Assembly (NCBI GenBank): GCA_903845215.1
Contig: CAIMWI010000035.1
Coordinates: 1 to 64,000 of the forward strand
DNA length: 64,000 nt
Direction: 5' to 3'
Origin: an uncultured Rhodobacterales bacterium
Lineage (GTDB): Bacteria; Pseudomonadota; Alphaproteobacteria; Rhodobacterales; Rhodobacteraceae
Position 1 is the stretch's first letter. Every line of letters starts with the position of its first letter. A program made the translations under genes and the position numbers. The notes beneath the pieces were generated by a model. That model searched no databases, was not told the origin of the DNA, and saw only the letters and a list, made by a program, of their open reading frames with translations. Positions 1 through 64,000 of the stretch are shown here, in pieces.

Positions 1-495
1 ACATGGCTGGCCCCGATCTTGGTCTTTACCATGGAAGAGGTCTGGCTGTGCCGTTACCCCGGCGACGACAGCAGCCTGCATCTGCAAGACTTCCCCGAAA
101 CGCCAAAGGCTTGGGCCAACCCCGCGCTGTCGGCCAAGTGGGATGCGATCCGCACCGCGCGGCGTGTGGTGACTGGCGCGCTGGAAGTGCAGCGCACCGC
201 CAAGGTGATTGGTGCCAGCCTAGAAGCCGCCCCCGTGGTGCACGTGGCCGACACGGCGATTCTGGCAGCACTGCGCTCGGTCGACTTTGCCGATCTGTGC
301 ATCACTTCGGGCCTAAGCCTAACCGCCGATCCCGAACCGGACGAAGCGTTTCGTTTGCCCGAAGTGCCCGGTGTGGGTGTGGTGTTTGAAAAGGCATTGG
401 GCCATAAATGCGAACGCTGCTGGAAAGTGCTGCCCGATGTGGGCACGCACAAACACCCCGGCACCTGCAAACGCTGCAATGATGCGCTGGGCTAA
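1..495 (+). CDS. ileS: Isoleucyl-tRNA synthetase, C-terminal part (cut by window start)
   Basis: Charges tRNA-Ile with isoleucine in the cytoplasm. Only the last 164 residues are present; the reading frame is open from base 1, so the gene starts outside the window. The visible part is the anticodon-binding helical domain (around EEVWLCRYPGDDSS) followed by the C-terminal zinc finger, CERCW near residue 140 and CKRC near residue 157. That finger is typical of bacterial IleS and holds the enzyme on its tRNA. A seven-base-pair hairpin follows the stop. The family call is secure. Confidence 0.95.
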   Translation, partial: TWLAPILVFTMEEVWLCRYPGDDSSLHLQDFPETPKAWANPALSAKWDAIRTARRVVTGALEVQRTAKVIGASLEAAPVVHVADTAILAALRSVDFADLCITSGLSLTADPEPDEAFRLPEVPGVGVVFEKALGHKCERCWKVLPDVGTHKHPGTCKRCNDALG

Positions 496-514
496 GGTGG
501 GCGCATAGCCCACC
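496..514 (+). other. Small GC hairpin between ileS and the MFS gene
   Basis: A perfect inverted repeat GGTGGGC-GCATA-GCCCACC starts directly after the ileS stop codon. No run of T follows, so it is a weak or factor-dependent terminator at best, or a processing or stability element between two co-directional genes. Confidence 0.4.
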
Positions 515-538
515 TCCCTAACCCTAACGGAGCACGCC

Positions 539-1696
539 ATGACCAAACACGCGATCTGGGGCCGCTGGGCCGTTGCCGCCTTGTTCTTCATCAACGGGTT
601 CAACATGGGCGCTTGGGCCCCGCAGATCCCCCAGATGATGGAACGCCACGGCTTAAGGTCGGGCGTCATGGGGGTGTTGATCGTGATGATCGGGCTTGGC
701 GCTGTGTCGGCGATGATCTTTGCGGGCAAACTGATTGCCCGCCATGGGTCGCGCAGAATGGTGATTTTCTTTGCCGCCTGCTTCATCCCGATGTTCCCCT
801 TGATGATCTTGGCACCCTCACCTTGGCTGGCCATTCCGTTTCTGTTCCTGTTCGGGGCCTTTGGCGGCTGCATGGATGTGGCGATGAATGCCAATGCTGT
901 CGCGGTCGAACGGCACATGGGCCGCGCCATCATGTCGTCTTCACATGGGTTTTGGAGCTTGGGCGGCTTTATCGGTGGCGCTTTTGGGGGCCAAGCGATT
1001 GCGTCCTTTGGCTATGACAAGCAAGCGCTGGGCGTGGCGCTGATTTGTGCGGTGACGCTGGCTGTAGCCAGCCGCTTTATCGTGAACGACCCGCCGCAAG
1101 AGGAGGCGGCGGTAAAGCCCAAGGCCCGCATGTTCCCGCGTGTGGCGATCTTGTATGTGCTGGGGGCCATGGCGCTGTTTTCGATGGTGCCAGAGGGCGC
1201 GGTGCTGGATTGGGCGGCGGTTTACGTCAAAGCCGAACTGGGCGCTGATCTGACGCAGCAAGGTCTGGCCTTTGGGCTGTTTTCTGGCGCTATGGCGATT
1301 GTGCGCTTTTTGGGCGATGCGGTGCGCAACCGCTTTGGCGCGGTGCTGACGTTGCGGGCTTCGGGGATTATGGGCGCTGTCGGGCTGATTGTGGCGTCGG
1401 TGGCCCCCAGCAGCGAGATCGCGATTGCGGGCTTTGCGCTGGCGGGGATCGGGGTGGCCAATATGGTGCCCATCATGTTCTCGGCTGCAGGCAATCATCC
1501 GGGATTGCCGTCGGGTTCGGGCATCGCGACGACCACGATGATCGGCTATACGGGGTATCTTTTGGCGCCATCGGTGATTGGCTACGTCGCCCAGCATGTG
1601 GGCTTTCGCTTTACTTATGGGGCGGTGGCCTTGCTGTTGCTTGGCGTGGCCGCGCTTGCCAGCAAAGCGGCGGCGGCGGATGGGGTAAAGGCCTAG
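539..1696 (+). CDS. MFS transporter (YbjJ-like)
   Basis: A 385-residue inner-membrane transporter with about 12 hydrophobic segments and the two-halves layout of the major facilitator superfamily. The loop between helices 2 and 3 carries [11 protein letters not shown], a variant of the MFS motif G-x-x-x-D-R-x-G-R-R. The repeated glycine-rich helices ([35 protein letters not shown]) resemble the YbjJ/fucose-permease-like branch. Substrate cannot be read from sequence. It lies 43 bases after ileS with a GGAG-type ribosome site, so it may be co-transcribed. Its stop overlaps the convergent ruvB stop by 4 bases. Confidence 0.8.
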
Positions 1697-2718
1697 CCCT
1701 CGAACAGGTCGGATTGGCCGGGCAGGCGCGGGGCGTCCAGCCCCAAATGCCGCCAAGCCTTTTGCCCCAGCATCCGCCCGCGCGGGGTGCGCAGGATCAG
1801 GCCCTGTTGCAGCAAGAAGGGTTCAATCACCTCTTCAATCGCATCGCGCGCCTCTGACAAGGCGGCGGCGATGGTTTCCACGCCAACCGGCCCGCCGCCG
1901 TAATGTTCGGCCAGCAGGGTCAGATAGCGGCGGTCGTTGCCGTCTAGGCCCAGATGATCCACGCCAAGGCGGGTCAGGGCGTTATCGGCAATGGCTTGGG
2001 TCAGGCGGCCATCGCCTTCAACCGTGACAAAATCGACCACGCGGCGCAGCAATCGGCCTGCGATGCGCGGCGTGCCGCGCGCGCGGCGGGCGATTTCGCG
2101 TGTTCCTGCGGGGTCTGACGCTATGCCCAAAAGGCGCGCACCGCGCGTGACGATCAGGTCAAGCTCGTCTTCGGTGTAAAACTCCAGCCGCGTTGGAATG
2201 CCAAAGCGGTCGCGCAGCGGCGTCGTCAGCAGGCCCAACCGCGTGGTGGCCCCCACCAGTGTAAAGGGCTGCAATTCGATGCGCACGGTGCGCGCGGCGG
2301 GGCCTTCGCCGATCACCAGATCAAGGGCGAAATCCTCTAGCGCGGGGTAAAGCACCTCTTCCACCACGGGCGAAAGGCGGTGGATTTCGTCGATGAACAG
2401 CACATCCTTGGGTTCCAGATTGGTCAAGATCGCCGCCAGATCGCCCGGCTTTGCCAGAACTGGCCCAGATGTCATGCGAAACCCAACCCCCAATTCCCGC
2501 GCCATGATCTGCGCAAGCGTGGTTTTTCCCAAGCCGGGGGGGCCGTGAAACAGGGTATGATCCATCGCCTCGCCCCGCGTTTTGGCCGATTGGATAAAGA
2601 TGCGCAGATTGGCGCGGGCTTCGGCTTGGCCGACAAAATCGTCTAGCGTTTGGGGCCGCAGGGCGCGGTCAAGGTCTTGCGGTTGCTCTTGCGGGCTGGT
2701 GGGGCGGTGCGGGTCCAT
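1693..2718 (-). CDS. ruvB: Holliday junction branch migration DNA helicase RuvB
   Basis: The AAA+ motor that drives branch migration of Holliday junctions together with RuvA. At 341 residues it has normal length. Walker A is GPPGLGKT at residues 59-66, Walker B is LFIDEIHR near 106-113, and the sensor and arginine-finger segment is [20 protein letters not shown]-terminal winged helix follows (around [14 protein letters not shown]). The start directly abuts the ruvA stop, giving the operon order ruvC-ruvA-ruvB on the minus strand. Confidence 0.98.
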
Positions 2719-3393
2719 TTACTTCGGGGCCAACAGTTTCAGGGCGGCGCGGATCAGAGAGGCGGTGTCATCCTCTGGCATTTCGGCAGAGATGGTCATG
2801 ACAGCTTGCGCTGCATCCCCCTGCGCATAGCCCAGATTGACCAAGGCCGACAGCGCATCCGCAGCAAAAGCCGCCCGGTTCGAGACGGGCGGCGGTGCGG
2901 TAGGGGTGCGGCGCTTTGGCGGGGCGGGTTCTGACCCCTCGATCGGCTCAATCACATTTGCCGCGGGCATAGTGCCGCCCAAGGTCATCATCGCGGGCGC
3001 TTTGGATTTCAGCTCTAAAATCACGCGCTGCGCCAGTTTTGGGCCAATTCCGGGGGCAGATTGGATCGACCGCGCATCGCCCAAAGCAATCGCACGCGCC
3101 ACCCCTTCGGCCCCCAAAGCCCCCAGCATCGCCATCGAAGCTTTCGCCCCCACCCCTTGCACCGTCATCAACAGCCGATGCCATTCGCGGTCAAACAGCG
3201 TCAGAAAGCCGAACAGCTGCAACAGATCTTCGCGCACCAAAAGGTCGGTGTACAGCGACGCTGCCTCGCCCGCAGGGGGCAGGCTGGCCAAGGTGCGGTC
3301 GTTGACATGGACGATATACCCCACGCCGCGCACATCCAGCAGCACTTGATCGCTGCCCTTCCAATCCACCACGCCTGACAGTTTGCCAATCAT
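2719..3393 (-). CDS. ruvA: Holliday junction branch migration protein RuvA
   Basis: The junction-binding tetramer that loads RuvB. I chose the start at MIGKLSG, the conserved RuvA N-terminus, which gives 224 residues; its ATG overlaps the ruvC stop in an ATGA arrangement. The sequence has the N-terminal OB fold, two helix-hairpin-helix motifs ([20 protein letters not shown] and [15 protein letters not shown]) and a C-terminal three-helix domain that contacts RuvB. The linker is alanine- and proline-rich, as is usual in alphaproteobacteria. Confidence 0.97.
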
Positions 3394-3902
3394 TCTGCAG
3401 CCCTTCTGACAGCCGCTTCCAAGCGGCCCGCACTGTGCAGATGATGCGCGTGGCAAATCGCAATGGCCAGCGCATCGGCGGCATCGGGGCCTGCAATCAC
3501 CACACCGGGAAGTTGTAGACGCACCATATGATCAACCTGCGCTTTGGCGGCATGGCCCACACCCACAACGGCCTTTTTCACCGCATTGGGTGCATATTCG
3601 CCAATCGTCAGCCCCGCTTGGGCGGGCACCAGCAAAGCAATGCCGCGTGCTTGACCCAGTTTCAGGGTGGCCACGGCGTCTTTGTTGACAAAGGTGTGTT
3701 CCACCGCCGCCGCATCGGGGGCATAGGTGCGCAGCACTTCGGTCAGTTGGGTGTGCAGCGATACCAAGCGCTGGGCCAGCGCGCCATCATCGGCGTCAGA
3801 GTGGCAGATGCCATTGGCGACATGGGTAATTTTTGCCCCCACAACGTCAATTACCCCCCAGCCGAGGTTGCGCAAGCCCGGATCAATCCCCAGCACCCGC
3901 AT
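3390..3902 (-). CDS. ruvC: Crossover junction endodeoxyribonuclease RuvC
   Basis: Resolves Holliday junctions by paired nicks. The start at [18 protein letters not shown] gives 170 residues; the first catalytic aspartate is in GIDPG (D7). [10 protein letters not shown] carries the catalytic glutamate, and the last acidic residues are in [14 protein letters not shown]. An AAGGGG ribosome site precedes the ATG at good spacing. First gene of the ruvCAB operon, so its promoter should lie in the AT-rich 310-bp region upstream. Confidence 0.97.
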
Positions 3903-4214
3903 CTTTATCCCCTTGTTCTTGTCAAGATCAGGCCTAGCACGAAAAGAGAACATCCGCCAAGCGCTTTCGCCATATCTCTTATTGACTTTGCAAGTGCAGA
4001 AAGCGACGGGTCGGGTAAAAGGGGCGACATGCAGGGGCAAATATTAAAGATTAATTAACAAAAACAATACAAAGACATGACGCCCAGCCATGCGTGCCGT
4101 GCAACGCGGCCTTGCAGTGGGTCGGGTTGCTTTGCACCTGCAGCAAGCCTATTTCCCACTCATCAGAAGCGGAAACCCGCTTCATTCTTGTGCAGTTTGG
4201 AAAGGACTCCCGCA
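3903..4214. other. Divergent intergenic region between ruvC and the DUF1127 gene
   Basis: About 310 bases without a credible gene. The stretch near 4040-4080 is clearly AT-rich compared with its surroundings and probably holds divergent promoter elements for ruvCAB (leftward) and the DUF1127 gene (rightward). I could not pick convincing -35/-10 pairs. Short frames here lack codon bias and family resemblance. Confidence 0.5.
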
Positions 4215-4418
4215 ATGTCCAGCTTTGAGACATCCTCTGTTGCGCCGTTTGGCGCTGTTACCCTGTATCGCTTTGTTCAATCGGTTGGTGTGGCTGTAGA
4301 AGCCGTGCAGGCTTGGAATTCGGCCCGCATCACGCGCAAGTCGTTGAACCGCTTGACCAACCGCGAGCTTGACGACATCGGCCTGTGCCGTGGCGATATC
4401 GAGTTGATTGGCCGCTAA
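4215..4418 (+). CDS. DUF1127 small arginine-rich protein
   Basis: A 67-residue protein whose C-terminal third (WNSARITRKSLNRLTNREL then DDIGLCRGDIE) matches the DUF1127/YjiS-like domain. The start is the ATG after an AAAGGA ribosome site. In other alphaproteobacteria, DUF1127 proteins have been linked to RNA turnover and phosphate or stress physiology; that is family knowledge, not visible here. The N-terminal half is a short amphipathic, mildly hydrophobic stretch. A strong intrinsic terminator follows, so the gene is probably transcribed alone. Confidence 0.85.
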   Translation: MSSFETSSVAPFGAVTLYRFVQSVGVAVEAVQAWNSARITRKSLNRLTNRELDDIGLCRGDIELIGR

Positions 4419-4443
4419 GCCCTTCGACCTATGCCAGACGTTG

Positions 4444-4470
4444 GGCCGCTGCGCGTTGCAGCGGCCTTTT
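4444..4470 (+). terminator. Intrinsic terminator of the DUF1127 gene
   Basis: Nine-base-pair GC-rich stem (GGCCGCTGC / GCAGCGGCC) with a five-base loop, followed by TTTTGTTTT. It sits between the DUF1127 stop and the convergent prmA stop. Confidence 0.85.
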
Positions 4471-4474
4471 GTTT

Positions 4475-5362
4475 TCAGCCGCGCTGCAAAACCAAGGCAG
4501 ACCATTCGCCCAAATCTTCGCGTGAGACGGGGGTAAAGCCTGCCGCCACATAGGCTGCGGTAATCGCCTCAGCTTGCACCACCAGCAGACCTGACAAAAT
4601 CACCAAACCCTTGGGCGCGCAGTGGTGCGCCATGGCGGGGGCCAGTTCGATCAGCGGGCCTTTGAGGATATTGGCGAAGATCAGATCAAAGGGGGCCGCC
4701 GCTTTGATCTGCGGATGGGCAAAGCCTGCCGCTTCGAGGCAGGCGATACGGCCCGTCAACCCGTTCACAGCCACATTCGCCTCGGCCACATCGACGGCGA
4801 CCTGATCAATGTCAGAGGCGATGATCAGCGCATCGGGCAAAACCGCCGCCGCCGCCATCGCCAGCACGGCGGTGCCACAGCCAATGTCGGCGACTTTGGC
4901 AGGGCGCAGGCCTGCGTCATACAACCTGTCCCATGCGCGCAAACAGCCCAGCGTGGTGCCGTGGTGGCCGGTGCCAAAGGCCACGGTCGCCTCGATCAGA
5001 AGGGCCACGCGGTCGCCTTGGGCCAGAACGGCAGGCACCAGATCGGCATCATGGCTGCCGTAAACGAAAAACCGCCCCGCCTCGACCGGCGACAACTCGC
5101 GCTTGACCTTGGCGACCCAGTCGACCTCGGGCAGTTCTGACACGGCAAAGGGCTTGGCACCAAAGGCCAAGGCCAGCACTTCCAGCATCACCGTATCGGG
5201 CGGTTCAACGAAATAGGCGCCAACCTCCCACAGGCCCGAGTCGTCTTCAATCTCGAACACGCCGACGCCCACGGGTTCGGGGGTGAGCTTTTCAATCGCT
5301 TCGGCCAAGGCGTTGGCGGCATCCTCGCCGACAAGAGAGGTTAGGGCGGTGAACGTGGGCAT
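4475..5362 (-). CDS. prmA: Ribosomal protein L11 methyltransferase PrmA
   Basis: SAM-dependent methyltransferase that methylates ribosomal protein L11. I took the start at MPTFTALTSL (295 residues), because the 41 extra upstream codons have no family resemblance. The N-terminal substrate-recognition domain precedes a Rossmann methyltransferase core: ATVAFGTGHHGTT, then motif I VADIGCGTAVLAMAA, the acidic SAM-ribose loop IASDIDQVAVD, and the PrmA motif FDLIFANIL. It lies 65 bases downstream of msrA on the same strand. Confidence 0.93.
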   Translation of the reverse strand: MPTFTALTSLVGEDAANALAEAIEKLTPEPVGVGVFEIEDDSGLWEVGAYFVEPPDTVMLEVLALAFGAKPFAVSELPEVDWVAKVKRELSPVEAGRFFVYGSHDADLVPAVLAQGDRVALLIEATVAFGTGHHGTTLGCLRAWDRLYDAGLRPAKVADIGCGTAVLAMAAAAVLPDALIIASDIDQVAVDVAEANVAVNGLTGRIACLEAAGFAHPQIKAAAPFDLIFANILKGPLIELAPAMAHHCAPKGLVILSGLLVVQAEAITAAYVAAGFTPVSREDLGEWSALVLQRG

Positions 5363-5427
5363 GGGCCAAGCCTTTGTGCTGCGGGTGTCAGGGGGGCGAT
5401 AGGCCGCTAAGCCCGCAGCGTCAAGAC

Positions 5428-6084
5428 TTAGGCTTGCACCTTCAGCCCGATCGGACAGGTCACCCCCGTGCCGCCCACACCGCAATAGCCGTTGGGGTTT
5501 TTCTCACGATATTGCTGGTGGTAATCTTCGGCATAGTAAAACACCGGGGCGGGCAGGATTTCGGTGGTGATTACCCCATAGCCCTTGGCCGCAAGCGCGC
5601 CTTGGTAGGCCAGTTTGCTGGCCACGGCTGCCGTCTCTTGTTCGGGCGAATAGGTATAGATGCCAGAGCGATAGGTCGATCCCACATCATTGCCTTGGCG
5701 CATGCCTTGGGTGGGGTCATGCCCTTCCCAAAAGGTTTTAAGCAGCGCGTCGTAGCTGATCACCGCAGGGTCAAAGATCACGCGCACCACCTCGTTATGG
5801 CCGGTCAGTTGGGTGCAGGTTTCTTGATAGGTCGGATTGGGCGTAAACCCCGCCGCATAGCCGGTCATGGTCAACCAAACGCCGCGCAGGTTGTAAAACT
5901 TACGCTCCACTCCCCAAAAGCAGCCCATGCCGAACATGGCTTGTTCAAAGCCATCAGGAATGGGGGATTTCAGCGCAATCCCCGACAAAAAGTGCCGCTC
6001 TGCCGTAGCCAGCGGGGTCAGGCGACCGGGCAGGGCCTTGTCGGGGGTGACCATTTCCATCTTGCGGCGATTGATCAGAAACAT
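5428..6084 (-). CDS. msrA: Peptide methionine-S-sulfoxide reductase MsrA
   Basis: Repairs methionine-S-sulfoxide in proteins. The 218-residue protein has the catalytic motif GMGCFWGVE near residue 52, with the nucleophilic cysteine. GYAAGFTPNPTYQE and GHNEVVRVIFDP follow, and the resolving cysteines lie in the C-terminal tail (GYCGVGGTGVTCP). An AGGAGG-like ribosome site precedes the ATG. Probably co-transcribed with prmA. Confidence 0.95.
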   Translation of the reverse strand: MFLINRRKMEMVTPDKALPGRLTPLATAERHFLSGIALKSPIPDGFEQAMFGMGCFWGVERKFYNLRGVWLTMTGYAAGFTPNPTYQETCTQLTGHNEVVRVIFDPAVISYDALLKTFWEGHDPTQGMRQGNDVGSTYRSGIYTYSPEQETAAVASKLAYQGALAAKGYGVITTEILPAPVFYYAEDYHQQYREKNPNGYCGVGGTGVTCPIGLKVQA

Positions 6085-6194
6085 CGCGTCCTCCTAAGTC
6101 GGTTTAGGGGGAATATAGGGCGCAGGGGGCGGGTTGGGTAGGGGTGGGTTTATCGTGGCATCCGCCGTCGTTACTGCCTAAAGTTGGGCGGACG

Positions 6195-6587
6195 ATGGAG
6201 GGGTTGATCTCGCAATTGGGGGTGGGTGTGGTACGGATTGTGGTGCGCGGTTATCTGGCGGTGTTTGATGCGGCGATGCGGCTTGGCCCGATGCGCGGGG
6301 CGGCACTCTTGACATATGGGCCATTTGTTGCCGCCAGTGCGGCCTTTCTGGCAAAGGTTTACTGGCTGGATGGTGTGATAGATAACACCCTAACCACAAT
6401 CGCCGTGTTTGCCATTTTCGCCCTGCTAGGTCCCTTGATGAACACGGGTAGCAAGTTGCTGGCCGAAGGCTGGCACAAGGCGCGCTTTGGCACCTATCCG
6501 GGGCAAAAAGATCAGCGATTGCACCCAAAAGGCGGACCCAGCCCGACCCTGCTATGGGTCAAGTCTGTGCGAGACTGGGCGGAGTAG
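6195..6587 (+). CDS. Hypothetical membrane protein
   Basis: About 130 residues with two strong hydrophobic segments (GAALLTYGPFVAASAAFLAK and TIAVFAIFALLGPLM) and a basic C-terminal tail. I did not recognise the family. The start is uncertain: ATG 6195 (MEGLISQLG) is chosen because codon use becomes regular there; the in-frame codon at 6144 would add 17 residues. No strong ribosome site is visible. It is convergent with carB, whose stop lies 11 bases away. Confidence 0.55.
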   Translation: MEGLISQLGVGVVRIVVRGYLAVFDAAMRLGPMRGAALLTYGPFVAASAAFLAKVYWLDGVIDNTLTTIAVFAIFALLGPLMNTGSKLLAEGWHKARFGTYPGQKDQRLHPKGGPSPTLLWVKSVRDWAE

Positions 6588-6598
6588 GGGGTTCCCCC

Positions 6599-9500
6599 TT
6601 ACCCCTGCAACGTCCTCACCCCGTACCCTTCCCCCCGTGCCCGCATGGCGGCGACGGCGGCGATGCTGGCGGCGGCGGTGGTGAAATAGGGGATTTTGTC
6701 CATCAGGGCCACGCGGCGGATGTCGCGGCTGTCGCTGACCGCTTGGGTGCCTTCGGTGGTGTTCATCACCAAGGCGATTTCGTCGTTTTTCAGGCGGTCG
6801 ACGATATTGGGGCGGCCTTCGTAGACTTTGGCGACGGGCGTTGATGTTACGCCTTGGGTGGTCAGCCAAGCGGCGGTGCCTTTGGTCGCTACGATTTCAA
6901 AGCCTTGCGCGGTTAGGTCTTGCATCGCGGCGGCGAAGGCGGGGGTTTTGTCCATATCCTTGATCGACACAAAAGCGCGGCCTGTGTCGGGCAGGACCAC
7001 GCCTGCACCCATCTGCGCTTTCAGGAAGGCCAGCGCAAAGGTGCGGTCCCAACCCATGACTTCACCGGTCGAGCGCATCTCTGGCCCCAAAACAGGGTCA
7101 ACACCGGGGAAGCGGGCAAAGGGCAGAACCGCCTCTTTCACGCTGAACCACGGGGTTTGCGGGTTGGCCAGTGTCAAAGGGTCGGCCAAGGGCAGTGGGC
7201 TGTCGGGGCCGACCCCTTCGGGATAGGGCGCGCGCATCGGGAAGGCGGACAGCTTTTCGCCCGCCATCAGCCGCGCCGCGATAGAGGCAATCGCCGAATC
7301 GGTGGCTTTGGCGACAAAGGGGACGGTGCGGCTGGCGCGGGGGTTGACCTCTAGCACGAAAATTACGCCGTCTTTGATGGCGAATTGCACGTTCATCAGG
7401 CCCACAACATTCAGCGCCAAGGCCATTTGCACGGTTTGCTTTTTCAGCTCTTCGACGGTGGCGGCAGACAGCGAATGGGGCGGCAGGCAGCAGGCGGAAT
7501 CGCCCGAATGCACGCCCGCTTCTTCGATATGCTCCATAATGCCGGCCACATGCACAGCACTGCCGTCGCAGAGCGCATCTACGTCAACCTCGATCGCGCC
7601 GGACAGGTAGCTGTCAAGCAGCACGGGGCTAGAGCCGGACACCTGCACCGCCGTGGCGATATAGCGTTCCAACTGCGCATCGTCGCGAATGATCTCCATC
7701 GCGCGCCCGCCCAAAACGAACGAGGGGCGGATGACCAGCGGGTAGCCCACGTCTTTGGCCACGGCAAAAGCCTCGTCGCGCGAACGGGCCGTGCCGTTGT
7801 GCGGCTGTTTCAGGCCCAGCTTGTGCAACAATTGCTGAAAGCGTTCGCGGTCTTCGGCCAAATCAATCGCATCGGGCGTGGTCCCCAAGATCGGGATGCC
7901 TTCGTTGGCCAGTGCCTGCGCCAGTTTCAAGGGCGTTTGGCCGCCGAACTGCACGATGACTCCGTGCAGCGTGCCATTTTCCTGCTCGACCCGCAGGATT
8001 TCCAGCACATGTTCCAGCGTCAGCGGTTCGAAATACAGCCGGTCAGAGGTGTCATAGTCGGTCGACACTGTCTCTGGGTTGCAGTTGACCATGATGGTTT
8101 CGTAGCCCGCCGCTGTCAGGGCATAGCAGGCATGGCAGCAGCAATAGTCAAACTCGATCCCTTGCCCGATCCGGTTGGGGCCGCCGCCCAGAATGACGAC
8201 CTTCTTGGCGTTGGACGGACGCGCTTCGCATTCGACATCGCCCATCGCGGGGGATTCGTAGGTGGAATACATATAGGGCGTTTGCGCTTCGAATTCGGCA
8301 GCACAGGTGTCGATCCGCTTGAAGACCGCTTTGACCCCCAGATTGCGGCGGGCGCGGCGGATTTGGCCCTCGTCACGGCCGGTCAGTTTGGCCAAGCGGG
8401 CATCGGTAAAGCCCATCATCTTCAGCTGGCGAATGCCGTCAGCGGTGACAGGCAGGCCCGATTTCGCCACCTCGGCCTCGGCATCGATGATCTCGCGGAT
8501 GCGCGCAAGGAACCATGGGTCAAAGGCGGTTATGGCGTTGATGTCGGTATCCGACAGGCCGTGGCGCATGGCTTGGGCGACGGTGCGCAAACGGTCAGGG
8601 GTGGCTTCGGACAGGGCCTTGGTGATGGCGGCGCGGTCGGGGGCACCGGGGATGGCGATCTCGTCAAAGCCGGATAGGCCGGTTTCAAGGCTGGCCAGCG
8701 CCTTTTGCATCGATTCGTGGATGGTGCGGCCGATGGCCATCACTTCCCCAACCGATTTCATCGCGGTGGTCAGGTTCGGGGTCGAGCCGGGAAATTTCTC
8801 AAACGCAAAGCGCGGAATTTTGGTGACGACGTAGTCGATTGAGGGTTCAAACGAGGCGGGCGTGACCTTGGTGATGTCGTTGTCCAACTCGTCTAACGTG
8901 TAGCCCACGGCGAGTTTGGCGGCGATTTTGGCGATGGGAAAGCCCGTGGCTTTGGATGCCAGCGCAGACGAACGGCTGACGCGCGGGTTCATCTCGATCA
9001 CGACCATGCGGCCATCGGCGGGGTTGATCGCCCACTGAACGTTCGAACCGCCGGTTTCGACGCCGATTTCACGCAGCACGGCGATAGAGCCGTTGCGCAT
9101 GATCTGGTATTCCTTGTCGGTCAGCGTCAGCGCGGGGGCCACGGTGATGCTGTCGCCGGTGTGCACGCCCATCGGATCAATGTTTTCGATAGCGCAGACG
9201 ATGATCGCGTTGTCGGCGGTGTCGCGCACCACCTCCATCTCGAATTCTTTCCAGCCCAGCAGGGATTCGTCGACCAAAACCTGCGCCATGGGCGAAGCTT
9301 CAAGGCCAGAGCGTACGATGGCGGCGTAATCGTCGCGGTTATAGGCCACACCACCGCCCGTACCGCCCAAGGTAAAGGCGGGTCGGATGATGGCGGGCAG
9401 GCCGACATAGTCTAGGGCTGCAATGGCTTCAGCCACACCTGCTGCGATGTCATATTTGCCAGAGGCGAGTTTGGGCGCGGCGATGATCGTGGCTTTGGGG

Positions 9501-9928
9501 TTTTCAAGGCCGATCCTGTCCATCGCCTCGCGAAACAGCTTGCGGTCTTCGGCCATCTCGATGGCCTCGCGCTTGGCGCCGATCAGTTCGACGTTGAACT
9601 TGGCCAGAACGCCCAGATCGGCCAAGGCCAGCGCAGTGTTCAAGCCTGTTTGCCCGCCCATCGTGGGCAACAGGGCATCGGGACGCTCTTTTTCGATGAT
9701 CTTGGCCACGACTTCGGGCGTGATCGGTTCGATATAGGTGGCATCGGCCAACCCCGGATCGGTCATGATCGTGGCGGGGTTGGAGTTGACGAGGATGACC
9801 CGGTACCCTTCTTCACGCAGTGCCTTGCAGGCTTGCGCGCCCGAGTAATCAAACTCGCAGGCTTGGCCAATGACGATAGGGCCCGCGCCGATGATCATGA
9901 TAGATTTGATATCGGTTCTTTTTGGCAT
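6599..9928 (-). CDS. carB: Carbamoyl-phosphate synthase large subunit
   Basis: Makes carbamoyl phosphate from bicarbonate, ATP and ammonia delivered by CarA, feeding arginine and pyrimidine synthesis. At 1109 residues it has full alphaproteobacterial length. The two internally duplicated ATP-grasp halves are clear: [20 protein letters not shown] at the start of the first and [20 protein letters not shown] at the start of the second. [20 protein letters not shown] and [20 protein letters not shown] are the paired metal-binding segments. The C-terminal MGS-like allosteric domain ends in [13 protein letters not shown]. carA is not in the window. Confidence 0.98.
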
Positions 9929-10005
9929 GGCGGCCCCCTTACGGCAAAACTTGCCGGGTTATAGCCACACCTTTGTGGGGCGCAAGCGGATTCCAAGCAC
10001 GGCAC

Positions 10006-10077
10006 TTTACGACCCTCGGAAGGCTTCACGCCCTTCGGACCTGCCACGGGATATTTGGGCAGATATGAAAGGCGGTG
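10006..10077 (+). repeat. Divergent copy of the hairpin plus GAGTATTTG intergenic repeat
   Basis: The sequence CGGGATATTTGGGCAGATATGAAAG lies in the carB upstream region, preceded by GAAGG-rich/CCTTC-rich inverted DNA. It matches, with mismatches, the better copies at 22453 and 32213. It is the least conserved member, so the assignment is tentative. Confidence 0.4.
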
Positions 10078-10083
10078 AAATGC

Positions 10084-10115
10084 AAAAAAAAGGGCCGAGG
10101 GTTTCCCCCCGGCCC
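10084..10115 (-). terminator. Intrinsic terminator of the APC permease gene
   Basis: Read on the minus strand, a GC stem (GGGCC / GGCCC core extended by G-C pairs with one mismatch) is followed by eight T. It begins about 20 bases after the permease stop codon and would insulate carB. Confidence 0.85.
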
Positions 10116-10136
10116 CGATGGTTGCTTTCGGCGTGA

Positions 10137-11693
10137 TTAGCCTTTTTCGCCCACAGCGCGTTCAGCAGCAGCGATGGCGGCTTTGCGCGCGGCAATACGC
10201 TCGCCTGTCGGCGGGCCTTCGAAGCGGCGGTTTTCAACCGCAACCCAAAGGATCAGCGCCAAGGCGATGAAACCTGCCACGACATAAAGCACGCGCTCGT
10301 TCGGGGGGGCGATAGCGATGAACAAGATCACGCCCATGCCGACGATCGACAAAATGGTGACCAGTTTGTAAACGCCCGCCGACATGGCCCAAGGGCCCGG
10401 TTGCGGCCATTTTGGCCCGCCAAACGCGATCATGCCTGCCACCAGCGGCACGGTGAAGGACAAGAACAAGAACACGAGGGTCGAGTTCACCACGATCACA
10501 TAGATCGAGGTTCCGTCCAGTTTGATGCTCAGCGCCAGCACCACATACAGAATGCACAGAACTGCTGCAGTCCAGATCGCGTTAACCGGCGTGCGGTAGC
10601 TGGACGAAACTGTTGCCAAAGCCTTTGACCCCACTGGCATCCCGTCATCACGAGCGAAGGCAAAGAGCATCCGCGACGCCGAGGTGACCGTGGCAAGACC
10701 GCAAATCAACTGGGCAATCAAGATGCCGAGATAGATCACATTCTTCAGACCTGCGGGCAAAACCGCGTCCATTGTGGCATAGAACATGCCCCAGCCTTGG
10801 CTGGCTGCAACGCCCAGATCCGGAATGGCCAGTGTGATGGCGCAGATCATGACCCAACCCACCAACGACGACCAAATCACCGCATTGACGATGCCCTTGG
10901 GCACCGAATGTGCAGCGTTCTTGGTTTCTTCGGATGTATGGGCCGAGGCATCATAACCCGTGATCGTATAGACGGGCAGCAACAAGCACAGCAGGAACAG
11001 ATAGCCCATGCTGCCTGATTGCGGGAAGACGTTGCCGCCCGCTTCGCCCGAGTAGTTGGTAAAGGTCCAAAGACGAGAGATGTCGATGGCGGGTGCATAG
11101 AACAGACAGGCCAGAACCAAAACCGCTGTGGTGGCAAAGATAAGCCAGCCCGACACATCGGTTAGGAACGTTGTCGCCTTGATGCCCACATGGTTGAAAA
11201 TGGCCTGCAGAATGGTGATCGCAGCCACAAAGAGCACAACCTGCATATCTGTGCCTGTAAAGCCGAACATCCCGCCAAAGGTGCCGGCAAAGAAATAGGC
11301 CGTACCGATGTTAATGGCCCCCAGAACTGTGATCAGGCCCAACAGGTTCAGCCACGCCGTCAGCCAGCCCCAGAACCGGTTCCCCAGAATGGAACCCCAA
11401 TGATAAAGCCCGCCCGCCGTTGGAAAGGCCGATGCCACTTGCGCCATCGACAGGGCGAACATGCCTGACAGCACGCAGCCCACGATCCAGCCAATACCTG
11501 CCCCAGCGCCGCCCACCGATGCGATCGCTTGGGCGAAGGAGTTGATCCCACCGGAAAGAATGCAGATGATCGAGAATGAAATCGCAAAGTTCGAGAATTT
11601 CGACATCGAGCGCGAAAGCTCTTGGGCATAGCCCATGCCGTGCAGGATCTTCAGATCCTCGTTGTGGTCTTTGTCACTGGACTTATCAGCCAT
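10137..11693 (-). CDS. APC-family amino acid/amine permease
   Basis: A 518-residue, 12-helix inner-membrane transporter. The first helix carries FAISFSIICILSGGINSFAQ, the unwound-helix substrate site of the amino acid/choline (ACT) branch of the APC superfamily. The next motif, AFPTAGGLYHWGSILG, is also typical of that branch. E-E-T-K-N-A-A in the middle loop matches the conserved GabP/Hnm1-like segment. Substrate is not determinable; amino acids, GABA, ethanolamine or choline are all possible. A creatinase lies 2 kb away, but the pabBC genes intervene. Single-gene unit with its own terminator. Confidence 0.8.
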   Translation of the reverse strand: MADKSSDKDHNEDLKILHGMGYAQELSRSMSKFSNFAISFSIICILSGGINSFAQAIASVGGAGAGIGWIVGCVLSGMFALSMAQVASAFPTAGGLYHWGSILGNRFWGWLTAWLNLLGLITVLGAINIGTAYFFAGTFGGMFGFTGTDMQVVLFVAAITILQAIFNHVGIKATTFLTDVSGWLIFATTAVLVLACLFYAPAIDISRLWTFTNYSGEAGGNVFPQSGSMGYLFLLCLLLPVYTITGYDASAHTSEETKNAAHSVPKGIVNAVIWSSLVGWVMICAITLAIPDLGVAASQGWGMFYATMDAVLPAGLKNVIYLGILIAQLICGLATVTSASRMLFAFARDDGMPVGSKALATVSSSYRTPVNAIWTAAVLCILYVVLALSIKLDGTSIYVIVVNSTLVFLFLSFTVPLVAGMIAFGGPKWPQPGPWAMSAGVYKLVTILSIVGMGVILFIAIAPPNERVLYVVAGFIALALILWVAVENRRFEGPPTGERIAARKAAIAAAERAVGEKG

Positions 11694-11937
11694 GACACCC
11701 CTCCTGGTTCCCTGTTGAACGTTTTTTTAGGTGACCGACACGCAAGGTGTCGCCGCCCTAACAGAAGCGTTGAATTTGCTGTCTGTCCAGCACTGAATGA
11801 CAAAGATTATGGGCTTTACGCAATACAGAGACCAGATTTGGTATGACGATGTCGCTTTTGACGGCAAAAGGCGGCGCGGGGCGGCTGGCGGTCAGGTGTT
11901 TTGGGCACTAGGTCTGGGGTGGGGAAAGGGGGCCTGT

Positions 11938-13098
11938 ATGATCTTGGTAGAACATGGTCCGAAGGGGCAGGCAGCCTTGTTTGCGGGCGCACTGGGCACC
12001 GTCGTGGCGTGGGATGGCGCCGATCTCGTGCCAGCGCTGGCCCAGCTTGATGCTGCGCGGGCGCAGGGCCACTGGGTGGCGGGCTGGATCGCCTATGAGG
12101 CGGGTTATGCCTTGGAACCGCGGCTTGCAAGCTTGATGCCCAAGACGACAGGGCCTTTGCTGTGCTTTGGGGTTTATGATGGCCCACAAAACGCTGCCCC
12201 CCTTTTGGCGCAAGCGCTGGCAGAGGGGCGGGCGGGGGTGATGCTTGATCCTGCGCTGCCCATGATTTCTCAGCGCGACTATGCGGCGGCCTTCGATCAG
12301 GTCAAAGCCTATATCGCTGCGGGCGATTGTTATCAGATTAATCTGACCTTCCCGATGCAAAGCCACTTGCGCGCGGGCACGGCCTTGGGCCTTTTTGGGG
12401 CGCTGCGGGCGCGCCAAGCGGTGGGCTATGGGGCCTTCGCCGATTTGGCGATTGAGGGCGCGGGGCCGGATGTGCCCGTTCTTATCTCGCGCTCGCCCGA
12501 GTTGTTTGTGCGCACCGATGCAGGGGGGCGGATTGAAAGCCGCCCGATGAAAGGCACCGCACCGCGCGACCCTGACCCCGTGCGCGATGCCCAATTGGCC
12601 GAAGAACTGCGCGGATCGCAAAAGGGGCGGGCAGAGAACCTGATGATTGTCGACTTGCTGCGCAACGACATCGCGCGGGTTGCCAAGGTCGGATCGGTCA
12701 AGGTGCCGGCGCTGTTTGCGGTGGAAAGCTATGCGACCTTGCATCAAATGATTAGCCGGGTGGTGGGCGATCTGGTCGAGCCGCCGTCGATGGCGGGGTT
12801 GATGGGCGCGCTGTTTCCCTGCGGGTCAATCACCGGCGCGCCCAAGATCCGCGCGATGCAGATCATCCGCGAGGTTGAACCGATGCCGCGCGGTGCCTAT
12901 TGCGGGGCGATCGGCTGGATGGCGCCGGACGGCGAAAGCTGCTTTTCGGTGGCCATACGCACGCTAACGCTGGCGGGCGATGGCGGCCTTGTTCTGAACG
13001 TGGGCGGTGGGGTGGTGCAAGATTCTACCTGTGAAGGCGAGTGGGAGGAAGCGCATTGGAAAGCGCGCTACGTGACGGGGCTGGTGCGCCCGGGCTAA
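11938..13098 (+). CDS. pabB: Aminodeoxychorismate synthase component I
   Basis: Converts chorismate and ammonia to 4-amino-4-deoxychorismate for folate synthesis. The start MILVEHGPKG follows a GGGGAAAGGGGG ribosome site; upstream in-frame residues look non-coding (386 residues result). Chorismate-binding signatures are present: CYQINLTFP, SRSPELFV, RPMKGTAPR, ENLMIVDLLRND, CGSITGAPKIRAM, YCGAIGW and SVAIRTL. No pabA glutamine amidotransferase is adjacent. The 3' end overlaps pabC by about 43 bases. Confidence 0.93.
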   Translation: MILVEHGPKGQAALFAGALGTVVAWDGADLVPALAQLDAARAQGHWVAGWIAYEAGYALEPRLASLMPKTTGPLLCFGVYDGPQNAAPLLAQALAEGRAGVMLDPALPMISQRDYAAAFDQVKAYIAAGDCYQINLTFPMQSHLRAGTALGLFGALRARQAVGYGAFADLAIEGAGPDVPVLISRSPELFVRTDAGGRIESRPMKGTAPRDPDPVRDAQLAEELRGSQKGRAENLMIVDLLRNDIARVAKVGSVKVPALFAVESYATLHQMISRVVGDLVEPPSMAGLMGALFPCGSITGAPKIRAMQIIREVEPMPRGAYCGAIGWMAPDGESCFSVAIRTLTLAGDGGLVLNVGGGVVQDSTCEGEWEEAHWKARYVTGLVRPG

Positions 13099-13715
13099 AG
13101 CTGATCGAAACGCTGCTGTGGGACGGGGCAAGCTGCCCCCGTCTGGCGCTGCATCAGGCGCGGCTGGTGCGATCGGCGGCGGCTTTGGGTTGGGCAAAGC
13201 CTGCCGATCTCGGCGCGGTTTTGGTGGGGCTGCCTGCACATCCGCTGCGGTTGCGCATGACGCTTGATGCCGCTGGGGTTATGGGGCTGGAAACTGCGCC
13301 TTTGCCCCCTGTAAAGCTGGAGTGGTCTGTGGGTTTGGCCCATGAAAGGTTGGCAAGCGCTGACCCTTGGCTGCGCCACAAAACCACGCGGCGGCCGATT
13401 TATGACGCCGCGCGGGCGGCTTTGCCCGAAGGCGTGGACGAAGTGATTTTTCTAAACGAGCGCGGCGAGATTTGTGAGGGCACGATTACAACTGTTTTCT
13501 TTGACCGCGGCGCGGGGATGCGCACGCCCCCCTTGGCCTGCGGGGTATTGCCGGGTGTATTGCGCGCAGAACTGGGCATTGCCGACGAGGTCTTGCACGC
13601 CCACGATGTGCCACATGTGCGGCTTTGGTTGGGCAATGCGCTGCGCGGGTTGATCCCAGCGCGATTTTTCGCCGAAAAATCGGAAGGCGCATCTTCGTCG
13701 AGAATTCTAGGCTGA
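13056..13715 (+). CDS. pabC: Aminotransferase class IV, aminodeoxychorismate lyase-like
   Basis: PLP enzyme expected to release pyruvate from aminodeoxychorismate, giving p-aminobenzoate; its coupling to pabB supports this. I chose TTG 13056 (MESALRDG) because GGAGGA lies six bases upstream inside pabB; GTG 13041 is the alternative. The PLP lysine is in LRHKTTRRPIYD, and LNERGEICEGTITTVFF plus CGVLPGVLR are class IV signatures. Odd feature: the last codons run through a palindromic repeat copy, so residues 203-209 (RFFAEKS) and the tail after them come from repeat DNA. Confidence 0.85.
   Translation: MESALRDGAGAPGLKLIETLLWDGASCPRLALHQARLVRSAAALGWAKPADLGAVLVGLPAHPLRLRMTLDAAGVMGLETAPLPPVKLEWSVGLAHERLASADPWLRHKTTRRPIYDAARAALPEGVDEVIFLNERGEICEGTITTVFFDRGAGMRTPPLACGVLPGVLRAELGIADEVLHAHDVPHVRLWLGNALRGLIPARFFAEKSEGASSSRILG
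13663..13681. repeat. 19-bp palindromic repeat, copy 1 (inside pabC)
   Basis: GATTTTTC-GCC-GAAAAATC: perfect 8-bp arms around three bases. It lies in frame at the 3' end of pabC and encodes part of the C-terminus. Same family as the copies at 13747, 13784, 29698 and 63061. Confidence 0.8.
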
Positions 13716-13746
13716 GGGTCGTTTCTTATTGCGCGCGGGTTGGGGT

Positions 13747-13765
13747 GATTTTTCGCAGAAAAATC
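13747..13765. repeat. 19-bp palindromic repeat, copy 2
   Basis: GATTTTTC-GCA-GAAAAATC, 31 bases after the pabC stop in the convergent gap before creatinase. It is the exact reverse complement of copy 3, 18 bases further on, so the pair could also form a larger alternative fold. Confidence 0.8.
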
Positions 13766-13770
13766 GCCAT

Positions 13771-13813
13771 GCAGGGCCCCTACGATTTTTCTGCGAAAAA
13801 TCCGGGGCCCTGC
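13771..13813. repeat. Extended hairpin containing palindromic repeat copy 3
   Basis: Copy 3, GATTTTTC-TGC-GAAAAATC at 13784-13802, is nested inside a further perfect 10-bp inverted repeat, GCAGGGCCCC / GGGGCCCTGC. The whole makes a 43-base hairpin with a small internal loop. It lies between the convergent pabC and creatinase genes, without a T run on either side. A bidirectional terminator or mRNA 3'-end stabiliser would fit. Confidence 0.75.
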
Positions 13814-13821
13814 GAGGGCTA

Positions 13822-15027
13822 TCAGCCGACGATGTTGAACTCTGGTCCATAGGGATACTTGGTAATATCTTCGTTGCCCTCTTCGGTGATGATCAAGATG
13901 TCATGCTCGCGGTAGCCGCCCGCACCCGGTTGACCTTCAGGAATGGTCAGCATCGGTTCCATCGAAATCACCATGCCCGGTTCCAGCACCGTGTCGATAT
14001 CTTCGCGCAGTTCAAGCCCGGCTTCGCGGCCGTAATAATGCGACAGCACCCCGAAAGAATGGCCGTAGCCAAAGGTACGGTACTGCAGAACCTGATGCTC
14101 TTCAAAGAAGGTGTTCAGCTTGGCGGTGACTTCTGAGCACTTGGCACCCGGCACCAAAAGGCTCATCCCGTATTCGTGGGCAGCCACGTTGATATCCCAG
14201 ATCCGGCGCGACGCGGCGTCGATTTCTTGTACGAACATCGTGCGTTCCAGCGCGGTGTAATAGCCCGAGATCATCGGAAAGGTGTTTAGCGACAAGATAT
14301 CGCCGCGTTTGAGTTTGCGGCCCGTTACCGGGTTATGTGCGCCGTCGGTGTTGATGCCAGACTGGAACCAAACCCAAGTGTCGCGGTATTCGGCATCGGG
14401 GAAGCGCTTAGCGATTTCGAGTTCCATCGCATCACGACCCGCCATGGCAATGTCAATTTCGCGCAAACCCTCTTTCACTGCATCGCGAATGGCAAAGCCG
14501 CCCACGTCAGCCACAGCTGCACCGTGTCGGATCAGGGCGATTTCAGCGGCAGATTTCATCATCCGCTGTTCCATTGCGCCCTTAGAGATATCTACACCGC
14601 GCTTCGGCTTTAGGAAGGCGTTCAGCTTTTCGGATTGCACCAAAGTCAAATGATCTGCTTCGCAGCCAATCACCCTTCCCTCTCCTGTGACAGAGCAGAC
14701 TGCGCGCCAGTAATTGTCGCGTGCCCAATCTGTATAGGTGATGTTGTCGCCATGGCAGCGCCGCCAGGGTTGGCCCGCATCAATACCTGCGCTGATGGTA
14801 ACCGATTGCGTGGGGGTGACGACCAAGCCGTAAGGCCGCCCGAAAGAGCAATAAAGAAAGCCTGAATAATAGGCGATCGAATGCATCGAGGTGAAAACGC
14901 AGGCGTCAATGCCCTGCATCTCCATCAACTCGCGCAGGCCCGCCAAACGGGCGTCATATTCTTCGGCGGCAAAGGGCAGCACCCGGTCGCCCTGGTGGAA
15001 ACGGTAGTGTTCTGGACGGTTCGTCAT
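13822..15027 (-). CDS. Creatinase (creatine amidinohydrolase)
   Basis: Hydrolyses creatine to sarcosine and urea. The 401-residue protein follows the creatinase family closely along its length: FTSMHSIAYYSGFLYCSFGR, GQPWRRCHGDNITYTDWARD, the catalytic-histidine segment FQSGINTDGAHNPV, and QYRTFGYGHSFG then SHYYGREAGLELREDIDTV. The fold is the M24 pita-bread fold without a metal site. The start MTNRPEHYRF matches family starts; the upstream 51 in-frame codons are unlikely. No creatininase, sarcosine oxidase or urease gene lies near, so downstream steps must be encoded elsewhere. Confidence 0.93.
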   Translation of the reverse strand: MTNRPEHYRFHQGDRVLPFAAEEYDARLAGLRELMEMQGIDACVFTSMHSIAYYSGFLYCSFGRPYGLVVTPTQSVTISAGIDAGQPWRRCHGDNITYTDWARDNYWRAVCSVTGEGRVIGCEADHLTLVQSEKLNAFLKPKRGVDISKGAMEQRMMKSAAEIALIRHGAAVADVGGFAIRDAVKEGLREIDIAMAGRDAMELEIAKRFPDAEYRDTWVWFQSGINTDGAHNPVTGRKLKRGDILSLNTFPMISGYYTALERTMFVQEIDAASRRIWDINVAAHEYGMSLLVPGAKCSEVTAKLNTFFEEHQVLQYRTFGYGHSFGVLSHYYGREAGLELREDIDTVLEPGMVISMEPMLTIPEGQPGAGGYREHDILIITEEGNEDITKYPYGPEFNIVG

Positions 15028-15381
15028 AACAGACCTCAGATAAGGGGTCATGCCATGCGGACCCCGAAAGGTCCCGGCGTACAGGACGAAAGCGCAGGCG
15101 GCGCAAGCGGCAGGGCTATCCCTTGGAACGACGCCATCGTTCCGGCTCGGTGGTATCATGCCGGAAGTTTGGGGCAGCACAAGTCATAAACCGACGTAAA
15201 ATCGCCGGATCTGACATCCGCATCCCCGATCAAAGCCTGCGCTTGCGATCGATTTAAGTTGAGGCAAATTGCCGCAAAATGGGGGGGGCGGGCAAATTCC
15301 TGTCAACCTTTTGCTAGGAGCTTGCTGCCAAAGTTGGCCTTGGGTCAGCGCCCGGGAGGGTGCTGGAATGTGGGGTTTAAC
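15028..15381. promoter_or_regulatory. Divergent region upstream of creatinase and RTX gene 1, with a duplicated leader
   Basis: No gene is visible in about 350 bases. The right third resembles the region before RTX gene 2: GCAAATTGC at 15264 (17197 in copy 2), GTCAACC at 15302 (17235), then CTGCCAAAGTTGGC and GGGAGGGTGCTG just before the ATG. Distances to the ATG are 118 versus 113 and 80 versus 75 bases. This implies the duplication included the promoter and leader. GCAAATTGC is a palindrome about its central base and a candidate operator. Confidence 0.55.
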
Positions 15382-17166
15382 ATGGCGTCCTTTGTGGTCA
15401 CGACCGACACGCAGTCGGCTCAAAGCTTGTTGGCGGGTGAGTTTGGGTTTGTGACGGCCCGTGGGTCGATCATGGCCCCCGTCGGGTCGGCGGTGGTGCT
15501 GAATGCAACGGCGACACTTGTGTCATACGGCGACCTTGCCGCCGCAACCGCCAGTGCTTTGGTGTTAAACTCGGTCAGTTCAACCAGTGTCACCATCGCG
15601 GCCACTGGCTCGGTGGTGACGGGGGGCACGGATCTGGCCGCCATCTCGGGCAGCTTTTCGGGCCAGTTTGCGTTGCATTTGTTGGGTATGGTCAGTGGCG
15701 GGCAGGGGGTTAATCTTTCTGCCTCAAAGACCTTTTCCACGATCAACATTGGCAACGATGGCACCCTGCAAGGCCTGGGTTTTGCCGCAGGCCACGCCAT
15801 TGCGCTAACGCTGAACCAAGGCTCTGTTGGCGTGATCAGCAACACGGGTATGATCAGCACAGCCGGCACCGGGGCCACGATCAAAGTATCGGGCCAATGG
15901 GGAGGAACAACCCTGACCAACACAGGTGACATCCTCAACGCATCGGCTTTGCAAGCGGCGATTGAGGTGACGGGGGGCTTGGCGCTGCGCAACTCTGGCC
16001 GGATCGAAGGGGGGGTGACAGTCAAAGACGGGATTGCCGACATTTACAATGCCGGCACCTTGCACGGCGACATCAAGCTAAGTGGCTATGCCGATACGGT
16101 GCGCATCAGCGGTGTGGTTATGGGCAATGTGATCTTGGGCGACGGGGCCAATGTCTTTTGGCAGACTGGAGGGCGGGTGATGGATAAGGTCTATGGCGGT
16201 TTTGGCGATGACACCTATCATGTTGATCGATCCGACACGGTCATCAGCGACACAACTGGTGGCATGGATGTGGTCTTTGCCTCGGCCAGTTTTCGTTTGA
16301 CGGCTGGGTTGGAAAAGTTGGTCTTTCTGGGGCCGATTGGGCTGACCGGCACGGGCAACGCCGCAGCGAATGTGATGGCGGGGGATACGGGGGGCGATCT
16401 TCTGTGGGGTGTTGGCGGCAATGATGACTTAGACGGGGGCGAGGGGAACAACTGCCTGATGGGCGGGGCTGGCCTTGACACTTTGCGCGGCGGCGAGGGG
16501 AACGACCGTATGGACGGCGGCGCAGGTGCGGACGTGATCTACATCGGCTATGGCAGCGACACGCTTTTGGGCGGTGCAGGGCGCGATGTGCTGCGGTTTG
16601 ACGCGCTTGAAAGTCTTTTGGGGGTCACGGCGAACTTAACCACCAACAAAACGATTTTTGAAGATCAGGGCGTTGCTTTGCGTTTTTCGGGCTTTGAAGA
16701 CCTGATTGGCAGCGATTACGCCGATACGCTGACAGGCAGCGCTTTGGCTAACTTATTGGCGGGTTCCGGTGGGGCTGACAAGCTTTCAGGCGCGGCAGGC
16801 AACGATACCTTGCTTGGTGGCGCGCAGGCCGATGTGATGGACGGCGGGCCGGGGGCGGATGTTTTTGTCTACAACGCCTTGTCAGACAGCCCCGTGAATG
16901 GGGCCGATACGATTCTTACCTTTGTCAAAGGGCAGGACACAATTGATCTGTCGGCGATCGATGCTTGGCCGGGTGGGGCGGATGATGCCTTTGTCTTCCT
17001 GGGCAACCAGGCTTTCGGCGCCAATACGTCTTGCCTGCGGTATCAACGCAACGAGTCGATGGGTACGACCCTGATCGAACTGCGTTCTGGTGGATCGACC
17101 AACGTGGATTTTCAGATCGTTCTTTCGGGCCTTTACGATCTGACGGCCGACAGTTTCGTGTTGTGA
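15382..17166 (+). CDS. RTX calcium-binding repeat protein, tandem paralogue 1
   Basis: A 594-residue protein starting MASFVVTTDTQS, with no Sec signal. Residues about 1-280 form a threonine/serine/glycine-rich beta-helix-like region with repeated ALRNSGRIEG/LTNTGDILN-type rungs. From about 270 on there are nonapeptide RTX repeats (GGFGDDTYH, GGNDDLDGG, GGAGLDTLRGGEGNDRMDGG, GGADKLSGAAGNDTLLGG) that bind calcium and fold outside the cell. The C-terminus (LTADSFVL) has the hydrophobic ending typical of type I secretion substrates. No type I secretion genes are adjacent. Likely a secreted surface or matrix protein. Confidence 0.85.
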   Translation: MASFVVTTDTQSAQSLLAGEFGFVTARGSIMAPVGSAVVLNATATLVSYGDLAAATASALVLNSVSSTSVTIAATGSVVTGGTDLAAISGSFSGQFALHLLGMVSGGQGVNLSASKTFSTINIGNDGTLQGLGFAAGHAIALTLNQGSVGVISNTGMISTAGTGATIKVSGQWGGTTLTNTGDILNASALQAAIEVTGGLALRNSGRIEGGVTVKDGIADIYNAGTLHGDIKLSGYADTVRISGVVMGNVILGDGANVFWQTGGRVMDKVYGGFGDDTYHVDRSDTVISDTTGGMDVVFASASFRLTAGLEKLVFLGPIGLTGTGNAAANVMAGDTGGDLLWGVGGNDDLDGGEGNNCLMGGAGLDTLRGGEGNDRMDGGAGADVIYIGYGSDTLLGGAGRDVLRFDALESLLGVTANLTTNKTIFEDQGVALRFSGFEDLIGSDYADTLTGSALANLLAGSGGADKLSGAAGNDTLLGGAQADVMDGGPGADVFVYNALSDSPVNGADTILTFVKGQDTIDLSAIDAWPGGADDAFVFLGNQAFGANTSCLRYQRNESMGTTLIELRSGGSTNVDFQIVLSGLYDLTADSFVL

Positions 17167-17309
17167 CGGGCCAATGAGATTTAACGTCAAGTTTGCGCAA
17201 ATTGCACCAAAAAAGCTGGTGAGGGCGCCCACCCGTCAACCATTTACCAAACGATTCCTGCAAAAGTTGGCAAAAGCGCACGGGAGAGTGCTGTGGTTTA
17301 GGATCGAGC
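17167..17309 (+). promoter_or_regulatory. Leader of RTX gene 2, duplicate of the RTX gene 1 leader
   Basis: Contains TTTGCGCAAA (17192-17201, perfect palindrome) overlapping GCAAATTGC (17197-17205), then GTCAACC at 17235, CTGCAAAAGTTGGC and GGGAGAGTGCTG. The order and spacing match the region before RTX gene 1, so the second gene probably has its own promoter. Confidence 0.5.
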
Positions 17310-19088
17310 ATGGCATCTTTTGAGATTGCGAGTGACACGCAGTCAGGCCAGACCCTGTTGTCAGGTGAGTATGGTTTTGTCGAGGCCGGGGGATCAATCT
17401 TGGCTCCTGTCGGGGCAGCAGTGGTGCTGAACGGCACGGCAACACTGGTATCTTACGGGGCGTTGGCCGCCGCGACGGCCAGCGCCTTGGTGGTCCAAGA
17501 AGCTGGGTCAACCAGCGTCAAGATTGCTTCTACAGGTTCTGTCGTCACCAGCGGGATAGATTTAGCCGCGATCTCGGGCAGCTTTATCGGCCAATTTGCG
17601 CTGCATGTGTCTGGCATGGTCAGCGGCGGGCAAGGGGTTAACCTTGTGGCATCAAAGCCGTCCTCAACCCTCGTCATCGGCAACGACGGCACCGTGCAGG
17701 GTCTGGGCTTTGCCGCAGGCCATGCCATCGCCCTAACCTTAAACCCGACATCTGTGGCGGCATTAAGCAATGCGGGTATGATCACCACCGCCGGCACCGG
17801 CCCCACGATCGAGGTTTGGGGCGCAGGCGGGCTTTCGCTGAGCAATACAGGACAAATCGTCAACGCTTCGGCCCACGGGGTCGCTATTGCGGTGTCGGGC
17901 ACGCTGTCGTTGCTGAATTCCGGCCAGATCGAGGGGGATGTGATGGCTTCTCTTTCGGCCAATATCACCACCACAGGCATTCTGCACGGCGACATCCTTT
18001 TAGGCAGTGCCAATGATACGGTTCGGGTCAGCGGGGTGGTGATGGGAGATATCTATCTGGGGGACGGGCGCGGCGCGTTTTACCAGACAGGCGGGCGGGT
18101 GATGGGCCACGTGTATGGCGGCAACGGCGATGATCAGTACTATGTCGACCGGTCCGATACCCAGATCTGCGACACAACCGGCGGTCTGGACATGGTCTAT
18201 GCCACCGCCAGTTTTAAGCTTGGCACGGGGATTGAGAACTTAACCCTTAGCGGTGCGCTGGGCATGACGGGCATGGGCAATTCCGGCGCAAATGTCATTC
18301 TTGGCGCGGGGGGAGACGATGTTTTGTGGGGCTTGGGCGGCAATGACGCGCTGAACGGCGCCGAGGGGAACAACTGCCTGATGGGCGGTGCTGGGCTTGA
18401 TACCTTGCGCGGTGGCGAGGGCAACGACCGCATCCAAGGCGGCTCCGGCGCGGACATGGTTTATGTAGGCTATGGCAACGATACGCTCATCGGCGGCACA
18501 GGACGCGATGCGCTGCGGTTTGATGCCCTTTCCAGCCTTTTGGGCGTAACCGCCAACCTCACCACCAAGAAAGCGGTTTTCGAGGACAAAGGCCTTGCTC
18601 TGCGCTTTTCGGGTTTTGAAGACCTGTTGGGCAGCGCCTATGCCGATGCCTTGACGGGCGATGCTTTGGCCAACACCTTGGCGGGTGCTGGCGGGGCGGA
18701 TACGTTGTCAGGTGGGGATGGGGATGATATCGTGATGGGCGGCTCCCAAGCCGATGTTCTTTACGGCGGCAAAGGGGCCGATAGCTTTGTGTTTGTTGGA
18801 TTGACCGATAGCATTTGGTCCGGTTTCGATACGATCAAAGACTTCGATAAAGACGTGGATCTGATTGATCTATCCCTTTTGGATGCCATCATGGGCGGGG
18901 ACGATGACCCATTTCATTTCATCGGCACAAACGCCTTCAGCGGCAGCGGGGCCGAAGTGCGCTATTCGCGTGACGCAGTCTCGGGCACCACGATCATCGA
19001 AGTGCAGATAGCCGGATGGACCAGGGCCGATACGCAGATCGTTCTGACCGGCCTTTTTGATCTGATGGACGTAAGCTTTGTTCTGTAA
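17310..19088 (+). CDS. RTX calcium-binding repeat protein, tandem paralogue 2
   Basis: A 592-residue protein that aligns end to end with the preceding gene, with the same MASF start, beta-helix-like N-terminal half, repeat positions and a C-terminus ending SFVL. Identical blocks such as EGNNCLMGGAGLDTLRGGEGNDR show a fairly recent duplication. The final region differs more (FDTIKDFDKDVDLIDLSLLD versus ADTILTFVKGQDTIDLSAID), and the calcium-binding acidic content is higher here. Expected to be exported by a type I system encoded elsewhere. Function unknown; adhesin or matrix component is the likely class. Confidence 0.85.
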   Translation: MASFEIASDTQSGQTLLSGEYGFVEAGGSILAPVGAAVVLNGTATLVSYGALAAATASALVVQEAGSTSVKIASTGSVVTSGIDLAAISGSFIGQFALHVSGMVSGGQGVNLVASKPSSTLVIGNDGTVQGLGFAAGHAIALTLNPTSVAALSNAGMITTAGTGPTIEVWGAGGLSLSNTGQIVNASAHGVAIAVSGTLSLLNSGQIEGDVMASLSANITTTGILHGDILLGSANDTVRVSGVVMGDIYLGDGRGAFYQTGGRVMGHVYGGNGDDQYYVDRSDTQICDTTGGLDMVYATASFKLGTGIENLTLSGALGMTGMGNSGANVILGAGGDDVLWGLGGNDALNGAEGNNCLMGGAGLDTLRGGEGNDRIQGGSGADMVYVGYGNDTLIGGTGRDALRFDALSSLLGVTANLTTKKAVFEDKGLALRFSGFEDLLGSAYADALTGDALANTLAGAGGADTLSGGDGDDIVMGGSQADVLYGGKGADSFVFVGLTDSIWSGFDTIKDFDKDVDLIDLSLLDAIMGGDDDPFHFIGTNAFSGSGAEVRYSRDAVSGTTIIEVQIAGWTRADTQIVLTGLFDLMDVSFVL

Positions 19089-19124
19089 CGTCCTGCAGGT
19101 GTGGCTGCCCCACGGGGTTTGCCC

Positions 19125-19967
19125 TTAAGTCCGCCCCACAAAATCCGCGGCCGAGTGACGCTCGGCCATCTGTTCTGACGGATCACCCGAGATCTTGTTC
19201 ACAATCCGCCCGCGCTTTGCCGCCGGACGCGCCGCAATCGCGTCTGCCCAGCGTTTGACATGGGTATAGATGCCCACATCCAAGAATGTGTCCGCTTGCG
19301 GATAGCTGCGCCCCAGAACCAAGTTGCCATACCACGGCCAAATCGCCATATCGGCGATGGAATACTCGCCCGCCATCCAGTCGTTTTGCGCAAGGTGGCG
19401 GTCCAGCACATCCAACTGGCGCTTCACCTCCATCGCGTAGCGGTTGATGGCATATTCGATCTTTTCGGGCGCATAGGTGTAAAAATGCCCAAACCCGCCG
19501 CCCAAGAAGGGGGCTGACCCCATCTGCCACATCAGCCAATTCAGCGCCTCGGTGCGCATCGCGCCAGTTGCGGGCAGGAAAGCACCGAATTTCTCGGCCA
19601 AGTGAAGAAGGATCGAGCCGGATTCAAACACCCGCAGCGGCTGAGGCCCCGTGAGGTCCAGCAGCGCGGGGATCTTGGAATTGGGGTTCACCTCGACAAA
19701 GCCCGAGCCGAACTGTTCGCCCTTGCCGATGGTGATCAGCCACGCATCGTATTCGGCGGCATAGCCGGCCTCTAGCAGCTCTTCAAACATCAGCGTGACT
19801 TTGACGCCATTGGGCGTTGCCAGCGAGTACAGCTGAAACGGATGCTGGCCGCGCGGCAGGTCTTTGTCATGCGTGGCCCCTGCGATGGGGCGGTTGATCG
19901 ATGCGAACTGGCCGCCATTGGCTTGATCCCATGTCCAAACTTTTGGCGGTGTGTAGGGCGTGGTCAT
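19125..19967 (-). CDS. yghU: Glutathione S-transferase family, YghU-type disulfide-bond oxidoreductase
   Basis: A 280-residue protein very close to E. coli YghU, a nu-class GST that binds two glutathione molecules and reduces disulfides. Hallmarks: KVWTWDQANGGQFASINRP at the N-terminus, YSLATPNGVKVTLMFEELL, the GSH-binding segment FVEVNPNSKIPALLD, VFESGSILLHLAEKFG, and the C-terminal GGGFGHFYTYAPEKIEYAIN. Cytoplasmic. Not obviously in an operon. Confidence 0.92.
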   Translation of the reverse strand: MTTPYTPPKVWTWDQANGGQFASINRPIAGATHDKDLPRGQHPFQLYSLATPNGVKVTLMFEELLEAGYAAEYDAWLITIGKGEQFGSGFVEVNPNSKIPALLDLTGPQPLRVFESGSILLHLAEKFGAFLPATGAMRTEALNWLMWQMGSAPFLGGGFGHFYTYAPEKIEYAINRYAMEVKRQLDVLDRHLAQNDWMAGEYSIADMAIWPWYGNLVLGRSYPQADTFLDVGIYTHVKRWADAIAARPAAKRGRIVNKISGDPSEQMAERHSAADFVGRT

Positions 19968-20091
19968 GGGCTAATCCTGTGTTGCGCGAGGTTAAGCATA
20001 TTTAGGCAAAAATTCGCCGCTTTTCAATGTGCCACGCTTGTATGGGGGCCGAGCGTACCTATCTGAACTGCACCGAACGCAGGAGATGCAG

Positions 20092-20373
20092 ATGCTTTGC
20101 CCGATTGATGGCCAACCCCTTGTGATGACCGACCGCAGCGGCGTCGAGATCGACTATTGCCCCAAATGTCGCGGCGTTTGGCTGGACCGTGGCGAGCTGG
20201 ACAAGATTATTGACCGCGCCACCCCCGCCTCTGCGCCAGCACCGCAACCCCAAACCGGTGCAGCCCCCTTCACCATGGCGCAGCCGCAAGGTCAAAGGTA
20301 CCGCGACGACGATGATGACAGTTACAAGAAAAAGCGCAAAGGCAGCCTCTTGGGCGAGCTTTTCGACTTCTAA
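20092..20373 (+). CDS. TFIIB-type zinc-ribbon small protein
   Basis: A 93-residue protein starting MLCPIDGQPL; this second ATG is chosen because AGGAG lies at proper spacing from it and too close to the ATG at 20086. A CxxD/CxxC zinc ribbon (CPIDG then DYCPKCRGVWLDRGELDKII) is the zf-TFIIB domain seen in many small bacterial proteins. A disordered Pro/Gln middle follows, then an acidic-basic tail (YRDDDDDSYKKKRKG) and a GSLLGELFDF end. Role unknown; similar proteins are annotated only as zinc-ribbon. Confidence 0.8.
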   Translation: MLCPIDGQPLVMTDRSGVEIDYCPKCRGVWLDRGELDKIIDRATPASAPAPQPQTGAAPFTMAQPQGQRYRDDDDDSYKKKRKGSLLGELFDF

Positions 20374-20382
20374 GCTGCCCGC

Positions 20383-21081
20383 TTACACCGACCGCGTGAT
20401 CCCGCCATCCACCCGCAGGTTTTGCCCGGTGATATAGCCGCCGCCGTCCGATGCCAAAAACGCCACTGTGGCCGCGATCTCTTCGGCGCGGCCATAGCGG
20501 CCCATGGGAACCGATTGGCGGCGCGCTTCGGTGGCGGGCAAGCTGTCGATCCAGCCGGGCAGTATGTTGTTCATCCGCACGTTTTTGGGGCCAAAATCAT
20601 CGGCGAAAATCTTGGTATAGCTGGCCAAGCCTGCCCGAAACACCGCCGATGTCGGGAACATCGCCGAGGGTTCAAAGGCCCAAGCGGTCGAGATGTTGAT
20701 GATGCTGCCCCCGCCCTGTGCCACCATGATCGGGGCCACCAACCGCGCGGTGCGCAAGATGGGCATCAGGTAAATTTCCATCCCCTTGTGCCAGTCCTCG
20801 TCTGTGATCTCTAAAATCGGCGCGCGCGGCCCGTGCCCGGCCGAGTTCACCAGCACGTCAATCCGCCCATAAGCCGCCATCGCCCCATCCACCAACCGCT
20901 TGATATCGTCGGTGCTTTGGTTTGATCCGGTCACCCCGATGCCGCCCAGATCTGCAGCCAAAGCCTCACCCTTGCCCGACGAGGATAGGACGGCCACCTT
21001 GTACCGATCCGCCGCCAGCCGTTTGGCCGAGGCCGCCCCCATCCCAGAGCCGCCCGCCGTGATCAAAGCCACTTTTGTCAT
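20383..21081 (-). CDS. SDR-family protein with altered catalytic residues
   Basis: A 232-residue Rossmann-fold protein of the short-chain dehydrogenase/reductase family. The cofactor motif is TAGGSGMG (residues 8-15), VNSAG is the usual NNAG, and serine 131 (NISTAW) is present. The catalytic YxxxK should fall at 145-149, but the sequence reads SAVFR, so both Tyr and Lys are replaced. The C-terminal GYITGQNLRVDGG is standard. Start MTKVALI is chosen over a codon 11 residues earlier. It may be non-catalytic or use another mechanism. It lies 54 bases downstream of the enolase-superfamily gene, same strand, probably the same operon. Confidence 0.85.
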   Translation of the reverse strand: MTKVALITAGGSGMGAASAKRLAADRYKVAVLSSSGKGEALAADLGGIGVTGSNQSTDDIKRLVDGAMAAYGRIDVLVNSAGHGPRAPILEITDEDWHKGMEIYLMPILRTARLVAPIMVAQGGGSIINISTAWAFEPSAMFPTSAVFRAGLASYTKIFADDFGPKNVRMNNILPGWIDSLPATEARRQSVPMGRYGRAEEIAATVAFLASDGGGYITGQNLRVDGGITRSV

Positions 21082-21135
21082 ATCATCCTCCGCGATTTTG
21101 GGCGACCCTGCCACCCGGGCACGGTCAGGGCAAGC

Positions 21136-22374
21136 TTACTTTGATGGGGCAGGCGCCCCACCTTCAAAGCGGTTGCCGTGGCGGTAGTCGCACGGCGCTT
21201 CTTGCATCTGCAAATGCAAGCCCGTGCCGGTGTAGGCATGGGCGCGGGCGAGGTCTTCGTCAAAGTCAATGCCAAGGCCCGGCGCTTCGGGCGGCAGGAT
21301 ATAGCCGTCTTCCCATGTCAGAGTGTGCTTGATCAGGGCCATATGGAACGCGCCGCCCGTCTGGATGGTTTCGGCCATAAGCAGATTGGGGATCGACACC
21401 GCCAGATGGATATTGGCGGCCCATTCCACAGGGCCTGCATACAGATGCGGGGCCATTTCGGCATTGAAAATCTCCGCAATGGCGGAAAGCTTCTTGGCCT
21501 CCATAATGCCGCCCAAACGCCCCAAGGCGGGTTGCAAAATTTTAACGCCGCCTGCCCGCAAAAGCGTGCCAAATTCGGTCTTGGTGGTCAGCCGTTCGCC
21601 CGTGGCCAAGGGGATGCGCACATGGCGGGCCACTTCGGCGAATTCCAAGATATTGTCGGGCGGGATCGGTTCTTCGTACCACAGCGGGTTATAAGGTTCC
21701 AACTCGCGCCCCAAGCGGATGGCACCGGGGGTGGTGAACTGGCCATGGGTGCCAAACAAAAGATCGGCCTTATCGCCCACGGCCTCGCGGATTTTCTTGC
21801 AAAATTCGACCGAGCGGGAAATGTCGCTCATCGCCGGTTCATGGCCGCCGCGGATGGTATAGGGGCCTGCGGGGTCGAATTTGACGGCGGTAAAGCCCTG
21901 TTTGACAGTGCGCGCCGCCGCTTCGGCGGTCATGTCGGCATTGACCCAAAATTCGGCGGCATCTTCGCCCGGTTCAGGATAAAGATAGGTGTAAGAGCGC
22001 ACGCGCTGGTTCATCTTGCCGCCCAACAGCGCCCAAACCGGCCGGTTGCGCGCCTTGCCCAAGATATCCCAGCAGGCGATCTCTAGCCCCGAAAAGGCCC
22101 CCATGACGGTGGGGTCGGGGCGCTGGGTGAACCCCGAAGAATACACGCGGCGGTACATCAGTTCGACATTCTCGGGGCTTTCGCCCTGCATATGGCGCCC
22201 AAAGACATCTTCAATCACCGCGATCATCGCCTTGGGCCCCACGGTCGAGGCATAGCATTCGCCGTAGCCCACGATCCCGTTATCGGTCGTAAGTTTGGTG
22301 AATATCCAGTACCGCCCGCCCCAACCCGGGGCCGGTGGGGCTACGACGAAAATCTCAAGATCCTTTAACTTCAT
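21136..22374 (-). CDS. Mandelate racemase / muconate lactonizing enzyme family protein (sugar-acid dehydratase-like)
   Basis: A 412-residue enolase-superfamily enzyme. The capping domain is followed by the TIM barrel with TAVKFDPAGPY near residue 165 and metal-binding segments LLFGTHGQFTTPGAIRLGR, PLWYEEPIPPDN and ATGERLTTK. This pattern is closest to the galactonate/gluconate dehydratase-like subgroup, which removes water from sugar acids. The exact substrate is not determinable. With the SDR gene downstream it would make a small sugar-acid unit. A repeat cluster lies just upstream. Confidence 0.82.
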   Translation of the reverse strand: MKLKDLEIFVVAPPAPGWGGRYWIFTKLTTDNGIVGYGECYASTVGPKAMIAVIEDVFGRHMQGESPENVELMYRRVYSSGFTQRPDPTVMGAFSGLEIACWDILGKARNRPVWALLGGKMNQRVRSYTYLYPEPGEDAAEFWVNADMTAEAAARTVKQGFTAVKFDPAGPYTIRGGHEPAMSDISRSVEFCKKIREAVGDKADLLFGTHGQFTTPGAIRLGRELEPYNPLWYEEPIPPDNILEFAEVARHVRIPLATGERLTTKTEFGTLLRAGGVKILQPALGRLGGIMEAKKLSAIAEIFNAEMAPHLYAGPVEWAANIHLAVSIPNLLMAETIQTGGAFHMALIKHTLTWEDGYILPPEAPGLGIDFDEDLARAHAYTGTGLHLQMQEAPCDYRHGNRFEGGAPAPSK

Positions 22375-22452
22375 GGCGCATCTCCCAGTTTCGTGCAGCC
22401 TAAAAGGCTGGAAGCGAAAGATATAGCTGAACCCGACGCCAAATGTCGCAAA

Positions 22453-22512
22453 GGGGCGCTGCCCCTCGCCTTCGGCTCACCCCGGAGTATTTGCACCAAG
22501 ATGAAGTGAAAG
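22453..22512 (+). repeat. Hairpin plus GAGTATTTG intergenic repeat, forward copy
   Basis: AGGGGC-GCT-GCCCCT hairpin, then a CCTTCGG-rich spacer, then CCCCGGAGTATTTGCACCAAGATGAA. The same architecture recurs at 32213 and, inverted, at 22521 and 27610. Repeats of this kind are common between genes in Rhodobacteraceae. Confidence 0.7.
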
Positions 22513-22520
22513 CGGGTCTT

Positions 22521-22580
22521 TGCCCCTCACCGAGGCACAAATACTCGCGGGAGGGTCTGGGAGGGCAGCCGGCCCTCCCA
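22521..22580 (-). repeat. Hairpin plus GAGTATTTG intergenic repeat, inverted copy
   Basis: On the minus strand it reads GAGGGCCGGCTGCCCTC (hairpin), CCCAGACCCTCCC, then GCGAGTATTTGTGCCTCGG. It faces the forward copy 10 bases away, so the pair forms a large imperfect inverted repeat between two minus-strand genes. Confidence 0.65.
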
Positions 22581-22602
22581 GCCTTGGCCGCGCAAGGCTA
22601 GG

Positions 22603-23385
22603 TCAGAGATGCCCGATCGCGGCCAGAAAGGTCTTGAGCAGGGCCGCATAGGCCCCGGGCTGTTCCACCATCGGCAAATGCCCCACTCCCTGCATCAGAT
22701 GAAAGCGGTGGCCGGGGATCAGTTCTGCCGTTTCGCGCACCAAATCGGGCGGGGTGGTGCCGTCGTTTCCGCCCGCGATGACCAAGGCGGGCAGGCGCAA
22801 GCTGGCGGTGGTGGTGAAAAAATCCGTCCCGCCGATGGCTGCTGCACAGCCGGCCCAGCCTTCGGGGTCGGTGCCGGTGATCAGGCGGCGCAGGGTGGGC
22901 GCATGCGGGTTGTCGCGCCAGCGGGGGCCAAGTTGGCGTTGCAAGGCGCTGTCGGCATAGGCATCCAGCCCTTTTGCGCGGATCTGCGCGGTGCGCTCTG
23001 CCCAAAGCGCGGGGGAGCCGATTTTGGCGGCGGTGTTCGATAGCACCAGCCCGCGCACCAGATCCAGCCGTTTGACGGCCAACCCCTGCGCCACCAAGCC
23101 GCCCAACGAGACACCGATGAACACCGCCTCTTTCATGCCCACATGGTCCATCAACCGCTCGGCGTCGCGCACCAGCGCGCCCATGGCATAGGGGGCGGGG
23201 GGCACGTCTGACCCGCCATGGCCACGGTGGTCATAAGTTAGGCAACGATAGCCCGTCAGATGGGGCAGAACCTCGTCCCAGATCGACTGGTTGGTGCCCA
23301 AAGCATGGGCAAAAACCAAGGGCGGCGCCGTGTCGGGGCCTTGCAGGCGTGCGTTCAGGCGAAGATCAGACAGGTAAACAAGCAT
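22603..23385 (-). CDS. Alpha/beta hydrolase, 3-oxoadipate enol-lactonase-like
   Basis: A 260-residue alpha/beta-hydrolase. The oxyanion segment is VFAHALGTNQSIWD, the arginine-containing DHRGHGGSD follows, the nucleophile elbow is GVSLGG, the acid lies in AGGNDGTTPP and the histidine in GVGHLPMVEQPGAY. The overall layout matches PcaD of the beta-ketoadipate pathway. No other pca genes are in the window, so this could be a PcaD paralogue acting on another enol-lactone or ester. The dehydratase gene lies 69 bases upstream on the same strand. Confidence 0.75.
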   Translation of the reverse strand: MLVYLSDLRLNARLQGPDTAPPLVFAHALGTNQSIWDEVLPHLTGYRCLTYDHRGHGGSDVPPAPYAMGALVRDAERLMDHVGMKEAVFIGVSLGGLVAQGLAVKRLDLVRGLVLSNTAAKIGSPALWAERTAQIRAKGLDAYADSALQRQLGPRWRDNPHAPTLRRLITGTDPEGWAGCAAAIGGTDFFTTTASLRLPALVIAGGNDGTTPPDLVRETAELIPGHRFHLMQGVGHLPMVEQPGAYAALLKTFLAAIGHL

Positions 23386-23454
23386 GGTTGCGATACTGCA
23401 TAATGGGTGGAGTTTATGGCCGATAAGCCGATCAGATCATTCTAAAAGTATAAG

Positions 23455-24417
23455 TCACCCCGCGAGCGCCCGCCCAAACATCGCAGCATCGACATTTCCG
23501 CCCGAGGCGGTGCAGATCACGGTTGCCGGTAAATCCGCACAAAAAAGTGCTGCGGCCATGGCTACGGCACCGCCCGGTTCCACCACGATGCGCAGATGGG
23601 CAAAGGCCAGCGCCATAGCTTGCAATACCTGCGTATCGCTAACCACAAGCCCCGGCCCGCACAGCCGTTGCAGAATGGGAAAGGTCACTTTGCCCGGCTC
23701 TGGTGTGACGATGGCATCGCAGATCGACCCGCTTGTCGCGGCATTGCGCTGCACCGATCCCAAGGCCAACGAGCGTGCTGTATCGTCAAAGCCTGCAGGT
23801 TCGACGGGGCGCACGCGCAGATGGGGGGCTTTGGCTTCAAGCGCCAGCGCCACCCCTGCCGTCAGCCCGCCCCCTCCACAGCAAACCAAGACATCGGCGG
23901 CCTCTATCCCCGTCTCTGCCGCTTGGTCTGCAATTTCCAAACCCACGCTTGCTTGGCCTGCAATGACCATCGGCTCGTCATAGGGGCGGATCAGCGTCAG
24001 CCCACGCCGGGCTGCCAGATCAGCCCCCAGCGCATCGCGGTCTTGGGTGGCGCGGTCGTATAAGATCACCTCGGCCCCATAAGCGCGGGTGTTGGCGATT
24101 TTGACCGCAGGCGCGTCTTGCGGCATCACGATCACCGAAGGAACGCCCAGCAAAGATGCCGCATAGGCAACCCCCTGCGCATGATTGCCAGATGAATAGG
24201 CGATCACGCCCCGCGTCAATTCCTGCATGGGCAACGCGGTCAGCGCCGCCCAAGCGCCGCGAAACTTGAAGCTGCCGGTCCATTGCAAACATTCGGCCTT
24301 CACAAAAATCCGCCGTCCCGCGATTTTGTCCAGCAAGGGCGCGTTCAGCAAGGGCGTGCGGCGCGCGTGGCCCGCAAGTCGGGCAGCGGCGGCAGTGATC
24401 ATCGCGATGTCGGTCAT
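23455..24417 (-). CDS. Threonine/serine dehydratase-like PLP enzyme
   Basis: A 320-residue fold-type II PLP enzyme. The lysine motif is GSFKFRGA near residue 50, the phosphate-binding glycine loop is VCCGGGGLTAG, and YSSGNHAQGVA contacts the substrate. There is no C-terminal ACT regulatory domain, so it is a short catabolic-type threonine/serine dehydratase or serine racemase rather than IlvA. The start MTDIAMITAAA overlaps the upstream hydrolase stop in an ATGA arrangement, showing translational coupling. Confidence 0.85.
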   Translation of the reverse strand: MTDIAMITAAAARLAGHARRTPLLNAPLLDKIAGRRIFVKAECLQWTGSFKFRGAWAALTALPMQELTRGVIAYSSGNHAQGVAYAASLLGVPSVIVMPQDAPAVKIANTRAYGAEVILYDRATQDRDALGADLAARRGLTLIRPYDEPMVIAGQASVGLEIADQAAETGIEAADVLVCCGGGGLTAGVALALEAKAPHLRVRPVEPAGFDDTARSLALGSVQRNAATSGSICDAIVTPEPGKVTFPILQRLCGPGLVVSDTQVLQAMALAFAHLRIVVEPGGAVAMAAALFCADLPATVICTASGGNVDAAMFGRALAG

Positions 24418-25232
24418 GGCATGGCCTGTTGAAACGCCGTCAGGGCCGCAATACTTTCGGGTTCGTCCAGAAAGGGCACATGGGCACGGTCTGCCACTTG
24501 GGCCACGATCAGGCCGGTGTGGCGGCGGGCCATTTCGGCTACGGTCGCAGGGCTCAGAAGATCCGAGTTTGCCCCGCGGATCACCGCCATAGGCAGGCCT
24601 TTGCACGCGTCAAACAGCGGCCAAGCGTCACCGCTTGGCGCGGCCAAAGAGGCGTTGAAACTGTCACGCAGGGCGGGGTCATAGGTGATCTGCAACCCGT
24701 CAGCCGCCGGTTTGGCGTGTTTTTGCGCCTCTTCCAGCCAGCGGGCAGGCGCGACATTGGCAAAGCCTGCCGCCGTCTTGGCCAGCACCTCGCCGTAGTC
24801 GGCAAAGCTTCGCGCGACCGGATTGCGCCCGATATAGCCCGAGATCCGCTCCAATCCCGCACGCTCTATCACGGGGCCAATGTCGTTCAGGCACAGTCCT
24901 AGCAATCGGTCGGGGGCCAGATGCGCCAACAGCATCCCGATCAACCCGCCACGCGAGGTGCCCAAGATGGCAAACCGCTTGATCCCCAAATGGTCCATCA
25001 GCGCCAGCGCATCTTGCGCCTCTTGCAGCACGGTATAGGTGGCCGAACCCGTCCAACTTGACCCGCCGCGCCCGCGATAATCCATCCGGATGATCCGCCC
25101 GCCCAGATAGGGTTTGGCATAGGTGAAATCAGCCATGGTGCGGGTCAGGCCAGCCAAGCACAGCAAGGGTGTGCCTTGGCCTTGGTCGGCATAGGCAAGG
25201 CGGGTTCCGTCAGGAAGGGTCAGGTGTTTCAT
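24414..25232 (-). CDS. Alpha/beta hydrolase
   Basis: A 272-residue alpha/beta hydrolase. Start MKHLTLPDG follows residues that look non-coding. DYRGRGGSSW, nucleophile elbow GTSRGG, acid in GANSDLLSP and histidine in DRAHVPFLDEP complete the triad. Substrate unknown. It is translationally coupled to the downstream dehydratase, so the two probably act in one catabolic step or respond to the same signal. Confidence 0.8.
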   Translation of the reverse strand: MKHLTLPDGTRLAYADQGQGTPLLCLAGLTRTMADFTYAKPYLGGRIIRMDYRGRGGSSWTGSATYTVLQEAQDALALMDHLGIKRFAILGTSRGGLIGMLLAHLAPDRLLGLCLNDIGPVIERAGLERISGYIGRNPVARSFADYGEVLAKTAAGFANVAPARWLEEAQKHAKPAADGLQITYDPALRDSFNASLAAPSGDAWPLFDACKGLPMAVIRGANSDLLSPATVAEMARRHTGLIVAQVADRAHVPFLDEPESIAALTAFQQAMP

Positions 25233-25331
25233 CGGCCAAATTAAGCACCAATTATGCGCTGTTGGAAGGGGTGCTTGCCTAGACCGCGTGTGGCGCATAG
25301 ATGCACGCTACAGATCGCCAAGGGGCATTTC

Positions 25332-27119
25332 ATGGTGCAGGTAGACACGGCAGAGCGGGCAAAGTCGCGCAGGGTCAGCGCTTTGGCGGGGTTGGGCCCT
25401 TTTCTGGTGCCTTATCGGCTGATGATCTTGGCGGCAGGCGTGGCTTTGGTTGTCACAGCCTCGGTCAGTTTGGTCTTGCCAATCGCCGTGCGCCGCGTGG
25501 TGGATGGTTTTGGCGTGCAAAATGCCGCCATGCTGGATCAATACTTTGGTGCAGCGCTGGCTGTGGCTGCGGTGATGGCCGTGGGTGCGGGGGTGCGCTA
25601 TTACTTTGTCACGCGGTTGGGGGAACGTGTCGTGGCAGATATCCGCCGCGCGCTGTTTGACAAAGTCATCGGTATGAGCCCGGCCTATTTCGAAAAGATC
25701 ATGTCCGGAGAGGTTTTGAGCCGCATCACCACCGACACCACATTGATCTTGTCTGTGATCGGTTCGTCCATTTCGGTCGCTTTGCGCAACCTGCTGACCC
25801 TGATCGGCGGGTTGGTGCTGCTGATGCTGACATCGCCCAAGCTGACCGTGTTGGTTTTGTTGATTGTGCCGGCTACGGTCGTGCCCATCGTGGTGCTGGG
25901 GCGAAAGTTGCGCGCCTCATCGCGCGACAATCAAGACTTGATCGCGCAATCCTCAGGTCTTGCGTCCGAGGCGTTGACAGCGGTGCAGATCGTTCAGGCC
26001 TTTACGCATGAAATGGTGACGCGCGCGCAGTTTTCGGCCGTGAACGAAAAGGGGTTTGCATCGGCCCTAAACCGTATCGGATTGCGGGCACTCATGACCT
26101 TTGTCGTGATGTTTTTGGCCTTTGCTGGCGTTGTCGGTGTGCTTTGGATCGGCGCGCATGATGTGCGCAGCGGTGCCATGACACCGGGTGAATTGGTGCA
26201 GTTTTTGATCTATGCCGTGATGGTGGCAGGGTCTGTCGGCGCCCTGTCCGAGATTTGGGGCGAGGTGCAGCGCGCCGCGGGTGCCACCGAACGCTTGGTA
26301 GAGATTTTGCAGGCCACCGACAGCGTGCAAGATCCCGTGGCCCCTCTGCTTCCTGCTCAACCCGTGCGCGGGGGGCTGGTGCTGGAAGATGTGCGCTTTT
26401 TCTACCCCTCGCGCCCCGATATGGCCGCGTTGGATGGGGTCAGCCTGACGATTGCACCGGGGGAAACCGTGGCGGTTGTCGGGCCATCGGGCGCGGGCAA
26501 GTCGACGGTGTTTCAACTGCTGTTGCGCTTTTTTGACCCCGACACAGGCCGCATCTTGCTGGACGGCGTCGATCTGCGCGCCATGAACCGCGATGCCTTC
26601 CGCCAGAATTTCGCTTTGGTGTCGCAAGATTCGGTGATCTTTGCCGGAACGGCCCGTGAAAATATCCGCTTTGGCCGACCAGAGGCCAGCGACGCCGCGG
26701 TGGAGGCTGCAGCCCAAGCGGCCGCGGCCCATGACTTTATCACCGCCCTTCCGCAGGGTTATGACACCTTCTTGGGCGAACGCGGTGTGATGCTGTCGGG
26801 CGGGCAACGTCAGCGCATCGCCATCGCCCGCGCCATTCTGCGCGACGCGCGGGTTTTGTTGCTGGACGAGGCGACTTCGGCCCTTGATGCGGAAAGCGAG
26901 CGGTTGGTGCAGCGCGCCGTCGAACAGCTTGGCCAAGGCCGCACCGTTTTGGTCGTGGCGCACCGCTTGGCCACGGTGAAACGCGCCCATCGGATCGTGG
27001 TGCTGGATCAGGGCCGGATCGTGGCGACGGGCACACATGACGAATTGGTGGCGCAAGGCGGGCTATACGCCCACCTTGCGCGGTTACAATTCACCGACGG
27101 GGCTGCAGACGCGCTTTAA
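25332..27119 (+). CDS. ABC exporter, fused membrane and ATPase domains (MsbA-like)
   Basis: A 595-residue half transporter. Six transmembrane helices (residues about 20-300) precede an ATPase domain with Walker A GPSGAGKST, Q-loop SQD, signature LSGGQRQRIAIAR, Walker B VLLLDEATSALD and the H-loop in VAHRLATV. The start MVQVDTAERAK follows AAGGGG. It belongs to the lipid/drug exporter branch; there is no peptidase domain or adjacent membrane-fusion protein, so it is not an obvious partner for the RTX proteins. The 3' end overlaps the convergent cysteine-cluster gene by 29 bases. Confidence 0.88.
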   Translation: MVQVDTAERAKSRRVSALAGLGPFLVPYRLMILAAGVALVVTASVSLVLPIAVRRVVDGFGVQNAAMLDQYFGAALAVAAVMAVGAGVRYYFVTRLGERVVADIRRALFDKVIGMSPAYFEKIMSGEVLSRITTDTTLILSVIGSSISVALRNLLTLIGGLVLLMLTSPKLTVLVLLIVPATVVPIVVLGRKLRASSRDNQDLIAQSSGLASEALTAVQIVQAFTHEMVTRAQFSAVNEKGFASALNRIGLRALMTFVVMFLAFAGVVGVLWIGAHDVRSGAMTPGELVQFLIYAVMVAGSVGALSEIWGEVQRAAGATERLVEILQATDSVQDPVAPLLPAQPVRGGLVLEDVRFFYPSRPDMAALDGVSLTIAPGETVAVVGPSGAGKSTVFQLLLRFFDPDTGRILLDGVDLRAMNRDAFRQNFALVSQDSVIFAGTARENIRFGRPEASDAAVEAAAQAAAAHDFITALPQGYDTFLGERGVMLSGGQRQRIAIARAILRDARVLLLDEATSALDAESERLVQRAVEQLGQGRTVLVVAHRLATVKRAHRIVVLDQGRIVATGTHDELVAQGGLYAHLARLQFTDGAADAL

Positions 27120-27612
27120 GTTGGGCCAAAAAGTTGCGCACAGCGCGGGGCTTGGGGCCGGTTTCATAGGCGATGAGGCTGGCCTGAGTTTGCTGGCTTA
27201 CGACATCCAGATCTGCGACCAAAGCCAACCGCTGCGCTTGCTCGCCCTCTGTCAGGGGCAAGCGCGCCGCCGCTTCTAACAGGGCGTGGTCCTCATGCAG
27301 ATGACGCATGGCGCGAAAGGCTTGTTCCATGGGTGCGATCAAGGTTGGGTCTGAGCGCCAGCTTTGCCCTGCATACACCTCTTTCACCACCCGTTGACCC
27401 GCGCCCAAGCAGTCATAGCGATGGCACCCTGCAAAACCTTGCTCGACCAAATCCGTATGAATGCGGCAGGCGTGGCCGGTCAAATGGCGGCACGCCACAC
27501 CAGCCGCCTTGTCAAAGCCAAAATCTTCACCGCCATCAAAAGGCAGCATCACGCAGCACAGCGCCGCGCAGTCATCGCATTTGGGGCGAAAATCAATCAT
27601 ACCTTCCTGCAT
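27091..27612 (-). CDS. Cysteine-cluster protein
   Basis: A 173-residue protein with six to seven conserved-looking cysteines in the first 70 residues: CDDCAALCC, VACRHL, HACRIH, GCHRYDC. The pattern resembles the YkgJ-type putative metal- or iron-sulfur-binding cluster family. The rest is helical and charged. Start could be ATG 27612 or 27600. Directly upstream lies an inverted copy of the GAGTATTTG repeat. Function unknown. Confidence 0.65.
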   Translation of the reverse strand: MQEGMIDFRPKCDDCAALCCVMLPFDGGEDFGFDKAAGVACRHLTGHACRIHTDLVEQGFAGCHRYDCLGAGQRVVKEVYAGQSWRSDPTLIAPMEQAFRAMRHLHEDHALLEAAARLPLTEGEQAQRLALVADLDVVSQQTQASLIAYETGPKPRAVRNFLAQLKARLQPRR

Positions 27613-27661
27613 TTGCTCTTTGTCCCAATACTCTGGGGTGCGGGGCTAGCCCCGCGAGGCA
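27610..27661 (-). repeat. Hairpin plus GAGTATTTG intergenic repeat, inverted copy
   Basis: On the minus strand: GCGGGGC-TA-GCCCCGC hairpin, then ACCCCAGAGTATTGGGACAAAG, running directly into the start of the cysteine-cluster gene. It therefore lies in that gene's leader, unlike the other copies. Confidence 0.6.
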
Positions 27662-27752
27662 GAGTGTTGGCTTGGCAAACCTTGCGTTTCACGCCATCCT
27701 GCCGTCAAGCCCCAGATCAGAGGGCAGGCCTTAAAGGCTAAGGGGGGATAAG

Positions 27753-29639
27753 ATGAACCATTTTCGCACGCGCGAGGATGTGGCCGCAATCGAGGCTGAA
27801 ATGCCCTGGGCTGAACGTCATGTCGGGCGCACGATGCATGATTTTCTCTCGCGTGCGGCCAAGGCGCATGGTGGCCGTCCGGCTGTGACCTTTCAGCTGA
27901 CATCGGGGGCCAAAGACCGCGCCCAGACGCTGACTTGGGGCGATTTGCATGACCGTGTTACCCAAACGGCCAACCTACTTCGGACGCTGGGTATCGGGCC
28001 GCAGGATGTGGTGGCCTATGTGCTGCCCAATGCTTTGGAAACGGTGGTTACCTTGTTGGCGGGGGCCGTGGCGGGGATTGTCTGCCCCATCAACCCCTTG
28101 CTGGAACCGACCCAGATTGCGGCCCTGCTGCGCGAAACCAAGGCCAAGGTCGTGGTCACCCTTAAACCCTTTCCTCGGACAGATTTGGCGCAAAAAGTGG
28201 CCGAGGCTGTGGCCGATGCGCCTGGCGTCACAACGGTGCTAGAGGTAGACTTGGCGTCCTATCTGCCCTTTCCCAAATCACTGATCGCAGGGGCGATGCG
28301 TCCCAAGACAAGCGCGCGCCACACCGCCAAAGTCATGGCGTTTGGCGTCGCCGTGGCGCGCCAGCCCAAAGACCTGACCTTTGAAGACCCGCATGACGAT
28401 CGCATCGCTGCTTATTTTCACACCGGCGGGACCACGGGCATGCCCAAGGTCACCCAGCACCGTGTTTCAGGCATGATCTACAACGGCTGGCTTGGCCATC
28501 GTCTGCTGTTTCGCGAAACCGATGTGGTCTTGTGCCCCTTGCCGCTGTTTCATGTTTTCGCGGCCTATCCGGTGATGATGTCGATGATCGCCTCGGGCGG
28601 ACATGCGGTGTTTCCCACGCCGCAGGGCTATCGCGGCGAGGGGGTGTTTGACGCGCTTTGGCAGCTGGTCGAACGGTACGGGGCGACCTACCTCATCGGC
28701 GTGCCCACAGCGCTGTCGGCCCTGATGCAGCGGCCGGTCAATGCCAAGATTACCACGCTGCGGGGTACTTTTTCCGGATCGTCCCCGCTGCCGACAGATT
28801 TGTTCAAGCGCTATGAACGGGCCACGGGCGTGCAGGTGATCGAAGGCTATGGCCTGACGGAATGCACCTGCCTTGTGTCGGTCAACCCGCCGGACGGGCT
28901 GAAGAAAGCAGGCTCTGTCGGGTTGGCCTTTCCCTATACCAGTGTGCGGATATTGGCCCGTGATCCTGAGGGTGAACGGGTATGCGAGGTGGACGAAGTG
29001 GGCGAGATTTGTATCTCGAGCCCCGGTGTTCTGCCCGGTGGTACCTATGTCGACGTGGCGCGCAATGAAGGCCTGTTTGAGCAAGGCTACTATCTGCGCA
29101 CGGGCGATTTGGGGCGGATGGACGCGGATGGCTATCTGTATATTGTGGGACGTGCGAAGGATTTGATCATCCGCGGCGGCCATAATCTGGACCCCGCTAT
29201 GATTGAAGAGGCGCTGATGACCCACCCCGCCGTGGCCTTTGCAGGTGCCATCGGACAACCCGATTGCCATGCGGGAGAACTGCCTTGCGCCTATGTTGAA
29301 CTGGCCGCAGGGGCCTCGGTGTCGTGCGAGGCGCTGGTGGCGCATTGCCACGCACATATCCCCGAACGTGCAGCCATCCCCAAACATGTCGAGGTTTTGC
29401 CCAGCCTGCCCAAGACTGCTGTGGGCAAGATATTAAAGCCAGAATTGCGCAAACGTGCCATTGCGCGGGTGCTGGACACGGCTTTGCACGACGCAGGCCT
29501 GCAAGCCCGTGTGGCCTTGGTGGTCGAAGACCGCAAGCGCGGCCTTGTGGCGCAGGTGCAAGGCGATGTCGCGGCCGAGGGGGCGGCGGTCGGGGCGTGT
29601 TTGGGGGCCTTTGCCGTGGCTTGGGACTGGGTGGCTTAG
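27753..29639 (+). CDS. Acyl-CoA synthetase (AMP-forming)
   Basis: A 628-residue ANL-superfamily enzyme that activates a carboxylic acid via acyl-AMP. Core motifs: YFHTGGTTGMPKV (P-loop-like), PLPLFHVFAAY, EGYGLTECT, LRTGDLGRMDADGYLYIVGR, and the catalytic lysine near PKTAVGKILKPELRK. The length and N-terminal extension fit the long-chain/FadD-like or cyclohexanecarboxylate-CoA-ligase-like groups; the acid is unknown. The C-terminal tail after the ligase core is alanine/valine rich. Single gene with a palindromic repeat 58 bases downstream. Confidence 0.88.
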   Translation: MNHFRTREDVAAIEAEMPWAERHVGRTMHDFLSRAAKAHGGRPAVTFQLTSGAKDRAQTLTWGDLHDRVTQTANLLRTLGIGPQDVVAYVLPNALETVVTLLAGAVAGIVCPINPLLEPTQIAALLRETKAKVVVTLKPFPRTDLAQKVAEAVADAPGVTTVLEVDLASYLPFPKSLIAGAMRPKTSARHTAKVMAFGVAVARQPKDLTFEDPHDDRIAAYFHTGGTTGMPKVTQHRVSGMIYNGWLGHRLLFRETDVVLCPLPLFHVFAAYPVMMSMIASGGHAVFPTPQGYRGEGVFDALWQLVERYGATYLIGVPTALSALMQRPVNAKITTLRGTFSGSSPLPTDLFKRYERATGVQVIEGYGLTECTCLVSVNPPDGLKKAGSVGLAFPYTSVRILARDPEGERVCEVDEVGEICISSPGVLPGGTYVDVARNEGLFEQGYYLRTGDLGRMDADGYLYIVGRAKDLIIRGGHNLDPAMIEEALMTHPAVAFAGAIGQPDCHAGELPCAYVELAAGASVSCEALVAHCHAHIPERAAIPKHVEVLPSLPKTAVGKILKPELRKRAIARVLDTALHDAGLQARVALVVEDRKRGLVAQVQGDVAAEGAAVGACLGAFAVAWDWVA

Positions 29640-29691
29640 GTCTGGATTGGGCGATCTGGCGCAGGTGTCAGCCCAAAGCCGCGCCGGGCCC

Positions 29692-29721
29692 GGCCACGAT
29701 CTTTCTGCGAAAGATCAGGCC
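29692..29721. repeat. 19-bp palindromic repeat, copy 4, with flanking GGCC arms
   Basis: The core at 29698-29716 is GATCTTTC-TGC-GAAAGATC, in which one compensating T-to-C/A-to-G pair keeps the pairing intact. GGCC on both sides extends the stem. It lies between the convergent acyl-CoA synthetase and dtd genes, 10 bases from the dtd stop. Confidence 0.75.
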
Positions 29722-29726
29722 CTCTC

Positions 29727-30170
29727 CTAAAGCGTTGCGGTGTCCATCCAGAGGGTGACGGGGCCGTCGTTGTTCAGCGACACGTCCATATCAGCGCCGA
29801 AAACGCCGTTTTGCACGGGAATGCCAAGGGCTGCGACCTTGACCGAGACGTCTTCGTACAGACGTTTGGCAAGGTCGGGCGGGGCGGCATAGGAAAAGCC
29901 CGGGCGGTTGCCGCGCAGGTCGGCGGCAAGGGTGAACTGGCTGACAATCAGGGCCGATCCGCCCGTATCGCGCAGCGACAGGTTCATCTTGCCCGCCTCA
30001 TCCTTGAAGATGCGCAGTTTGGCGATCTTGGTGGCAAGTTTGTCGGCCTCGGACTCGGTATCCTCTGGCATGGCGCAGATCAGGATCAACAGGCCGGGGC
30101 CGATTTGGCCAACGATCTGGCCCTTTACCGTCACACTTGCCCGCGTGACGCGTTGGAGCAGCGCTTTCAC
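29727..30170 (-). CDS. dtd: D-aminoacyl-tRNA deacylase
   Basis: Removes D-amino acids from mischarged tRNA, a chirality proofreading step. The 147-residue protein has the standard length. [15 protein letters not shown] is the family start, [19 protein letters not shown] holds the active-site SQFTL, and the C-terminal [12 protein letters not shown] carries the cross-subunit GPVT motif. The start overlaps the upstream sugar kinase stop (ATGA), so they are co-translated. Confidence 0.95.
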
Positions 30171-31090
30171 AGTTCAGACCGCCACGGCGGGTTGGCCCCT
30201 GCGCGCGAGACGGTGATGGCGGCCGAACGGGTGCCAAGGATGAGGGCGGCGTCAAGTTCGGCATCGCTTAGCGCCGACAGGCGCGCTTTGGTCAAAGCCC
30301 CCGCCTCTTGCAGCGCGCACAGGGCGCCGGCGTTGAACGTATCGCCTGCGCCCACAGTATCGGCCACGGTGACCTTTTGGGCAGCGACAAAGCGGTCTTG
30401 GGTGGCGGTGACAGCGCGTGCACCTGCGGCCCCTTCGGTGATGAACACCAGTTTGGGTCCTTGGGACAAGATAGCGCGGGCGAGGTGGGTCACATCACCG
30501 CCCCCTGACAGCCAATGCAGGTCTTCATCCGACAGCTTCACAATATCGGCCCGTGCGATCATCCGTTCAATGCGCGCGCGGTAGGGGGCTTCTTTGCCAG
30601 CGATAAAGCCTAGGCGGATGTTGGGGTCGATCATGGTCACGCGGGTGGGGGCCTCGCGGATTTGCAAGGCTTCATAGGTTGTGGCTGCAGGGTCATTGAC
30701 CAGCGAGATGCCGCCAAAGAACAGCGTGCTGACCGATGCGGGCAGGTCGGGCAACTGGTCTTGGGTCAGCAAAAGGCCTGCAGTGTTTTCGTCGTAAAAG
30801 GCATAGGTCGCTTGGCCGTCCACCAGTTTGACAAAGGCCACCGTGGTGGGGCGGGACGAGCGGGCGCAGTAGCGCGTATCGACCTTGGAGGCCGTCAGCG
30901 TATCGGCCAAAATCTCGCCCAGCATATCGGTCGAAATGCCCGAAAAGAACGCCGAGGGCGCGCCAAGCCTGCCCAAGGCGATGGCCGTGTTGAACACCGC
31001 CCCGCCCGCATAGGGGGCAAAGCACGCCTCGCCCAGCGTGCTTTGGCGGGGCAGCATGTCGATCAGGGCTTCGCCACAGCTGAGAATCAT
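30167..31090 (-). CDS. PfkB-family carbohydrate kinase (fructokinase-like)
   Basis: A 307-residue ribokinase-family enzyme. The N-terminus [11 protein letters not shown] and [15 protein letters not shown] bind sugar. The C-terminal [12 protein letters not shown] has the catalytic base and anion hole. GEALIDMLP is typical of fructokinases. The product would be fructose 6-phosphate or a related sugar phosphate. It sits upstream of dtd; the functional link is unclear and may be only transcriptional. Confidence 0.88.
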
Positions 31091-31170
31091 TTCACGCTCC
31101 TATCAGAATTTGGCGGACCATAGCGGATCAGCGGTTGTTTGCACAAACAGGCGGTTGATGGGGCAGACCG

Positions 31171-32133
31171 TCAGGCAAAGTAGGGTTGCAGCGCGGTGCG
31201 GATGCGGCCCAACACGCTGTCGCCCGACAGATCGGGGGCGAAGGCTTGGCCTGTAATCGCCTCGTAGGCTTGCACATAGACGGCAGAGGTGGCCGCGATC
31301 ATTTCGGCGGGAATGTCGGGCAGGGCGTCCTGATAAGGGTCACAGCGGGCGACGACCCAAGAGCGGATCACGTCTTTGTCGAAACTCGGTGGGCGGGTGC
31401 CGTCTTCAAAGGCGGCGTCATAGCCAGAGGCGATCCAGTAGCGGCTGGAATCGGGGGTGTGAATCTCATCCGCAATCAGGATTTGGCCCGCGCTATCGGT
31501 GCCGAATTCATATTTCGTATCGACCAAAATCAGGCCGCGTTCTGCGGCCACCTGTTGGCCGCGCGCAAACAGCGCAAGGGCCGCGGTCGAGACTTCGTCC
31601 CATTGCGCGGCGGTCAGCAGGCCTTGGGCTAAAATCTCGTCCGCCGTCAGGGGCGCGTCATGGCCGCCGTCAAACGCCTTGGACGTGGGGGTGATGATCG
31701 GCTGCGGCAGGATCTGGTTGTCGTGCAACCCATCCGGCAGGACATGGCCATACATGGCGCGCTGGCCTTGTTTGTACTGGGTCAGCACCGAGGTCGAGGT
31801 GCTGCCTGCCAGATAACCGCGCACCACAACCTCGACCGGCAGGATGTTCAGGCGCTGGCCTATGACCACGTTGGGGTCAGGATAGGCCAGCACATGGTTG
31901 GGCATGATATCGGCCGTGCGGTCAAACCAGAACCGCGCGATCTGGGTGAGGATTTGGCCCTTGTAGGGGATGGCGGCCAAGATGCGGTCAAAGGCGGATA
32001 TGCGGTCAGAGGCGATCAGAATGCGCCGCCCGCTTGGGTGGGTGGCATCGCCGGGCAGGTCGTAGCAATCGCGCACTTTGCCGAAGTAGGGGTTGGGCAA
32101 TTCGCGAATGCGGGCGTGAGAAAGAACGCGCAT
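31171..32133 (-). CDS. purC: Phosphoribosylaminoimidazolesuccinocarboxamide synthase, long form
   Basis: SAICAR synthetase of purine synthesis, joining aspartate to CAIR with ATP. Start [15 protein letters not shown] gives 320 residues, longer than the roughly 240-residue PurC of E. coli and nearer to the yeast Ade1 form. Signatures: [37 protein letters not shown] and [12 protein letters not shown]. The neighbours are not purine genes. Many relatives carry a second short PurC, so this copy may not be the only one. Confidence 0.92.
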
Positions 32134-32212
32134 GAAGCCTCCGGTCAGATCACGGCCCCTTTGCCCTTGAGGGGCGGCGAAGTCAACCATGGCGACAGCG
32201 CCCGGCGGCCGC

Positions 32213-32272
32213 GGCTTGGGGGCATCCTGCCCCCCAGACCCCCTTGGAGTATTTGTGCCAAGTTGAATGAGG
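32213..32272 (+). repeat. Hairpin plus GAGTATTTG intergenic repeat, forward copy
   Basis: GGGGGCA-TCC-TGCCCCC hairpin, AGACCCCC, then TTGGAGTATTTGTGCCAAGTTGAATG. It lies just downstream of the zinc-ribbon gene stop and upstream of purC, in the opposite orientation to both genes. Confidence 0.7.
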
Positions 32273-32274
32273 GG

Positions 32275-33363
32275 TTAGCTGCCCTTTTCAAATTTTTCCA
32301 TGAGATAATAGGCTGCAGTTGCCAAAACGGCGGCCCCTAGGGCTGCGAAGGTGATCTTCCAAACGCTGTAAGGGCGTTCCCCTTGCACTTCGCCGGTTTG
32401 GCCGTTGACCAGAAAGCGATAGGTTTTGGAATTGTACTTATAGGCCGCGATCCAGATCGGCAGCAGGATGTGTTTGAAGGTTTCGGCGGAATAGCTGGTT
32501 GCAACAGTATCGACGCGTTGGACATCGCCGCCGATGTCATGACGCACGTCCTGCTCGATCACGCGGGCCATTTTCTGCTTGGCCGTACCATTGCCGTCGG
32601 CCAAGGCCACGGTATAGCCCTCGGCCTGAAAGCCAGCGAGGTAGTCCGGCTTGTAGGGTTGCAGTTGCGACAGATCCCAGGGTTCCAAGCCTTCGCCCAA
32701 ATGGGTGGGCAGGGTGGTAGAGGCGATGGCCAAAACATCGTCAAAGCCGCGGTCAACAGAGCCAGAGGCCGGAGACCACCGGGTCTTTTTCTTATCTTTG
32801 ACGTAGTAATGCACGCCCTTGGCGCCGGTGTATTGGCTTTGAGTGTCGGCATCAAAGGTCCAGTAAGGCACATAGACGCCGTTCATCGCGCGGCCCGTGC
32901 GGGCGAATTCCACCAAGCGGTTGGGGGCGAACCACAGGCTTCCCAGCCAAGCGACCATGGCCTTGTGGGCGGATTTTTCATCCAAGGCGAAGGGGATCAC
33001 CGCTTGTGGCTTGATCTTGCGTTCAGCGCCAGTATCCACAACGATAGGGCCCGCGCAAAAAGGGCATTCGGTGGCATGATTGGCACCGCTGAATTCCACG
33101 CTAGCGCCGCAATTGGGGCATTTGGTGGCGCGGACTTCGGCACTGGCCGAGATGGGCAAGTCGTTAGACAGACCCTTGGCCAAAGGATGTTCTTCAAAAG
33201 CTTTGGTCTTTGCGGGTTTGTCCCACGGACCGGCATTGTCATCCGCCACAATCGTCTGTTCAAAGCCGCAATGTTCGCAATTTAGCACTGTCTGGCCGGG
33301 GGCAAAGCGCAGGTCGGCCCCGCACTGTTGGCAGGGGTAGCGGTGTTCTTCGCTAACGGCCAT
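32275..33363 (-). CDS. Double zinc-ribbon, C-terminally membrane-anchored protein
   Basis: A 362-residue protein. N-terminal zinc ribbons: CQQCGADLRF with NCEHCGFEQ, and CPNCGASVEFSG with CPFCAGP. A long middle domain follows (MNGVYVPYWTFDADTQSQYTG and HILLPIWIAAYKYNSKTYRF). Near the C-terminus is one transmembrane helix (ITFAALGAAVLATAAYYLM). Such proteins are often mis-annotated as replication factor Y homologues; B. subtilis YdjG has a similar plan and works with an SPFH protein. Last gene of a six-gene operon, starting 3 bases after the SPFH gene. Confidence 0.82.
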   Translation of the reverse strand: MAVSEEHRYPCQQCGADLRFAPGQTVLNCEHCGFEQTIVADDNAGPWDKPAKTKAFEEHPLAKGLSNDLPISASAEVRATKCPNCGASVEFSGANHATECPFCAGPIVVDTGAERKIKPQAVIPFALDEKSAHKAMVAWLGSLWFAPNRLVEFARTGRAMNGVYVPYWTFDADTQSQYTGAKGVHYYVKDKKKTRWSPASGSVDRGFDDVLAIASTTLPTHLGEGLEPWDLSQLQPYKPDYLAGFQAEGYTVALADGNGTAKQKMARVIEQDVRHDIGGDVQRVDTVATSYSAETFKHILLPIWIAAYKYNSKTYRFLVNGQTGEVQGERPYSVWKITFAALGAAVLATAAYYLMEKFEKGS

Positions 33364-33366
33364 CGT

Positions 33367-34443
33367 TTACGCCCCCGGCGGCGGGGGAGGCGGCGGGATA
33401 GCCGCGAAAAGGCCTGTGAGTTCGGTTTGATCGGCGGCTTTCCAGCCGTCTTGGCCTGCCGTCCACACTTGCGTCGCGCGCGTCAACCCGCCCGAGGCCA
33501 CCAATGCGGCCAGATCGCCCATGCCGTAAGGCCCTTTAGTCACCCCATTTTCGGCCAGATGCCATTGCTTGACCGGGGGCGGGGGCGGCGGGGCTGCCGC
33601 GGTGGCCGCAGCCTGCGCGCCCATATTCAACCCCATGCCTGCACCCATAGCAGCCCCCATCGTGGCCCCCATGGCCGAGTTGGGGTTGCCCAGGCCTTCG
33701 GCGGCGTTGAACTGGGTGTATTTGCCCAGATCGCCCGCCAGCCCCATCGAGGTGCGCTTGTCGAGCACTTTTTCCACCTCTTCGGGCAAAGAGATGTTTT
33801 CGATGTAAAACTCTGGCAAGGTCAGGCCGTAATTGCCAATCGTTGGCGCAATGGCTGTTCCCACCACCCTAGCCAGATCGGCGGTATTGGCGGCCATATC
33901 CAGTACGGGAATGCCAGATTTGGCCAAAGACTGGCTCATTTCCTGCACAATCACATTGCGGATTTGGGACGAGATTTCGTCGGCGGTGAATTCACCGTCG
34001 GTGCCCACGACCTCTTTCATAAAAAGGCCCGGGTCGGTCACGCGCATCGAATAGGTGCCAAAGGCGCGGATGCGCACGGGCCCGAATTCGGGGTCGCGGC
34101 ACATGATGGGGTTTTGCGTGCCCCATTTGAAATTATTGAACCGCGCGGTGTTGATAAAATACACCTCGCATTTGAAGGGCGACGAAAAGCCGTACTCCCA
34201 GCTTTGCAGGGTTGTCAGGATGGGCAAGTTGTTGGTTTGCAACTCATAAAGGCCGGGGCCGAAGACATCTGCCAATTGGCCTTCATTGATGAAAACTGCG
34301 GCTTGGCCTTCGCGCACCGTTAATTTAGCGCCGTATTTGATCGCATTGTCGCGCCGTTCAAACCGCCAGACCATCGTGTCGCGGGTGTCATCTGTCCAAG
34401 AGATGACGTCGATGAATTCACCCTTCAGGAACCCAAATACCAT
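33367..34443 (-). CDS. SPFH-domain protein with C-terminal GYF domain
   Basis: A 358-residue protein, residues about 20-240 SPFH/band-7 type (LTVREGQAAVFINEGQLADVFGPG, RIRAFGTYSMRVTDPGLF, YGLTLPEFYIENISLPEEV). A glycine/alanine/methionine-rich linker and a Pro run follow, then a GYF_2 domain (WHLAENGVTKGPYGMGDLA, TQVWTAGQDGWKAA) and a Pro-rich end. It resembles B. subtilis YdjI and proteins mis-named virion core protein. SPFH proteins form membrane-bound ring or scaffold assemblies; GYF domains bind proline-rich peptides. It has no transmembrane helix and is probably peripheral. Confidence 0.85.
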   Translation of the reverse strand: MVFGFLKGEFIDVISWTDDTRDTMVWRFERRDNAIKYGAKLTVREGQAAVFINEGQLADVFGPGLYELQTNNLPILTTLQSWEYGFSSPFKCEVYFINTARFNNFKWGTQNPIMCRDPEFGPVRIRAFGTYSMRVTDPGLFMKEVVGTDGEFTADEISSQIRNVIVQEMSQSLAKSGIPVLDMAANTADLARVVGTAIAPTIGNYGLTLPEFYIENISLPEEVEKVLDKRTSMGLAGDLGKYTQFNAAEGLGNPNSAMGATMGAAMGAGMGLNMGAQAAATAAAPPPPPPVKQWHLAENGVTKGPYGMGDLAALVASGGLTRATQVWTAGQDGWKAADQTELTGLFAAIPPPPPPPGA

Positions 34444-34445
34444 GA

Positions 34446-35402
34446 TTACCTCTTCACCCCAGTTTGCGCCGCAGTTTCGCCGCCCAAAAGCGCCGTTGCA
34501 AGTGTTTCGACAATGGGCTGCGCTTGCGCCCGTGTCATGCCGGGCGATAAGGCCGGATCGTAAAGGATTTGCAGCATTAATTCGTCCTGATACGTCAGCA
34601 GGGCAAATTCCTGATCGTCATTAAAAATCGAGGGGCGGGCGGCATTGCTGTCATTGGGTAAGCCCAAGGATTGCGCCAATTCCTCGTGAATGCACGCCAA
34701 GCGCATAAGGTCTGGATGTTCAGACGGGATCACCGCCGCAGCGCGTACATAGCCTGATGTGGCGGAATTCGATTGCGTCAGCACCTGGCAATAAGTGCCT
34801 GCATCCATCTGGGTCACCGATTGCATTTGCCCGGGCGTCAGACCGGGGATTTGTGCGCTTAACTCTGGCCCCAAGGCGGCGCGGTCGTCGACAGAGGCGA
34901 TGTACACCCAGAAGTTGGGCTGTGCATCAGACAGGCTGATCGGGTGGCCTGTCACCTTAGACAAGCGCTTCAGGTAAAGCGCCACGCGAGCGCGGTCAGC
35001 GGATTGCTGTGCTGCAGGAACGGCGCGACCAAAACGCAGCGCCACGCGCACCGGCACTTGCCAGCGCAACAGCAAAATCGGCGTTTCCGTGGAATGGCGC
35101 GTGACTTGGCCACCAGCGTATTCTTCAAAGAGGGCAATGCGCAGAAAATTCTCTGTCAGATGCCGTGGGGTCATGGGCGCGTCAAACGGGTGGGTGTCGG
35201 TTCGCAGCAGACCTTCGGACAACAGCGCAGACTGCACTTTGGCGTAATGCGCGCGGATTGCGGCACTTGCGGGCGTGTCGGCGCCAGTGGGCGAAGGGCC
35301 GGCAGCCGCCGTTTGCGGCGGCGGCGGCGCACAGGCCGACAGCGCCAGCATCAAGGCGCAGGCGGCAAGTGCCAAGCGGGGCAATACGGCAGGGGTGATC
35401 AA
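34446..35402 (-). CDS. DUF2927 lipoprotein
   Basis: A 318-residue lipoprotein with a signal peptide and lipobox ALSAC, lipidated Cys 24, followed by a Pro-rich linker. The DUF2927 core includes LTENFLRIALFEEY, FWVYIASVDDRAALG and the motif ACIHEELAQSLGLPNDS, whose HE pair looks like a protease-type zinc motif remnant (HExxQ). It should face the periplasm. Start overlaps the telA-like stop by ATGA. It gives the operon a periplasmic arm; its job is unknown. Confidence 0.85.
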   Translation of the reverse strand: MITPAVLPRLALAACALMLALSACAPPPPQTAAAGPSPTGADTPASAAIRAHYAKVQSALLSEGLLRTDTHPFDAPMTPRHLTENFLRIALFEEYAGGQVTRHSTETPILLLRWQVPVRVALRFGRAVPAAQQSADRARVALYLKRLSKVTGHPISLSDAQPNFWVYIASVDDRAALGPELSAQIPGLTPGQMQSVTQMDAGTYCQVLTQSNSATSGYVRAAAVIPSEHPDLMRLACIHEELAQSLGLPNDSNAARPSIFNDDQEFALLTYQDELMLQILYDPALSPGMTRAQAQPIVETLATALLGGETAAQTGVKR

Positions 35403-36559
35403 GCTTGCCTCGGCGCGGCGTTGGACTTTGCCGCGGACAGCGCGTCTTTCAGGGCCGCTTCCATCTTGGCCAGTTCATCAAAGGCCTCGGCGCGTTTGGC
35501 CTTACCCGCGTCGGCGATGGCCAAGCTGTCTTGGATCGTGGCGATCAAGATGTCATTGGCAGCTTTGACGGCCGCCATGTCAAACACCCCGCGCTCCATT
35601 TCTGTGCGCACCGATTTATTCGCCTCGCCCAGGCTTTGGGCGTTTTGTGTCAGCAGATCATTCGTCAGATCATTGGCCGCGCGCACCGCCTTGGCCGCAT
35701 CGCGCGCACGTTGGATGGTCAGCGCCTGTGCCAGTTGCGTCTCCCACAATGGCACGGTGTTGATCAGCGTGGCGTTGATCTTGCCCACCAACGACTTGTC
35801 ATTCTCTTGCACCAGCCGGATCGACGGGAGCGCCTGCATCGTCACTTGGCGGGTCAGTTGCAAATCATACACCCGCCGTTCCAGATCATCACGCGCCATG
35901 CGCAGATCGCGCAGGTCTTGCGCCTGTTTGACGGGGTCGGGGGCGGTGGCCAGCGCCCCGTCCAGCGCGGGCAGGTCTGTTGTGTCAAGTGCGTGCAACT
36001 TGGCTTGGCCCGCAGCGATATAAAGACCCAATTCGTCATAGAAGGTCAGCGTTTTGGTATACAGCAGGTCCAGCGATTTGATGTCTTTCAAAAGCACGGT
36101 TTCGTGGGTCAGCAGATCTGCGGTGATCTTGTCGATTTGCAGTTGCACCTGTTCATAGCGGGCGATGAACTGGGCGATGGGGGCTGCAGCGCCCGTCAAA
36201 CGTTCCCACCACGAACGGCGGCGATTGGCGTCCAGCTCTGCCCCCGAAAAGCCGCGGATGGTCGAGACGATCTCTGCCAAAGATTGGCCTGCAGGCCCAA
36301 GGTCTTTGGCTTTCACTCCGGCCAGCATTTCTTGACTGATCAAGCGCAAATCGCTTTGCGCGCTTGTGCCAAAAGCCATGATCGTTCGGGCGTCAGCCAT
36401 GTCTAATTCGCCCAATCGTTGGGTGATGGCCTGTGCCTGTGGCCCAATTGCTGCCTCTAGCGGCACGATGGCTGGCGCGGGGGCGGGCAGCGGGTTGGCT
36501 GCGAGGGCGTCAATTTGGGCCGAAGTGGTCTTGGCCTGATCGCGGACGGTTTTGGGCAT
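35399..36559 (-). CDS. Toxic anion resistance protein, TelA/KlaA family
   Basis: A 386-residue, strongly helical cytoplasmic protein of the TelA family. Signatures are LVGKINATLINTVPLWETQLAQAL and the following long helix (AANDLTNDLLTQNAQSLGEANKSVRTEMERGVFD). Family members are linked to tellurite, nisin and other envelope stress, but the mechanism is not established. Co-occurrence with XpaC is well known for this family. It lies 66 bases after the XpaC-like gene and overlaps the next gene. Confidence 0.88.
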   Translation of the reverse strand: MPKTVRDQAKTTSAQIDALAANPLPAPAPAIVPLEAAIGPQAQAITQRLGELDMADARTIMAFGTSAQSDLRLISQEMLAGVKAKDLGPAGQSLAEIVSTIRGFSGAELDANRRRSWWERLTGAAAPIAQFIARYEQVQLQIDKITADLLTHETVLLKDIKSLDLLYTKTLTFYDELGLYIAAGQAKLHALDTTDLPALDGALATAPDPVKQAQDLRDLRMARDDLERRVYDLQLTRQVTMQALPSIRLVQENDKSLVGKINATLINTVPLWETQLAQALTIQRARDAAKAVRAANDLTNDLLTQNAQSLGEANKSVRTEMERGVFDMAAVKAANDILIATIQDSLAIADAGKAKRAEAFDELAKMEAALKDALSAAKSNAAPRQA

Positions 36560-36625
36560 GATATTCTCACGTCAGTTGACCCAAAGGGCCGGATAAAGGG
36601 CAGATAAGGGCGCGGATGGGCAAAG

Positions 36626-37507
36626 TCAGGGGGTGGGGCGTTCTAATTTCAACCGATCACGCAGCACTTGAATTTCGATATCCAGATCGGTGTGGCTGTT
36701 GGACAAAAGTGCATTGGTGCGCGCCGCGAAGTTCGTTTCAAGGTCAGACAGCAGCGCTTCGTAATCGGCGCGGGCTTTGTCGTTGCGGGTAGTGGCGAAG
36801 ATCTCTGAGAATTTGACCGTCGCATCCCGCGCGCCTGTTAAGTAGATCGACATGTATTTGCGCGCGGCCGCCAGATCGCCGGGATCGTTTTCAACTTGGC
36901 GAAACAGGGCGCGTGCGATGTCGCAAAATCGCGCCACACGGGTTTGCAGTGCCCCATCACCGGCGCGGGCGATGGCGTCAGACATGGATGACAGCAATGC
37001 CTCACCCTCAAGAACGGCGCGGGCCACGCGGTCGGTTTGGAACAGATCTTGATCTGTCATTCCCTTGGATGCCAAGGGATCAAACCCGAAAGCCGCGGAA
37101 TGGAGCGCAACGCCCAAAACCGCAAACCCTGCCAGAACGAACGGCGGTTCAGCCCCCGCAAGCCCGCCCAGCGCCAAACCTAGCCCGGTTAAAGCTGATC
37201 CTATCATCTTGCGCGGCAAAGCCGGACGGCGTGCTATTTTGCGCGCATCAAAAGCGGCCTGCGCCTTGACCCCTTCGCGCGTCAGCCACGCCGCAGCAAC
37301 CAGAAACCCCGCAGCGCCAAGCGCGGTCATCAAACCCGCAGGCGTTCCGGTGAAGGCTTTGATCAGGAAGGGAAATGGCAAGGCAAATGCCAGATGCGCG
37401 CGCAACATGGGCCCAGTGGGGGGATCGGAGATCACAAGATCGGGTGTTTGGTTTGACCCGGCATCGCCCGTCTTGGGGCTAAAACGCCCCACCACCCGCC
37501 GCGCCAT
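36626..37507 (-). CDS. XpaC-like membrane protein
   Basis: A 293-residue protein. Four hydrophobic segments occupy residues about 33-145 (LAFALPFPFLIKAF, AAGFLVAAAWL, ALTGLGLALGGLAG, FVLAGFAVLGVAL). A long helical cytoplasmic C-terminal domain follows (ARAVLEGEALLSSMSDAIA, LAAARKYMSIYLTGARDATV). This arrangement and the telA neighbour match XpaC, named for 5-bromo-4-chloroindolyl phosphate hydrolysis although no phosphatase motif is visible. Its ATG overlaps the stop of the 27-codon upstream gene (TGATG). Confidence 0.82.
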   Translation of the reverse strand: MARRVVGRFSPKTGDAGSNQTPDLVISDPPTGPMLRAHLAFALPFPFLIKAFTGTPAGLMTALGAAGFLVAAAWLTREGVKAQAAFDARKIARRPALPRKMIGSALTGLGLALGGLAGAEPPFVLAGFAVLGVALHSAAFGFDPLASKGMTDQDLFQTDRVARAVLEGEALLSSMSDAIARAGDGALQTRVARFCDIARALFRQVENDPGDLAAARKYMSIYLTGARDATVKFSEIFATTRNDKARADYEALLSDLETNFAARTNALLSNSHTDLDIEIQVLRDRLKLERPTP

Positions 37508-37590
37508 CAGACGCCCGCCCCCAAGGCCACATAAAGCGTCAAAGCCGATAACAGCACAAAAGCTAGGCTTTGCAGCGCTTTGGCAGACAT
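37507..37590 (-). CDS. 27-residue single-span membrane peptide
   Basis: A very short frame, ATG to TGA, encoding MSAKALQSLAFVLLSALTL followed by YVALGAGV. It has one basic residue at the N-terminus and one predicted transmembrane helix of about 20 residues. The stop overlaps the XpaC-like start as TGATG, the coupling used elsewhere in this window, and AAGGG lies 10 bases before the ATG. No family is known to me. It is either a membrane microprotein of the complex or a leader that couples translation. Confidence 0.6.
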   Translation of the reverse strand: MSAKALQSLAFVLLSALTLYVALGAGV

Positions 37591-37647
37591 GGTTTGGCCC
37601 TTTGGAAGGAAACTTAGCTGTTGTTATAGGGGCAGTGCCTTAGGCTG

Positions 37648-37676
37648 GCTATAGCCGGCCCAGTCATTTCAACCAA
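37648..37676 (-). promoter_or_regulatory. Candidate promoter of the six-gene membrane operon
   Basis: On the minus strand TTGGTT and TATAGC are separated by 17 bases, a fair sigma-70-like match, 58 bases upstream of the small peptide's ATG. It lies in the only gap of this transcription unit longer than 66 bases. Based on spacing only. Confidence 0.35.
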
Positions 37677-37703
37677 AAAGCCAAGATTTTAGGCCTGCCG
37701 CCC

Positions 37704-38672
37704 TTAAGGGTTGCGGCGGGGGCGGGATGAGGGGCCAGATTTGGGGCCATCCTTGCCATCTGGGCGCGGCTTTGCGACGGGGGCTGGCCCCTCGTTGCGG
37801 CGGCGTGGGGCGGGGCCTTTTGCACTGTCGCGGGTGGGGCCATGGCTGACGCTGCGGGCCGGGGCCTTGGGCGGGGCTTTTTTGGCCACAACCTCTTCGG
37901 CCATTGGGTCCAAGCCCAACTGGTCGCGCAGGATACGCGGTTTGATCTCTTCCACGTCGCCCGGTTGCAGATCGCCCAAGCGGAAGGGGCCATAGCTGAT
38001 GCGGATCAGGCGGTTCACATACAGATCCAGCGCGTTCAGAGCGCGGCGGATCTCGCGGTTTTTGCCTTCGCGCAGGCCGATGGTCAGCCACGCGTTGGCC
38101 CCTTGGATGCGGTCTAGCATCACATTCATCGGCTGAAAGCGCTCGCCGTCGACCGTGATGCCTTTGCGCAAGGGTTCAAGATCGACATCGGTCGGATTGC
38201 CGTTGATACGCACGCGGTACTTGCGCAGCCAGCCGGTTGAGGGCAGTTCTAACCGGCGCTTTAGCTCGCCGTCATTGGTAAGAAGCAGCAACCCTTCCGA
38301 GTTCAAATCCAGCCGCCCCACCGACATGACACGCGGCATATCTGGCGGCAGGGTTTCAAACACCGTCTGGCGGCCCTTTTCGTCGGATTCCGATGTCACC
38401 AGCCCTTCAGGCTTGTAATACAGCCACAACCGCGCCGGTTCGGCAGCCGCCACAGGCTTGCCGCCCACGGTGATCTTGTCGCGGTCGGTGACGTTCAGCG
38501 CGGGCGAGGTGATGACCTTGCCATTCACCGCCACTTCACCAATTTCAATCAACCGCTCTGCCTCGCGCCGCGAGGCGATGCCGGCCCGTGAGAGGACTTT
38601 GGCAATACGCTCGCCCGCAGGGGTCGCTTTTTCGGCGGCCACGGGTGCGGCGGGGGTTGATTTCGGGGGCAT
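37704..38672 (-). CDS. rluB: Ribosomal large subunit pseudouridine synthase (RluB/RsuA family)
   Basis: A 322-residue enzyme that makes pseudouridine in 23S rRNA. An S4 RNA-binding domain (RIAKVLSRAGIASRREAERLI) precedes the RsuA-type catalytic domain with GRLDLNSEGLLLLTNDGEL, whose aspartate is the nucleophile. LRKYRVRINGNPTD and GLREGKNREIRRAL are the other family motifs. The C-terminal 70 residues are a disordered Lys/Arg/Pro tail, common in alphaproteobacteria. RluB is preferred over RluE/F, but paralogues cannot be separated with certainty. Divergent from tadA. Confidence 0.87.
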   Translation of the reverse strand: MPPKSTPAAPVAAEKATPAGERIAKVLSRAGIASRREAERLIEIGEVAVNGKVITSPALNVTDRDKITVGGKPVAAAEPARLWLYYKPEGLVTSESDEKGRQTVFETLPPDMPRVMSVGRLDLNSEGLLLLTNDGELKRRLELPSTGWLRKYRVRINGNPTDVDLEPLRKGITVDGERFQPMNVMLDRIQGANAWLTIGLREGKNREIRRALNALDLYVNRLIRISYGPFRLGDLQPGDVEEIKPRILRDQLGLDPMAEEVVAKKAPPKAPARSVSHGPTRDSAKGPAPRRRNEGPAPVAKPRPDGKDGPKSGPSSRPRRNP

Positions 38673-38745
38673 TCGGGGGACCTATCACGATAGAAAAAGC
38701 GTGGCGGCGTGTTGCCGACACAATCGACAGGATATTTGACCCAGC

Positions 38746-39204
38746 ATGAAAGAGCAACGCGCCTTCCTGTCTTTCATGGAACAGGCCCTTGAAGAGGCCA
38801 AAGCCGCCGCTTTGCGCGGCGAGGTGCCGGTGGGGGCGGTGTTGGTTCATGCGGGTGCTGTGGTGGCGCGCGCCGGCAACCGCACCCGCGAATTGGCCGA
38901 CCCCACGGCCCATGCCGAGGTGCTGGCCATTCGCGCAGCCTGTGCAGCTTTGGGATCGGAACGCCTGACGGGGCATGACCTGTATGTCACGCTGGAACCC
39001 TGCCCGATGTGTGCTGCGGCCGTGTCTGCCGCGCGGATCGGGCGGCTTTATTACGGCGCGTCAGACCCGAAGTCGGGCGGTGTGGCACACGGCGCGCGGG
39101 TGTTTTTGCACGCCCAATGCCACCATGTGCCCGAGGTTTATGATGGTATCGCGGCGGACGATGCCGAAATACTAATGAAAGACTTCTTCGCCGCCCGCCG
39201 CTGA
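38746..39204 (+). CDS. tadA: tRNA-specific adenosine deaminase
   Basis: Converts A34 to inosine in tRNA-Arg(ACG). The 152-residue protein has the zinc and proton-shuttle motif TAHAEVLAI and the zinc cysteines TLEPCPMCAAA. GEVPVGAVLV and RLYYGASDPKSGG are also typical. A second in-frame Met at 38776 is a possible alternative start. The gene ends 5 bases before the convergent hydrolase. Confidence 0.93.
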   Translation: MKEQRAFLSFMEQALEEAKAAALRGEVPVGAVLVHAGAVVARAGNRTRELADPTAHAEVLAIRAACAALGSERLTGHDLYVTLEPCPMCAAAVSAARIGRLYYGASDPKSGGVAHGARVFLHAQCHHVPEVYDGIAADDAEILMKDFFAARR

Positions 39205-39208
39205 CGGC

Positions 39209-39901
39209 TTAGATTTCGATCGGCTGCAAGACTTGTGGTTCGATCACGTTCACCCCCGGCAGGCCTGCTGCCAAAACCTCGGCCGATTGTTCCAGCAGGG
39301 GGAAGGTGCGGTAGTGGCAGGGGATGACGGTTTTGAAATTGAAATAGCGTTTGGCGGCATAGGCGGCGCGGGCCATATCCATCGTGAAATGGCCGCCTGC
39401 CGACAAGATCCCAATATCGGGCTTATGGTAATCGCCCATCCAGTCCATATCGGCCATGATGTCGGTATCGCCCGACACATAGATCACATGGCCTTCGCCT
39501 GCGATCATAAAGCCCGCCTCAGACCCCACCGCCACCGGCCCGTTCGCCCCCGTGGCCGAGGACGAGTGGCTGGCATTGACCATCGTCACCTTGGCCCCGT
39601 TGCAATCAATCGTCCCACCTTTGTTAAAGCCCGTGATTTCGACCCCTTCGGTTGCGGCCAGATAGCCCACAAGGTCGTAGATCCCCGCGATTTTCACGCC
39701 AGCCTCTTTGGCAATCGCCACAGCATCGCCGGTATGGTCGCCGTGGCCATGGGTGAGAAGAATATGGCTGACACCGGCCACCGCTTCGGCGCGGCGCTCG
39801 GCGGGGAACAGCGGGTTGCCCGTCAGCCAAGGGTCAATCAGCAAAACCGCGGTGCCAATTTCGATGCGAAAGCCGGAATGGCCAAGCCAGGTGATATTCA
39901 T
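39209..39901 (-). CDS. UPF0173-type metal-dependent hydrolase
   Basis: A 230-residue metallo-beta-lactamase-fold protein. The start MNITWLGHSGF is the family N-terminus; the upstream 17 codons are rejected. Metal ligands: LTHGHGDHTGD (HxHxDH), NASHSSS, SGDTDI and the final VIPCHYRTFP. Natural substrate of UPF0173 proteins is not established. Confidence 0.88.
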   Translation of the reverse strand: MNITWLGHSGFRIEIGTAVLLIDPWLTGNPLFPAERRAEAVAGVSHILLTHGHGDHTGDAVAIAKEAGVKIAGIYDLVGYLAATEGVEITGFNKGGTIDCNGAKVTMVNASHSSSATGANGPVAVGSEAGFMIAGEGHVIYVSGDTDIMADMDWMGDYHKPDIGILSAGGHFTMDMARAAYAAKRYFNFKTVIPCHYRTFPLLEQSAEVLAAGLPGVNVIEPQVLQPIEI

Positions 39902-40074
39902 AGGGAGCGATCCTTGCAAAAAGATTGATGTCAATAAACGAACCATACACATTTTGCTGCGCAGGAAAAGGGTTGTTGGCCGTGCGCCGTCTTGCGGGCT
40001 GATCCGCAGGCAGCTAAAGGGAATGCCGAACTGTCAGGGGCGCGCTGCCCCTCTCTATCGAAGGAAACCGCCCC

Positions 40075-40362
40075 ATGTCGATTGACACCGCGACCGCGCG
40101 CAAGGTGGCCAAACTCGCCCGTATTCGGGTGGAAGAGGCCGATCTGCCCAAGTTGGCCGAGCAGCTTTCCGGCATCTTGGGCTTCATGGAGCAGCTGAAC
40201 GAGGTCGATGTGACCGGGATCGAGCCGATGGTTTCCGTCACCCCGATGCGCTTGGCGCGGCGGGCGGATGTGGTAAGCGATGGCAACATTCAAGCGCAAA
40301 TTCTGGCGAATGCGCCCGATGCCCGTGAAGGCTTTTTTGCTGTGCCCAAGGTGGTGGAATAA
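40075..40362 (+). CDS. gatC: Aspartyl/glutamyl-tRNA amidotransferase subunit C
   Basis: A small 95-residue chaperone-like subunit of GatCAB, which amidates misacylated Glu-tRNA-Gln and Asp-tRNA-Asn. It has [19 protein letters not shown], the [16 protein letters not shown] core and the conserved LRxD-like segment [18 protein letters not shown] ribosome site lies upstream of the ATG. The stop overlaps the gatA start as TAATG. Confidence 0.95.
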
Positions 40363-41843
40363 TGACAAACCCGAACCAGTTGACCATCGCCGCCGCCCGT
40401 GATGCGCTGCGCAAAGGCGAGCTGTCTGCCGTTGATCTGACCATGTCATGTCTTACGGCCATGGATGCGGGCGATGATCTGAACGCATTTGTGCACAAGA
40501 CCCCTGACATCGCGCTGACCCAAGCGCGCGCGGCCGACGTGCGGCTGAAGGCGGGCGGTGCCCCTGATCTGTGCGGCATTCCGCTGGGGATCAAGGATTT
40601 GTTTTGCACCAAGGGCGTGGCGTCGCAGGCGGCGTCTCATATTCTGGCGGGGTTCAAGCCGGAATACGAATCAACCGTGACGACCAAGCTGTTTGATGCC
40701 GGTGCTGTCATGCTGGGCAAGCTGAACATGGACGAATTCGCCATGGGCTCGTCCAACGAAACCTCGTGCTACGGCGATGTCATCAACCCGTGGAAGATCG
40801 ACGACCGCAAACTGACGCCGGGCGGGTCTTCAGGTGGGTCAGCGGCAGCCGTGGCGGCGGATCTGTGTTTGGGGGCGACGGGCACCGATACCGGCGGGTC
40901 GATCCGCCAGCCTGCGGCCTTTACCGGCATTACGGGGATAAAGCCCACCTATGGACGCGTCAGCCGCTGGGGGATTGTGGCCTTTGCCTCGTCGCTGGAT
41001 CAGGCGGGGCCTATGACCAAATCGGTGCGCGATGCGGCGATTTTTCTGGGCGCGATGTGCGGGTATGATGCAAAGGACTCTACTTCGGCCAATATCCCCG
41101 TGCCGGATTTTGAAGCGGCCCTGACAGGCGATATTCGCGGCAAAAAGATCGGCATTCCCAAAGAATACCGCATGGACGGCATGCCTGCCGAGATTGAAGC
41201 CCTGTGGCAAAACGGCATAGCGATGATGAAAGACGCAGGCGCTGTCATCGTCGACATCTCGCTGCCCCATACCAAATACGCTTTGCCGGCCTATTATGTG
41301 ATTGCACCGGCTGAGGCGTCGTCCAACCTCGCGCGGTATGACGGGGTGCGCTATGGCCACCGCGCCAAGCTGGCGGCGGGCGATGGCATCACCGAGATGT
41401 ACGAAAAAACCCGCGCCGAAGGCTTTGGCCCCGAAGTGCAGCGCCGCATCATGGTGGGCACCTATGTGCTGTCGGCTGGCTTTTACGATGCCTATTACAA
41501 CCGTGCCCGCAAGGTGCGCGCGTTGATCAAGCGTGACTTTGAACTGGTGTTTGACGCAGGGATTGATGCGATCCTGACCCCCGCCACGCCCTCGTCTGCC
41601 TTTGGCTTGGGCGAGATGGCCTCGGCCGATCCGGTCGAGATGTATCTTAATGACGTGTTCACCGTGACGGTGAACTTGGCCGGATTGCCCGGTGTAGCGG
41701 TGCCCGTGGGGCTGGATGCCAAGGGCCTGCCGCTGGGCCTGCAACTGATCGGCCGCCCGTGGGACGAAGCGGGGCTGCTTAATCACGCTTATGTTTTGGA
41801 ACAGGCGGCCGGCTTTGTGGCCAAACCTGCCAAATGGTGGTAA
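40362..41843 (+). CDS. gatA: Aspartyl/glutamyl-tRNA amidotransferase subunit A
   Basis: The glutaminase/amidase subunit of GatCAB, 493 residues. The amidase-signature Ser-cisSer-Lys triad is visible: lysine in [10 protein letters not shown], cis-serine in [13 protein letters not shown], and the nucleophilic serine in [13 protein letters not shown]. Translationally coupled to gatC. gatB does not follow here, so it is encoded elsewhere, as in other Rhodobacteraceae. Confidence 0.96.
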
Positions 41844-41881
41844 CAAACCGCCGAAATCTTTGACTTTGGGGCAATAATGTA

Positions 41882-42661
41882 ATGCGCGCATCTGGTGTGA
41901 TGATCGGTCTTCTGGCGGTTTTGTCGGCTTGCACTCTGGCCGATAACGGGCCTGACGCGGGAATGGCAGACTATAACAGCGCCATCCGCGGCGCAGACCC
42001 TCAAGCCTCTGGCACGCAGGCCCCTGTCATACAGCCCCCCGTCACGCAGGGATTCACCCCCGAGTCTGCCGCCGCAGCCATTGCCGCCGCCGAGGGCGGG
42101 GCAGTGGGGGCCGCGCCTCTGGATCCGACCGGACAGATGGTGGCGGGACAATCGCTCGTCGCACAGCCTGCCGACCCGCAATCACTTCCACCGATTGACA
42201 CGACAGCCTGCAGCGGGCGCGGCAATGCCTTTGCAGGCATCGCCGAAACCACATCCGAGATGAACTATGTCAAGGGCGGCGTTTCGGACGAGCAGGATTT
42301 TGGCGCTGTCACGGGGCGTGAAACCATCGCCTCGGACAAAGAGCGTATTGCCTGCAACAAGCAGCAATATATCGAGGTGCAACCCGCTGCCTTGCCCGAA
42401 CGCCCCGCGAATGAAGGCCCCAATATCGCGGCCTATGCGCTTTCTACCACCAATGCGCTGGGCACGCAGATGTACAAGCGCCCGCCTTTCTATCTGACCA
42501 ACCCAGAAAAAGCCTGCGCCAAATTTGCCTCACCCGATCTGGCGCAGCAAGCTTTCTTGGCGGCGGGCGGGCCGAACCGTGACATCAAAGCCCTTGACCC
42601 CGATGGTGACGGCTTTGCCTGCTCGTGGGATCCGCGTCCGTTCCGCAACGCCCAGCCCTGA
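41882..42661 (+). CDS. Lipoprotein with C-terminal Excalibur-like calcium motif
   Basis: A 259-residue protein. The signal peptide ends at lipobox VLSAC (Cys 17), followed by a low-complexity Ala/Gln/Pro stretch to about residue 100. A cysteine-containing domain (TACSGRGNAFAG to KERIACNKQQYIEV) comes next. Near the end is DPDGDGFACSWDPRPFR, like the DxDxDGxxC loop of Excalibur domains. Probably outer-membrane anchored and facing the periplasm. Its stop overlaps the amidase start as TGATG, suggesting a cell-wall role. Confidence 0.75.
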   Translation: MRASGVMIGLLAVLSACTLADNGPDAGMADYNSAIRGADPQASGTQAPVIQPPVTQGFTPESAAAAIAAAEGGAVGAAPLDPTGQMVAGQSLVAQPADPQSLPPIDTTACSGRGNAFAGIAETTSEMNYVKGGVSDEQDFGAVTGRETIASDKERIACNKQQYIEVQPAALPERPANEGPNIAAYALSTTNALGTQMYKRPPFYLTNPEKACAKFASPDLAQQAFLAAGGPNRDIKALDPDGDGFACSWDPRPFRNAQP

Positions 42662-43326
42662 TGCTTTTCCCCTCGCCCAATCATGGGGAGCGGGTGGGCG
42701 GGCAAAGGCCAAGGCTGATCGTGTTGCATTACACCGCTTTGCCGGATGCGGCAGCATCAAGGGCGCGGCTTTGTGACCCTGTGCATGAAGTCTCGTCCCA
42801 TTGGCTGGTTGATCTGGATGGGAGCGCGCAAGCCTTGGTTGACGAAAGCCGCAGGGCTTGGCACGCGGGGGTTGGGTCTTGGGGGGGCATCACGGATGTG
42901 AACTCTGCCTCAATCGGGATCGAGTTGCAAAACATCGGCCACGCCCCGTTTCCTGAACCGCAGATGGCGGGGCTAGAGCGTCTGCTGGCTGCGATCTTCG
43001 CCCGATGGTCCTTGGGGCCACAGGCGGTGATCGGCCATTCCGATCTGGCCCCAACGCGCAAAGCCGATCCTGGCCCGCATTTTGATTGGCGCAGGTTGGC
43101 ACGGGGCGGGTTAAGCGTTTGGCCTGAAATGGGTATGGGCCACCCCAGCGCTGATCTGGCCGATGCCTTCCAAACGTCTGCCCATGCCTTTGGCTATCCC
43201 AAGGCCGATCTTGCCACCTTGCTGCACGCCTTTCGTTTGCGCTTTAGGCCATGGGCCAAGGGGCCATTGGACGGCGTCGATGCCGCCATGGCCGCTGATC
43301 TGGCTTCGCGCTATCCGGCGGGGTGA
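42661..43326 (+). CDS. N-acetylmuramoyl-L-alanine amidase (AmpD-type)
   Basis: A 221-residue amidase_2 domain protein that cleaves the muramic acid-peptide bond. Zinc ligands: LIVLHYTALP, later VIGHSDLAPTRKADPGPHFDW. SSHWLVDLDGSAQALVDE and ASIGIELQNIG are further domain signatures. There is no signal peptide, so it may recycle muropeptides in the cytoplasm like AmpD. Translational coupling to the upstream lipoprotein is unusual for a purely cytoplasmic recycling enzyme. Confidence 0.87.
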   Translation: MLFPSPNHGERVGGQRPRLIVLHYTALPDAAASRARLCDPVHEVSSHWLVDLDGSAQALVDESRRAWHAGVGSWGGITDVNSASIGIELQNIGHAPFPEPQMAGLERLLAAIFARWSLGPQAVIGHSDLAPTRKADPGPHFDWRRLARGGLSVWPEMGMGHPSADLADAFQTSAHAFGYPKADLATLLHAFRLRFRPWAKGPLDGVDAAMAADLASRYPAG

Positions 43327-43329
43327 TCC

Positions 43330-43812
43330 TTAGACTGCGGGCAGGGCCAAGGCTGACAGGTATAGGCCAAACCCAAAGACCGCATGGGCCATAAGGCCCA
43401 GCCCGCGCGCTTGCCACGGGTGATCTGCCCGCGACGCGGCGATGCCGCCGCCCATGCCCGGGCTCATCAAAAACCACCCCGCGCTGATCGTGACGATCCC
43501 TACGATCAAGGCAGGCGTCAGGGTCGGCGTTTGTGCCCAACCTGGCCCCCATAGGATCAGCAAAGCCGCGGCATACACCACGCCGACCAGATAATGCCCC
43601 GCCCAGCCAATCCCCGTCTCGCCCGACACTTCAGGCGATTGGGCGATGTCAGCGTGCCACACCTGCCCTCGCGCCACATGGGCAAACCAGCGTCCGCCCA
43701 GTTTCCACGCAGGTGCGGGCAGGCCAAAGGCCAGATGCAGCGCCAGCCCCCAAAGGTCGAACAGGGCGGTGGCACCGATGCCAATCACCAAGCTATGAAA
43801 GATAAAGTCCAT
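43330..43812 (-). CDS. DUF2938 membrane protein
   Basis: A 160-residue inner-membrane protein with four hydrophobic segments. GIGATALFDLWGLALHLAFG, APAWKLGGRWFAHVARGQVWH and GETGIGWAGHYLVGVVYA match the DUF2938 family. Start MDFIFHSLVIG is taken because the first helix begins there. Function unknown. Convergent with the amidase gene, 3 bases apart. Confidence 0.8.
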   Translation of the reverse strand: MDFIFHSLVIGIGATALFDLWGLALHLAFGLPAPAWKLGGRWFAHVARGQVWHADIAQSPEVSGETGIGWAGHYLVGVVYAAALLILWGPGWAQTPTLTPALIVGIVTISAGWFLMSPGMGGGIAASRADHPWQARGLGLMAHAVFGFGLYLSALALPAV

Positions 43813-43927
43813 CCTATTCCCCATTTTCGCGAAATCCTCGCCATGGTGGCGGGGCCTTTGGGGAAAGTCCACCGATCAAGCTTGCAGGACCATTGACCAC
43901 ACCGCCCCTTGGGCCTATGCCCCCCTT

Positions 43928-44360
43928 GCGCGGATGGCTGGATGACCGCGGGGGGAAACCTTCGAGGAAAGTCCGGACTCCATGAAGTAAGGGTGCCGGG
44001 TAACGCCCGGCGGGGGCAACCCCAGGGAAAGCGCCACAGAGAAGAGACTGCCTTGGTGCCGGACCTTTTCCGGCGCACAGCCAAGGTGAGGGTGAAACGG
44101 TGGGGTAAGAGCCCACCACGGACCGGGCAACCGGGACGGTATGGCAAGCCCCACCCGGAGCAATGCCGAATAGGGGCCTTAAGCGGAAAGGTCCGGATTC
44201 ACAGCGCCGCAAGGTTCTGCCGGAGACCTCCGCGGGGACACTTCAGCCCATAAGGCCCGGGTTGGCAGCTTGACCGCTCTGGTAACAGATGCGGCAGAGG
44301 AATGGTCATCCAAGGGGGCAACCCCTGGACAGAATCCGGCTTACAGGCCATCCGCGCATT
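43928..44360 (+). ncRNA. rnpB: RNase P RNA
   Basis: The catalytic RNA that trims tRNA 5' leaders. Conserved class A segments: GAGGAAAGTCCGGACTCCAT near the 5' end and ACAGAATCCGGCTTACAGG near the 3' end. The P1 helix pairs GCGCGGATGG (43928-43937) with CCATCCGCGC (44348-44357), and a T run follows at once, so the gene carries its own terminator. Ends are set by P1 and may be off by a few bases. Confidence 0.95.
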
Positions 44361-44468
44361 TTTCCTGTTACAATGGCCAGACGCCGTTGACTCTGCCGCT
44401 CCGATGCGTAAAAGGCAGGCTTCAAGGATTAGTGGGGGGCGTGGCCTTCCGATGCAGGAGAGACGACT

Positions 44469-44636
44469 ATGGCCAAACCGGCGACGATCAAGATCCGTCT
44501 GAACTCGACGGCTGGCACCGGGCACTTCTATGTCACCAAGAAGAACGCCCGTACCATGACCGAAAAGATGACGGTCAATAAGTACGACCCCGTCAAGCGC
44601 GAACATGTGGAATACAAGGAAGGCAAGATCAAGTAA
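44469..44636 (+). CDS. rpmG: 50S ribosomal protein L33
   Basis: A 55-residue ribosomal protein. [31 protein letters not shown] and [18 protein letters not shown] are characteristic of the proteobacterial L33 form without zinc cysteines. AGGAGA lies eight bases before the ATG and a clear terminator follows, so it is probably a single-gene unit about 110 bases after rnpB. Confidence 0.95.
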
Positions 44637-44660
44637 GATCGCCCTCTTTTGTCGACCAGA

Positions 44661-44690
44661 AAGCCGTGCGTTTCGCGCGGCTTTTTCGTT
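44661..44690 (+). terminator. Intrinsic terminator of rpmG
   Basis: Ten-base-pair stem AAGCCGTGCG / CGCGCGGCTT with one G-T pair and a TTT loop, followed by TTTCGTTTG. Located 25 bases after the rpmG stop. Confidence 0.85.
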
Positions 44691-44783
44691 TGTGCTGCAC
44701 CCCTATCGGCGAGACGGCATTGCGGATAACAAAAGCGCAGGTGCGGCCCTTTGGCCAGCGCCACGCCCGATGAAGGAGCGCCG

Positions 44784-45476
44784 ATGGAACGCAATCATTA
44801 CGAAGAACATTATGTCTCGCGCGTGGGCTGGTTGCGGGCGGCGGTTTTGGGGGCCAATGACGGGATCGTGTCGACCGCCGCGCTGATCGTGGGGGTGGCT
44901 GCGGCGTCGGACCGCTCTGGCGTGTTGCTGGCGGGCATGGCCGGGCTTGCGGCGGGGGCCTTGTCTATGGCGGCGGGAGAATATGTTTCGGTGTCATCCC
45001 AAGCCGATACCGAAAAAGCCGACACCGAACGCGAACGTGCCGAGATTGAAGCGGATCCCCAAGAAGAGTTGCGCGCCTTGGCGGGGATTTACGAAGACCG
45101 CGGCCTGACGCCGGACTTGGCGTTGCAAGTGGCGACGGCCTTGCATGCCAAAGATCCGCTCGCCGCGCATCTGCGCGACGAATTGGGCTTTTCGCAGCAC
45201 TCCGAAGCCAAGCCCTTGGTCGCGGCGGGGGCCTCGGCCCTAAGTTTTGCCGTGGGGGCGGCGATGCCGATGCTGGCGGCTGCCTTGGTGCCAGAGGCAA
45301 CAATCAGCCTTTGGGTTACTGCCGTTTCGCTGGGGTTTTTGGCGCTTTTGGGGGCGGTGGGGGCCAAGGCAGGCGGGGCACCCATGGTGCGCGCGGTGGT
45401 GCGCGTGACGTTCTGGGGCGCTGCGGCAATGGCCGTCACGGCGGTTGTGGGCCATCTCTTTGGCGCGGTGGTGTAA
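44784..45476 (+). CDS. VIT1/CCC1-family metal transporter
   Basis: A 230-residue membrane protein related to vacuolar iron and manganese transporters. The first helix carries GWLRAAVLGANDGIVSTAAL, the family signature. GALSMAAGEYVSVSSQADTE leads into the charged metal-binding cytoplasmic loop (ERERAEIEADPQEELRALAGIYEDRGL), and the C-terminal helices follow. Likely exports or sequesters Fe2+/Mn2+. The start MERNHYEEHY follows AAGGAG. No metal-regulator site was recognised. Confidence 0.9.
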   Translation: MERNHYEEHYVSRVGWLRAAVLGANDGIVSTAALIVGVAAASDRSGVLLAGMAGLAAGALSMAAGEYVSVSSQADTEKADTERERAEIEADPQEELRALAGIYEDRGLTPDLALQVATALHAKDPLAAHLRDELGFSQHSEAKPLVAAGASALSFAVGAAMPMLAAALVPEATISLWVTAVSLGFLALLGAVGAKAGGAPMVRAVVRVTFWGAAAMAVTAVVGHLFGAVV

Positions 45477-45486
45477 GTCTTAACGC

Positions 45487-45513
45487 AAAAGGGCCAGAGT
45501 TTCCTCTGGCCCT
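45487..45513 (-). terminator. Intrinsic terminator of the Bax-inhibitor gene
   Basis: Perfect 10-bp stem AGGGCCAGAG / CTCTGGCCCT with a TTTC loop. On the minus strand the stem is followed by TTTTGCGTT. It sits between the convergent VIT and Bax-inhibitor genes and may act weakly in both directions. Confidence 0.8.
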
Positions 45514-45535
45514 CCTGACTTGCCCTGCGATGTGT

Positions 45536-46270
45536 TCAGCGACGATCGCCCATGAACTGCAGCAGGAAGGTGAACATATTGATAAAGTCCAGATACAGAC
45601 GCAAAGCGCCCATGATCGCCGACTTGGCCATCCACTCTTCATTGCCAGCCCGCGCATTGGCGACATATTCGCCCTTGATCGCCTGCGTGTCATAGACCGT
45701 CAGACCCGCAAAGATCAGCACGCCGACCACCGAGATGGCAAATTGCAGCGCAGACGAGGCCAAAAAGATATTCGCGATCATGGCGACCATAATGCCCACC
45801 AGACCCATCATCAAGAACGACCCCATTCCCGACAGGTTCTTCTTGGTCGTATAGCCATACAGGCTCAGCCCCGCAAACGCAGCGGCAGTCGCCAAGAAGG
45901 TCGTAAAGATCGACGCGCCGGTATAGATGGCGAAGATGAAGGACAGCGATAGACCCATCGCTGCCGCGTAGACATAAAAGAACAGTTGGGCCGCGCCAAC
46001 CGACAAGCGGGGCAAGGCCGCGCTAAAGGCCATGACCATCACCAAGGGCAGGAACGTGATGATCCAGCCGAGGATGTTCAAATGCCCGTTGGCGGGATTG
46101 ATGAATGTCATCAGGAGCGCAGGGCTCGTGCCCACCGCCCAACTGACACCTGCTGTCACCAACATGCCAACCGACATGGTTGTGTAGACGCTGTTCATAT
46201 GCGCGCGCAGGCCAGCGTCGATAGCTAGGCCAGCGGTTGCGTCATAGGGTCTTGCCTGAAATTGTGCCAT
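45536..46270 (-). CDS. Bax inhibitor-1/YccA family membrane protein
   Basis: A 244-residue protein with about seven transmembrane helices. FIFAIYTGASIFTTFLATAA, LTVYDTQAIKGEYVANA and ALRLYLDFINMFTFLLQFMG are typical of the BI-1/YbhL/YccA family; the aspartates in the last helices are linked to pH-sensitive calcium leak in homologues. Start MAQFQARPYD is chosen because GGAGG lies upstream at proper spacing, whereas it would be inside the frame for the ATG 12 bases earlier. Confidence 0.9.
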   Translation of the reverse strand: MAQFQARPYDATAGLAIDAGLRAHMNSVYTTMSVGMLVTAGVSWAVGTSPALLMTFINPANGHLNILGWIITFLPLVMVMAFSAALPRLSVGAAQLFFYVYAAAMGLSLSFIFAIYTGASIFTTFLATAAAFAGLSLYGYTTKKNLSGMGSFLMMGLVGIMVAMIANIFLASSALQFAISVVGVLIFAGLTVYDTQAIKGEYVANARAGNEEWMAKSAIMGALRLYLDFINMFTFLLQFMGDRR

Positions 46271-46904
46271 CAAAGCCTCCATTCGTGTGGCGGGCCGGGC
46301 GAATGCCGACCTCTCGTGGTCAATATCGGCACTGTTGCGACCAAGTTCAAGGTTTTCTCACCAAATTTGCCCAAGTCCGCGAAGAGACAGCTGTTGCAGC
46401 CCTTAGAGATGGTCGATCTTGGTCATGGTGCTGGTCGCGTGCTCCCCCAACGCTGACAGTTTTGCGCGCCTCTTGGCAGAATACATCGACAGGATAGAAG
46501 GCCTTAAAAATGTATCAAGAAGACATAACGAACGGATGTGGCACCCAATAACATCCCTGATCACTATAACACAGAGCTGTCCTAGGCTGGTCACCAAAGA
46601 TTTGCTTTTGCCAAAAGGTCGATCAAACCTGCGCATCGGTGTTAAACACGATGGAAGGTCCGAAAAGGTAGCAAACTTTTGTAAATAAATAATTTTTCAA
46701 TGATGTTTCGATGGCCATGATTTCCCCAAATCCTGATCCAATGTTTCGCAATCAATAAATGGTTTACTTGGTGGATCATTTTTCTTGGCGATCTGTAAAA
46801 AATCTTTTGCATTTTAAAACGACCGCCCTATCTGGCTATCAAGAAAAACGCCGAAACGCTTTTTGCATTTTCGCAAGGCGCGCGGTGCACTCTGGGAGAG
46901 AGCG
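46271..46904. promoter_or_regulatory. AT-rich 630-bp region upstream of the XRE regulator gene
   Basis: No gene I can support. From about 46480 the DNA is far more AT-rich than the rest of the window, most strongly at 46670-46860. Two copies of TTTTGCATTTT lie at 46805-46815 and 46861-46871; the second overlaps TTGC-ATTTTC-GCAA (46863-46876), a dyad 29 bases before the regulator ATG. These are candidate operators for autoregulation. The size suggests a promoter with several inputs, or a degenerate transferred segment. Confidence 0.5.
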
Positions 46905-47255
46905 ATGAAACACCCGGTTGATGTCCATGTTGGTAAACAGATCCGGCATCAGCGTTGGATGGTGGGCATGACCCAGCAGCAACTGGCCGAAAAGGTTGGG
47001 ATCAAGTTTCAGCAAGTGCAAAAGTACGAAACGGGCATGAACCGCGTATCTGCCTCGCGCTTGTGGGACATTGCAGAAACCTTGGGCGTCAGCATCGGCT
47101 TTTTCTTTGAAGGCGCGAATGGCGAAAAGGCGGCGCCGACCGACCTGATGGCCGACAAAGAAGCGGTGGAATTGGTGCGGTCTTACTTTGCCATTCCCCA
47201 AGAACAGCGCCGCCGCCTATTCGAACTGGCCAAGGTTCTGTCAGAGGCGGCTTGA
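46905..47255 (+). CDS. XRE-family transcriptional regulator (PraR-like)
   Basis: A 116-residue DNA-binding protein. The HTH_XRE domain covers residues about 10-65 (QIRHQRWMVGMTQQQLAEKV, GIKFQQVQKYETGMNRVSA). A helical C-terminal part contains the VRSYFAIPQEQRRRLFELAK segment shared with alphaproteobacterial PraR/PhrR-type regulators. PraR in rhizobia controls attachment, biofilm and quorum-sensing genes; that role here is inference. The start follows GGGAGAG. An operator-like dyad lies directly upstream. Confidence 0.85.
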   Translation: MKHPVDVHVGKQIRHQRWMVGMTQQQLAEKVGIKFQQVQKYETGMNRVSASRLWDIAETLGVSIGFFFEGANGEKAAPTDLMADKEAVELVRSYFAIPQEQRRRLFELAKVLSEAA

Positions 47256-47303
47256 CCCAAAGCCAGCCTGACTGTAGCGCCAAGCGATCAAAAGGGGGAC
47301 GCC

Positions 47304-48104
47304 ATGACGCAGATCAGTCAAGAACTCGCGGCAGAGTTGATAGAGGTGGCCGACGCCTTGGCGGATGCCGCCCGCGTGGCGACGTTACAGCATTTTCGGG
47401 CCGCTGGACTTTTCGCCACTAACAAAGAAGCGGACAGGTTCGACCCTGTGACAGTGGCCGACCACCTGTCGGAACAGATGATGCGCGAAATTTTGGCCCT
47501 GCGCCGCCCGCAAGATGGCATATTGGGAGAAGAGTTTGGCACAGCCTTGGGCACGTCCGGCCTAACTTGGGTGTTGGATCCGATTGACGGCACGCGCAGT
47601 TTTCTGGCCGGCACCCCGACATGGGGCGTTTTGATCGCCGTGTCGGATGCCAACGGGCCGATCTACGGCCTGATCGATCAGCCCTATATCGGCGAGCGGT
47701 TTTCCGGCGGCCTTGGCCGTGCCGATCTGCGCGGCCCGATGGGCTTGCGGGCCTTGAAAACCCGCCCCCCCCGCCCGCTGTCAGAGGCGATCTTGTTCAC
47801 CACCTTTCCCGAAGTGGGCACGTTTGAGGATGGCGCTGCCTTTAACCGCGTCAAGGCGCAGGCGCGCATGACCCGCTATGGCACCGATTGCTACGCCTAT
47901 GGCCTGATCGCCGCAGGTCAGATTGACCTTGTGATCGAAGCGGGCCTGATGGCCTATGACGTGCAAGGCCCCATCGCCGTGATCGAGGCCGCAGGCGGTA
48001 TCGTCACCGATTGGCAGGGCAACCCCTGCCCGATGGGGGGCCGCGTTCTGGCCGCCGCCAACCGCGCCATTCATGCCGAGGCGTTGGCTTTGCTGAACGC
48101 CTGA
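47304..48104 (+). CDS. hisN: Inositol-monophosphatase-family phosphatase, probable histidinol-phosphatase
   Basis: A 266-residue Mg-dependent phosphatase. Metal-binding motifs: GEEFG, WVLDPIDGTRSFLAGTPTWG and YDVQGPIAVIEAAGG. The replacement of the usual W-D near the last motif by YDVQG, and the length, fit the HisN histidinol-phosphatase group rather than SuhB or CysQ. It would do the dephosphorylation step of histidine synthesis. Follows the regulator by 48 bases, with GGGGGA before the ATG. Confidence 0.85.
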   Translation: MTQISQELAAELIEVADALADAARVATLQHFRAAGLFATNKEADRFDPVTVADHLSEQMMREILALRRPQDGILGEEFGTALGTSGLTWVLDPIDGTRSFLAGTPTWGVLIAVSDANGPIYGLIDQPYIGERFSGGLGRADLRGPMGLRALKTRPPRPLSEAILFTTFPEVGTFEDGAAFNRVKAQARMTRYGTDCYAYGLIAAGQIDLVIEAGLMAYDVQGPIAVIEAAGGIVTDWQGNPCPMGGRVLAAANRAIHAEALALLNA

Positions 48105-48185
48105 TCCGGCCCTTGTCACATGGCGCGAGTCCTTTCCCCTTCTGTCGCGCCGTGGACCCAGCACCGAAGGGGGTGAAAGGGTCCT

Positions 48186-49520
48186 ATGTCTGAAATCTTG
48201 ATCCAGAATGCCGACACCGTCCTGACGATGGATGCAACGCGGCGCGAATTGCACGGCGCAGATGTTTTGCTGCGCGGTGGCGTTGTGGCTGAGGTGGGGC
48301 AGGGGCTGTCCACCACGGGCCGTGTGGTGCAGGCCAAGGGCTGCGTGGTGACACCGGGTTTGGTGAACACCCACCATCACCTTTACCAAACCCTTACCCG
48401 TGCCGTGCCCGGTGGGCAGGATGCGCTGCTGTTTGGCTGGCTGAAAACCCTTTACCCCATCTGGGCGCGCTTTGGGCCGGAAGAGATGTTCACCTCGACC
48501 CAAGTGGGCTTGGCAGAGCTGGCATTGTCGGGCTGCACGCTCACATCGGATCACCTGTACCTGTTCCCCAACGGGTCGCGGTTAGATGATACCATCGCCG
48601 CCGCCGCCGAAGTGGGCTTGCGCTTTCACCCCACGCGCGGGGCGATGAGTATTGGCGAAAGTGCTGGTGGCCTGCCGCCTGACAGTTTGGTGGAAAACGA
48701 AAATGCCATTCTGGAAGATATGATCAGGGTGGTTGATGCCCACCACAACCCCGCCGCAGGGTCGATGCTGCGGGTCGGCCTTGCTCCCTGTTCGCCATTT
48801 TCCGTCACCCGCGATCTGATGCGCAATGCGGCGCTTTTGGCGCGCGACAAGGGCGTGATGCTGCACACCCATTTGGCCGAAAATGACGAGGATATCGCCT
48901 ATTCCTTGGCGAAATTCGGCTGCCGTCCGGGGCAATATGCCCAAGATCTGGGCTGGACGGGCGATGACGTCTGGCACGCCCACTGTGTCAAGCTGGATGC
49001 CACAGAGATTGACCTGTTCGCCCGCACCCGCACCGGTGTGGCGCATTGCCCCTGTTCCAATTGCAGGCTTGGCTCGGGCATTGCCCCCGTCAGGGCGATG
49101 CGCGATGCGCGGGTGAAGGTGGGGCTAGGGGTTGACGGATCGGCCAGCAATGACGCGGGCAATCTGATGGCCGAGGCGCGCCAAACCATGCTGTTGCAAC
49201 GCGTGGCCCTTGGGGCCGATGCGATGAGCGCGCGCGAGGCGCTGGAGATTGCCACCCTTGGCGGCGCGCAAGTGCTGGGCCGCCCCGACTGCGGCGCGCT
49301 AGAGGTGGGCAAACGCGCCGATCTGGCGATTTGGGATGTGTCTGGCGTGGAGAGTGCCGGCTCGTGGGATCCTGCCGCCCTGTTGCTCGCAGGCCCCACC
49401 CGCGTGCGCAACTTGTTCGTCGAAGGCCGTCAGATCGTGGGCGACGGCCAGATGCTGACCATCGACCTGCCCCGCGTGGTGGAACGCCAAAACCATCTGG
49501 CCCGCCGATTGATGGCGTGA
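48186..49520 (+). CDS. 8-oxoguanine deaminase-type amidohydrolase
   Basis: A 444-residue zinc amidohydrolase of the TrzA/AtzB-like group. VTPGLVNTHHHLYQTLTRAV has the first metal ligands, HTHLAEN and HAHCVKL the next, and VGLGVDGSASNDAGN the catalytic aspartate. The block HCPCSNCRLGSGIAPVRAM is characteristic of the enzymes shown to deaminate 8-oxoguanine to urate. It may also act on related purines or pterins. A guanine deaminase lies just downstream on the opposite strand. Confidence 0.85.
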   Translation: MSEILIQNADTVLTMDATRRELHGADVLLRGGVVAEVGQGLSTTGRVVQAKGCVVTPGLVNTHHHLYQTLTRAVPGGQDALLFGWLKTLYPIWARFGPEEMFTSTQVGLAELALSGCTLTSDHLYLFPNGSRLDDTIAAAAEVGLRFHPTRGAMSIGESAGGLPPDSLVENENAILEDMIRVVDAHHNPAAGSMLRVGLAPCSPFSVTRDLMRNAALLARDKGVMLHTHLAENDEDIAYSLAKFGCRPGQYAQDLGWTGDDVWHAHCVKLDATEIDLFARTRTGVAHCPCSNCRLGSGIAPVRAMRDARVKVGLGVDGSASNDAGNLMAEARQTMLLQRVALGADAMSAREALEIATLGGAQVLGRPDCGALEVGKRADLAIWDVSGVESAGSWDPAALLLAGPTRVRNLFVEGRQIVGDGQMLTIDLPRVVERQNHLARRLMA

Positions 49521-49532
49521 TAGGCCCCGCCC

Positions 49533-49856
49533 ATGAGCCATAATTTCGACGCCCAACGCCGCGAGACTTTTAACACCTTTCGGGATATGCCCAAGGGCAT
49601 GAAAAAGCTGCCCGAACGCGCCGAGGTGGATTTTCTGTTCTACCCCGAAGAGCATGACGCCAACTACGGTGCCGTGATGAAGGCGCTGACGGCCAAGGGC
49701 TACCGCGTCAGCCGCGATGACGATCTGGTCGTGGCCAAGGTCGGGCCAATTCCTGTGACACCGGAAGCCATCTGGACGCATGAGCGTGTCGCCACCGAAG
49801 TGGCGCTGGCCTATGACTTTTACCCCGACGGCTGGGATCTGGGGCTAGAGGAGTAA
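49533..49856 (+). CDS. RraB-domain protein (ribonuclease E regulator-like)
   Basis: A 107-residue acidic protein: VDFLFYPEEHDANYGAVMKA, LTAKGYRVSRDDDLVVAKVG, and the C-terminal ALAYDFYPDGWDLGLEE match the RraB (RNase E inhibitor B) fold family, where an acidic protein binds RNase E in E. coli. Function in alphaproteobacteria is not proven. It starts 12 bases after the deaminase and its 3' end overlaps the guanine deaminase tail by 12 bases. Confidence 0.75.
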   Translation: MSHNFDAQRRETFNTFRDMPKGMKKLPERAEVDFLFYPEEHDANYGAVMKALTAKGYRVSRDDDLVVAKVGPIPVTPEAIWTHERVATEVALAYDFYPDGWDLGLEE

Positions 49857-51116
49857 TCTCCCCGCGATCCACACCGCATCAATGGCGCGGTCATCGCCCA
49901 GCATGATCGTAGGGAAAACCGCCTGCCAAATGCCTTCGGCCCGCCGTGTGGCTTGTTCGATGGCAGGCGTGGATGCAAGGTTAACCACCACCAAATCCGC
50001 CTCTGCCCCTACTGCGATGTTGCCAATCTGATGCTCGGCCCGCAAAGCGCGGGCTGATCCTTGGGTGGCCAGCCACCATAGCTGCGATGGATGCAGCGCT
50101 TGGCCACGCAACTGGGCCACCTCGTAAGACGCAGCCATGGTGCGCAGCATGGAAAATGACGACCCGCCGCCGGTATCTGTCGCCAGCCCAACCCGCAGGC
50201 TTTGGGCAAGCCCCATGTCAAACAGCCCCGATCCGATAAAAGTATTCGAGGTCGGGCAATGCACCACACTCGCCCCCGCCTGGGCCAGCCGCGCTTTTTC
50301 GTGGGGGGTCAGGTGGATCGCATGGCCGTACACCGCCCCTTCGCGCAGAAGGCCATGGGCTTCGTAGGTGTCCAGATAGTCGCGCGATTGGGGGAACAGG
50401 TCTTTGACCCAAGCGATTTCGTCGGTCTGCTCGGAGAGGTGGGTCTGCATCAGGCAATCGGGGTTCTCGGCCCACAGCGCCCCCATGGCGGCCAGTTGTT
50501 CTGGGGTTGAGGTCGGCGAAAAGCGCGGGGTGATGACGTAAGACAGACGCTCGCGGCCATGCCATTTGGCAAGCAGGGCTTTGCTGTCATCATAAGCGCT
50601 TTGGGCCGTATCGCGCAGACCCTCGGGCGCGTTGCGATCCATGCAGGTTTTGCCGGCAAAGGCGCGCAGACCGCGCGCCTGCGCCTGTTCAAAGAACGCA
50701 TCGACCGAGGCCGGATGGATCGTGGCATAAGAACACATCGATGTTGTGCCATGTGCTAAGGCCAGATCGAAATAGCGCGCGGCAACCTCTGCCGCATAGG
50801 CGGGGTCGGCAAAGCGCATCTCTTCGGGGAAGGTGTATTGGTTCAGCCAGTCAATCAACCGCTTGCCCCATGACGCGATGATGGCCGTTTGCGGATAATG
50901 CACATGCGCATCCACAAAGCCTGCCGAGATCAGGTGTTGGCCGTAGTCTGTTACCCGCGCTTGGGGGAAGGTGGCGCGCAAACTGGCCGCGGAACCCACA
51001 GCGGCAATGCGGCCTTGGTCAACCACGACCGCCTCGTTCACCCGCGCCGCTTTTGGCCCAAGCCCAAAGGGGTCGCCGTTAAACGACAAAACCTGCCCCA
51101 GCAATAGATCAGCCAT
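49845..51116 (-). CDS. guaD: Guanine deaminase
   Basis: Converts guanine to xanthine and ammonia. The 423-residue zinc amidohydrolase has SAGFVDAHVHYPQTAIIASW (metal ligands and the family-specific YPQ), CMDRNAPEGLRD, QTHLSEQTDEIAWV, GHAIHLTPHE, HCPTSNTFIGSGLFDM and the catalytic aspartate in LATDTGGGSSFSML. Family assignment is secure. Divergent from the 6S RNA/5-FCL unit. Confidence 0.95.
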   Translation of the reverse strand: MADLLLGQVLSFNGDPFGLGPKAARVNEAVVVDQGRIAAVGSAASLRATFPQARVTDYGQHLISAGFVDAHVHYPQTAIIASWGKRLIDWLNQYTFPEEMRFADPAYAAEVAARYFDLALAHGTTSMCSYATIHPASVDAFFEQAQARGLRAFAGKTCMDRNAPEGLRDTAQSAYDDSKALLAKWHGRERLSYVITPRFSPTSTPEQLAAMGALWAENPDCLMQTHLSEQTDEIAWVKDLFPQSRDYLDTYEAHGLLREGAVYGHAIHLTPHEKARLAQAGASVVHCPTSNTFIGSGLFDMGLAQSLRVGLATDTGGGSSFSMLRTMAASYEVAQLRGQALHPSQLWWLATQGSARALRAEHQIGNIAVGAEADLVVVNLASTPAIEQATRRAEGIWQAVFPTIMLGDDRAIDAVWIAGRLLL

Positions 51117-51139
51117 AGATCACCTTTTCTTTTGCGCCA

Positions 51140-51290
51140 AAGTTTAAGGCCTTTCCGCGCAGCGGTAAATTTCCCCAATGCGGTGCTTTGGCAGAAACAG
51201 CTTAGCCCCAAGCCGTTGGAATGCCAAAGGCCGTCGGGCATAAAGGGGCGGACAGGGTGGGGTATTTGGTGTATCTGGCCCCAAAACAGG
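51140..51290 (+). ncRNA. ssrS: Probable 6S RNA
   Basis: The gap between guaD and the 5-formyl-THF cyclo-ligase gene can fold into the long, interrupted rod typical of 6S RNA, which mimics an open promoter and binds RNA polymerase. Closing stem: GTTT-aa-GGCC (51142-51151) with GGCC-cca-AAAC (51277-51287). Apical stem: CCCCaaTGC (51173-51181) with GCAtaaaGGGG (51238-51248), CTTTGGCA with TGCCAAAG, and a GCTT/AAGC tip. A large bubble separates the stems. The location upstream of this gene is the known ssrS synteny. Confidence 0.6.
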
Positions 51291-51294
51291 GGGA

Positions 51295-51846
51295 ATGACC
51301 ATGAGCGATCCCAAAGCCGCCGCCCGCACAGCAGCCTTTGCGCGGCGCAAAGCCGCCTTTGCGGCAGGGCAGGGCCAAGCGGCAGAGCTTTTGGCCGATG
51401 TCTTAAGCGCGCATGCTGGCAAAGTGTTGGCAGGCTATATGCCGATGCGCACCGAGATTGACCCTCTGCCCGCCATGGCCGCCCATCAGGGTTTGGTCGG
51501 CGTGCCGGTGATCATGGCCGCCGCAACCCCGCTGAAATTTCGCGAATGGGCGCCGGGTGTGGCAATGATAGCGGGCGATTTTGGCGCGCTGATCCCCGCC
51601 GAAGGGGCGTGGGTTACCCCGCAGGTGGTGATCGTGCCGCTGTTGGCCTTTGATGCGCGCGGATATCGCCTGGGCTATGGCGGGGGCTTTTACGACCGCA
51701 CGCTGCAAGGCCTGCGCGCCAAGGGCCCTGTCTTGGCAATAGGATTTGCCTTTGCCGCCCAAGAGGTTGACGCAGTGCCCACGGATGCGTTCGACCAAAA
51801 GCTGGATATGGTCGTCACGGAAAAGGGCCTGCACCACTTTGCCTGA
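51295..51846 (+). CDS. 5-formyltetrahydrofolate cyclo-ligase
   Basis: Converts 5-formyl-THF to 5,10-methenyl-THF using ATP. At 183 residues it has normal length; GYMPMRTEIDPLP, EWAPG and the substrate loop YRLGYGGGFYDRTL are conserved. ATG 51295 or 51301 could start; GGGGGAA lies before them. It probably shares a transcript with the 6S RNA-like element. Its stop lies 12 bases from a convergent small gene. Confidence 0.93.
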   Translation: MTMSDPKAAARTAAFARRKAAFAAGQGQAAELLADVLSAHAGKVLAGYMPMRTEIDPLPAMAAHQGLVGVPVIMAAATPLKFREWAPGVAMIAGDFGALIPAEGAWVTPQVVIVPLLAFDARGYRLGYGGGFYDRTLQGLRAKGPVLAIGFAFAAQEVDAVPTDAFDQKLDMVVTEKGLHHFA

Positions 51847-51858
51847 CGCCCCGTCCGA

Positions 51859-52062
51859 TCAGGGGTGTTGGGTCGTGAACCCCGATATCCGCGCCCCTGC
51901 CTGTTCGACAATCGACAGGGATAATCCGTTCAAAAACCCGCCGATCGAGGTGACAAAGACCACCCCGACCCCCAGCGCGATTGCGGCCAAGACAACCCAA
52001 TCAACTTGGGTGGCGCTGGTTTGGGCTTTGCTGACGGCTTTGGTTAGAAATGTTGTTTTCAT
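51859..52062 (-). CDS. Small pilin-like membrane protein
   Basis: A 67-residue protein with start MKTTFLTKAVSKAQ, then VDWVVLAAIALGVGVVFVTS, a single hydrophobic segment, and a polar C-terminus. The VDWVVLxAxxxGxG pattern resembles Flp/TadE-like short pilin-related proteins common in Rhodobacteraceae, but the usual prepilin cleavage site is not clear. No tad genes are near. The upstream 21 in-frame codons are rejected. Confidence 0.6.
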   Translation of the reverse strand: MKTTFLTKAVSKAQTSATQVDWVVLAAIALGVGVVFVTSIGGFLNGLSLSIVEQAGARISGFTTQHP

Positions 52063-52207
52063 CACACCAATCCTTTTAAGCCAAAAACGGGTCTGTTGGC
52101 CCGAAATTCGGGCCCATTTCGGCAAGACCCGTGAAAGAAATAAGCCAAACGCTCCGACTGTTTTGGCCGTGACACCTGATTCGTAAGGATGGTTTGTGGC
52201 AAGATTA

Positions 52208-52234
52208 AGGCCAAGCCCTTCTGGGGCTTGGCCT
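52208..52234. terminator. Strong hairpin downstream of scoAB
   Basis: Perfect 11-bp stem AGGCCAAGCCC / GGGCTTGGCCT with a five-base loop, 59 bases beyond the scoB stop. The flanking T runs are weak on the minus strand (TTAAT) and distant on the plus strand (GTTTTTC). Most likely the scoAB 3' end. Confidence 0.55.
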
Positions 52235-52292
52235 AAGATCGTTTTTCTTTCGAATCAGGCTGAAAAAAGCCTTTGCCCTCAACCCTTTGCCT

Positions 52293-52937
52293 TTAGCCTA
52301 CGATCCGCGCCTCGGTTGCGGCGCGCAAATCGGCTTCGCTGACGCCGTCAGCCAATTCGACAATCTTCAACCCGCCCGCCACCACATCCAGCACGCCCAG
52401 ATTGGTGATGATGCGGTTGACGACGGCCTTGCCGGTCAAAGGCAAGGTGCAATTGCGCAACACCTTGGACTCGCCGTGTTTAGAGGTGTGGTCCATCACC
52501 ACCACCACACGGCCCACACCCGCCACCAGATCCATCGCCCCGCCCATGCCCTTGACCAGTTTGCCCGGGATCATCCAGTTGGCCAGATCGCCGGTCTCGC
52601 TGACCTCCATCGCGCCCAAGATCGCCATGGCGATCTTGCCGCCGCGGATCATGGCGAAAGATTGGGCCGAATCGAAATAGGCGGTTTGCGGCAGTTCGGT
52701 GATGGTTTGCTTGCCTGCGTTGATCAGATCGGGGTCTTCGTCGCCCTCAATGGGAAAGGGCCCCATGCCCAGCATGCCGTTTTCTGATTGCAGGGTCACG
52801 TTTACCCCCGCAGGGATATAGTTTGACACAAGTGTCGGAATGCCAATGCCAAGATTGACATAAGTGCCATCGCGCAGTTCCAAAGCAGCGCGGGCGGCGA
52901 TTTGGTTGCGATCCCAGCCTTTTATCGCGTCAGCCAT
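52293..52937 (-). CDS. scoB: 3-oxoacid CoA-transferase subunit B
   Basis: The beta subunit of a class I CoA transferase moving CoA from succinyl-CoA to acetoacetate. The 214-residue protein has [13 protein letters not shown], the catalytic-glutamate motif [11 protein letters not shown], and [16 protein letters not shown]. Translationally coupled to scoA through TGATG. The pair would support ketone body or polyhydroxybutyrate-derived acetoacetate use; 3-oxoadipate as substrate (PcaIJ) is less likely because pca genes are absent. Confidence 0.93.
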
Positions 52938-53641
52938 CAGACAAATTCCTTCTTGCGCGTGGTGCGGTTTTCGATGCGCTTTTCGTGCGGGCCTTTGATC
53001 AGGCGGTGCACATAAATGCCCGGCAGGTGGATCAAGTCGGGGTCAAGGCTGCCCAATGGGACAATCTCTTCAACCTCAGCCACGCAGATTTTGCCAGCGG
53101 TCGCCGCAGGCGGGTTAAAGTTGCGCGCGGTTTTGCGAAAGACCAAGTTGCCCGACGGGTCAGCCTTCCACGCTTTCACAATCGACAGATCCGCCACGAT
53201 GCCGCGTTCCAGAATATAGGTCTGGCCGTTGAAATCCTTATGCTCTTTGCCCTCGGCAATCACCGTGCCCACGCCGGTTTTGGTGTAAAAGCCCGGGATC
53301 CCCGCACCGCCTGCACGCAAACGCTCGGCCAAGGTGCCTTGGGGGGTGAATTCCAGTTCCAACTCGCCGCTGAGATACTGGCGCATGAATTCGGCGTTTT
53401 CGCCGACATAGGACGAGATCATCTTCTTGACCTGACGCGTGGCCAACAGCACGCCCAATCCAAAGCCATCCACCCCCGCATTGTTGGACGCGATGGTCAG
53501 GTCTTTGGTGCCGACATCCTTGATCGCTGCAATCAGCAGCTCAGGAATGCCGCACAGTCCAAACCCGCCGCTGGCGATGGTCATGCCGTCAAACAACAGC
53601 CCCTCCAGCGCTGCCGACGCACTGGCATATTCCTTATTCAT
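52937..53641 (-). CDS. scoA: 3-oxoacid CoA-transferase subunit A
   Basis: The alpha subunit, 234 residues. [18 protein letters not shown] is the family signature near the N-terminus, followed by [38 protein letters not shown] and [14 protein letters not shown] chose [12 protein letters not shown] as start; the ORF extends 19 codons upstream without similarity. First gene of the scoAB unit. Confidence 0.93.
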
Positions 53642-53790
53642 CGCATCCCTCCCGTACATTCTGGGTCGCACCAAACCGCGCCGCGCCAGCTTAGTCAATG
53701 CCGCGTTGCGGCGAATTGCGGGTCGAACTGGCGAAAGCTGTGCGCCAAGCCTTTACCCCACCCGCGCGATTGAGATAGTGTAGCCGCGCC

Positions 53791-53876
53791 GCCCGCGTGG
53801 TGAAATGGTAGACACAGGAGACTTAAAATCTCTAGGCCGAACGGCCGTGCCGGTTCAAGTCCGGCCGCGGGCACCA
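53791..53876 (+). tRNA. tRNA-Leu (UAA)
   Basis: An 86-base class II tRNA with encoded CCA end. The acceptor arm pairs GCCCGCG with CGCGGGC. The anticodon stem-loop GAGACTTAAAATCTC gives anticodon TAA, reading leucine UUA/UUG codons. A long variable arm (GGCCGAACGGCC) and GGTTCAAGTCC in the T arm confirm leucine identity. Confidence 0.97.
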
Positions 53877-54031
53877 AGAAATTCAAAGAATTATTGTGAT
53901 GAATTCTGCGCGATGTGGCGCGTTTTCGTCGCGTTTGGGGGGGCATCGCTGACACGTTTCGTCTGCACCGATCATCGTAGCCAAACCTGATTTTGAAGTC
54001 TATCTTTCCGCAAAACGGTCAGGAGTTGCTT

Positions 54032-55030
54032 ATGGATGATCTGCATCTCGGCACGCGCAACAAGCGCGGCGATTGGGCGCCAAAGCGGGCACTTCAGATT
54101 TCACCCTTGTTCACATTTCCGCCCAACCCGATCAAGATTTTGAAATGGCTGCCCGGCTATCTGCTGCCGTGGAATGTGCTGTTTATGGCCTCGGCTGTGG
54201 TGTTTTGGCACTTTTTGCTGCCCGATGTGACCACGATGCAGCATTTGGCTTGGGGCTGGGTTTTGCAGATTTTGGCGATCAACATGGCCGCGATCTTTGT
54301 GTTTTACGCGATCTTCGAGCTGCGCTTGTATGTTCTGCGCCGTCAGGGGACGCGGTTTAAATACAACGCCAAGTTCCCCGATGACACCAAAAGCGCTGTT
54401 TTCCTGTTCAAGAGGCAATCGTTGGACAGTCTGGTGTGGTGCTTTGGCTTTGGCGTGCCGATTTGGACGGCCTATCAGGTCGGCGTCTTTTGGGCCTTTG
54501 CCAATGGCTATGTGCCTTGGGTCAGCTTTGCCAGCAATCTGTGGTATCTGCTGGCCTTGGGCTTTGTACTGCCCATCTGGCACGAGCTGCATTTTTTCTG
54601 CATTCACCGCCTGATCCACACGCCGTTTTTGTACAAATGGGTGCATTCGGTGCATCACAACTCGGTCAACCCGTCGCCGTTTTCCTCGCTTGCGATGCAT
54701 CCGGTGGAGCATGTCTTGTATTTCTCGTCGGTGCTGTTGCATCTGATCATCCCCTCTAATCCCATTCTGGCGCTGTATCAGATGCATTTCGCGGGGTTTG
54801 GCGCCATGGTCGGCCATATCGGCTATGACAAGATCGAGGTGGGGCAGGGTGGGTTTGATACGCACGCCTATTCCCACTACCTGCACCACAAGTATTTCGA
54901 GGTGAACTACGGCGACGGCCTGATGCCTTTAGACAAGCTCTTTGGCACGTGGCACGACGGCACCCCCGCCGCCGAAGAGCAGATGCAGGCACGATTCAAC
55001 CGGCGCGTGGCCCGCCTGAACCGCACCTGA
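54032..55030 (+). CDS. Sterol desaturase / fatty acid hydroxylase family protein
   Basis: A 332-residue membrane di-iron enzyme with several transmembrane helices. Histidine boxes: HELHFFCIHRLIH, WVHSVHHNSVNP and YSHYLHHKYFEVNYG, the ligand set of the fatty-acid hydroxylase superfamily. Substrate (fatty acid, carotenoid, sterol-like lipid) is unknown. The ATG 54032 follows AGGAG at six bases; the frame extends upstream only via TTG. Confidence 0.88.
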   Translation: MDDLHLGTRNKRGDWAPKRALQISPLFTFPPNPIKILKWLPGYLLPWNVLFMASAVVFWHFLLPDVTTMQHLAWGWVLQILAINMAAIFVFYAIFELRLYVLRRQGTRFKYNAKFPDDTKSAVFLFKRQSLDSLVWCFGFGVPIWTAYQVGVFWAFANGYVPWVSFASNLWYLLALGFVLPIWHELHFFCIHRLIHTPFLYKWVHSVHHNSVNPSPFSSLAMHPVEHVLYFSSVLLHLIIPSNPILALYQMHFAGFGAMVGHIGYDKIEVGQGGFDTHAYSHYLHHKYFEVNYGDGLMPLDKLFGTWHDGTPAAEEQMQARFNRRVARLNRT

Positions 55031-55047
55031 CAGGTCCCGTGTGCCTG

Positions 55048-56415
55048 TCAGTCGTCTTGCAAGACCCCTGAAATCAGCGCCAGCTTTTGCGGCAGCAAAG
55101 CGGCATCGCCGCGCGACTCGATGTTCAGTCGCACCAAGGGTTCAGTATTCGATGCGCGCAGGTTCATACGCCAATCGCCAAAAGACAGGCTCAGCCCGTC
55201 GGTTTCATCAACCGTTTGGGCCAAGGGCTCAAAGACCTCGCGCACCCGCGCCATGGCACGGGCGGGGCTTTTGAGGCGAAAGTTGATCTCTCCCGATGAT
55301 GGAAACGCCGCTTTGCGCCCCGCGACAAGGTCCGCCAAAGCGCCTTGGCGGCTGACCAGTTCGCAGATCAGCAAAAACGGGATCATTCCGGAATCGCAAT
55401 AAGCAAAGTCGCGGAAATAGTGGTGGGCCGACATCTCGCCGCCATAGACAGCGCCCGTGTCGCGCATCACCTGTTTGACAAAGGCGTGGCCCGTGCGCGA
55501 CTGCACCGCCACCCCGCCTTGGGTGGCCACAATGTCTTGGGTGTTCCACACCACGCGCGGGTCGTGCACAATCCGCGCGCCGCCTTCTTTGGCCAGAAAC
55601 ACCGCCGCCAAAAGGCCCACAATATACTCGCCGTCCACAAAGGCGCCGGTGTGGTCAAAAAAGAAGCAGCGGTCAAAGTCGCCGTCCCATGCCACGCCCA
55701 GATCGGCCCCACTCGCCAGCACCGCCGCTGCCGTCACGGGGCGGTTTTCCATCAGAAGGGGGTTAGGGATGCCGTTGGGAAAGGTGCCGTCGGGGTCGTG
55801 GTGCATGCGCACAAAGCGCAGGGGCGCGCCGCGTTCGGCCAACCCTTCCGCCAGCGCGTCAAAGGTTGGGCCTGCCGTGCCGTTGCCTGCGTTGACCAGC
55901 ACCGTCAGCGGGCGAAGGGCGGCGATATCGACAAACGACAGCACCGTCGCCACATAGGCCGCGCGCGCCTCCACCGCGACATCGACCCTTTGGCCGCCCG
56001 TCTTGGCGGGACCAAACGCATCCGCCTCGGCCAAGGCGCGGATCGCGGACAGCCCCCTTGCCCCATCCAACGGCGCCGATCCTTTGCGCACCATTTTCAT
56101 GCCGTTGTAATCAATCGGATTGTGCGAGGCTGTCACCACAATCCCGCCATCCGCGCCGAAATGCGATGTGGCGTGGTACATTTCTTCGGTGCCCGACAGG
56201 CCCAGCTCCAGCACCTGAACCCCTTCGGCCAGCAGCGCTTGAGTTACCGCCCCCGCCAATTCTGCTGATGACGCCCTGCAATCGCGCCCCACCACCAACA
56301 CCTTTGCCCCCAAGGCCCGCGCAAAGCCGCGCCCGATGCGAAAGGCAATCTGGGCATCAAGGTCAACGCCCAAACGGCCACGGATGTCGTAAGAGGTGAA
56401 ACAGGTCAGGGTCAT
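55048..56415 (-). CDS. Phosphomannomutase/phosphoglucomutase
   Basis: Interconverts hexose 1- and 6-phosphates for nucleotide-sugar and polysaccharide synthesis. The 455-residue protein has FTSYDIRGRLG at the N-terminus, the phosphoserine loop VTASHNPIDYNGMKMV, the metal-binding GVAWDGDFDRCF, the sugar-binding GEMSAHHYF and the phosphate-binding LRASNTEPLVRLN. Start MTLTCFTSYD is chosen from family alignment. Divergent from the sugar operon; mannose or glucose-phosphate supply may link them but that is inference. Confidence 0.9.
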   Translation of the reverse strand: MTLTCFTSYDIRGRLGVDLDAQIAFRIGRGFARALGAKVLVVGRDCRASSAELAGAVTQALLAEGVQVLELGLSGTEEMYHATSHFGADGGIVVTASHNPIDYNGMKMVRKGSAPLDGARGLSAIRALAEADAFGPAKTGGQRVDVAVEARAAYVATVLSFVDIAALRPLTVLVNAGNGTAGPTFDALAEGLAERGAPLRFVRMHHDPDGTFPNGIPNPLLMENRPVTAAAVLASGADLGVAWDGDFDRCFFFDHTGAFVDGEYIVGLLAAVFLAKEGGARIVHDPRVVWNTQDIVATQGGVAVQSRTGHAFVKQVMRDTGAVYGGEMSAHHYFRDFAYCDSGMIPFLLICELVSRQGALADLVAGRKAAFPSSGEINFRLKSPARAMARVREVFEPLAQTVDETDGLSLSFGDWRMNLRASNTEPLVRLNIESRGDAALLPQKLALISGVLQDD

Positions 56416-56543
56416 CGCAAAGCCTTTGTTTGGGGGTAAATCATGCGGCCCGTCGTGGCGTTCTTCAAGGGCCAAAGCGGCGGGCAAAAGCCTTGACGCG
56501 ATTTCGTATGCTTCGTAAACAAACTCCATCAGCGGAGGACGTC

Positions 56544-57623
56544 ATGGCCATCAAGAAAGAACAGCGCCTTTTAGGGGTGGGGATTTTGGGCTGCGGCCCC
56601 ATCTCGCAATTTGGCCATCTGGAATCGGTGCAAAAGGCCCGCAACACCGCACTGCGCGCCGTGTGCGATGCGGATGAGGGTTTGGCCCATCGGTTCGGGG
56701 CCTTTTACGACGCCAGTGCCATCTATCTGGACTACGACGCCATGCTGGCCGATGACACGGTGGAAGCTGTTATCATCGCCACATCTGACGCTTTCCACGT
56801 CCCCGCCGCGATCCGCGCTTTGCAGGCGGGAAAGCATGTGTTTTGCGAAAAGCCCATCGGATTGTCGGTGGAAGAGGTGTTAGGCCTGCAAAAGGTCGTC
56901 GAGGCCACGGGCAAAGTCTGCCAAGTGGGCCATATGCTGCGGTTTGATCCGGGCATCCAGTCGGCCAAAGACTTTCTGACCGACGAGATGGGCGAGATTT
57001 TGGCGCTTAAAGCGTGGTATTGCGATTCCACCGCGCGTTACACCAACACTGATGCCATCCAGCCCGTGCCGCGCACCGGCACGCGGGCGATCAAGCCCTC
57101 TGAAAACCCCAAGGCCAACCTGCGCCGGTATAACATGCTGGCCCATGGGTGCCATCTGTTGGATCTTGCCCGATATCTGTCCGGCCCGATTGTCGAGGTG
57201 CACGCCCGCCACCGCGAGAAATACGGGGCCATGTCGTGGTTTATTGATGTCGAGTTTGAAAACCGCGCCTTGGGCCATTTGGACCTAACTTTGGCTGTGC
57301 GGATGGATTGGCATGAGGGCTTCCAGATCTACGGCCAGAACGGGTCGATCAAGGCCAATATCTTGAACCCATGGTATTACCGCGCGGCCGAGGTGGATAT
57401 TTTCCGCGAGGCCGACGCCTCGACCCACCGCGTGCTGGGGGCGGATGGGCATTTTTACCGCCGCCAGTTGGAAGGGTTTGGCGATGTGATCTTGAAAGGC
57501 GCGCCCATGACGGGGGCGTCGATCGTCGACGGGCTGGAATCGGTACGCGCGATGGTGGCGGTGATGCGATCCGCCGAAACAGGGCAGCCGGTGAAGCTGG
57601 CCGATGCCACGGGGCCGGTATGA
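56544..57623 (+). CDS. Gfo/Idh/MocA-family oxidoreductase
   Basis: A 359-residue NAD(P)-dependent sugar oxidoreductase, first gene of a seven-gene operon. The Rossmann motif is GVGILGCGPISQFGHL, the substrate/cofactor segment is FCEKPIG, and the C-terminal domain holds the putative catalytic histidine in HGCHLLDLARYLSG. The start MAIKKEQRLLG follows GCGGAGGA. It likely oxidises or epimerises a sugar or inositol. The stop overlaps the next start (ATGA). Confidence 0.87.
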   Translation: MAIKKEQRLLGVGILGCGPISQFGHLESVQKARNTALRAVCDADEGLAHRFGAFYDASAIYLDYDAMLADDTVEAVIIATSDAFHVPAAIRALQAGKHVFCEKPIGLSVEEVLGLQKVVEATGKVCQVGHMLRFDPGIQSAKDFLTDEMGEILALKAWYCDSTARYTNTDAIQPVPRTGTRAIKPSENPKANLRRYNMLAHGCHLLDLARYLSGPIVEVHARHREKYGAMSWFIDVEFENRALGHLDLTLAVRMDWHEGFQIYGQNGSIKANILNPWYYRAAEVDIFREADASTHRVLGADGHFYRRQLEGFGDVILKGAPMTGASIVDGLESVRAMVAVMRSAETGQPVKLADATGPV

Positions 57624-58441
57624 CCCCCGCCATCTTTTCGCGCACCTATCCCCTGACCACGGCCGAGGCGACCTTTGCCGCTGTCAAAGCCGATGGCTTT
57701 GGCGCGGTGCAGTTTAACCTGTCAAACCTCGGCCTGCCGCCGGTGCCCGAAACTGCGGCTGAGGGGCTTGAAGCAGTCCGCCATCAGGCCGCCAAGGCGG
57801 GTGTTGCGATCAGCGCCCTATCGGGGACGTGGAACATGGCCCATCCTGATCCGGCCTACCGCGCCACGATGCGGGGCCGCTTTGAATGGGTGCTGCAAGC
57901 CGCCCAAAGCTTGGGCGCGCCCATTGTCACCCTGTGCACCGGATCACGCGATGCCGGCAATATGTGGGCGCATCATGCGCAAAACACCTCTGCCGCCGCT
58001 TGGGCCGAAATGGCCGAAGAGCTGTCGCACGCCCTTGACCGCGCCGCCCACTACGGCTTGCGCTTAGGGATAGAACCTGAACCTGCCAATATCATCTGCG
58101 ACGCCTTTGCCGCCCGCCGGATATTGGACCAGTTGCAAGCCCCGCATCTGGGCATTGTGCTGGATGCCGCCAACCTGATCGCGCCGGAACAGGCGGTGAA
58201 CCAGCAATTCATATTGGATCAGGCGCTAGATCTGCTGGGGGCAGACCTTCTGCTTGCCCATGCCAAAGACCACGATACCACAGGCCGCGTGGTGCCCCCC
58301 GGCGATGGCATCATCGACCTGCCCGCCTTTGTCGCAGGGTTGCGCCAAGCCGGCTATGACGGCCCGCTGATCGGCCACGGGTTTGACATGGCCCAAGCCC
58401 CGCGTGCTGCAACGGTGCTGCAAGACCTGTGCCGCGCATGA
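57620..58441 (+). CDS. Sugar phosphate isomerase/epimerase family protein (TIM barrel)
   Basis: A 273-residue AP_endonuc_2-type barrel, the family of IolE, xylose isomerase-like and hydroxypyruvate isomerase enzymes. Likely metal ligands: glutamate in LGIEPEP, aspartate in GIVLDAANL and histidine in LAHAKDHD. The fourth position, usually glutamate, seems to be replaced in LIGHGFDM. The ATG lies within the Gfo/Idh stop. Substrate unknown, presumably the product or precursor of the dehydrogenase. Confidence 0.83.
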   Translation: MTPAIFSRTYPLTTAEATFAAVKADGFGAVQFNLSNLGLPPVPETAAEGLEAVRHQAAKAGVAISALSGTWNMAHPDPAYRATMRGRFEWVLQAAQSLGAPIVTLCTGSRDAGNMWAHHAQNTSAAAWAEMAEELSHALDRAAHYGLRLGIEPEPANIICDAFAARRILDQLQAPHLGIVLDAANLIAPEQAVNQQFILDQALDLLGADLLLAHAKDHDTTGRVVPPGDGIIDLPAFVAGLRQAGYDGPLIGHGFDMAQAPRAATVLQDLCRA

Positions 58442-59235
58442 GGGCGACGTTTCAAACCCCCGACGGCTGCCATTTGGCCTACGAAGTGGCAGGCCAAGGC
58501 CCCGCTGTCTTGTGGCAGCACGGCCTTGGGGCCACCTCCGCCCAGCCAGCCGAGGTTTTCCCCGACGGCTTCACCCGCATCACCCTGTTGTGCCGCGGTC
58601 ATGACGGTTCTGACCTTGGCGACCCCGCGCGCCTGTCTATCGCACAGTTTGCCGCCGACGCGCTGGCGTTGATGGACCATCTGGGCTTGCAATCCCTGCC
58701 GATGGGCGGGATTTCCCTCGGCGCAGCCATAGCCTTGCGGCTGGCGGTCACTCATCCAGACCGCGTGCAGGCGTTGATCCTCGCCCGCCCCGCTTGGGTC
58801 GATTACCCCGCCCCGCGAACGATGCAATCTTATGCCGAAGTCGCCCGCCTTCTGGCCGGCCATGGCGAGATCGGGCGGGCCTTGTTTCAATCTGGGCAAA
58901 TCTACCGCGATCTTGGCCTTGCCTCGCCCGACAATGCCGCCTCGCTGGTCAGTTTTTTCACCCGCCCGCAGCCTGACACCACGGTGGCGCTGCTGCAAAC
59001 CATCCCGCAGGATGGGCCAGGGGTGACACGCGATCAAATTGGCGCGCTGCACCTGCCGACACTCGTGCTGACCACGGGGCAGGATTATGTCCACCCCGCC
59101 GCTTACGGCGCGGAATTGGCCAAGCTTATACCCCATGCCATCTTGACCGACCTGCCCGCCAAGGGCCAAGACAAGCCCGCCCATGTGGCCGCCTTTCGCG
59201 CCGCCCTGTTGCAGTTTTTGGGCGGATTGGCGTGA
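58438..59235 (+). CDS. Alpha/beta hydrolase
   Basis: A 265-residue alpha/beta hydrolase: CRGHDGSDLGD, nucleophile elbow GGISLGAAIAL, acid in TTGQDYVHP and histidine in KGQDKPAHVAAF. The start MRATFQTPDG overlaps the preceding stop (ATGA). Within a sugar operon it could open a sugar lactone made by the dehydrogenase, or remove an ester group; neither is proven. Confidence 0.82.
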   Translation: MRATFQTPDGCHLAYEVAGQGPAVLWQHGLGATSAQPAEVFPDGFTRITLLCRGHDGSDLGDPARLSIAQFAADALALMDHLGLQSLPMGGISLGAAIALRLAVTHPDRVQALILARPAWVDYPAPRTMQSYAEVARLLAGHGEIGRALFQSGQIYRDLGLASPDNAASLVSFFTRPQPDTTVALLQTIPQDGPGVTRDQIGALHLPTLVLTTGQDYVHPAAYGAELAKLIPHAILTDLPAKGQDKPAHVAAFRAALLQFLGGLA

Positions 59236-60482
59236 CCACCACCCGCCTGCTGCGCCGGATGCATGCGCGCCACTGCTTGCGCCTGCTGCAAGGCGGGCAA
59301 ACCCTAAGCCGTGCCGATATGGCGCGGGTCTTGGGCGTGACCCGTGCGACGATCGGCTATGCCGTGGCCGAGCTGACCGCTGCCGGCCTTGTGCTGGAAA
59401 CGCCCGCCCCCGCGCCCACCCGACTTGGCCGCCCCGGCGTGGCCTTGCGGCTGAACCCGCAAGGCGCGCTGTTTATCGGGATCGAGATGGACACCCGCGC
59501 CATTTCCGGTGTGCTGTTAGACCTGAACATGCAGGTCGTGGCCCGCAAGGTTGACCCCACGGGCGATGCCTTCCACGACCCGCAGGCCATGCTGTCCCGC
59601 CTGATGACTGTGGCGCAAGGTTTGGCCGCCCAAACCGACCCCGCGCGCCTGATCGGCCTTGGCGTGGCCGTTCCGGGCTTGGTTGGGCGGCAGGGCCAAG
59701 TGGTCAACGCGCCGCTGTTAGGCTGGCGCGACTTTGCATTGCAGGCGAACTTGCAGCGCCTTGCCCCCGCCGATTGGCAAATCGACGTCTGCAACGATGC
59801 TTTCGCCTTTGCCAGCGCCGAACGTGCCGCCGAGGCTGAACCGCAAAGCCTGCTCATGGTGCTTTTGGCCGAAGGTGTGGGTTCAGCCTATCTGGACGAG
59901 GGCCGTATGATCAGCGGCGCGCATGGATTTGCGGGGGAATTGGGGCATATGATCGTCTCGGTCCGCGGCAGGGCAGGGCCGCTAGAAGCGATGGCGGGGG
60001 CGGCAGGGTTCCCTCACGCGATGCGCGCGGGCATGTCGGTGGCGCAAGGGGTGGCAACACTCCTTGCCTCGCTGAACACCCCCCAAACCCAAGCCGCGCT
60101 TGATCTTTGGACCGAAGCCTTGGCCATAGGCCTTGCCAACGCCGCCCATCTGCTAGACCCAGACCGGATCGTCCTGGGCGGGCCCTTGTCAGCGCTTTAT
60201 CCCCATGTGGCGGACAGGCTGAAAGACAGGCTTGCAGCCCTGATGCTGCAAGGCCATGCGACCCCCAGCCTGCATCTGGCACGCTACGGCGACGAAGGGG
60301 CCGCCATCGGTGCCGCCGCCCGCCTGCGCGCGCGGATGTTCGCTCTGCCCGACTTGCGTGACCCAAGCCCCAAGCCCATCGCACCATCGCCCCTTTCCCC
60401 AGACCGCGCGGCGTGCCAAACACAGGCATCCCCGCCGCTTGCGACCCTTTCCAAAGGACATCTTGATGACCAGCAAACTTGA
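59232..60482 (+). CDS. ROK-family transcriptional regulator
   Basis: A 416-residue regulator. An N-terminal winged helix (LSRADMARVLGVTRATIGYA, VAELTAAGLVLET) is joined to a ROK sugar-sensing domain (GVAVPGLVGRQGQVVNAPLL, VLLAEGVGSAYLDEGRMISG, GFAGELGHMIV). The zinc motif CxCGxxGCxE that normally follows GELGH is missing (SVRGRAGPLEAM). Starts with GTG overlapping the hydrolase stop, and its last 17 bases overlap the transaldolase gene. The likely local regulator of this operon, with a sugar or sugar phosphate as effector. Confidence 0.87.
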   Translation: MTTTRLLRRMHARHCLRLLQGGQTLSRADMARVLGVTRATIGYAVAELTAAGLVLETPAPAPTRLGRPGVALRLNPQGALFIGIEMDTRAISGVLLDLNMQVVARKVDPTGDAFHDPQAMLSRLMTVAQGLAAQTDPARLIGLGVAVPGLVGRQGQVVNAPLLGWRDFALQANLQRLAPADWQIDVCNDAFAFASAERAAEAEPQSLLMVLLAEGVGSAYLDEGRMISGAHGFAGELGHMIVSVRGRAGPLEAMAGAAGFPHAMRAGMSVAQGVATLLASLNTPQTQAALDLWTEALAIGLANAAHLLDPDRIVLGGPLSALYPHVADRLKDRLAALMLQGHATPSLHLARYGDEGAAIGAAARLRARMFALPDLRDPSPKPIAPSPLSPDRAACQTQASPPLATLSKGHLDDQQT

Positions 60483-61401
60483 CCAACTCAACGCCATGAC
60501 CGTTGTTGTGGCCGACACAGGCGACATCGACGCGGTGCGCCGCTTGGCCCCGCAAGACTGCACCACCAATCCCTCGCTGGTGCTGAAAGCCATGCAAGGC
60601 GCTGCCATGCAGGACATATTCACCCAAACCATTGCGCGGCGCAAAGGCCAAAGCAACGCCGTGGCAGCCATTGTCCAAGACCTGACGGTGGGCTTGGGCG
60701 CCGAACTTGCCGCCATCGTTCCGGGCCGTGTGTCAACCGAGGTTGATGCGCGGTTGTCGTTTGACAAAGACGCCTCGATCGCCAAGGCCCGCGCCTTGAT
60801 TGACGCCTATGCCAAGCTGGGCGTCGGGCGTGATCGCATCCTGATCAAACTCGCCGCCACTTGGGAAGGCATCCAAGCCGCCCGCGCGCTGGAGCGCGAG
60901 GGGATCCAGTGCAACCTGACGCTGCTGTTTTCCATGGCCCAAGCCAAGGCCTGCGCCGATGCAGGGGTCTTTCTGATCTCGCCCTTCGTGGGGCGCATCA
61001 CCGACTGGTATTCCAAAGCCACAGGCCAGACCTACACGGCAGAGGAAGACCCCGGCGTTCTGTCTGTCCGCCGCATCTATGATCATTACAAATCCCACGG
61101 CATCGCGACGGTTGTGATGGGCGCATCCTTCCGCAACCCCGGCCAGATTGAAGCCTTGGCAGGCTGCGACCGCCTGACGATCTCGCCCGACCTGATCGCC
61201 AAACTCGCCGCCGACCAAGGCCCGCTGACCCGCAAGCTGACCGCAGGGGCTGCAACGGGCACCGCTGCCCCCACGTCTGAAGCCGATTTCCGCTGGTCCC
61301 ATAACGAAGACGCTATGGCCACCGAAAAACTGGCCGAAGGCATCCGCAACTTCCACATCGACGCACTAAAGCTGGAAGCTTTGGTCGCAGCGCAACTTTA
61401 A
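60466..61401 (+). CDS. tal: Transaldolase
   Basis: Transfers dihydroxyacetone units between sugar phosphates in the pentose phosphate pathway. The 311-residue protein is of TalB type: ADTGDIDAVRRLAPQDCTTN, STEVDARLSFD, the Schiff-base lysine in ILIKLAATWEGI, CNLTLLFSMAQA, and RITDWYSKATGQ. AAAGGA lies just before ATG 60466. Being inside a catabolic operon suggests that the pathway produces a ketose or aldose phosphate needing this rearrangement. Confidence 0.95.
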   Translation: MTSKLDQLNAMTVVVADTGDIDAVRRLAPQDCTTNPSLVLKAMQGAAMQDIFTQTIARRKGQSNAVAAIVQDLTVGLGAELAAIVPGRVSTEVDARLSFDKDASIAKARALIDAYAKLGVGRDRILIKLAATWEGIQAARALEREGIQCNLTLLFSMAQAKACADAGVFLISPFVGRITDWYSKATGQTYTAEEDPGVLSVRRIYDHYKSHGIATVVMGASFRNPGQIEALAGCDRLTISPDLIAKLAADQGPLTRKLTAGAATGTAAPTSEADFRWSHNEDAMATEKLAEGIRNFHIDALKLEALVAAQL

Positions 61402-61422
61402 CTTTCCCCAAAGGCACGACCC

Positions 61423-62121
61423 ATGGCAAAACCTGACGCAAACTGGCTGGAAAGCCTTCCCAAGACCCGCCTCATCGCTGAGTTTTCCTTGTGGAGCGCC
61501 GATTTGGCCGCCCTGCGCGCCGATCTGGCACGGGTGGAACCGCATGTCGACATGCTGCACATTGACGTGTCCGACGGGCATTTCACCGCTGCCTTGCTGT
61601 TCTTTCCCGACCAGATCGCCGCCCTGCGCAAAGCCACCGCCAAGCCGATGCATGTACATTTGATGGTGACAGGGGCGGTGCTGCTGTCGCAGATCGAGCA
61701 GTTCGCCGAAGCGGGGGCGGATCTGATCTCGATCCACGCCGAAACTGACCCCGCCATCTTGCGCCAAGCCTTCGCGCGCATCGCGGATTTGGGTGTGAAA
61801 GCGGGACTGGTGATGCAGTTGGAAACCCCCGTGGCACAGTCCGCCCCTTGGCTGGATCAGGTGGCGATGCTGACGCTTGTCTCTACCCCCATCGGCATCA
61901 AAGGCGTGCAACCTGACGAGACAACCTACCTGCGGCTGGCCGAAGCCCGCGCTTTGCTGAACGCCAAAGCCCCGCAGGTGATCTTGGCGGCAGATGGCGG
62001 CATTCGCGAACACACCGTGCCGCGCATGCGGGCCGAGGGGGCGCAGACCGTGGTTCTAGGCTCGCTCGCTTTTAACGCGCCGGATCTGGGCGCGCGGATG
62101 GCTTGGCTGGCGGCGCTGTAA
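61423..62121 (+). CDS. Ribulose-phosphate/allulose-phosphate 3-epimerase-like protein
   Basis: A 232-residue RPE-family barrel. Core residues remain: LHIDVSDGHF (HxD), HVHLMVTG and LAADGGIRE with the acid/base aspartate. It differs from housekeeping Rpe: the methionine in HxDxMDG is serine, and the phosphate-loop region VDPGFxGQ is replaced by LVSTPIGIKGVQPD. This fits a specialised epimerase such as the AlsE type more than the Calvin/pentose phosphate enzyme. Its stop overlaps the kinase start (TAATG). Confidence 0.82.
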   Translation: MAKPDANWLESLPKTRLIAEFSLWSADLAALRADLARVEPHVDMLHIDVSDGHFTAALLFFPDQIAALRKATAKPMHVHLMVTGAVLLSQIEQFAEAGADLISIHAETDPAILRQAFARIADLGVKAGLVMQLETPVAQSAPWLDQVAMLTLVSTPIGIKGVQPDETTYLRLAEARALLNAKAPQVILAADGGIREHTVPRMRAEGAQTVVLGSLAFNAPDLGARMAWLAAL

Positions 62122-63062
62122 TGTCCGATCTGGCGCTGGCGATTGATCTTGGCGGCACCCAGATTAGGGTGGGTCTGGTCGACGCCTTGGGCCAGATCGT
62201 CGCGCAACGCGCCACCGCCACCCGCGCCATGGCGGGGCCTGCGGTGGTGGTGGATCAAATCGCCGACCTCTGCGCGCAGGTGGTGGATGGCACCCAAGTG
62301 AAAGGGGCTGCCATCTGCGCCCCGGGCCCGCTGGATACCATCACTGGGCGGGTTTTTGGCGTGCAAACCCTCAAAGGGTTTGAAGATTTCCCCTTGCGCG
62401 ATGCGCTAAGCCAAAGCCTGTCCCTGTCCGTGCAGGTGGAAAATGACGGCATCGCCGGCGCTGTGGCAGAGCTATGCTATGGGGCAGGGCGCAGCTACCG
62501 CGACTTTGTCTATATCACCATCTCTACCGGCATCGGCGGCGGCATTATCGCCGATGGCCGCCCGCTGCGCGGGCGGCGCGGTATGGCGGGGCATCTGGGC
62601 CATATGTTCTTTCACCGCGACTGGCCGCGTTATGCGGGTGCCCATATGCCATGCTTTGAAGACTGGGGCGCAGGCCCCGCTTTGGCGCACCGCGCTATGG
62701 CTAAGGCGCAACTTAACCCCACCTCAACCCTGCATGGCCGTCCGATAGACGCCCGCGCCGTCTATGACGCAGCAGCGCAAGGCGACACCTTGGCCCAAAC
62801 CCTTGTGCACGACGAGGCCACGCTTTTGGGCATCGGCTGTGCGACGTTGACACATATCCTCTCCCCCCAAGCGATCATCTTCGGCGGCGGGATGAGCCAA
62901 GCCTTCGACCAACTGGCTCCTGTGATGCACGCCACCCTGACCACCCACCTCAAACCCGGATTTGACGGCGTGGCCCTGCACCGCGCCCAGTTGGGCACGA
63001 CCTCTAGCCTCATCGGCGCGGCGGCATTGGTCTTTCACCCTCATCTGGCGGCGGGTGGCTGA
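62121..63062 (+). CDS. ROK-family sugar kinase
   Basis: A 313-residue kinase. The phosphate-binding loop is LAIDLGGTQIRVGLVD, ENDGIAGAVAELCYGAG has the catalytic aspartate, and ISTGIGGGIIADGRPLRG plus GHLGHM are ROK motifs. There is no DNA-binding domain, so it is an enzyme. The CxCGxxGCxE zinc motif is absent, replaced by a segment with one cysteine (HMPCFEDWGAG). It would phosphorylate the imported sugar, as AlsK or NagK do. Last gene of the operon; its stop codon overlaps a palindromic repeat. Confidence 0.87.
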   Translation: MSDLALAIDLGGTQIRVGLVDALGQIVAQRATATRAMAGPAVVVDQIADLCAQVVDGTQVKGAAICAPGPLDTITGRVFGVQTLKGFEDFPLRDALSQSLSLSVQVENDGIAGAVAELCYGAGRSYRDFVYITISTGIGGGIIADGRPLRGRRGMAGHLGHMFFHRDWPRYAGAHMPCFEDWGAGPALAHRAMAKAQLNPTSTLHGRPIDARAVYDAAAQGDTLAQTLVHDEATLLGIGCATLTHILSPQAIIFGGGMSQAFDQLAPVMHATLTTHLKPGFDGVALHRAQLGTTSSLIGAAALVFHPHLAAGG

Positions 63063-63079
63063 TTTTTCGCAGAAAAATC
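63061..63079. repeat. 19-bp palindromic repeat, copy 5
   Basis: GATTTTTC-GCA-GAAAAATC, sharing two bases with the TGA stop of the ROK kinase. Identical to copy 2 at 13747. It marks the 3' end of the sugar operon. Confidence 0.8.
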
Positions 63080-63152
63080 GTGAATTCCCTCGCGACCACC
63101 AAAGGGCTACACTAACCTTTCAGGCGCGCCTCTGCGCCAGCAGGAGAATGAC

Positions 63153-63278
63153 ATGGCCAAGGGCATGAACAAACGCAAAGAAGTCAAAAAACCCAAGAAA
63201 GAGGCGGCCAAGGCCACAACCTCGATCGCGGTGGCAAGTTCTAAGGGCGGGCTGAATGTGAACAAGCCCAAAGAATAA
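63153..63278 (+). CDS. 41-residue lysine-rich small protein
   Basis: A short frame starting MAKGMNKRKEVKKPKKEAAK and ending in an SSKGGLNVNKPKE tail, with AGGAG six bases before the ATG. About a third of the residues are basic, mostly in the first half, so nucleic-acid or ribosome binding is possible. Short basic proteins of this look are annotated as hypothetical in other proteobacteria. It stands alone between the sugar operon and the putR gene. Confidence 0.7.
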   Translation: MAKGMNKRKEVKKPKKEAAKATTSIAVASSKGGLNVNKPKE

Positions 63279-63293
63279 CGCGCAACGGGGGGC

Positions 63294-63749
63294 TCAACCG
63301 CCCTCCCGCACCGCCTCCATCGCGACATAAGTTGATGTGCCCGCCACATGCGGCAGGGCAGAGATTTGTTCAGCCAAAACCCGCCGATAGGCCTGAATAT
63401 CGGCGGTGCGCACCTTAAGCAGATAGTCAAACCGGCTGGCGATCATGTGGCATTCTTCGACCTCGCGCACCAAAAGCACGGCGCGGTTAAAGGCCTGCAA
63501 GGCCGCTTCGCGCGTGTCAGACAGGCGCACTTCGACAAAGGCCACATGGGCTTGGCCGGTCTTCACCCTGTCCAACCGCGCGCTATAGCCGCGGATCACC
63601 CCTAAGCTTTCCAGCCGTTTGATGCGCGCCTGCGTGGGCGATTTTGACAGGCCGATCTTGGCCGCCAAGGCCGTCGCGCTGATGCGCCCGTCCGTTTCCA
63701 GCACCGACAAGATGGCCTGATCGAACGGGTCCAACGGGTCAATCGGCAT
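63294..63749 (-). CDS. putR: Lrp/AsnC-family regulator, probable proline dehydrogenase activator PutR
   Basis: A 151-residue regulator: N-terminal helix-turn-helix (ILSVLETDGRISATALAAKI, GLSKSPTQARIKRLESLGVI) and a C-terminal RAM effector domain (HVAFVEVRLSDTR, ECHMIASRFDYLLKVRT). The length and the divergent putA neighbour match PutR, which senses proline and activates putA in Rhodobacter. Assigned by context more than by sequence. Confidence 0.85.
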   Translation of the reverse strand: MPIDPLDPFDQAILSVLETDGRISATALAAKIGLSKSPTQARIKRLESLGVIRGYSARLDRVKTGQAHVAFVEVRLSDTREAALQAFNRAVLLVREVEECHMIASRFDYLLKVRTADIQAYRRVLAEQISALPHVAGTSTYVAMEAVREGG

Positions 63750-63853
63750 GGTCTTTCCCTTTATTCAGGTCAATCGCCTGCCAAACCCCCTCACTTCAGG
63801 GCGAAAGCGCAGCGCTTTGATGATAAACTGGCCCAAAGCAAAGGGAAAGCCAG
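63750..63853. promoter_or_regulatory. putR-putA divergent promoter region
   Basis: About 100 bases between divergent genes. It should hold the PutR operators and both promoters; I see short A/T patches (TTTATTC, TGATGATAAA) but no clear dyad long enough to call an operator. Confidence 0.45.
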
Positions 63854-64000
63854 ATGACACCTTGGGACACGATCCAACACGCAGCCCTCGCCGACGAAGC
63901 CCAGCTTGTCGCCCAAAACCTGACCATCGCCGCCCTTGATCCGGCCGCACGCGCGGCGATCTCGGCGCATGGGGCAGATTTGGTCAATCAAATTCGCGCC
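63854..64000 (+). CDS. putA: Bifunctional proline dehydrogenase / P5C dehydrogenase, N-terminal fragment
   Basis: The first 49 codons only; the gene runs off the window. MTPWDTIQHAALADEAQLVA and LTIAALDPAARAAISAHGAD resemble the helical N-terminus of alphaproteobacterial PutA, which oxidises proline to glutamate. AAGGG precedes the ATG, and the divergent PutR supports the call. Confidence 0.8.
   Translation, partial: MTPWDTIQHAALADEAQLVAQNLTIAALDPAARAAISAHGADLVNQIRA

Follow-up and report, generated by a model that had tools for sequence, protein, structure and literature searches.

A membrane gene block of Rhodobacteraceae joins SPFH-zinc ribbon and XpaC-TelA modules with a DUF2927 lipoprotein and a small peptide

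An uncultured Rhodobacterales bacterium (assembly GCA_903845215.1) encodes a six-gene block that, by comparison with other genomes, is composed of an SPFH-zinc ribbon module and an XpaC-TelA module, complemented by a DUF2927 lipoprotein and an overlapping membrane peptide. The window, i.e. the whole stretch of DNA analysed, comprises 64,000 nucleotides of contig CAIMWI010000035.1, and all six open reading frames (ORFs) lie at 32275..37590 on the minus strand (Table 1). We see an even chance that this operon is a PspA-independent relative of the YdjI/YdjG/(YdjH)/PspA membrane-surveillance and repair scaffold, a function that we infer, like its role in envelope stress, from homologues. Since the block is kept across the family, joins two modules and includes a lipoprotein of matrixin-like predicted shape, it is probably part of membrane care.

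Table 1. Features of the six-gene block (positions within the window) and the evidence for each.
Feature	Position	Strand	Evidence
27-residue single-pass membrane peptide, hydrophobic 9-27	37507..37590	-	ORF, TGATG overlap with XpaC start
XpaC-like membrane protein, 293 aa, hydrophobic 57-75 and 116-134	36626..37507	-	PF10112, E 9.7e-20
TelA, 386 aa, predicted long-helical, no hydrophobic segment	35399..36559	-	PF05816, E 1.3e-95
DUF2927 lipoprotein, 318 aa, predicted matrixin (metzincin) fold, hydrophobic 6-24	34446..35402	-	PF11150, E 3e-59
Cys24 codon of DUF2927 lipobox (LSAC)	35331..35333	-	invariant in 33/33
EExxQxxGxxND, DUF2927 codons 240-251, expected place of the metzincin zinc site	34650..34685	-	E, E, Q, G, N, D invariant in 73/73
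SPFH (Band_7_1) protein, 358 aa, C-terminal GYF_2, YdjI-like	33367..34443	-	PF13421, E 3.9e-101
GYF_2 domain, residues 294-339 of SPFH	33427..33564	-	PF14237, E 2.8e-14
Proline tail IPPPPPPPGA, SPFH C-terminus, candidate GYF ligand	33370..33399	-	conservation, GYF co-occurrence
Double zinc ribbon protein, 362 aa, C-terminal hydrophobic helix 337-355, YdjG-like	32275..33363	-	sub-threshold Pfam matches only

Gene layout and conservation in the family

The original prediction of a six-gene membrane block was borne out, with every ORF where it had been placed and Pfam matches for four of them. Its account of the packing was right in most points: the peptide and XpaC genes overlap by one base (TGATG), 66 bases precede the TelA gene as read from the sequence, and gaps of 2 and 3 bases separate DUF2927 from SPFH and SPFH from the zinc ribbon gene, respectively. 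The claimed ATGA overlap is wrong, as TelA and DUF2927 share the four bases TTGA with a TTG start. At only 9 of 80 TelA/DUF2927 junctions is there an NTGA in frame that offers a start codon (ATG, GTG or TTG), and thus this overlap is not conserved. Hydrophobic segments, called by a Kyte-Doolittle window, are present in the peptide, XpaC, the zinc ribbon protein and the DUF2927 protein and absent from TelA and SPFH. No promoter-like site was found in 37450-38800, and terminator-like sites were no commoner than in shuffled sequences.

As had been expected, gene order is conserved across Rhodobacteraceae, and this conservation exceeds chance. XpaC, TelA, DUF2927, SPFH and zinc ribbon genes follow one another in this order at 67 of the 80 named loci and in 28 of the 34 family relatives carrying SPFH, two counts that are not independent because some assemblies are common to both; G007 is included among the 28, though contig ends cut its outer genes. 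Median estimated intergenic gaps at the named loci are 37, 17, 32 and 6 bases, and 68/76, 79/80, 58/77 and 61/71 of the gene pairs lie an estimated 100 bases apart or less. No recurrent inserted gene was seen by eye in the operon gaps of at least 250 bases of relatives. The full order is missing from 13 named loci, eight of which are cut by a contig end, and five differ: the SPFH-zinc ribbon pair is inverted as a unit at L135 and L144 and missing beside DUF2927 at L111, and single genes are lacking next to the rest at L098 (XpaC) and L151 (zinc ribbon). Furthermore, XpaC-TelA lies 36 kb distant in G033. Several of these breaks coincide with module borders; those of L098 and L151 do not.

Breadth and surroundings of the operon bear on the idea of a Ter-kind system for the exclusion of xenobiotics, tellurite or phages, in which TelA would be the membrane effector and SPFH its scaffold. 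PMC7824862 describes TelA as a part of the Ter system that acts in exclusion, and PMC12791056 reports that TelA disruption in Listeria increases susceptibility to nisin 4-fold and to tellurite 2-fold. However, the genes tested beside the operon are of housekeeping (RluB and PurC) types and RluB and TadA flank it in many relatives, so that it does not have the look of a mobile island, and it is near-universal in the family sample (35/37). We therefore regard an exclusion system as distinctly improbable.

Two modules, joined and apart

That two separately known modules had been joined was supported by finding each of them apart. Within the block, the Band_7_1 SPFH gene directly precedes that of the double zinc ribbon membrane protein, and the PF10112 and PF05816 genes are adjacent on one strand. 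SPFH-zinc ribbon pairs without an adjoining TelA occur in Vibrio, Comamonas, Tsukamurella and Enterococcus, in the last of which a TPM gene follows, and TelA is likewise found elsewhere, with or without XpaC. The joined XpaC-TelA-SPFH-zinc ribbon core without DUF2927 is present in five genomes from four other alphaproteobacterial families. Of 289 genomes sampled from the class, 13 have a strong Band_7_1 match (E <1e-50), 23 have a strong TelA match (E <1e-20) and 12 have both (Fisher p 3e-14, uncorrected for kinship), with the two genes adjoining in 9 of these 12. The modules are unlinked in the three sampled genomes outside the class that hold both (G332, G387, G500) and in the alphaproteobacterial genomes G048, G184, G302 and G526, and therefore neither needs the other in general.

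Two independent modules might accordingly share a transcript or a regulator for envelope damage without forming a single complex, with DUF2927 as a bystander. Their separate existence in other lineages, the inverted pairs at L135 and L144 and the survival of DUF2927 on its own would fit such an arrangement, whereas the joint absence of XpaC, TelA, SPFH and zinc ribbon from two family genomes (G029 and G535), the presence of strong TelA in 12 of the 13 strong Band_7_1 genomes and the short gaps within the operon speak against it, and we consider it rather unlikely.

The proposed membrane-surveillance scaffold takes its model from B. subtilis, where membrane foci of PspA need YdjI, YdjG and YdjH (PMC8581546). 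The predicted affiliation of the SPFH-zinc ribbon pair with YdjI/YdjG gained support from an Enterococcus zinc ribbon homologue encoded between SPFH and TPM genes and from the architecture of YdjG as described in PMC11237479. The present operon shares with pspA-ydjGHI (YdjI, SPFH; YdjG, zinc ribbon; YdjH, TPM; PspA) a Band_7_1 SPFH protein whose neighbour carries a membrane helix and two zinc ribbons. In contrast to the Bacillus system, the operon lacks PspA and TPM (no TPM family match at E 0.1 among the six gene products), its SPFH protein ends in GYF and a proline tail instead of a zinc ribbon, and XpaC-TelA, DUF2927 and the peptide are added. The XpaC-TelA/YaaN pair of Bacillota is represented by Listeria lmo1966-lmo1967, whose XpaC-like and TelA-like genes are described as forming a putative operon with a link to envelope antibiotics (PMC12791056); here, SPFH-zinc ribbon and a lipoprotein accompany this pair. 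A single literature collection yielded no paper on XpaC, TelA and SPFH together, on DUF2927, or on Rhodobacter with TelA and SPFH.

No PspA match (PF04012) was identified in the source genome (G000, 93% complete). The earlier suggestion of TelA/XpaC standing in for PspA is conjectural: PspA coexists with the operon in 8 of the 34 SPFH-carrying family relatives, and PF04012 is matched in 9 of 37 family genomes. The predicted TelA model is of low confidence (pLDDT 67.5), and the matches listed for it are other long-helical proteins, with no ESCRT-III-type protein among them. Searches by sequence against solved structures gave no meaningful match for DUF2927, TelA, the zinc ribbon protein or SPFH.

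Peptide, proline tail and DUF2927

The 27-codon frame, judged by its substitution pattern, evolves as coding sequence. All 74 loci contain a single open 27-codon frame that ends at the XpaC start, with a pN/pS of 0.48 in frame and, for the two shifted frames, 1.19 and 1.66 (557 pairs, at least 60% nucleotide identity), 0.35 vs 1.33 and 2.28 (102 pairs, at least 70% identity) and 0.75 vs 1.04 and 1.23 (all 2775 pairs). An earlier test on 68 of the 74 loci (0.47 vs 1.15 and 1.65) favours a coding result because its peptides were picked by consensus likeness and its pairs by protein identity.

The SPFH proline tail could be the ligand of the protein's own GYF domain, and this earlier suggestion finds comparative support in tail conservation and GYF/tail co-occurrence. 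The last 16 SPFH residues contain PPP in 73 of 74 relatives. Outside the family, a proline tail is present in 14/14 GYF SPFH proteins vs 0/14 non-GYF SPFH proteins, the latter becoming 1/15 with the split ORF L204, which was dropped and whose N-terminal piece ends near a proline run; L066 (G051), in which the SPFH-profile match lies with the GYF match and no Band_7_1 is listed, does not enter the GYF count. TelA and the zinc ribbon protein were rejected as GYF ligands, as PPPP occurs in 0/80 and 0/73 of them, respectively; among XpaC proteins it occurs in 2/76. The shorter PPG is found in 0/80 TelA, 7/73 zinc ribbon and 7/76 XpaC proteins.

For DUF2927, a matrixin fold in which the metal site is altered is predicted, a point that the original prediction did not make. 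This assignment is based on its predicted structure, which has the matrixin/metzincin catalytic-domain fold, on motif spacing, and on two members with HExxH among 22 other DUF2927 ORFs. The active-peptidase site HExxHxxGxxH is absent from the protein. Compared with matrixins (family M10; MMPs, karilysin), the zinc-ligand histidines are changed to E, Q and N/D. Profile-profile comparison with bacterial M10 (hhalign, nine M10 sequences only) gave a probability of <1%, no better than the TelA negative control. The main text of a pseudopeptidase review (PMC11266112) mentions neither DUF2927 nor matrixin.

A still-active metallohydrolase with an unusual metal site, membrane-bound and paired with an SPFH cage in HflKC-like quality control, would be compatible with the predicted fold and with the motif residues E, E, Q, G, N and D, whose invariance (73/73 aligned sequences) indicates that the site is under selection. 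Yet neither histidine of HExxH is retained in any of the 73 sequences, and the lipoprotein and SPFH are expected on opposite sides of the membrane, which makes such a machine very improbable.

DUF2927 was matched in 40 of the 289 sampled alphaproteobacterial genomes; no ORF was obtained for a weak second match in the source genome (L191). It is retained without the rest of the operon in G029 and G535 and replaced in G030, and the TelA-SPFH spacing of the family genome G509 is too short for it. DUF2927 is therefore not needed everywhere and, by its distribution, can be separated from the other operon genes, which the original prediction likewise did not foresee.

A possible membrane repair scaffold

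In the mechanism that we propose, the zinc ribbon protein and XpaC, with the peptide, would serve as membrane anchors, while SPFH subunits would oligomerise on the inner face and become cross-linked as each GYF domain binds the proline tail of its neighbour. The long-helical TelA would be recruited to this SPFH platform, the position held by PspA in Bacillus, and might build or stabilise a sub-membrane layer at damaged sites. In favour of this part, TelA is described as building sub-membrane structures (PMC7824862), and the reported nisin sensitivity of the Listeria TelA disruption (PMC12791056) also fits. On the periplasmic side, the DUF2927 lipoprotein could bind, and not cut, a peptide, peptidoglycan or a metal in its matrixin-like cleft and thereby report on or tether the envelope. 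Taken in full, this alphaproteobacterial, PspA-independent repair machine, with an SPFH lattice held by GYF domains and proline tails, zinc ribbon and XpaC anchors, TelA assemblies deployed inside and a former matrixin reading the periplasm, is tentative and, as a whole, unlikely to be right in every part.

The operon ties SPFH and TelA together and provides each with a defined set of partners. It leads to the predictions that GYF binds the proline tail, that TelA localisation depends on SPFH and that DUF2927 is a repurposed protease fold. If true, this would connect the phage-shock response, through its SPFH arm, with the tolerance to antimicrobials and tellurite associated with TelA, and DUF2927, a Pfam family of unknown function, would gain a structural identity.

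Operon anatomy and gene order in Rhodobacteraceae

The six open reading frames (ORFs) of the original prediction were confirmed; their packing was corrected at the overlap of the TelA and DUF2927 genes, which is TTGA, with a TTG start. Pfam upheld the gene-family assignments of the operon products, and NCBIfam at an E-value of 0.1 returned no family for XpaC, TelA, DUF2927, SPFH or the peptide. An RluB-type pseudouridine synthase gene lies upstream of the operon and PurC downstream, and the window takes up almost all of the 64,313-base contig.

The proposed comparison of gene order across Rhodobacteraceae revealed extensive conservation. The SPFH protein matched in 37 of 61 genomes, 35 of these within the family (35/37), and regions from 34 family relatives and the two matching non-family genomes were compared. 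XpaC, TelA, DUF2927, SPFH and zinc ribbon follow one another in 28/34 family relatives, including G007, in which the outer genes are cut. Three more run into contig ends (G009, G014, G036) and three differ: SPFH-zinc ribbon lies apart from TelA (G019), XpaC-TelA lies apart from the remaining operon genes (G033), or a different gene stands in place of DUF2927 (G030; an ORF of another kind with ~400 residues at locus L058, with no DUF2927 beside TelA). A scan of named genomes with the DUF2927 alignment, restricted to the best 80 of 588 relatives (titles mostly Rhodobacteraceae or Rhodobacterales), recovered the same order and strand of the five genes at 67 loci. Eight of the remaining 13 are cut by contig ends and five differ: two Gemmobacter genomes (L135, L144) carry SPFH-zinc ribbon in inverted orientation as a block, and SPFH and zinc ribbon (L111), zinc ribbon (L151) or XpaC (L098) are lacking beside the other operon genes.

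DUF2927 proteins also occur in other settings. Seven matches within ~20 kb of an alphaproteobacterial genome, some being parts of one ORF, represent a local family expansion, and three family genomes (G190, G061, G288; loci L172, L173, L174) encode a second DUF2927 protein elsewhere, in longer frames of 452, 511 and 463 residues with EELAQALGPLNDL.

Coordinates and contexts of the operon and related features
Feature	Source	Coordinates
Six-gene operon, minus strand	contig CAIMWI010000035.1	32275-37590
DUF2927 cluster	genome G196, contig C1	46652-66787
Stretch spanned by locus L187	genome G196, contig C1	46000-57200
One neighbour of the SHOCT-class SPFH, with DUF4178	locus L213	445-1959
Zinc-ribbon homologue after SPFH	Vibrio coralliilyticus plasmid	
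Zinc-ribbon homologue after SPFH	Comamonas odontotermitis plasmid	
Zinc-ribbon homologue after SPFH, then TPM-domain gene	Enterococcus gallinarum plasmid	
Zinc-ribbon homologue after SPFH	Tsukamurella tyrosinosolvens plasmid	

Two modules, joined, apart and jointly absent

The original prediction of two separately occurring modules joined in one operon was supported by their distribution. Among 289 sampled alphaproteobacterial genomes, 13 had a strong match to Band_7_1 (the SPFH profile), 23 to TelA and 12 to both (Fisher p 3e-14, not corrected for kinship, with 4/12 shared genomes from Rhodobacteraceae). The two adjoin in 9/12, and five of these nine, from four other families (G167, G093, G153, G258, G100), have the order XpaC-TelA-SPFH-zinc ribbon with no DUF2927 between. 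The SPFH-zinc ribbon pair occurs without adjoining TelA in G184 and G267, and TelA occurs away from SPFH, with or without XpaC, in other genomes sampled. In a 299-genome sample of the phylum, all 14 listed family genomes with Band_7_1 carry TelA at most 3 kb away by their listed coordinates, with spacing too small for an intervening DUF2927 in one (G509); G535, another family genome of this sample, lacks both. Three genomes outside the class (G332, G387, G500) carry both on separate contigs. Taken together, the joining is an alphaproteobacterial trait in the samples examined.

SPFH, TelA, XpaC and zinc ribbon all gave no match in two members of the family, G029 (98% complete) and G535 (100%), which belong to separate genera and retain DUF2927 downstream of RluB. 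This joint absence, which may stem from two events or one, speaks for a shared function of the four genes and for an additional, separate role of DUF2927. In a third genome without SPFH (G011), XpaC, TelA and DUF2927 match on one contig and the genome is 79% complete, so this absence may be an assembly gap.

The overlapping peptide and the GYF domain

Taken without selection by similarity, all 74 of 74 loci have a single open frame of 27 codons that finishes at the start of XpaC. The in-frame pN/pS of this peptide was 0.75 across all pairs (vs 1.04 and 1.23 in the shifted frames), 0.48 at >=60% nucleotide identity (vs 1.19 and 1.66) and 0.35 at the 70% cut-off (vs 1.33 and 2.28), and was thus below both shifted frames at every cut-off. 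The peptide is very likely coding. Its overlap with XpaC is TGATG in 42/68, and six loci (L139, L140, L147, L150, L163, L164) have a more divergent, short hydrophobic peptide at the same place; such peptides end like FGTSAGLIG or FGVTTGWL.

The SPFH protein ends in a GYF_2 domain followed by IPPPPPPPGA, and PPP lies within the last 16 residues of 73/74 complete SPFH proteins from the best 80 named loci. Outside the family, the C-terminal module varies between GYF_2, SHOCT, HTH_17 and zinc ribbons (eight examined with Pfam). A proline run closes 14/14 of the GYF-bearing SPFH proteins there (PPPLP in 10/14), which come from Alphaproteobacteria, Vibrio, one actinobacterium and further genomes of the phylum, vs 0/14 without GYF once the N-terminal fragment of a split gene is set aside. 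PPPP is absent from the TelA and zinc-ribbon proteins of the named loci. GYF domains bind proline-rich peptides, and the simplest reading of these sequences is that each would bind the proline tail of the same or an adjacent subunit; a less favoured alternative is that domain and tail were inherited together. A class of SPFH proteins whose C-terminus is SHOCT or SHOCT-like (L065, L076, L209, L213-L218) adjoins weakly matching zinc-ribbon proteins.

Probable relation to the YdjI/YdjG system and putative function

A tblastn search of plasmids with the zinc-ribbon protein yielded 12 records, and the homologue follows an SPFH gene in 4/4 examined; TelA and XpaC profiles had no match in these four stretches. 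According to a comparative study, YdjG consists of two zinc ribbons, an NTF2-like domain related to YpeB and a segment in the membrane (PMC11237479). Given this architecture and the plasmid gene orders, including TPM in Enterococcus, the pair studied here, judged against the published description of YdjG, is most likely of the YdjI/YdjG kind. The words TelA and XpaC are absent from the main texts of PMC11237479 and PMC9239133.

PspA had no match in the source genome. This holds for 28/37 family genomes, and because nine have a match above the cut-off, replacement of PspA by TelA can be proposed as a hypothesis, not as a pattern.

Published studies report that in B. subtilis the foci of YdjI and PspA depend on both YdjG and YdjH and that YdjI loss lowers membrane fluidity (PMC8581546), place TelA of Ter systems at the membrane (PMC7824862) and report that TelA matters for Listeria nisin tolerance (PMC12791056). 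On these grounds we favour, at roughly even odds, a membrane-surveillance scaffold. The operon's anatomy and conservation, the joint absence of four genes, the coding nature of the peptide and the GYF-tail link are computed results, and we infer every step of the scaffold mechanism: TelA would sit on an SPFH platform, and DUF2927, with its predicted fold, may act as the periplasmic binding part.
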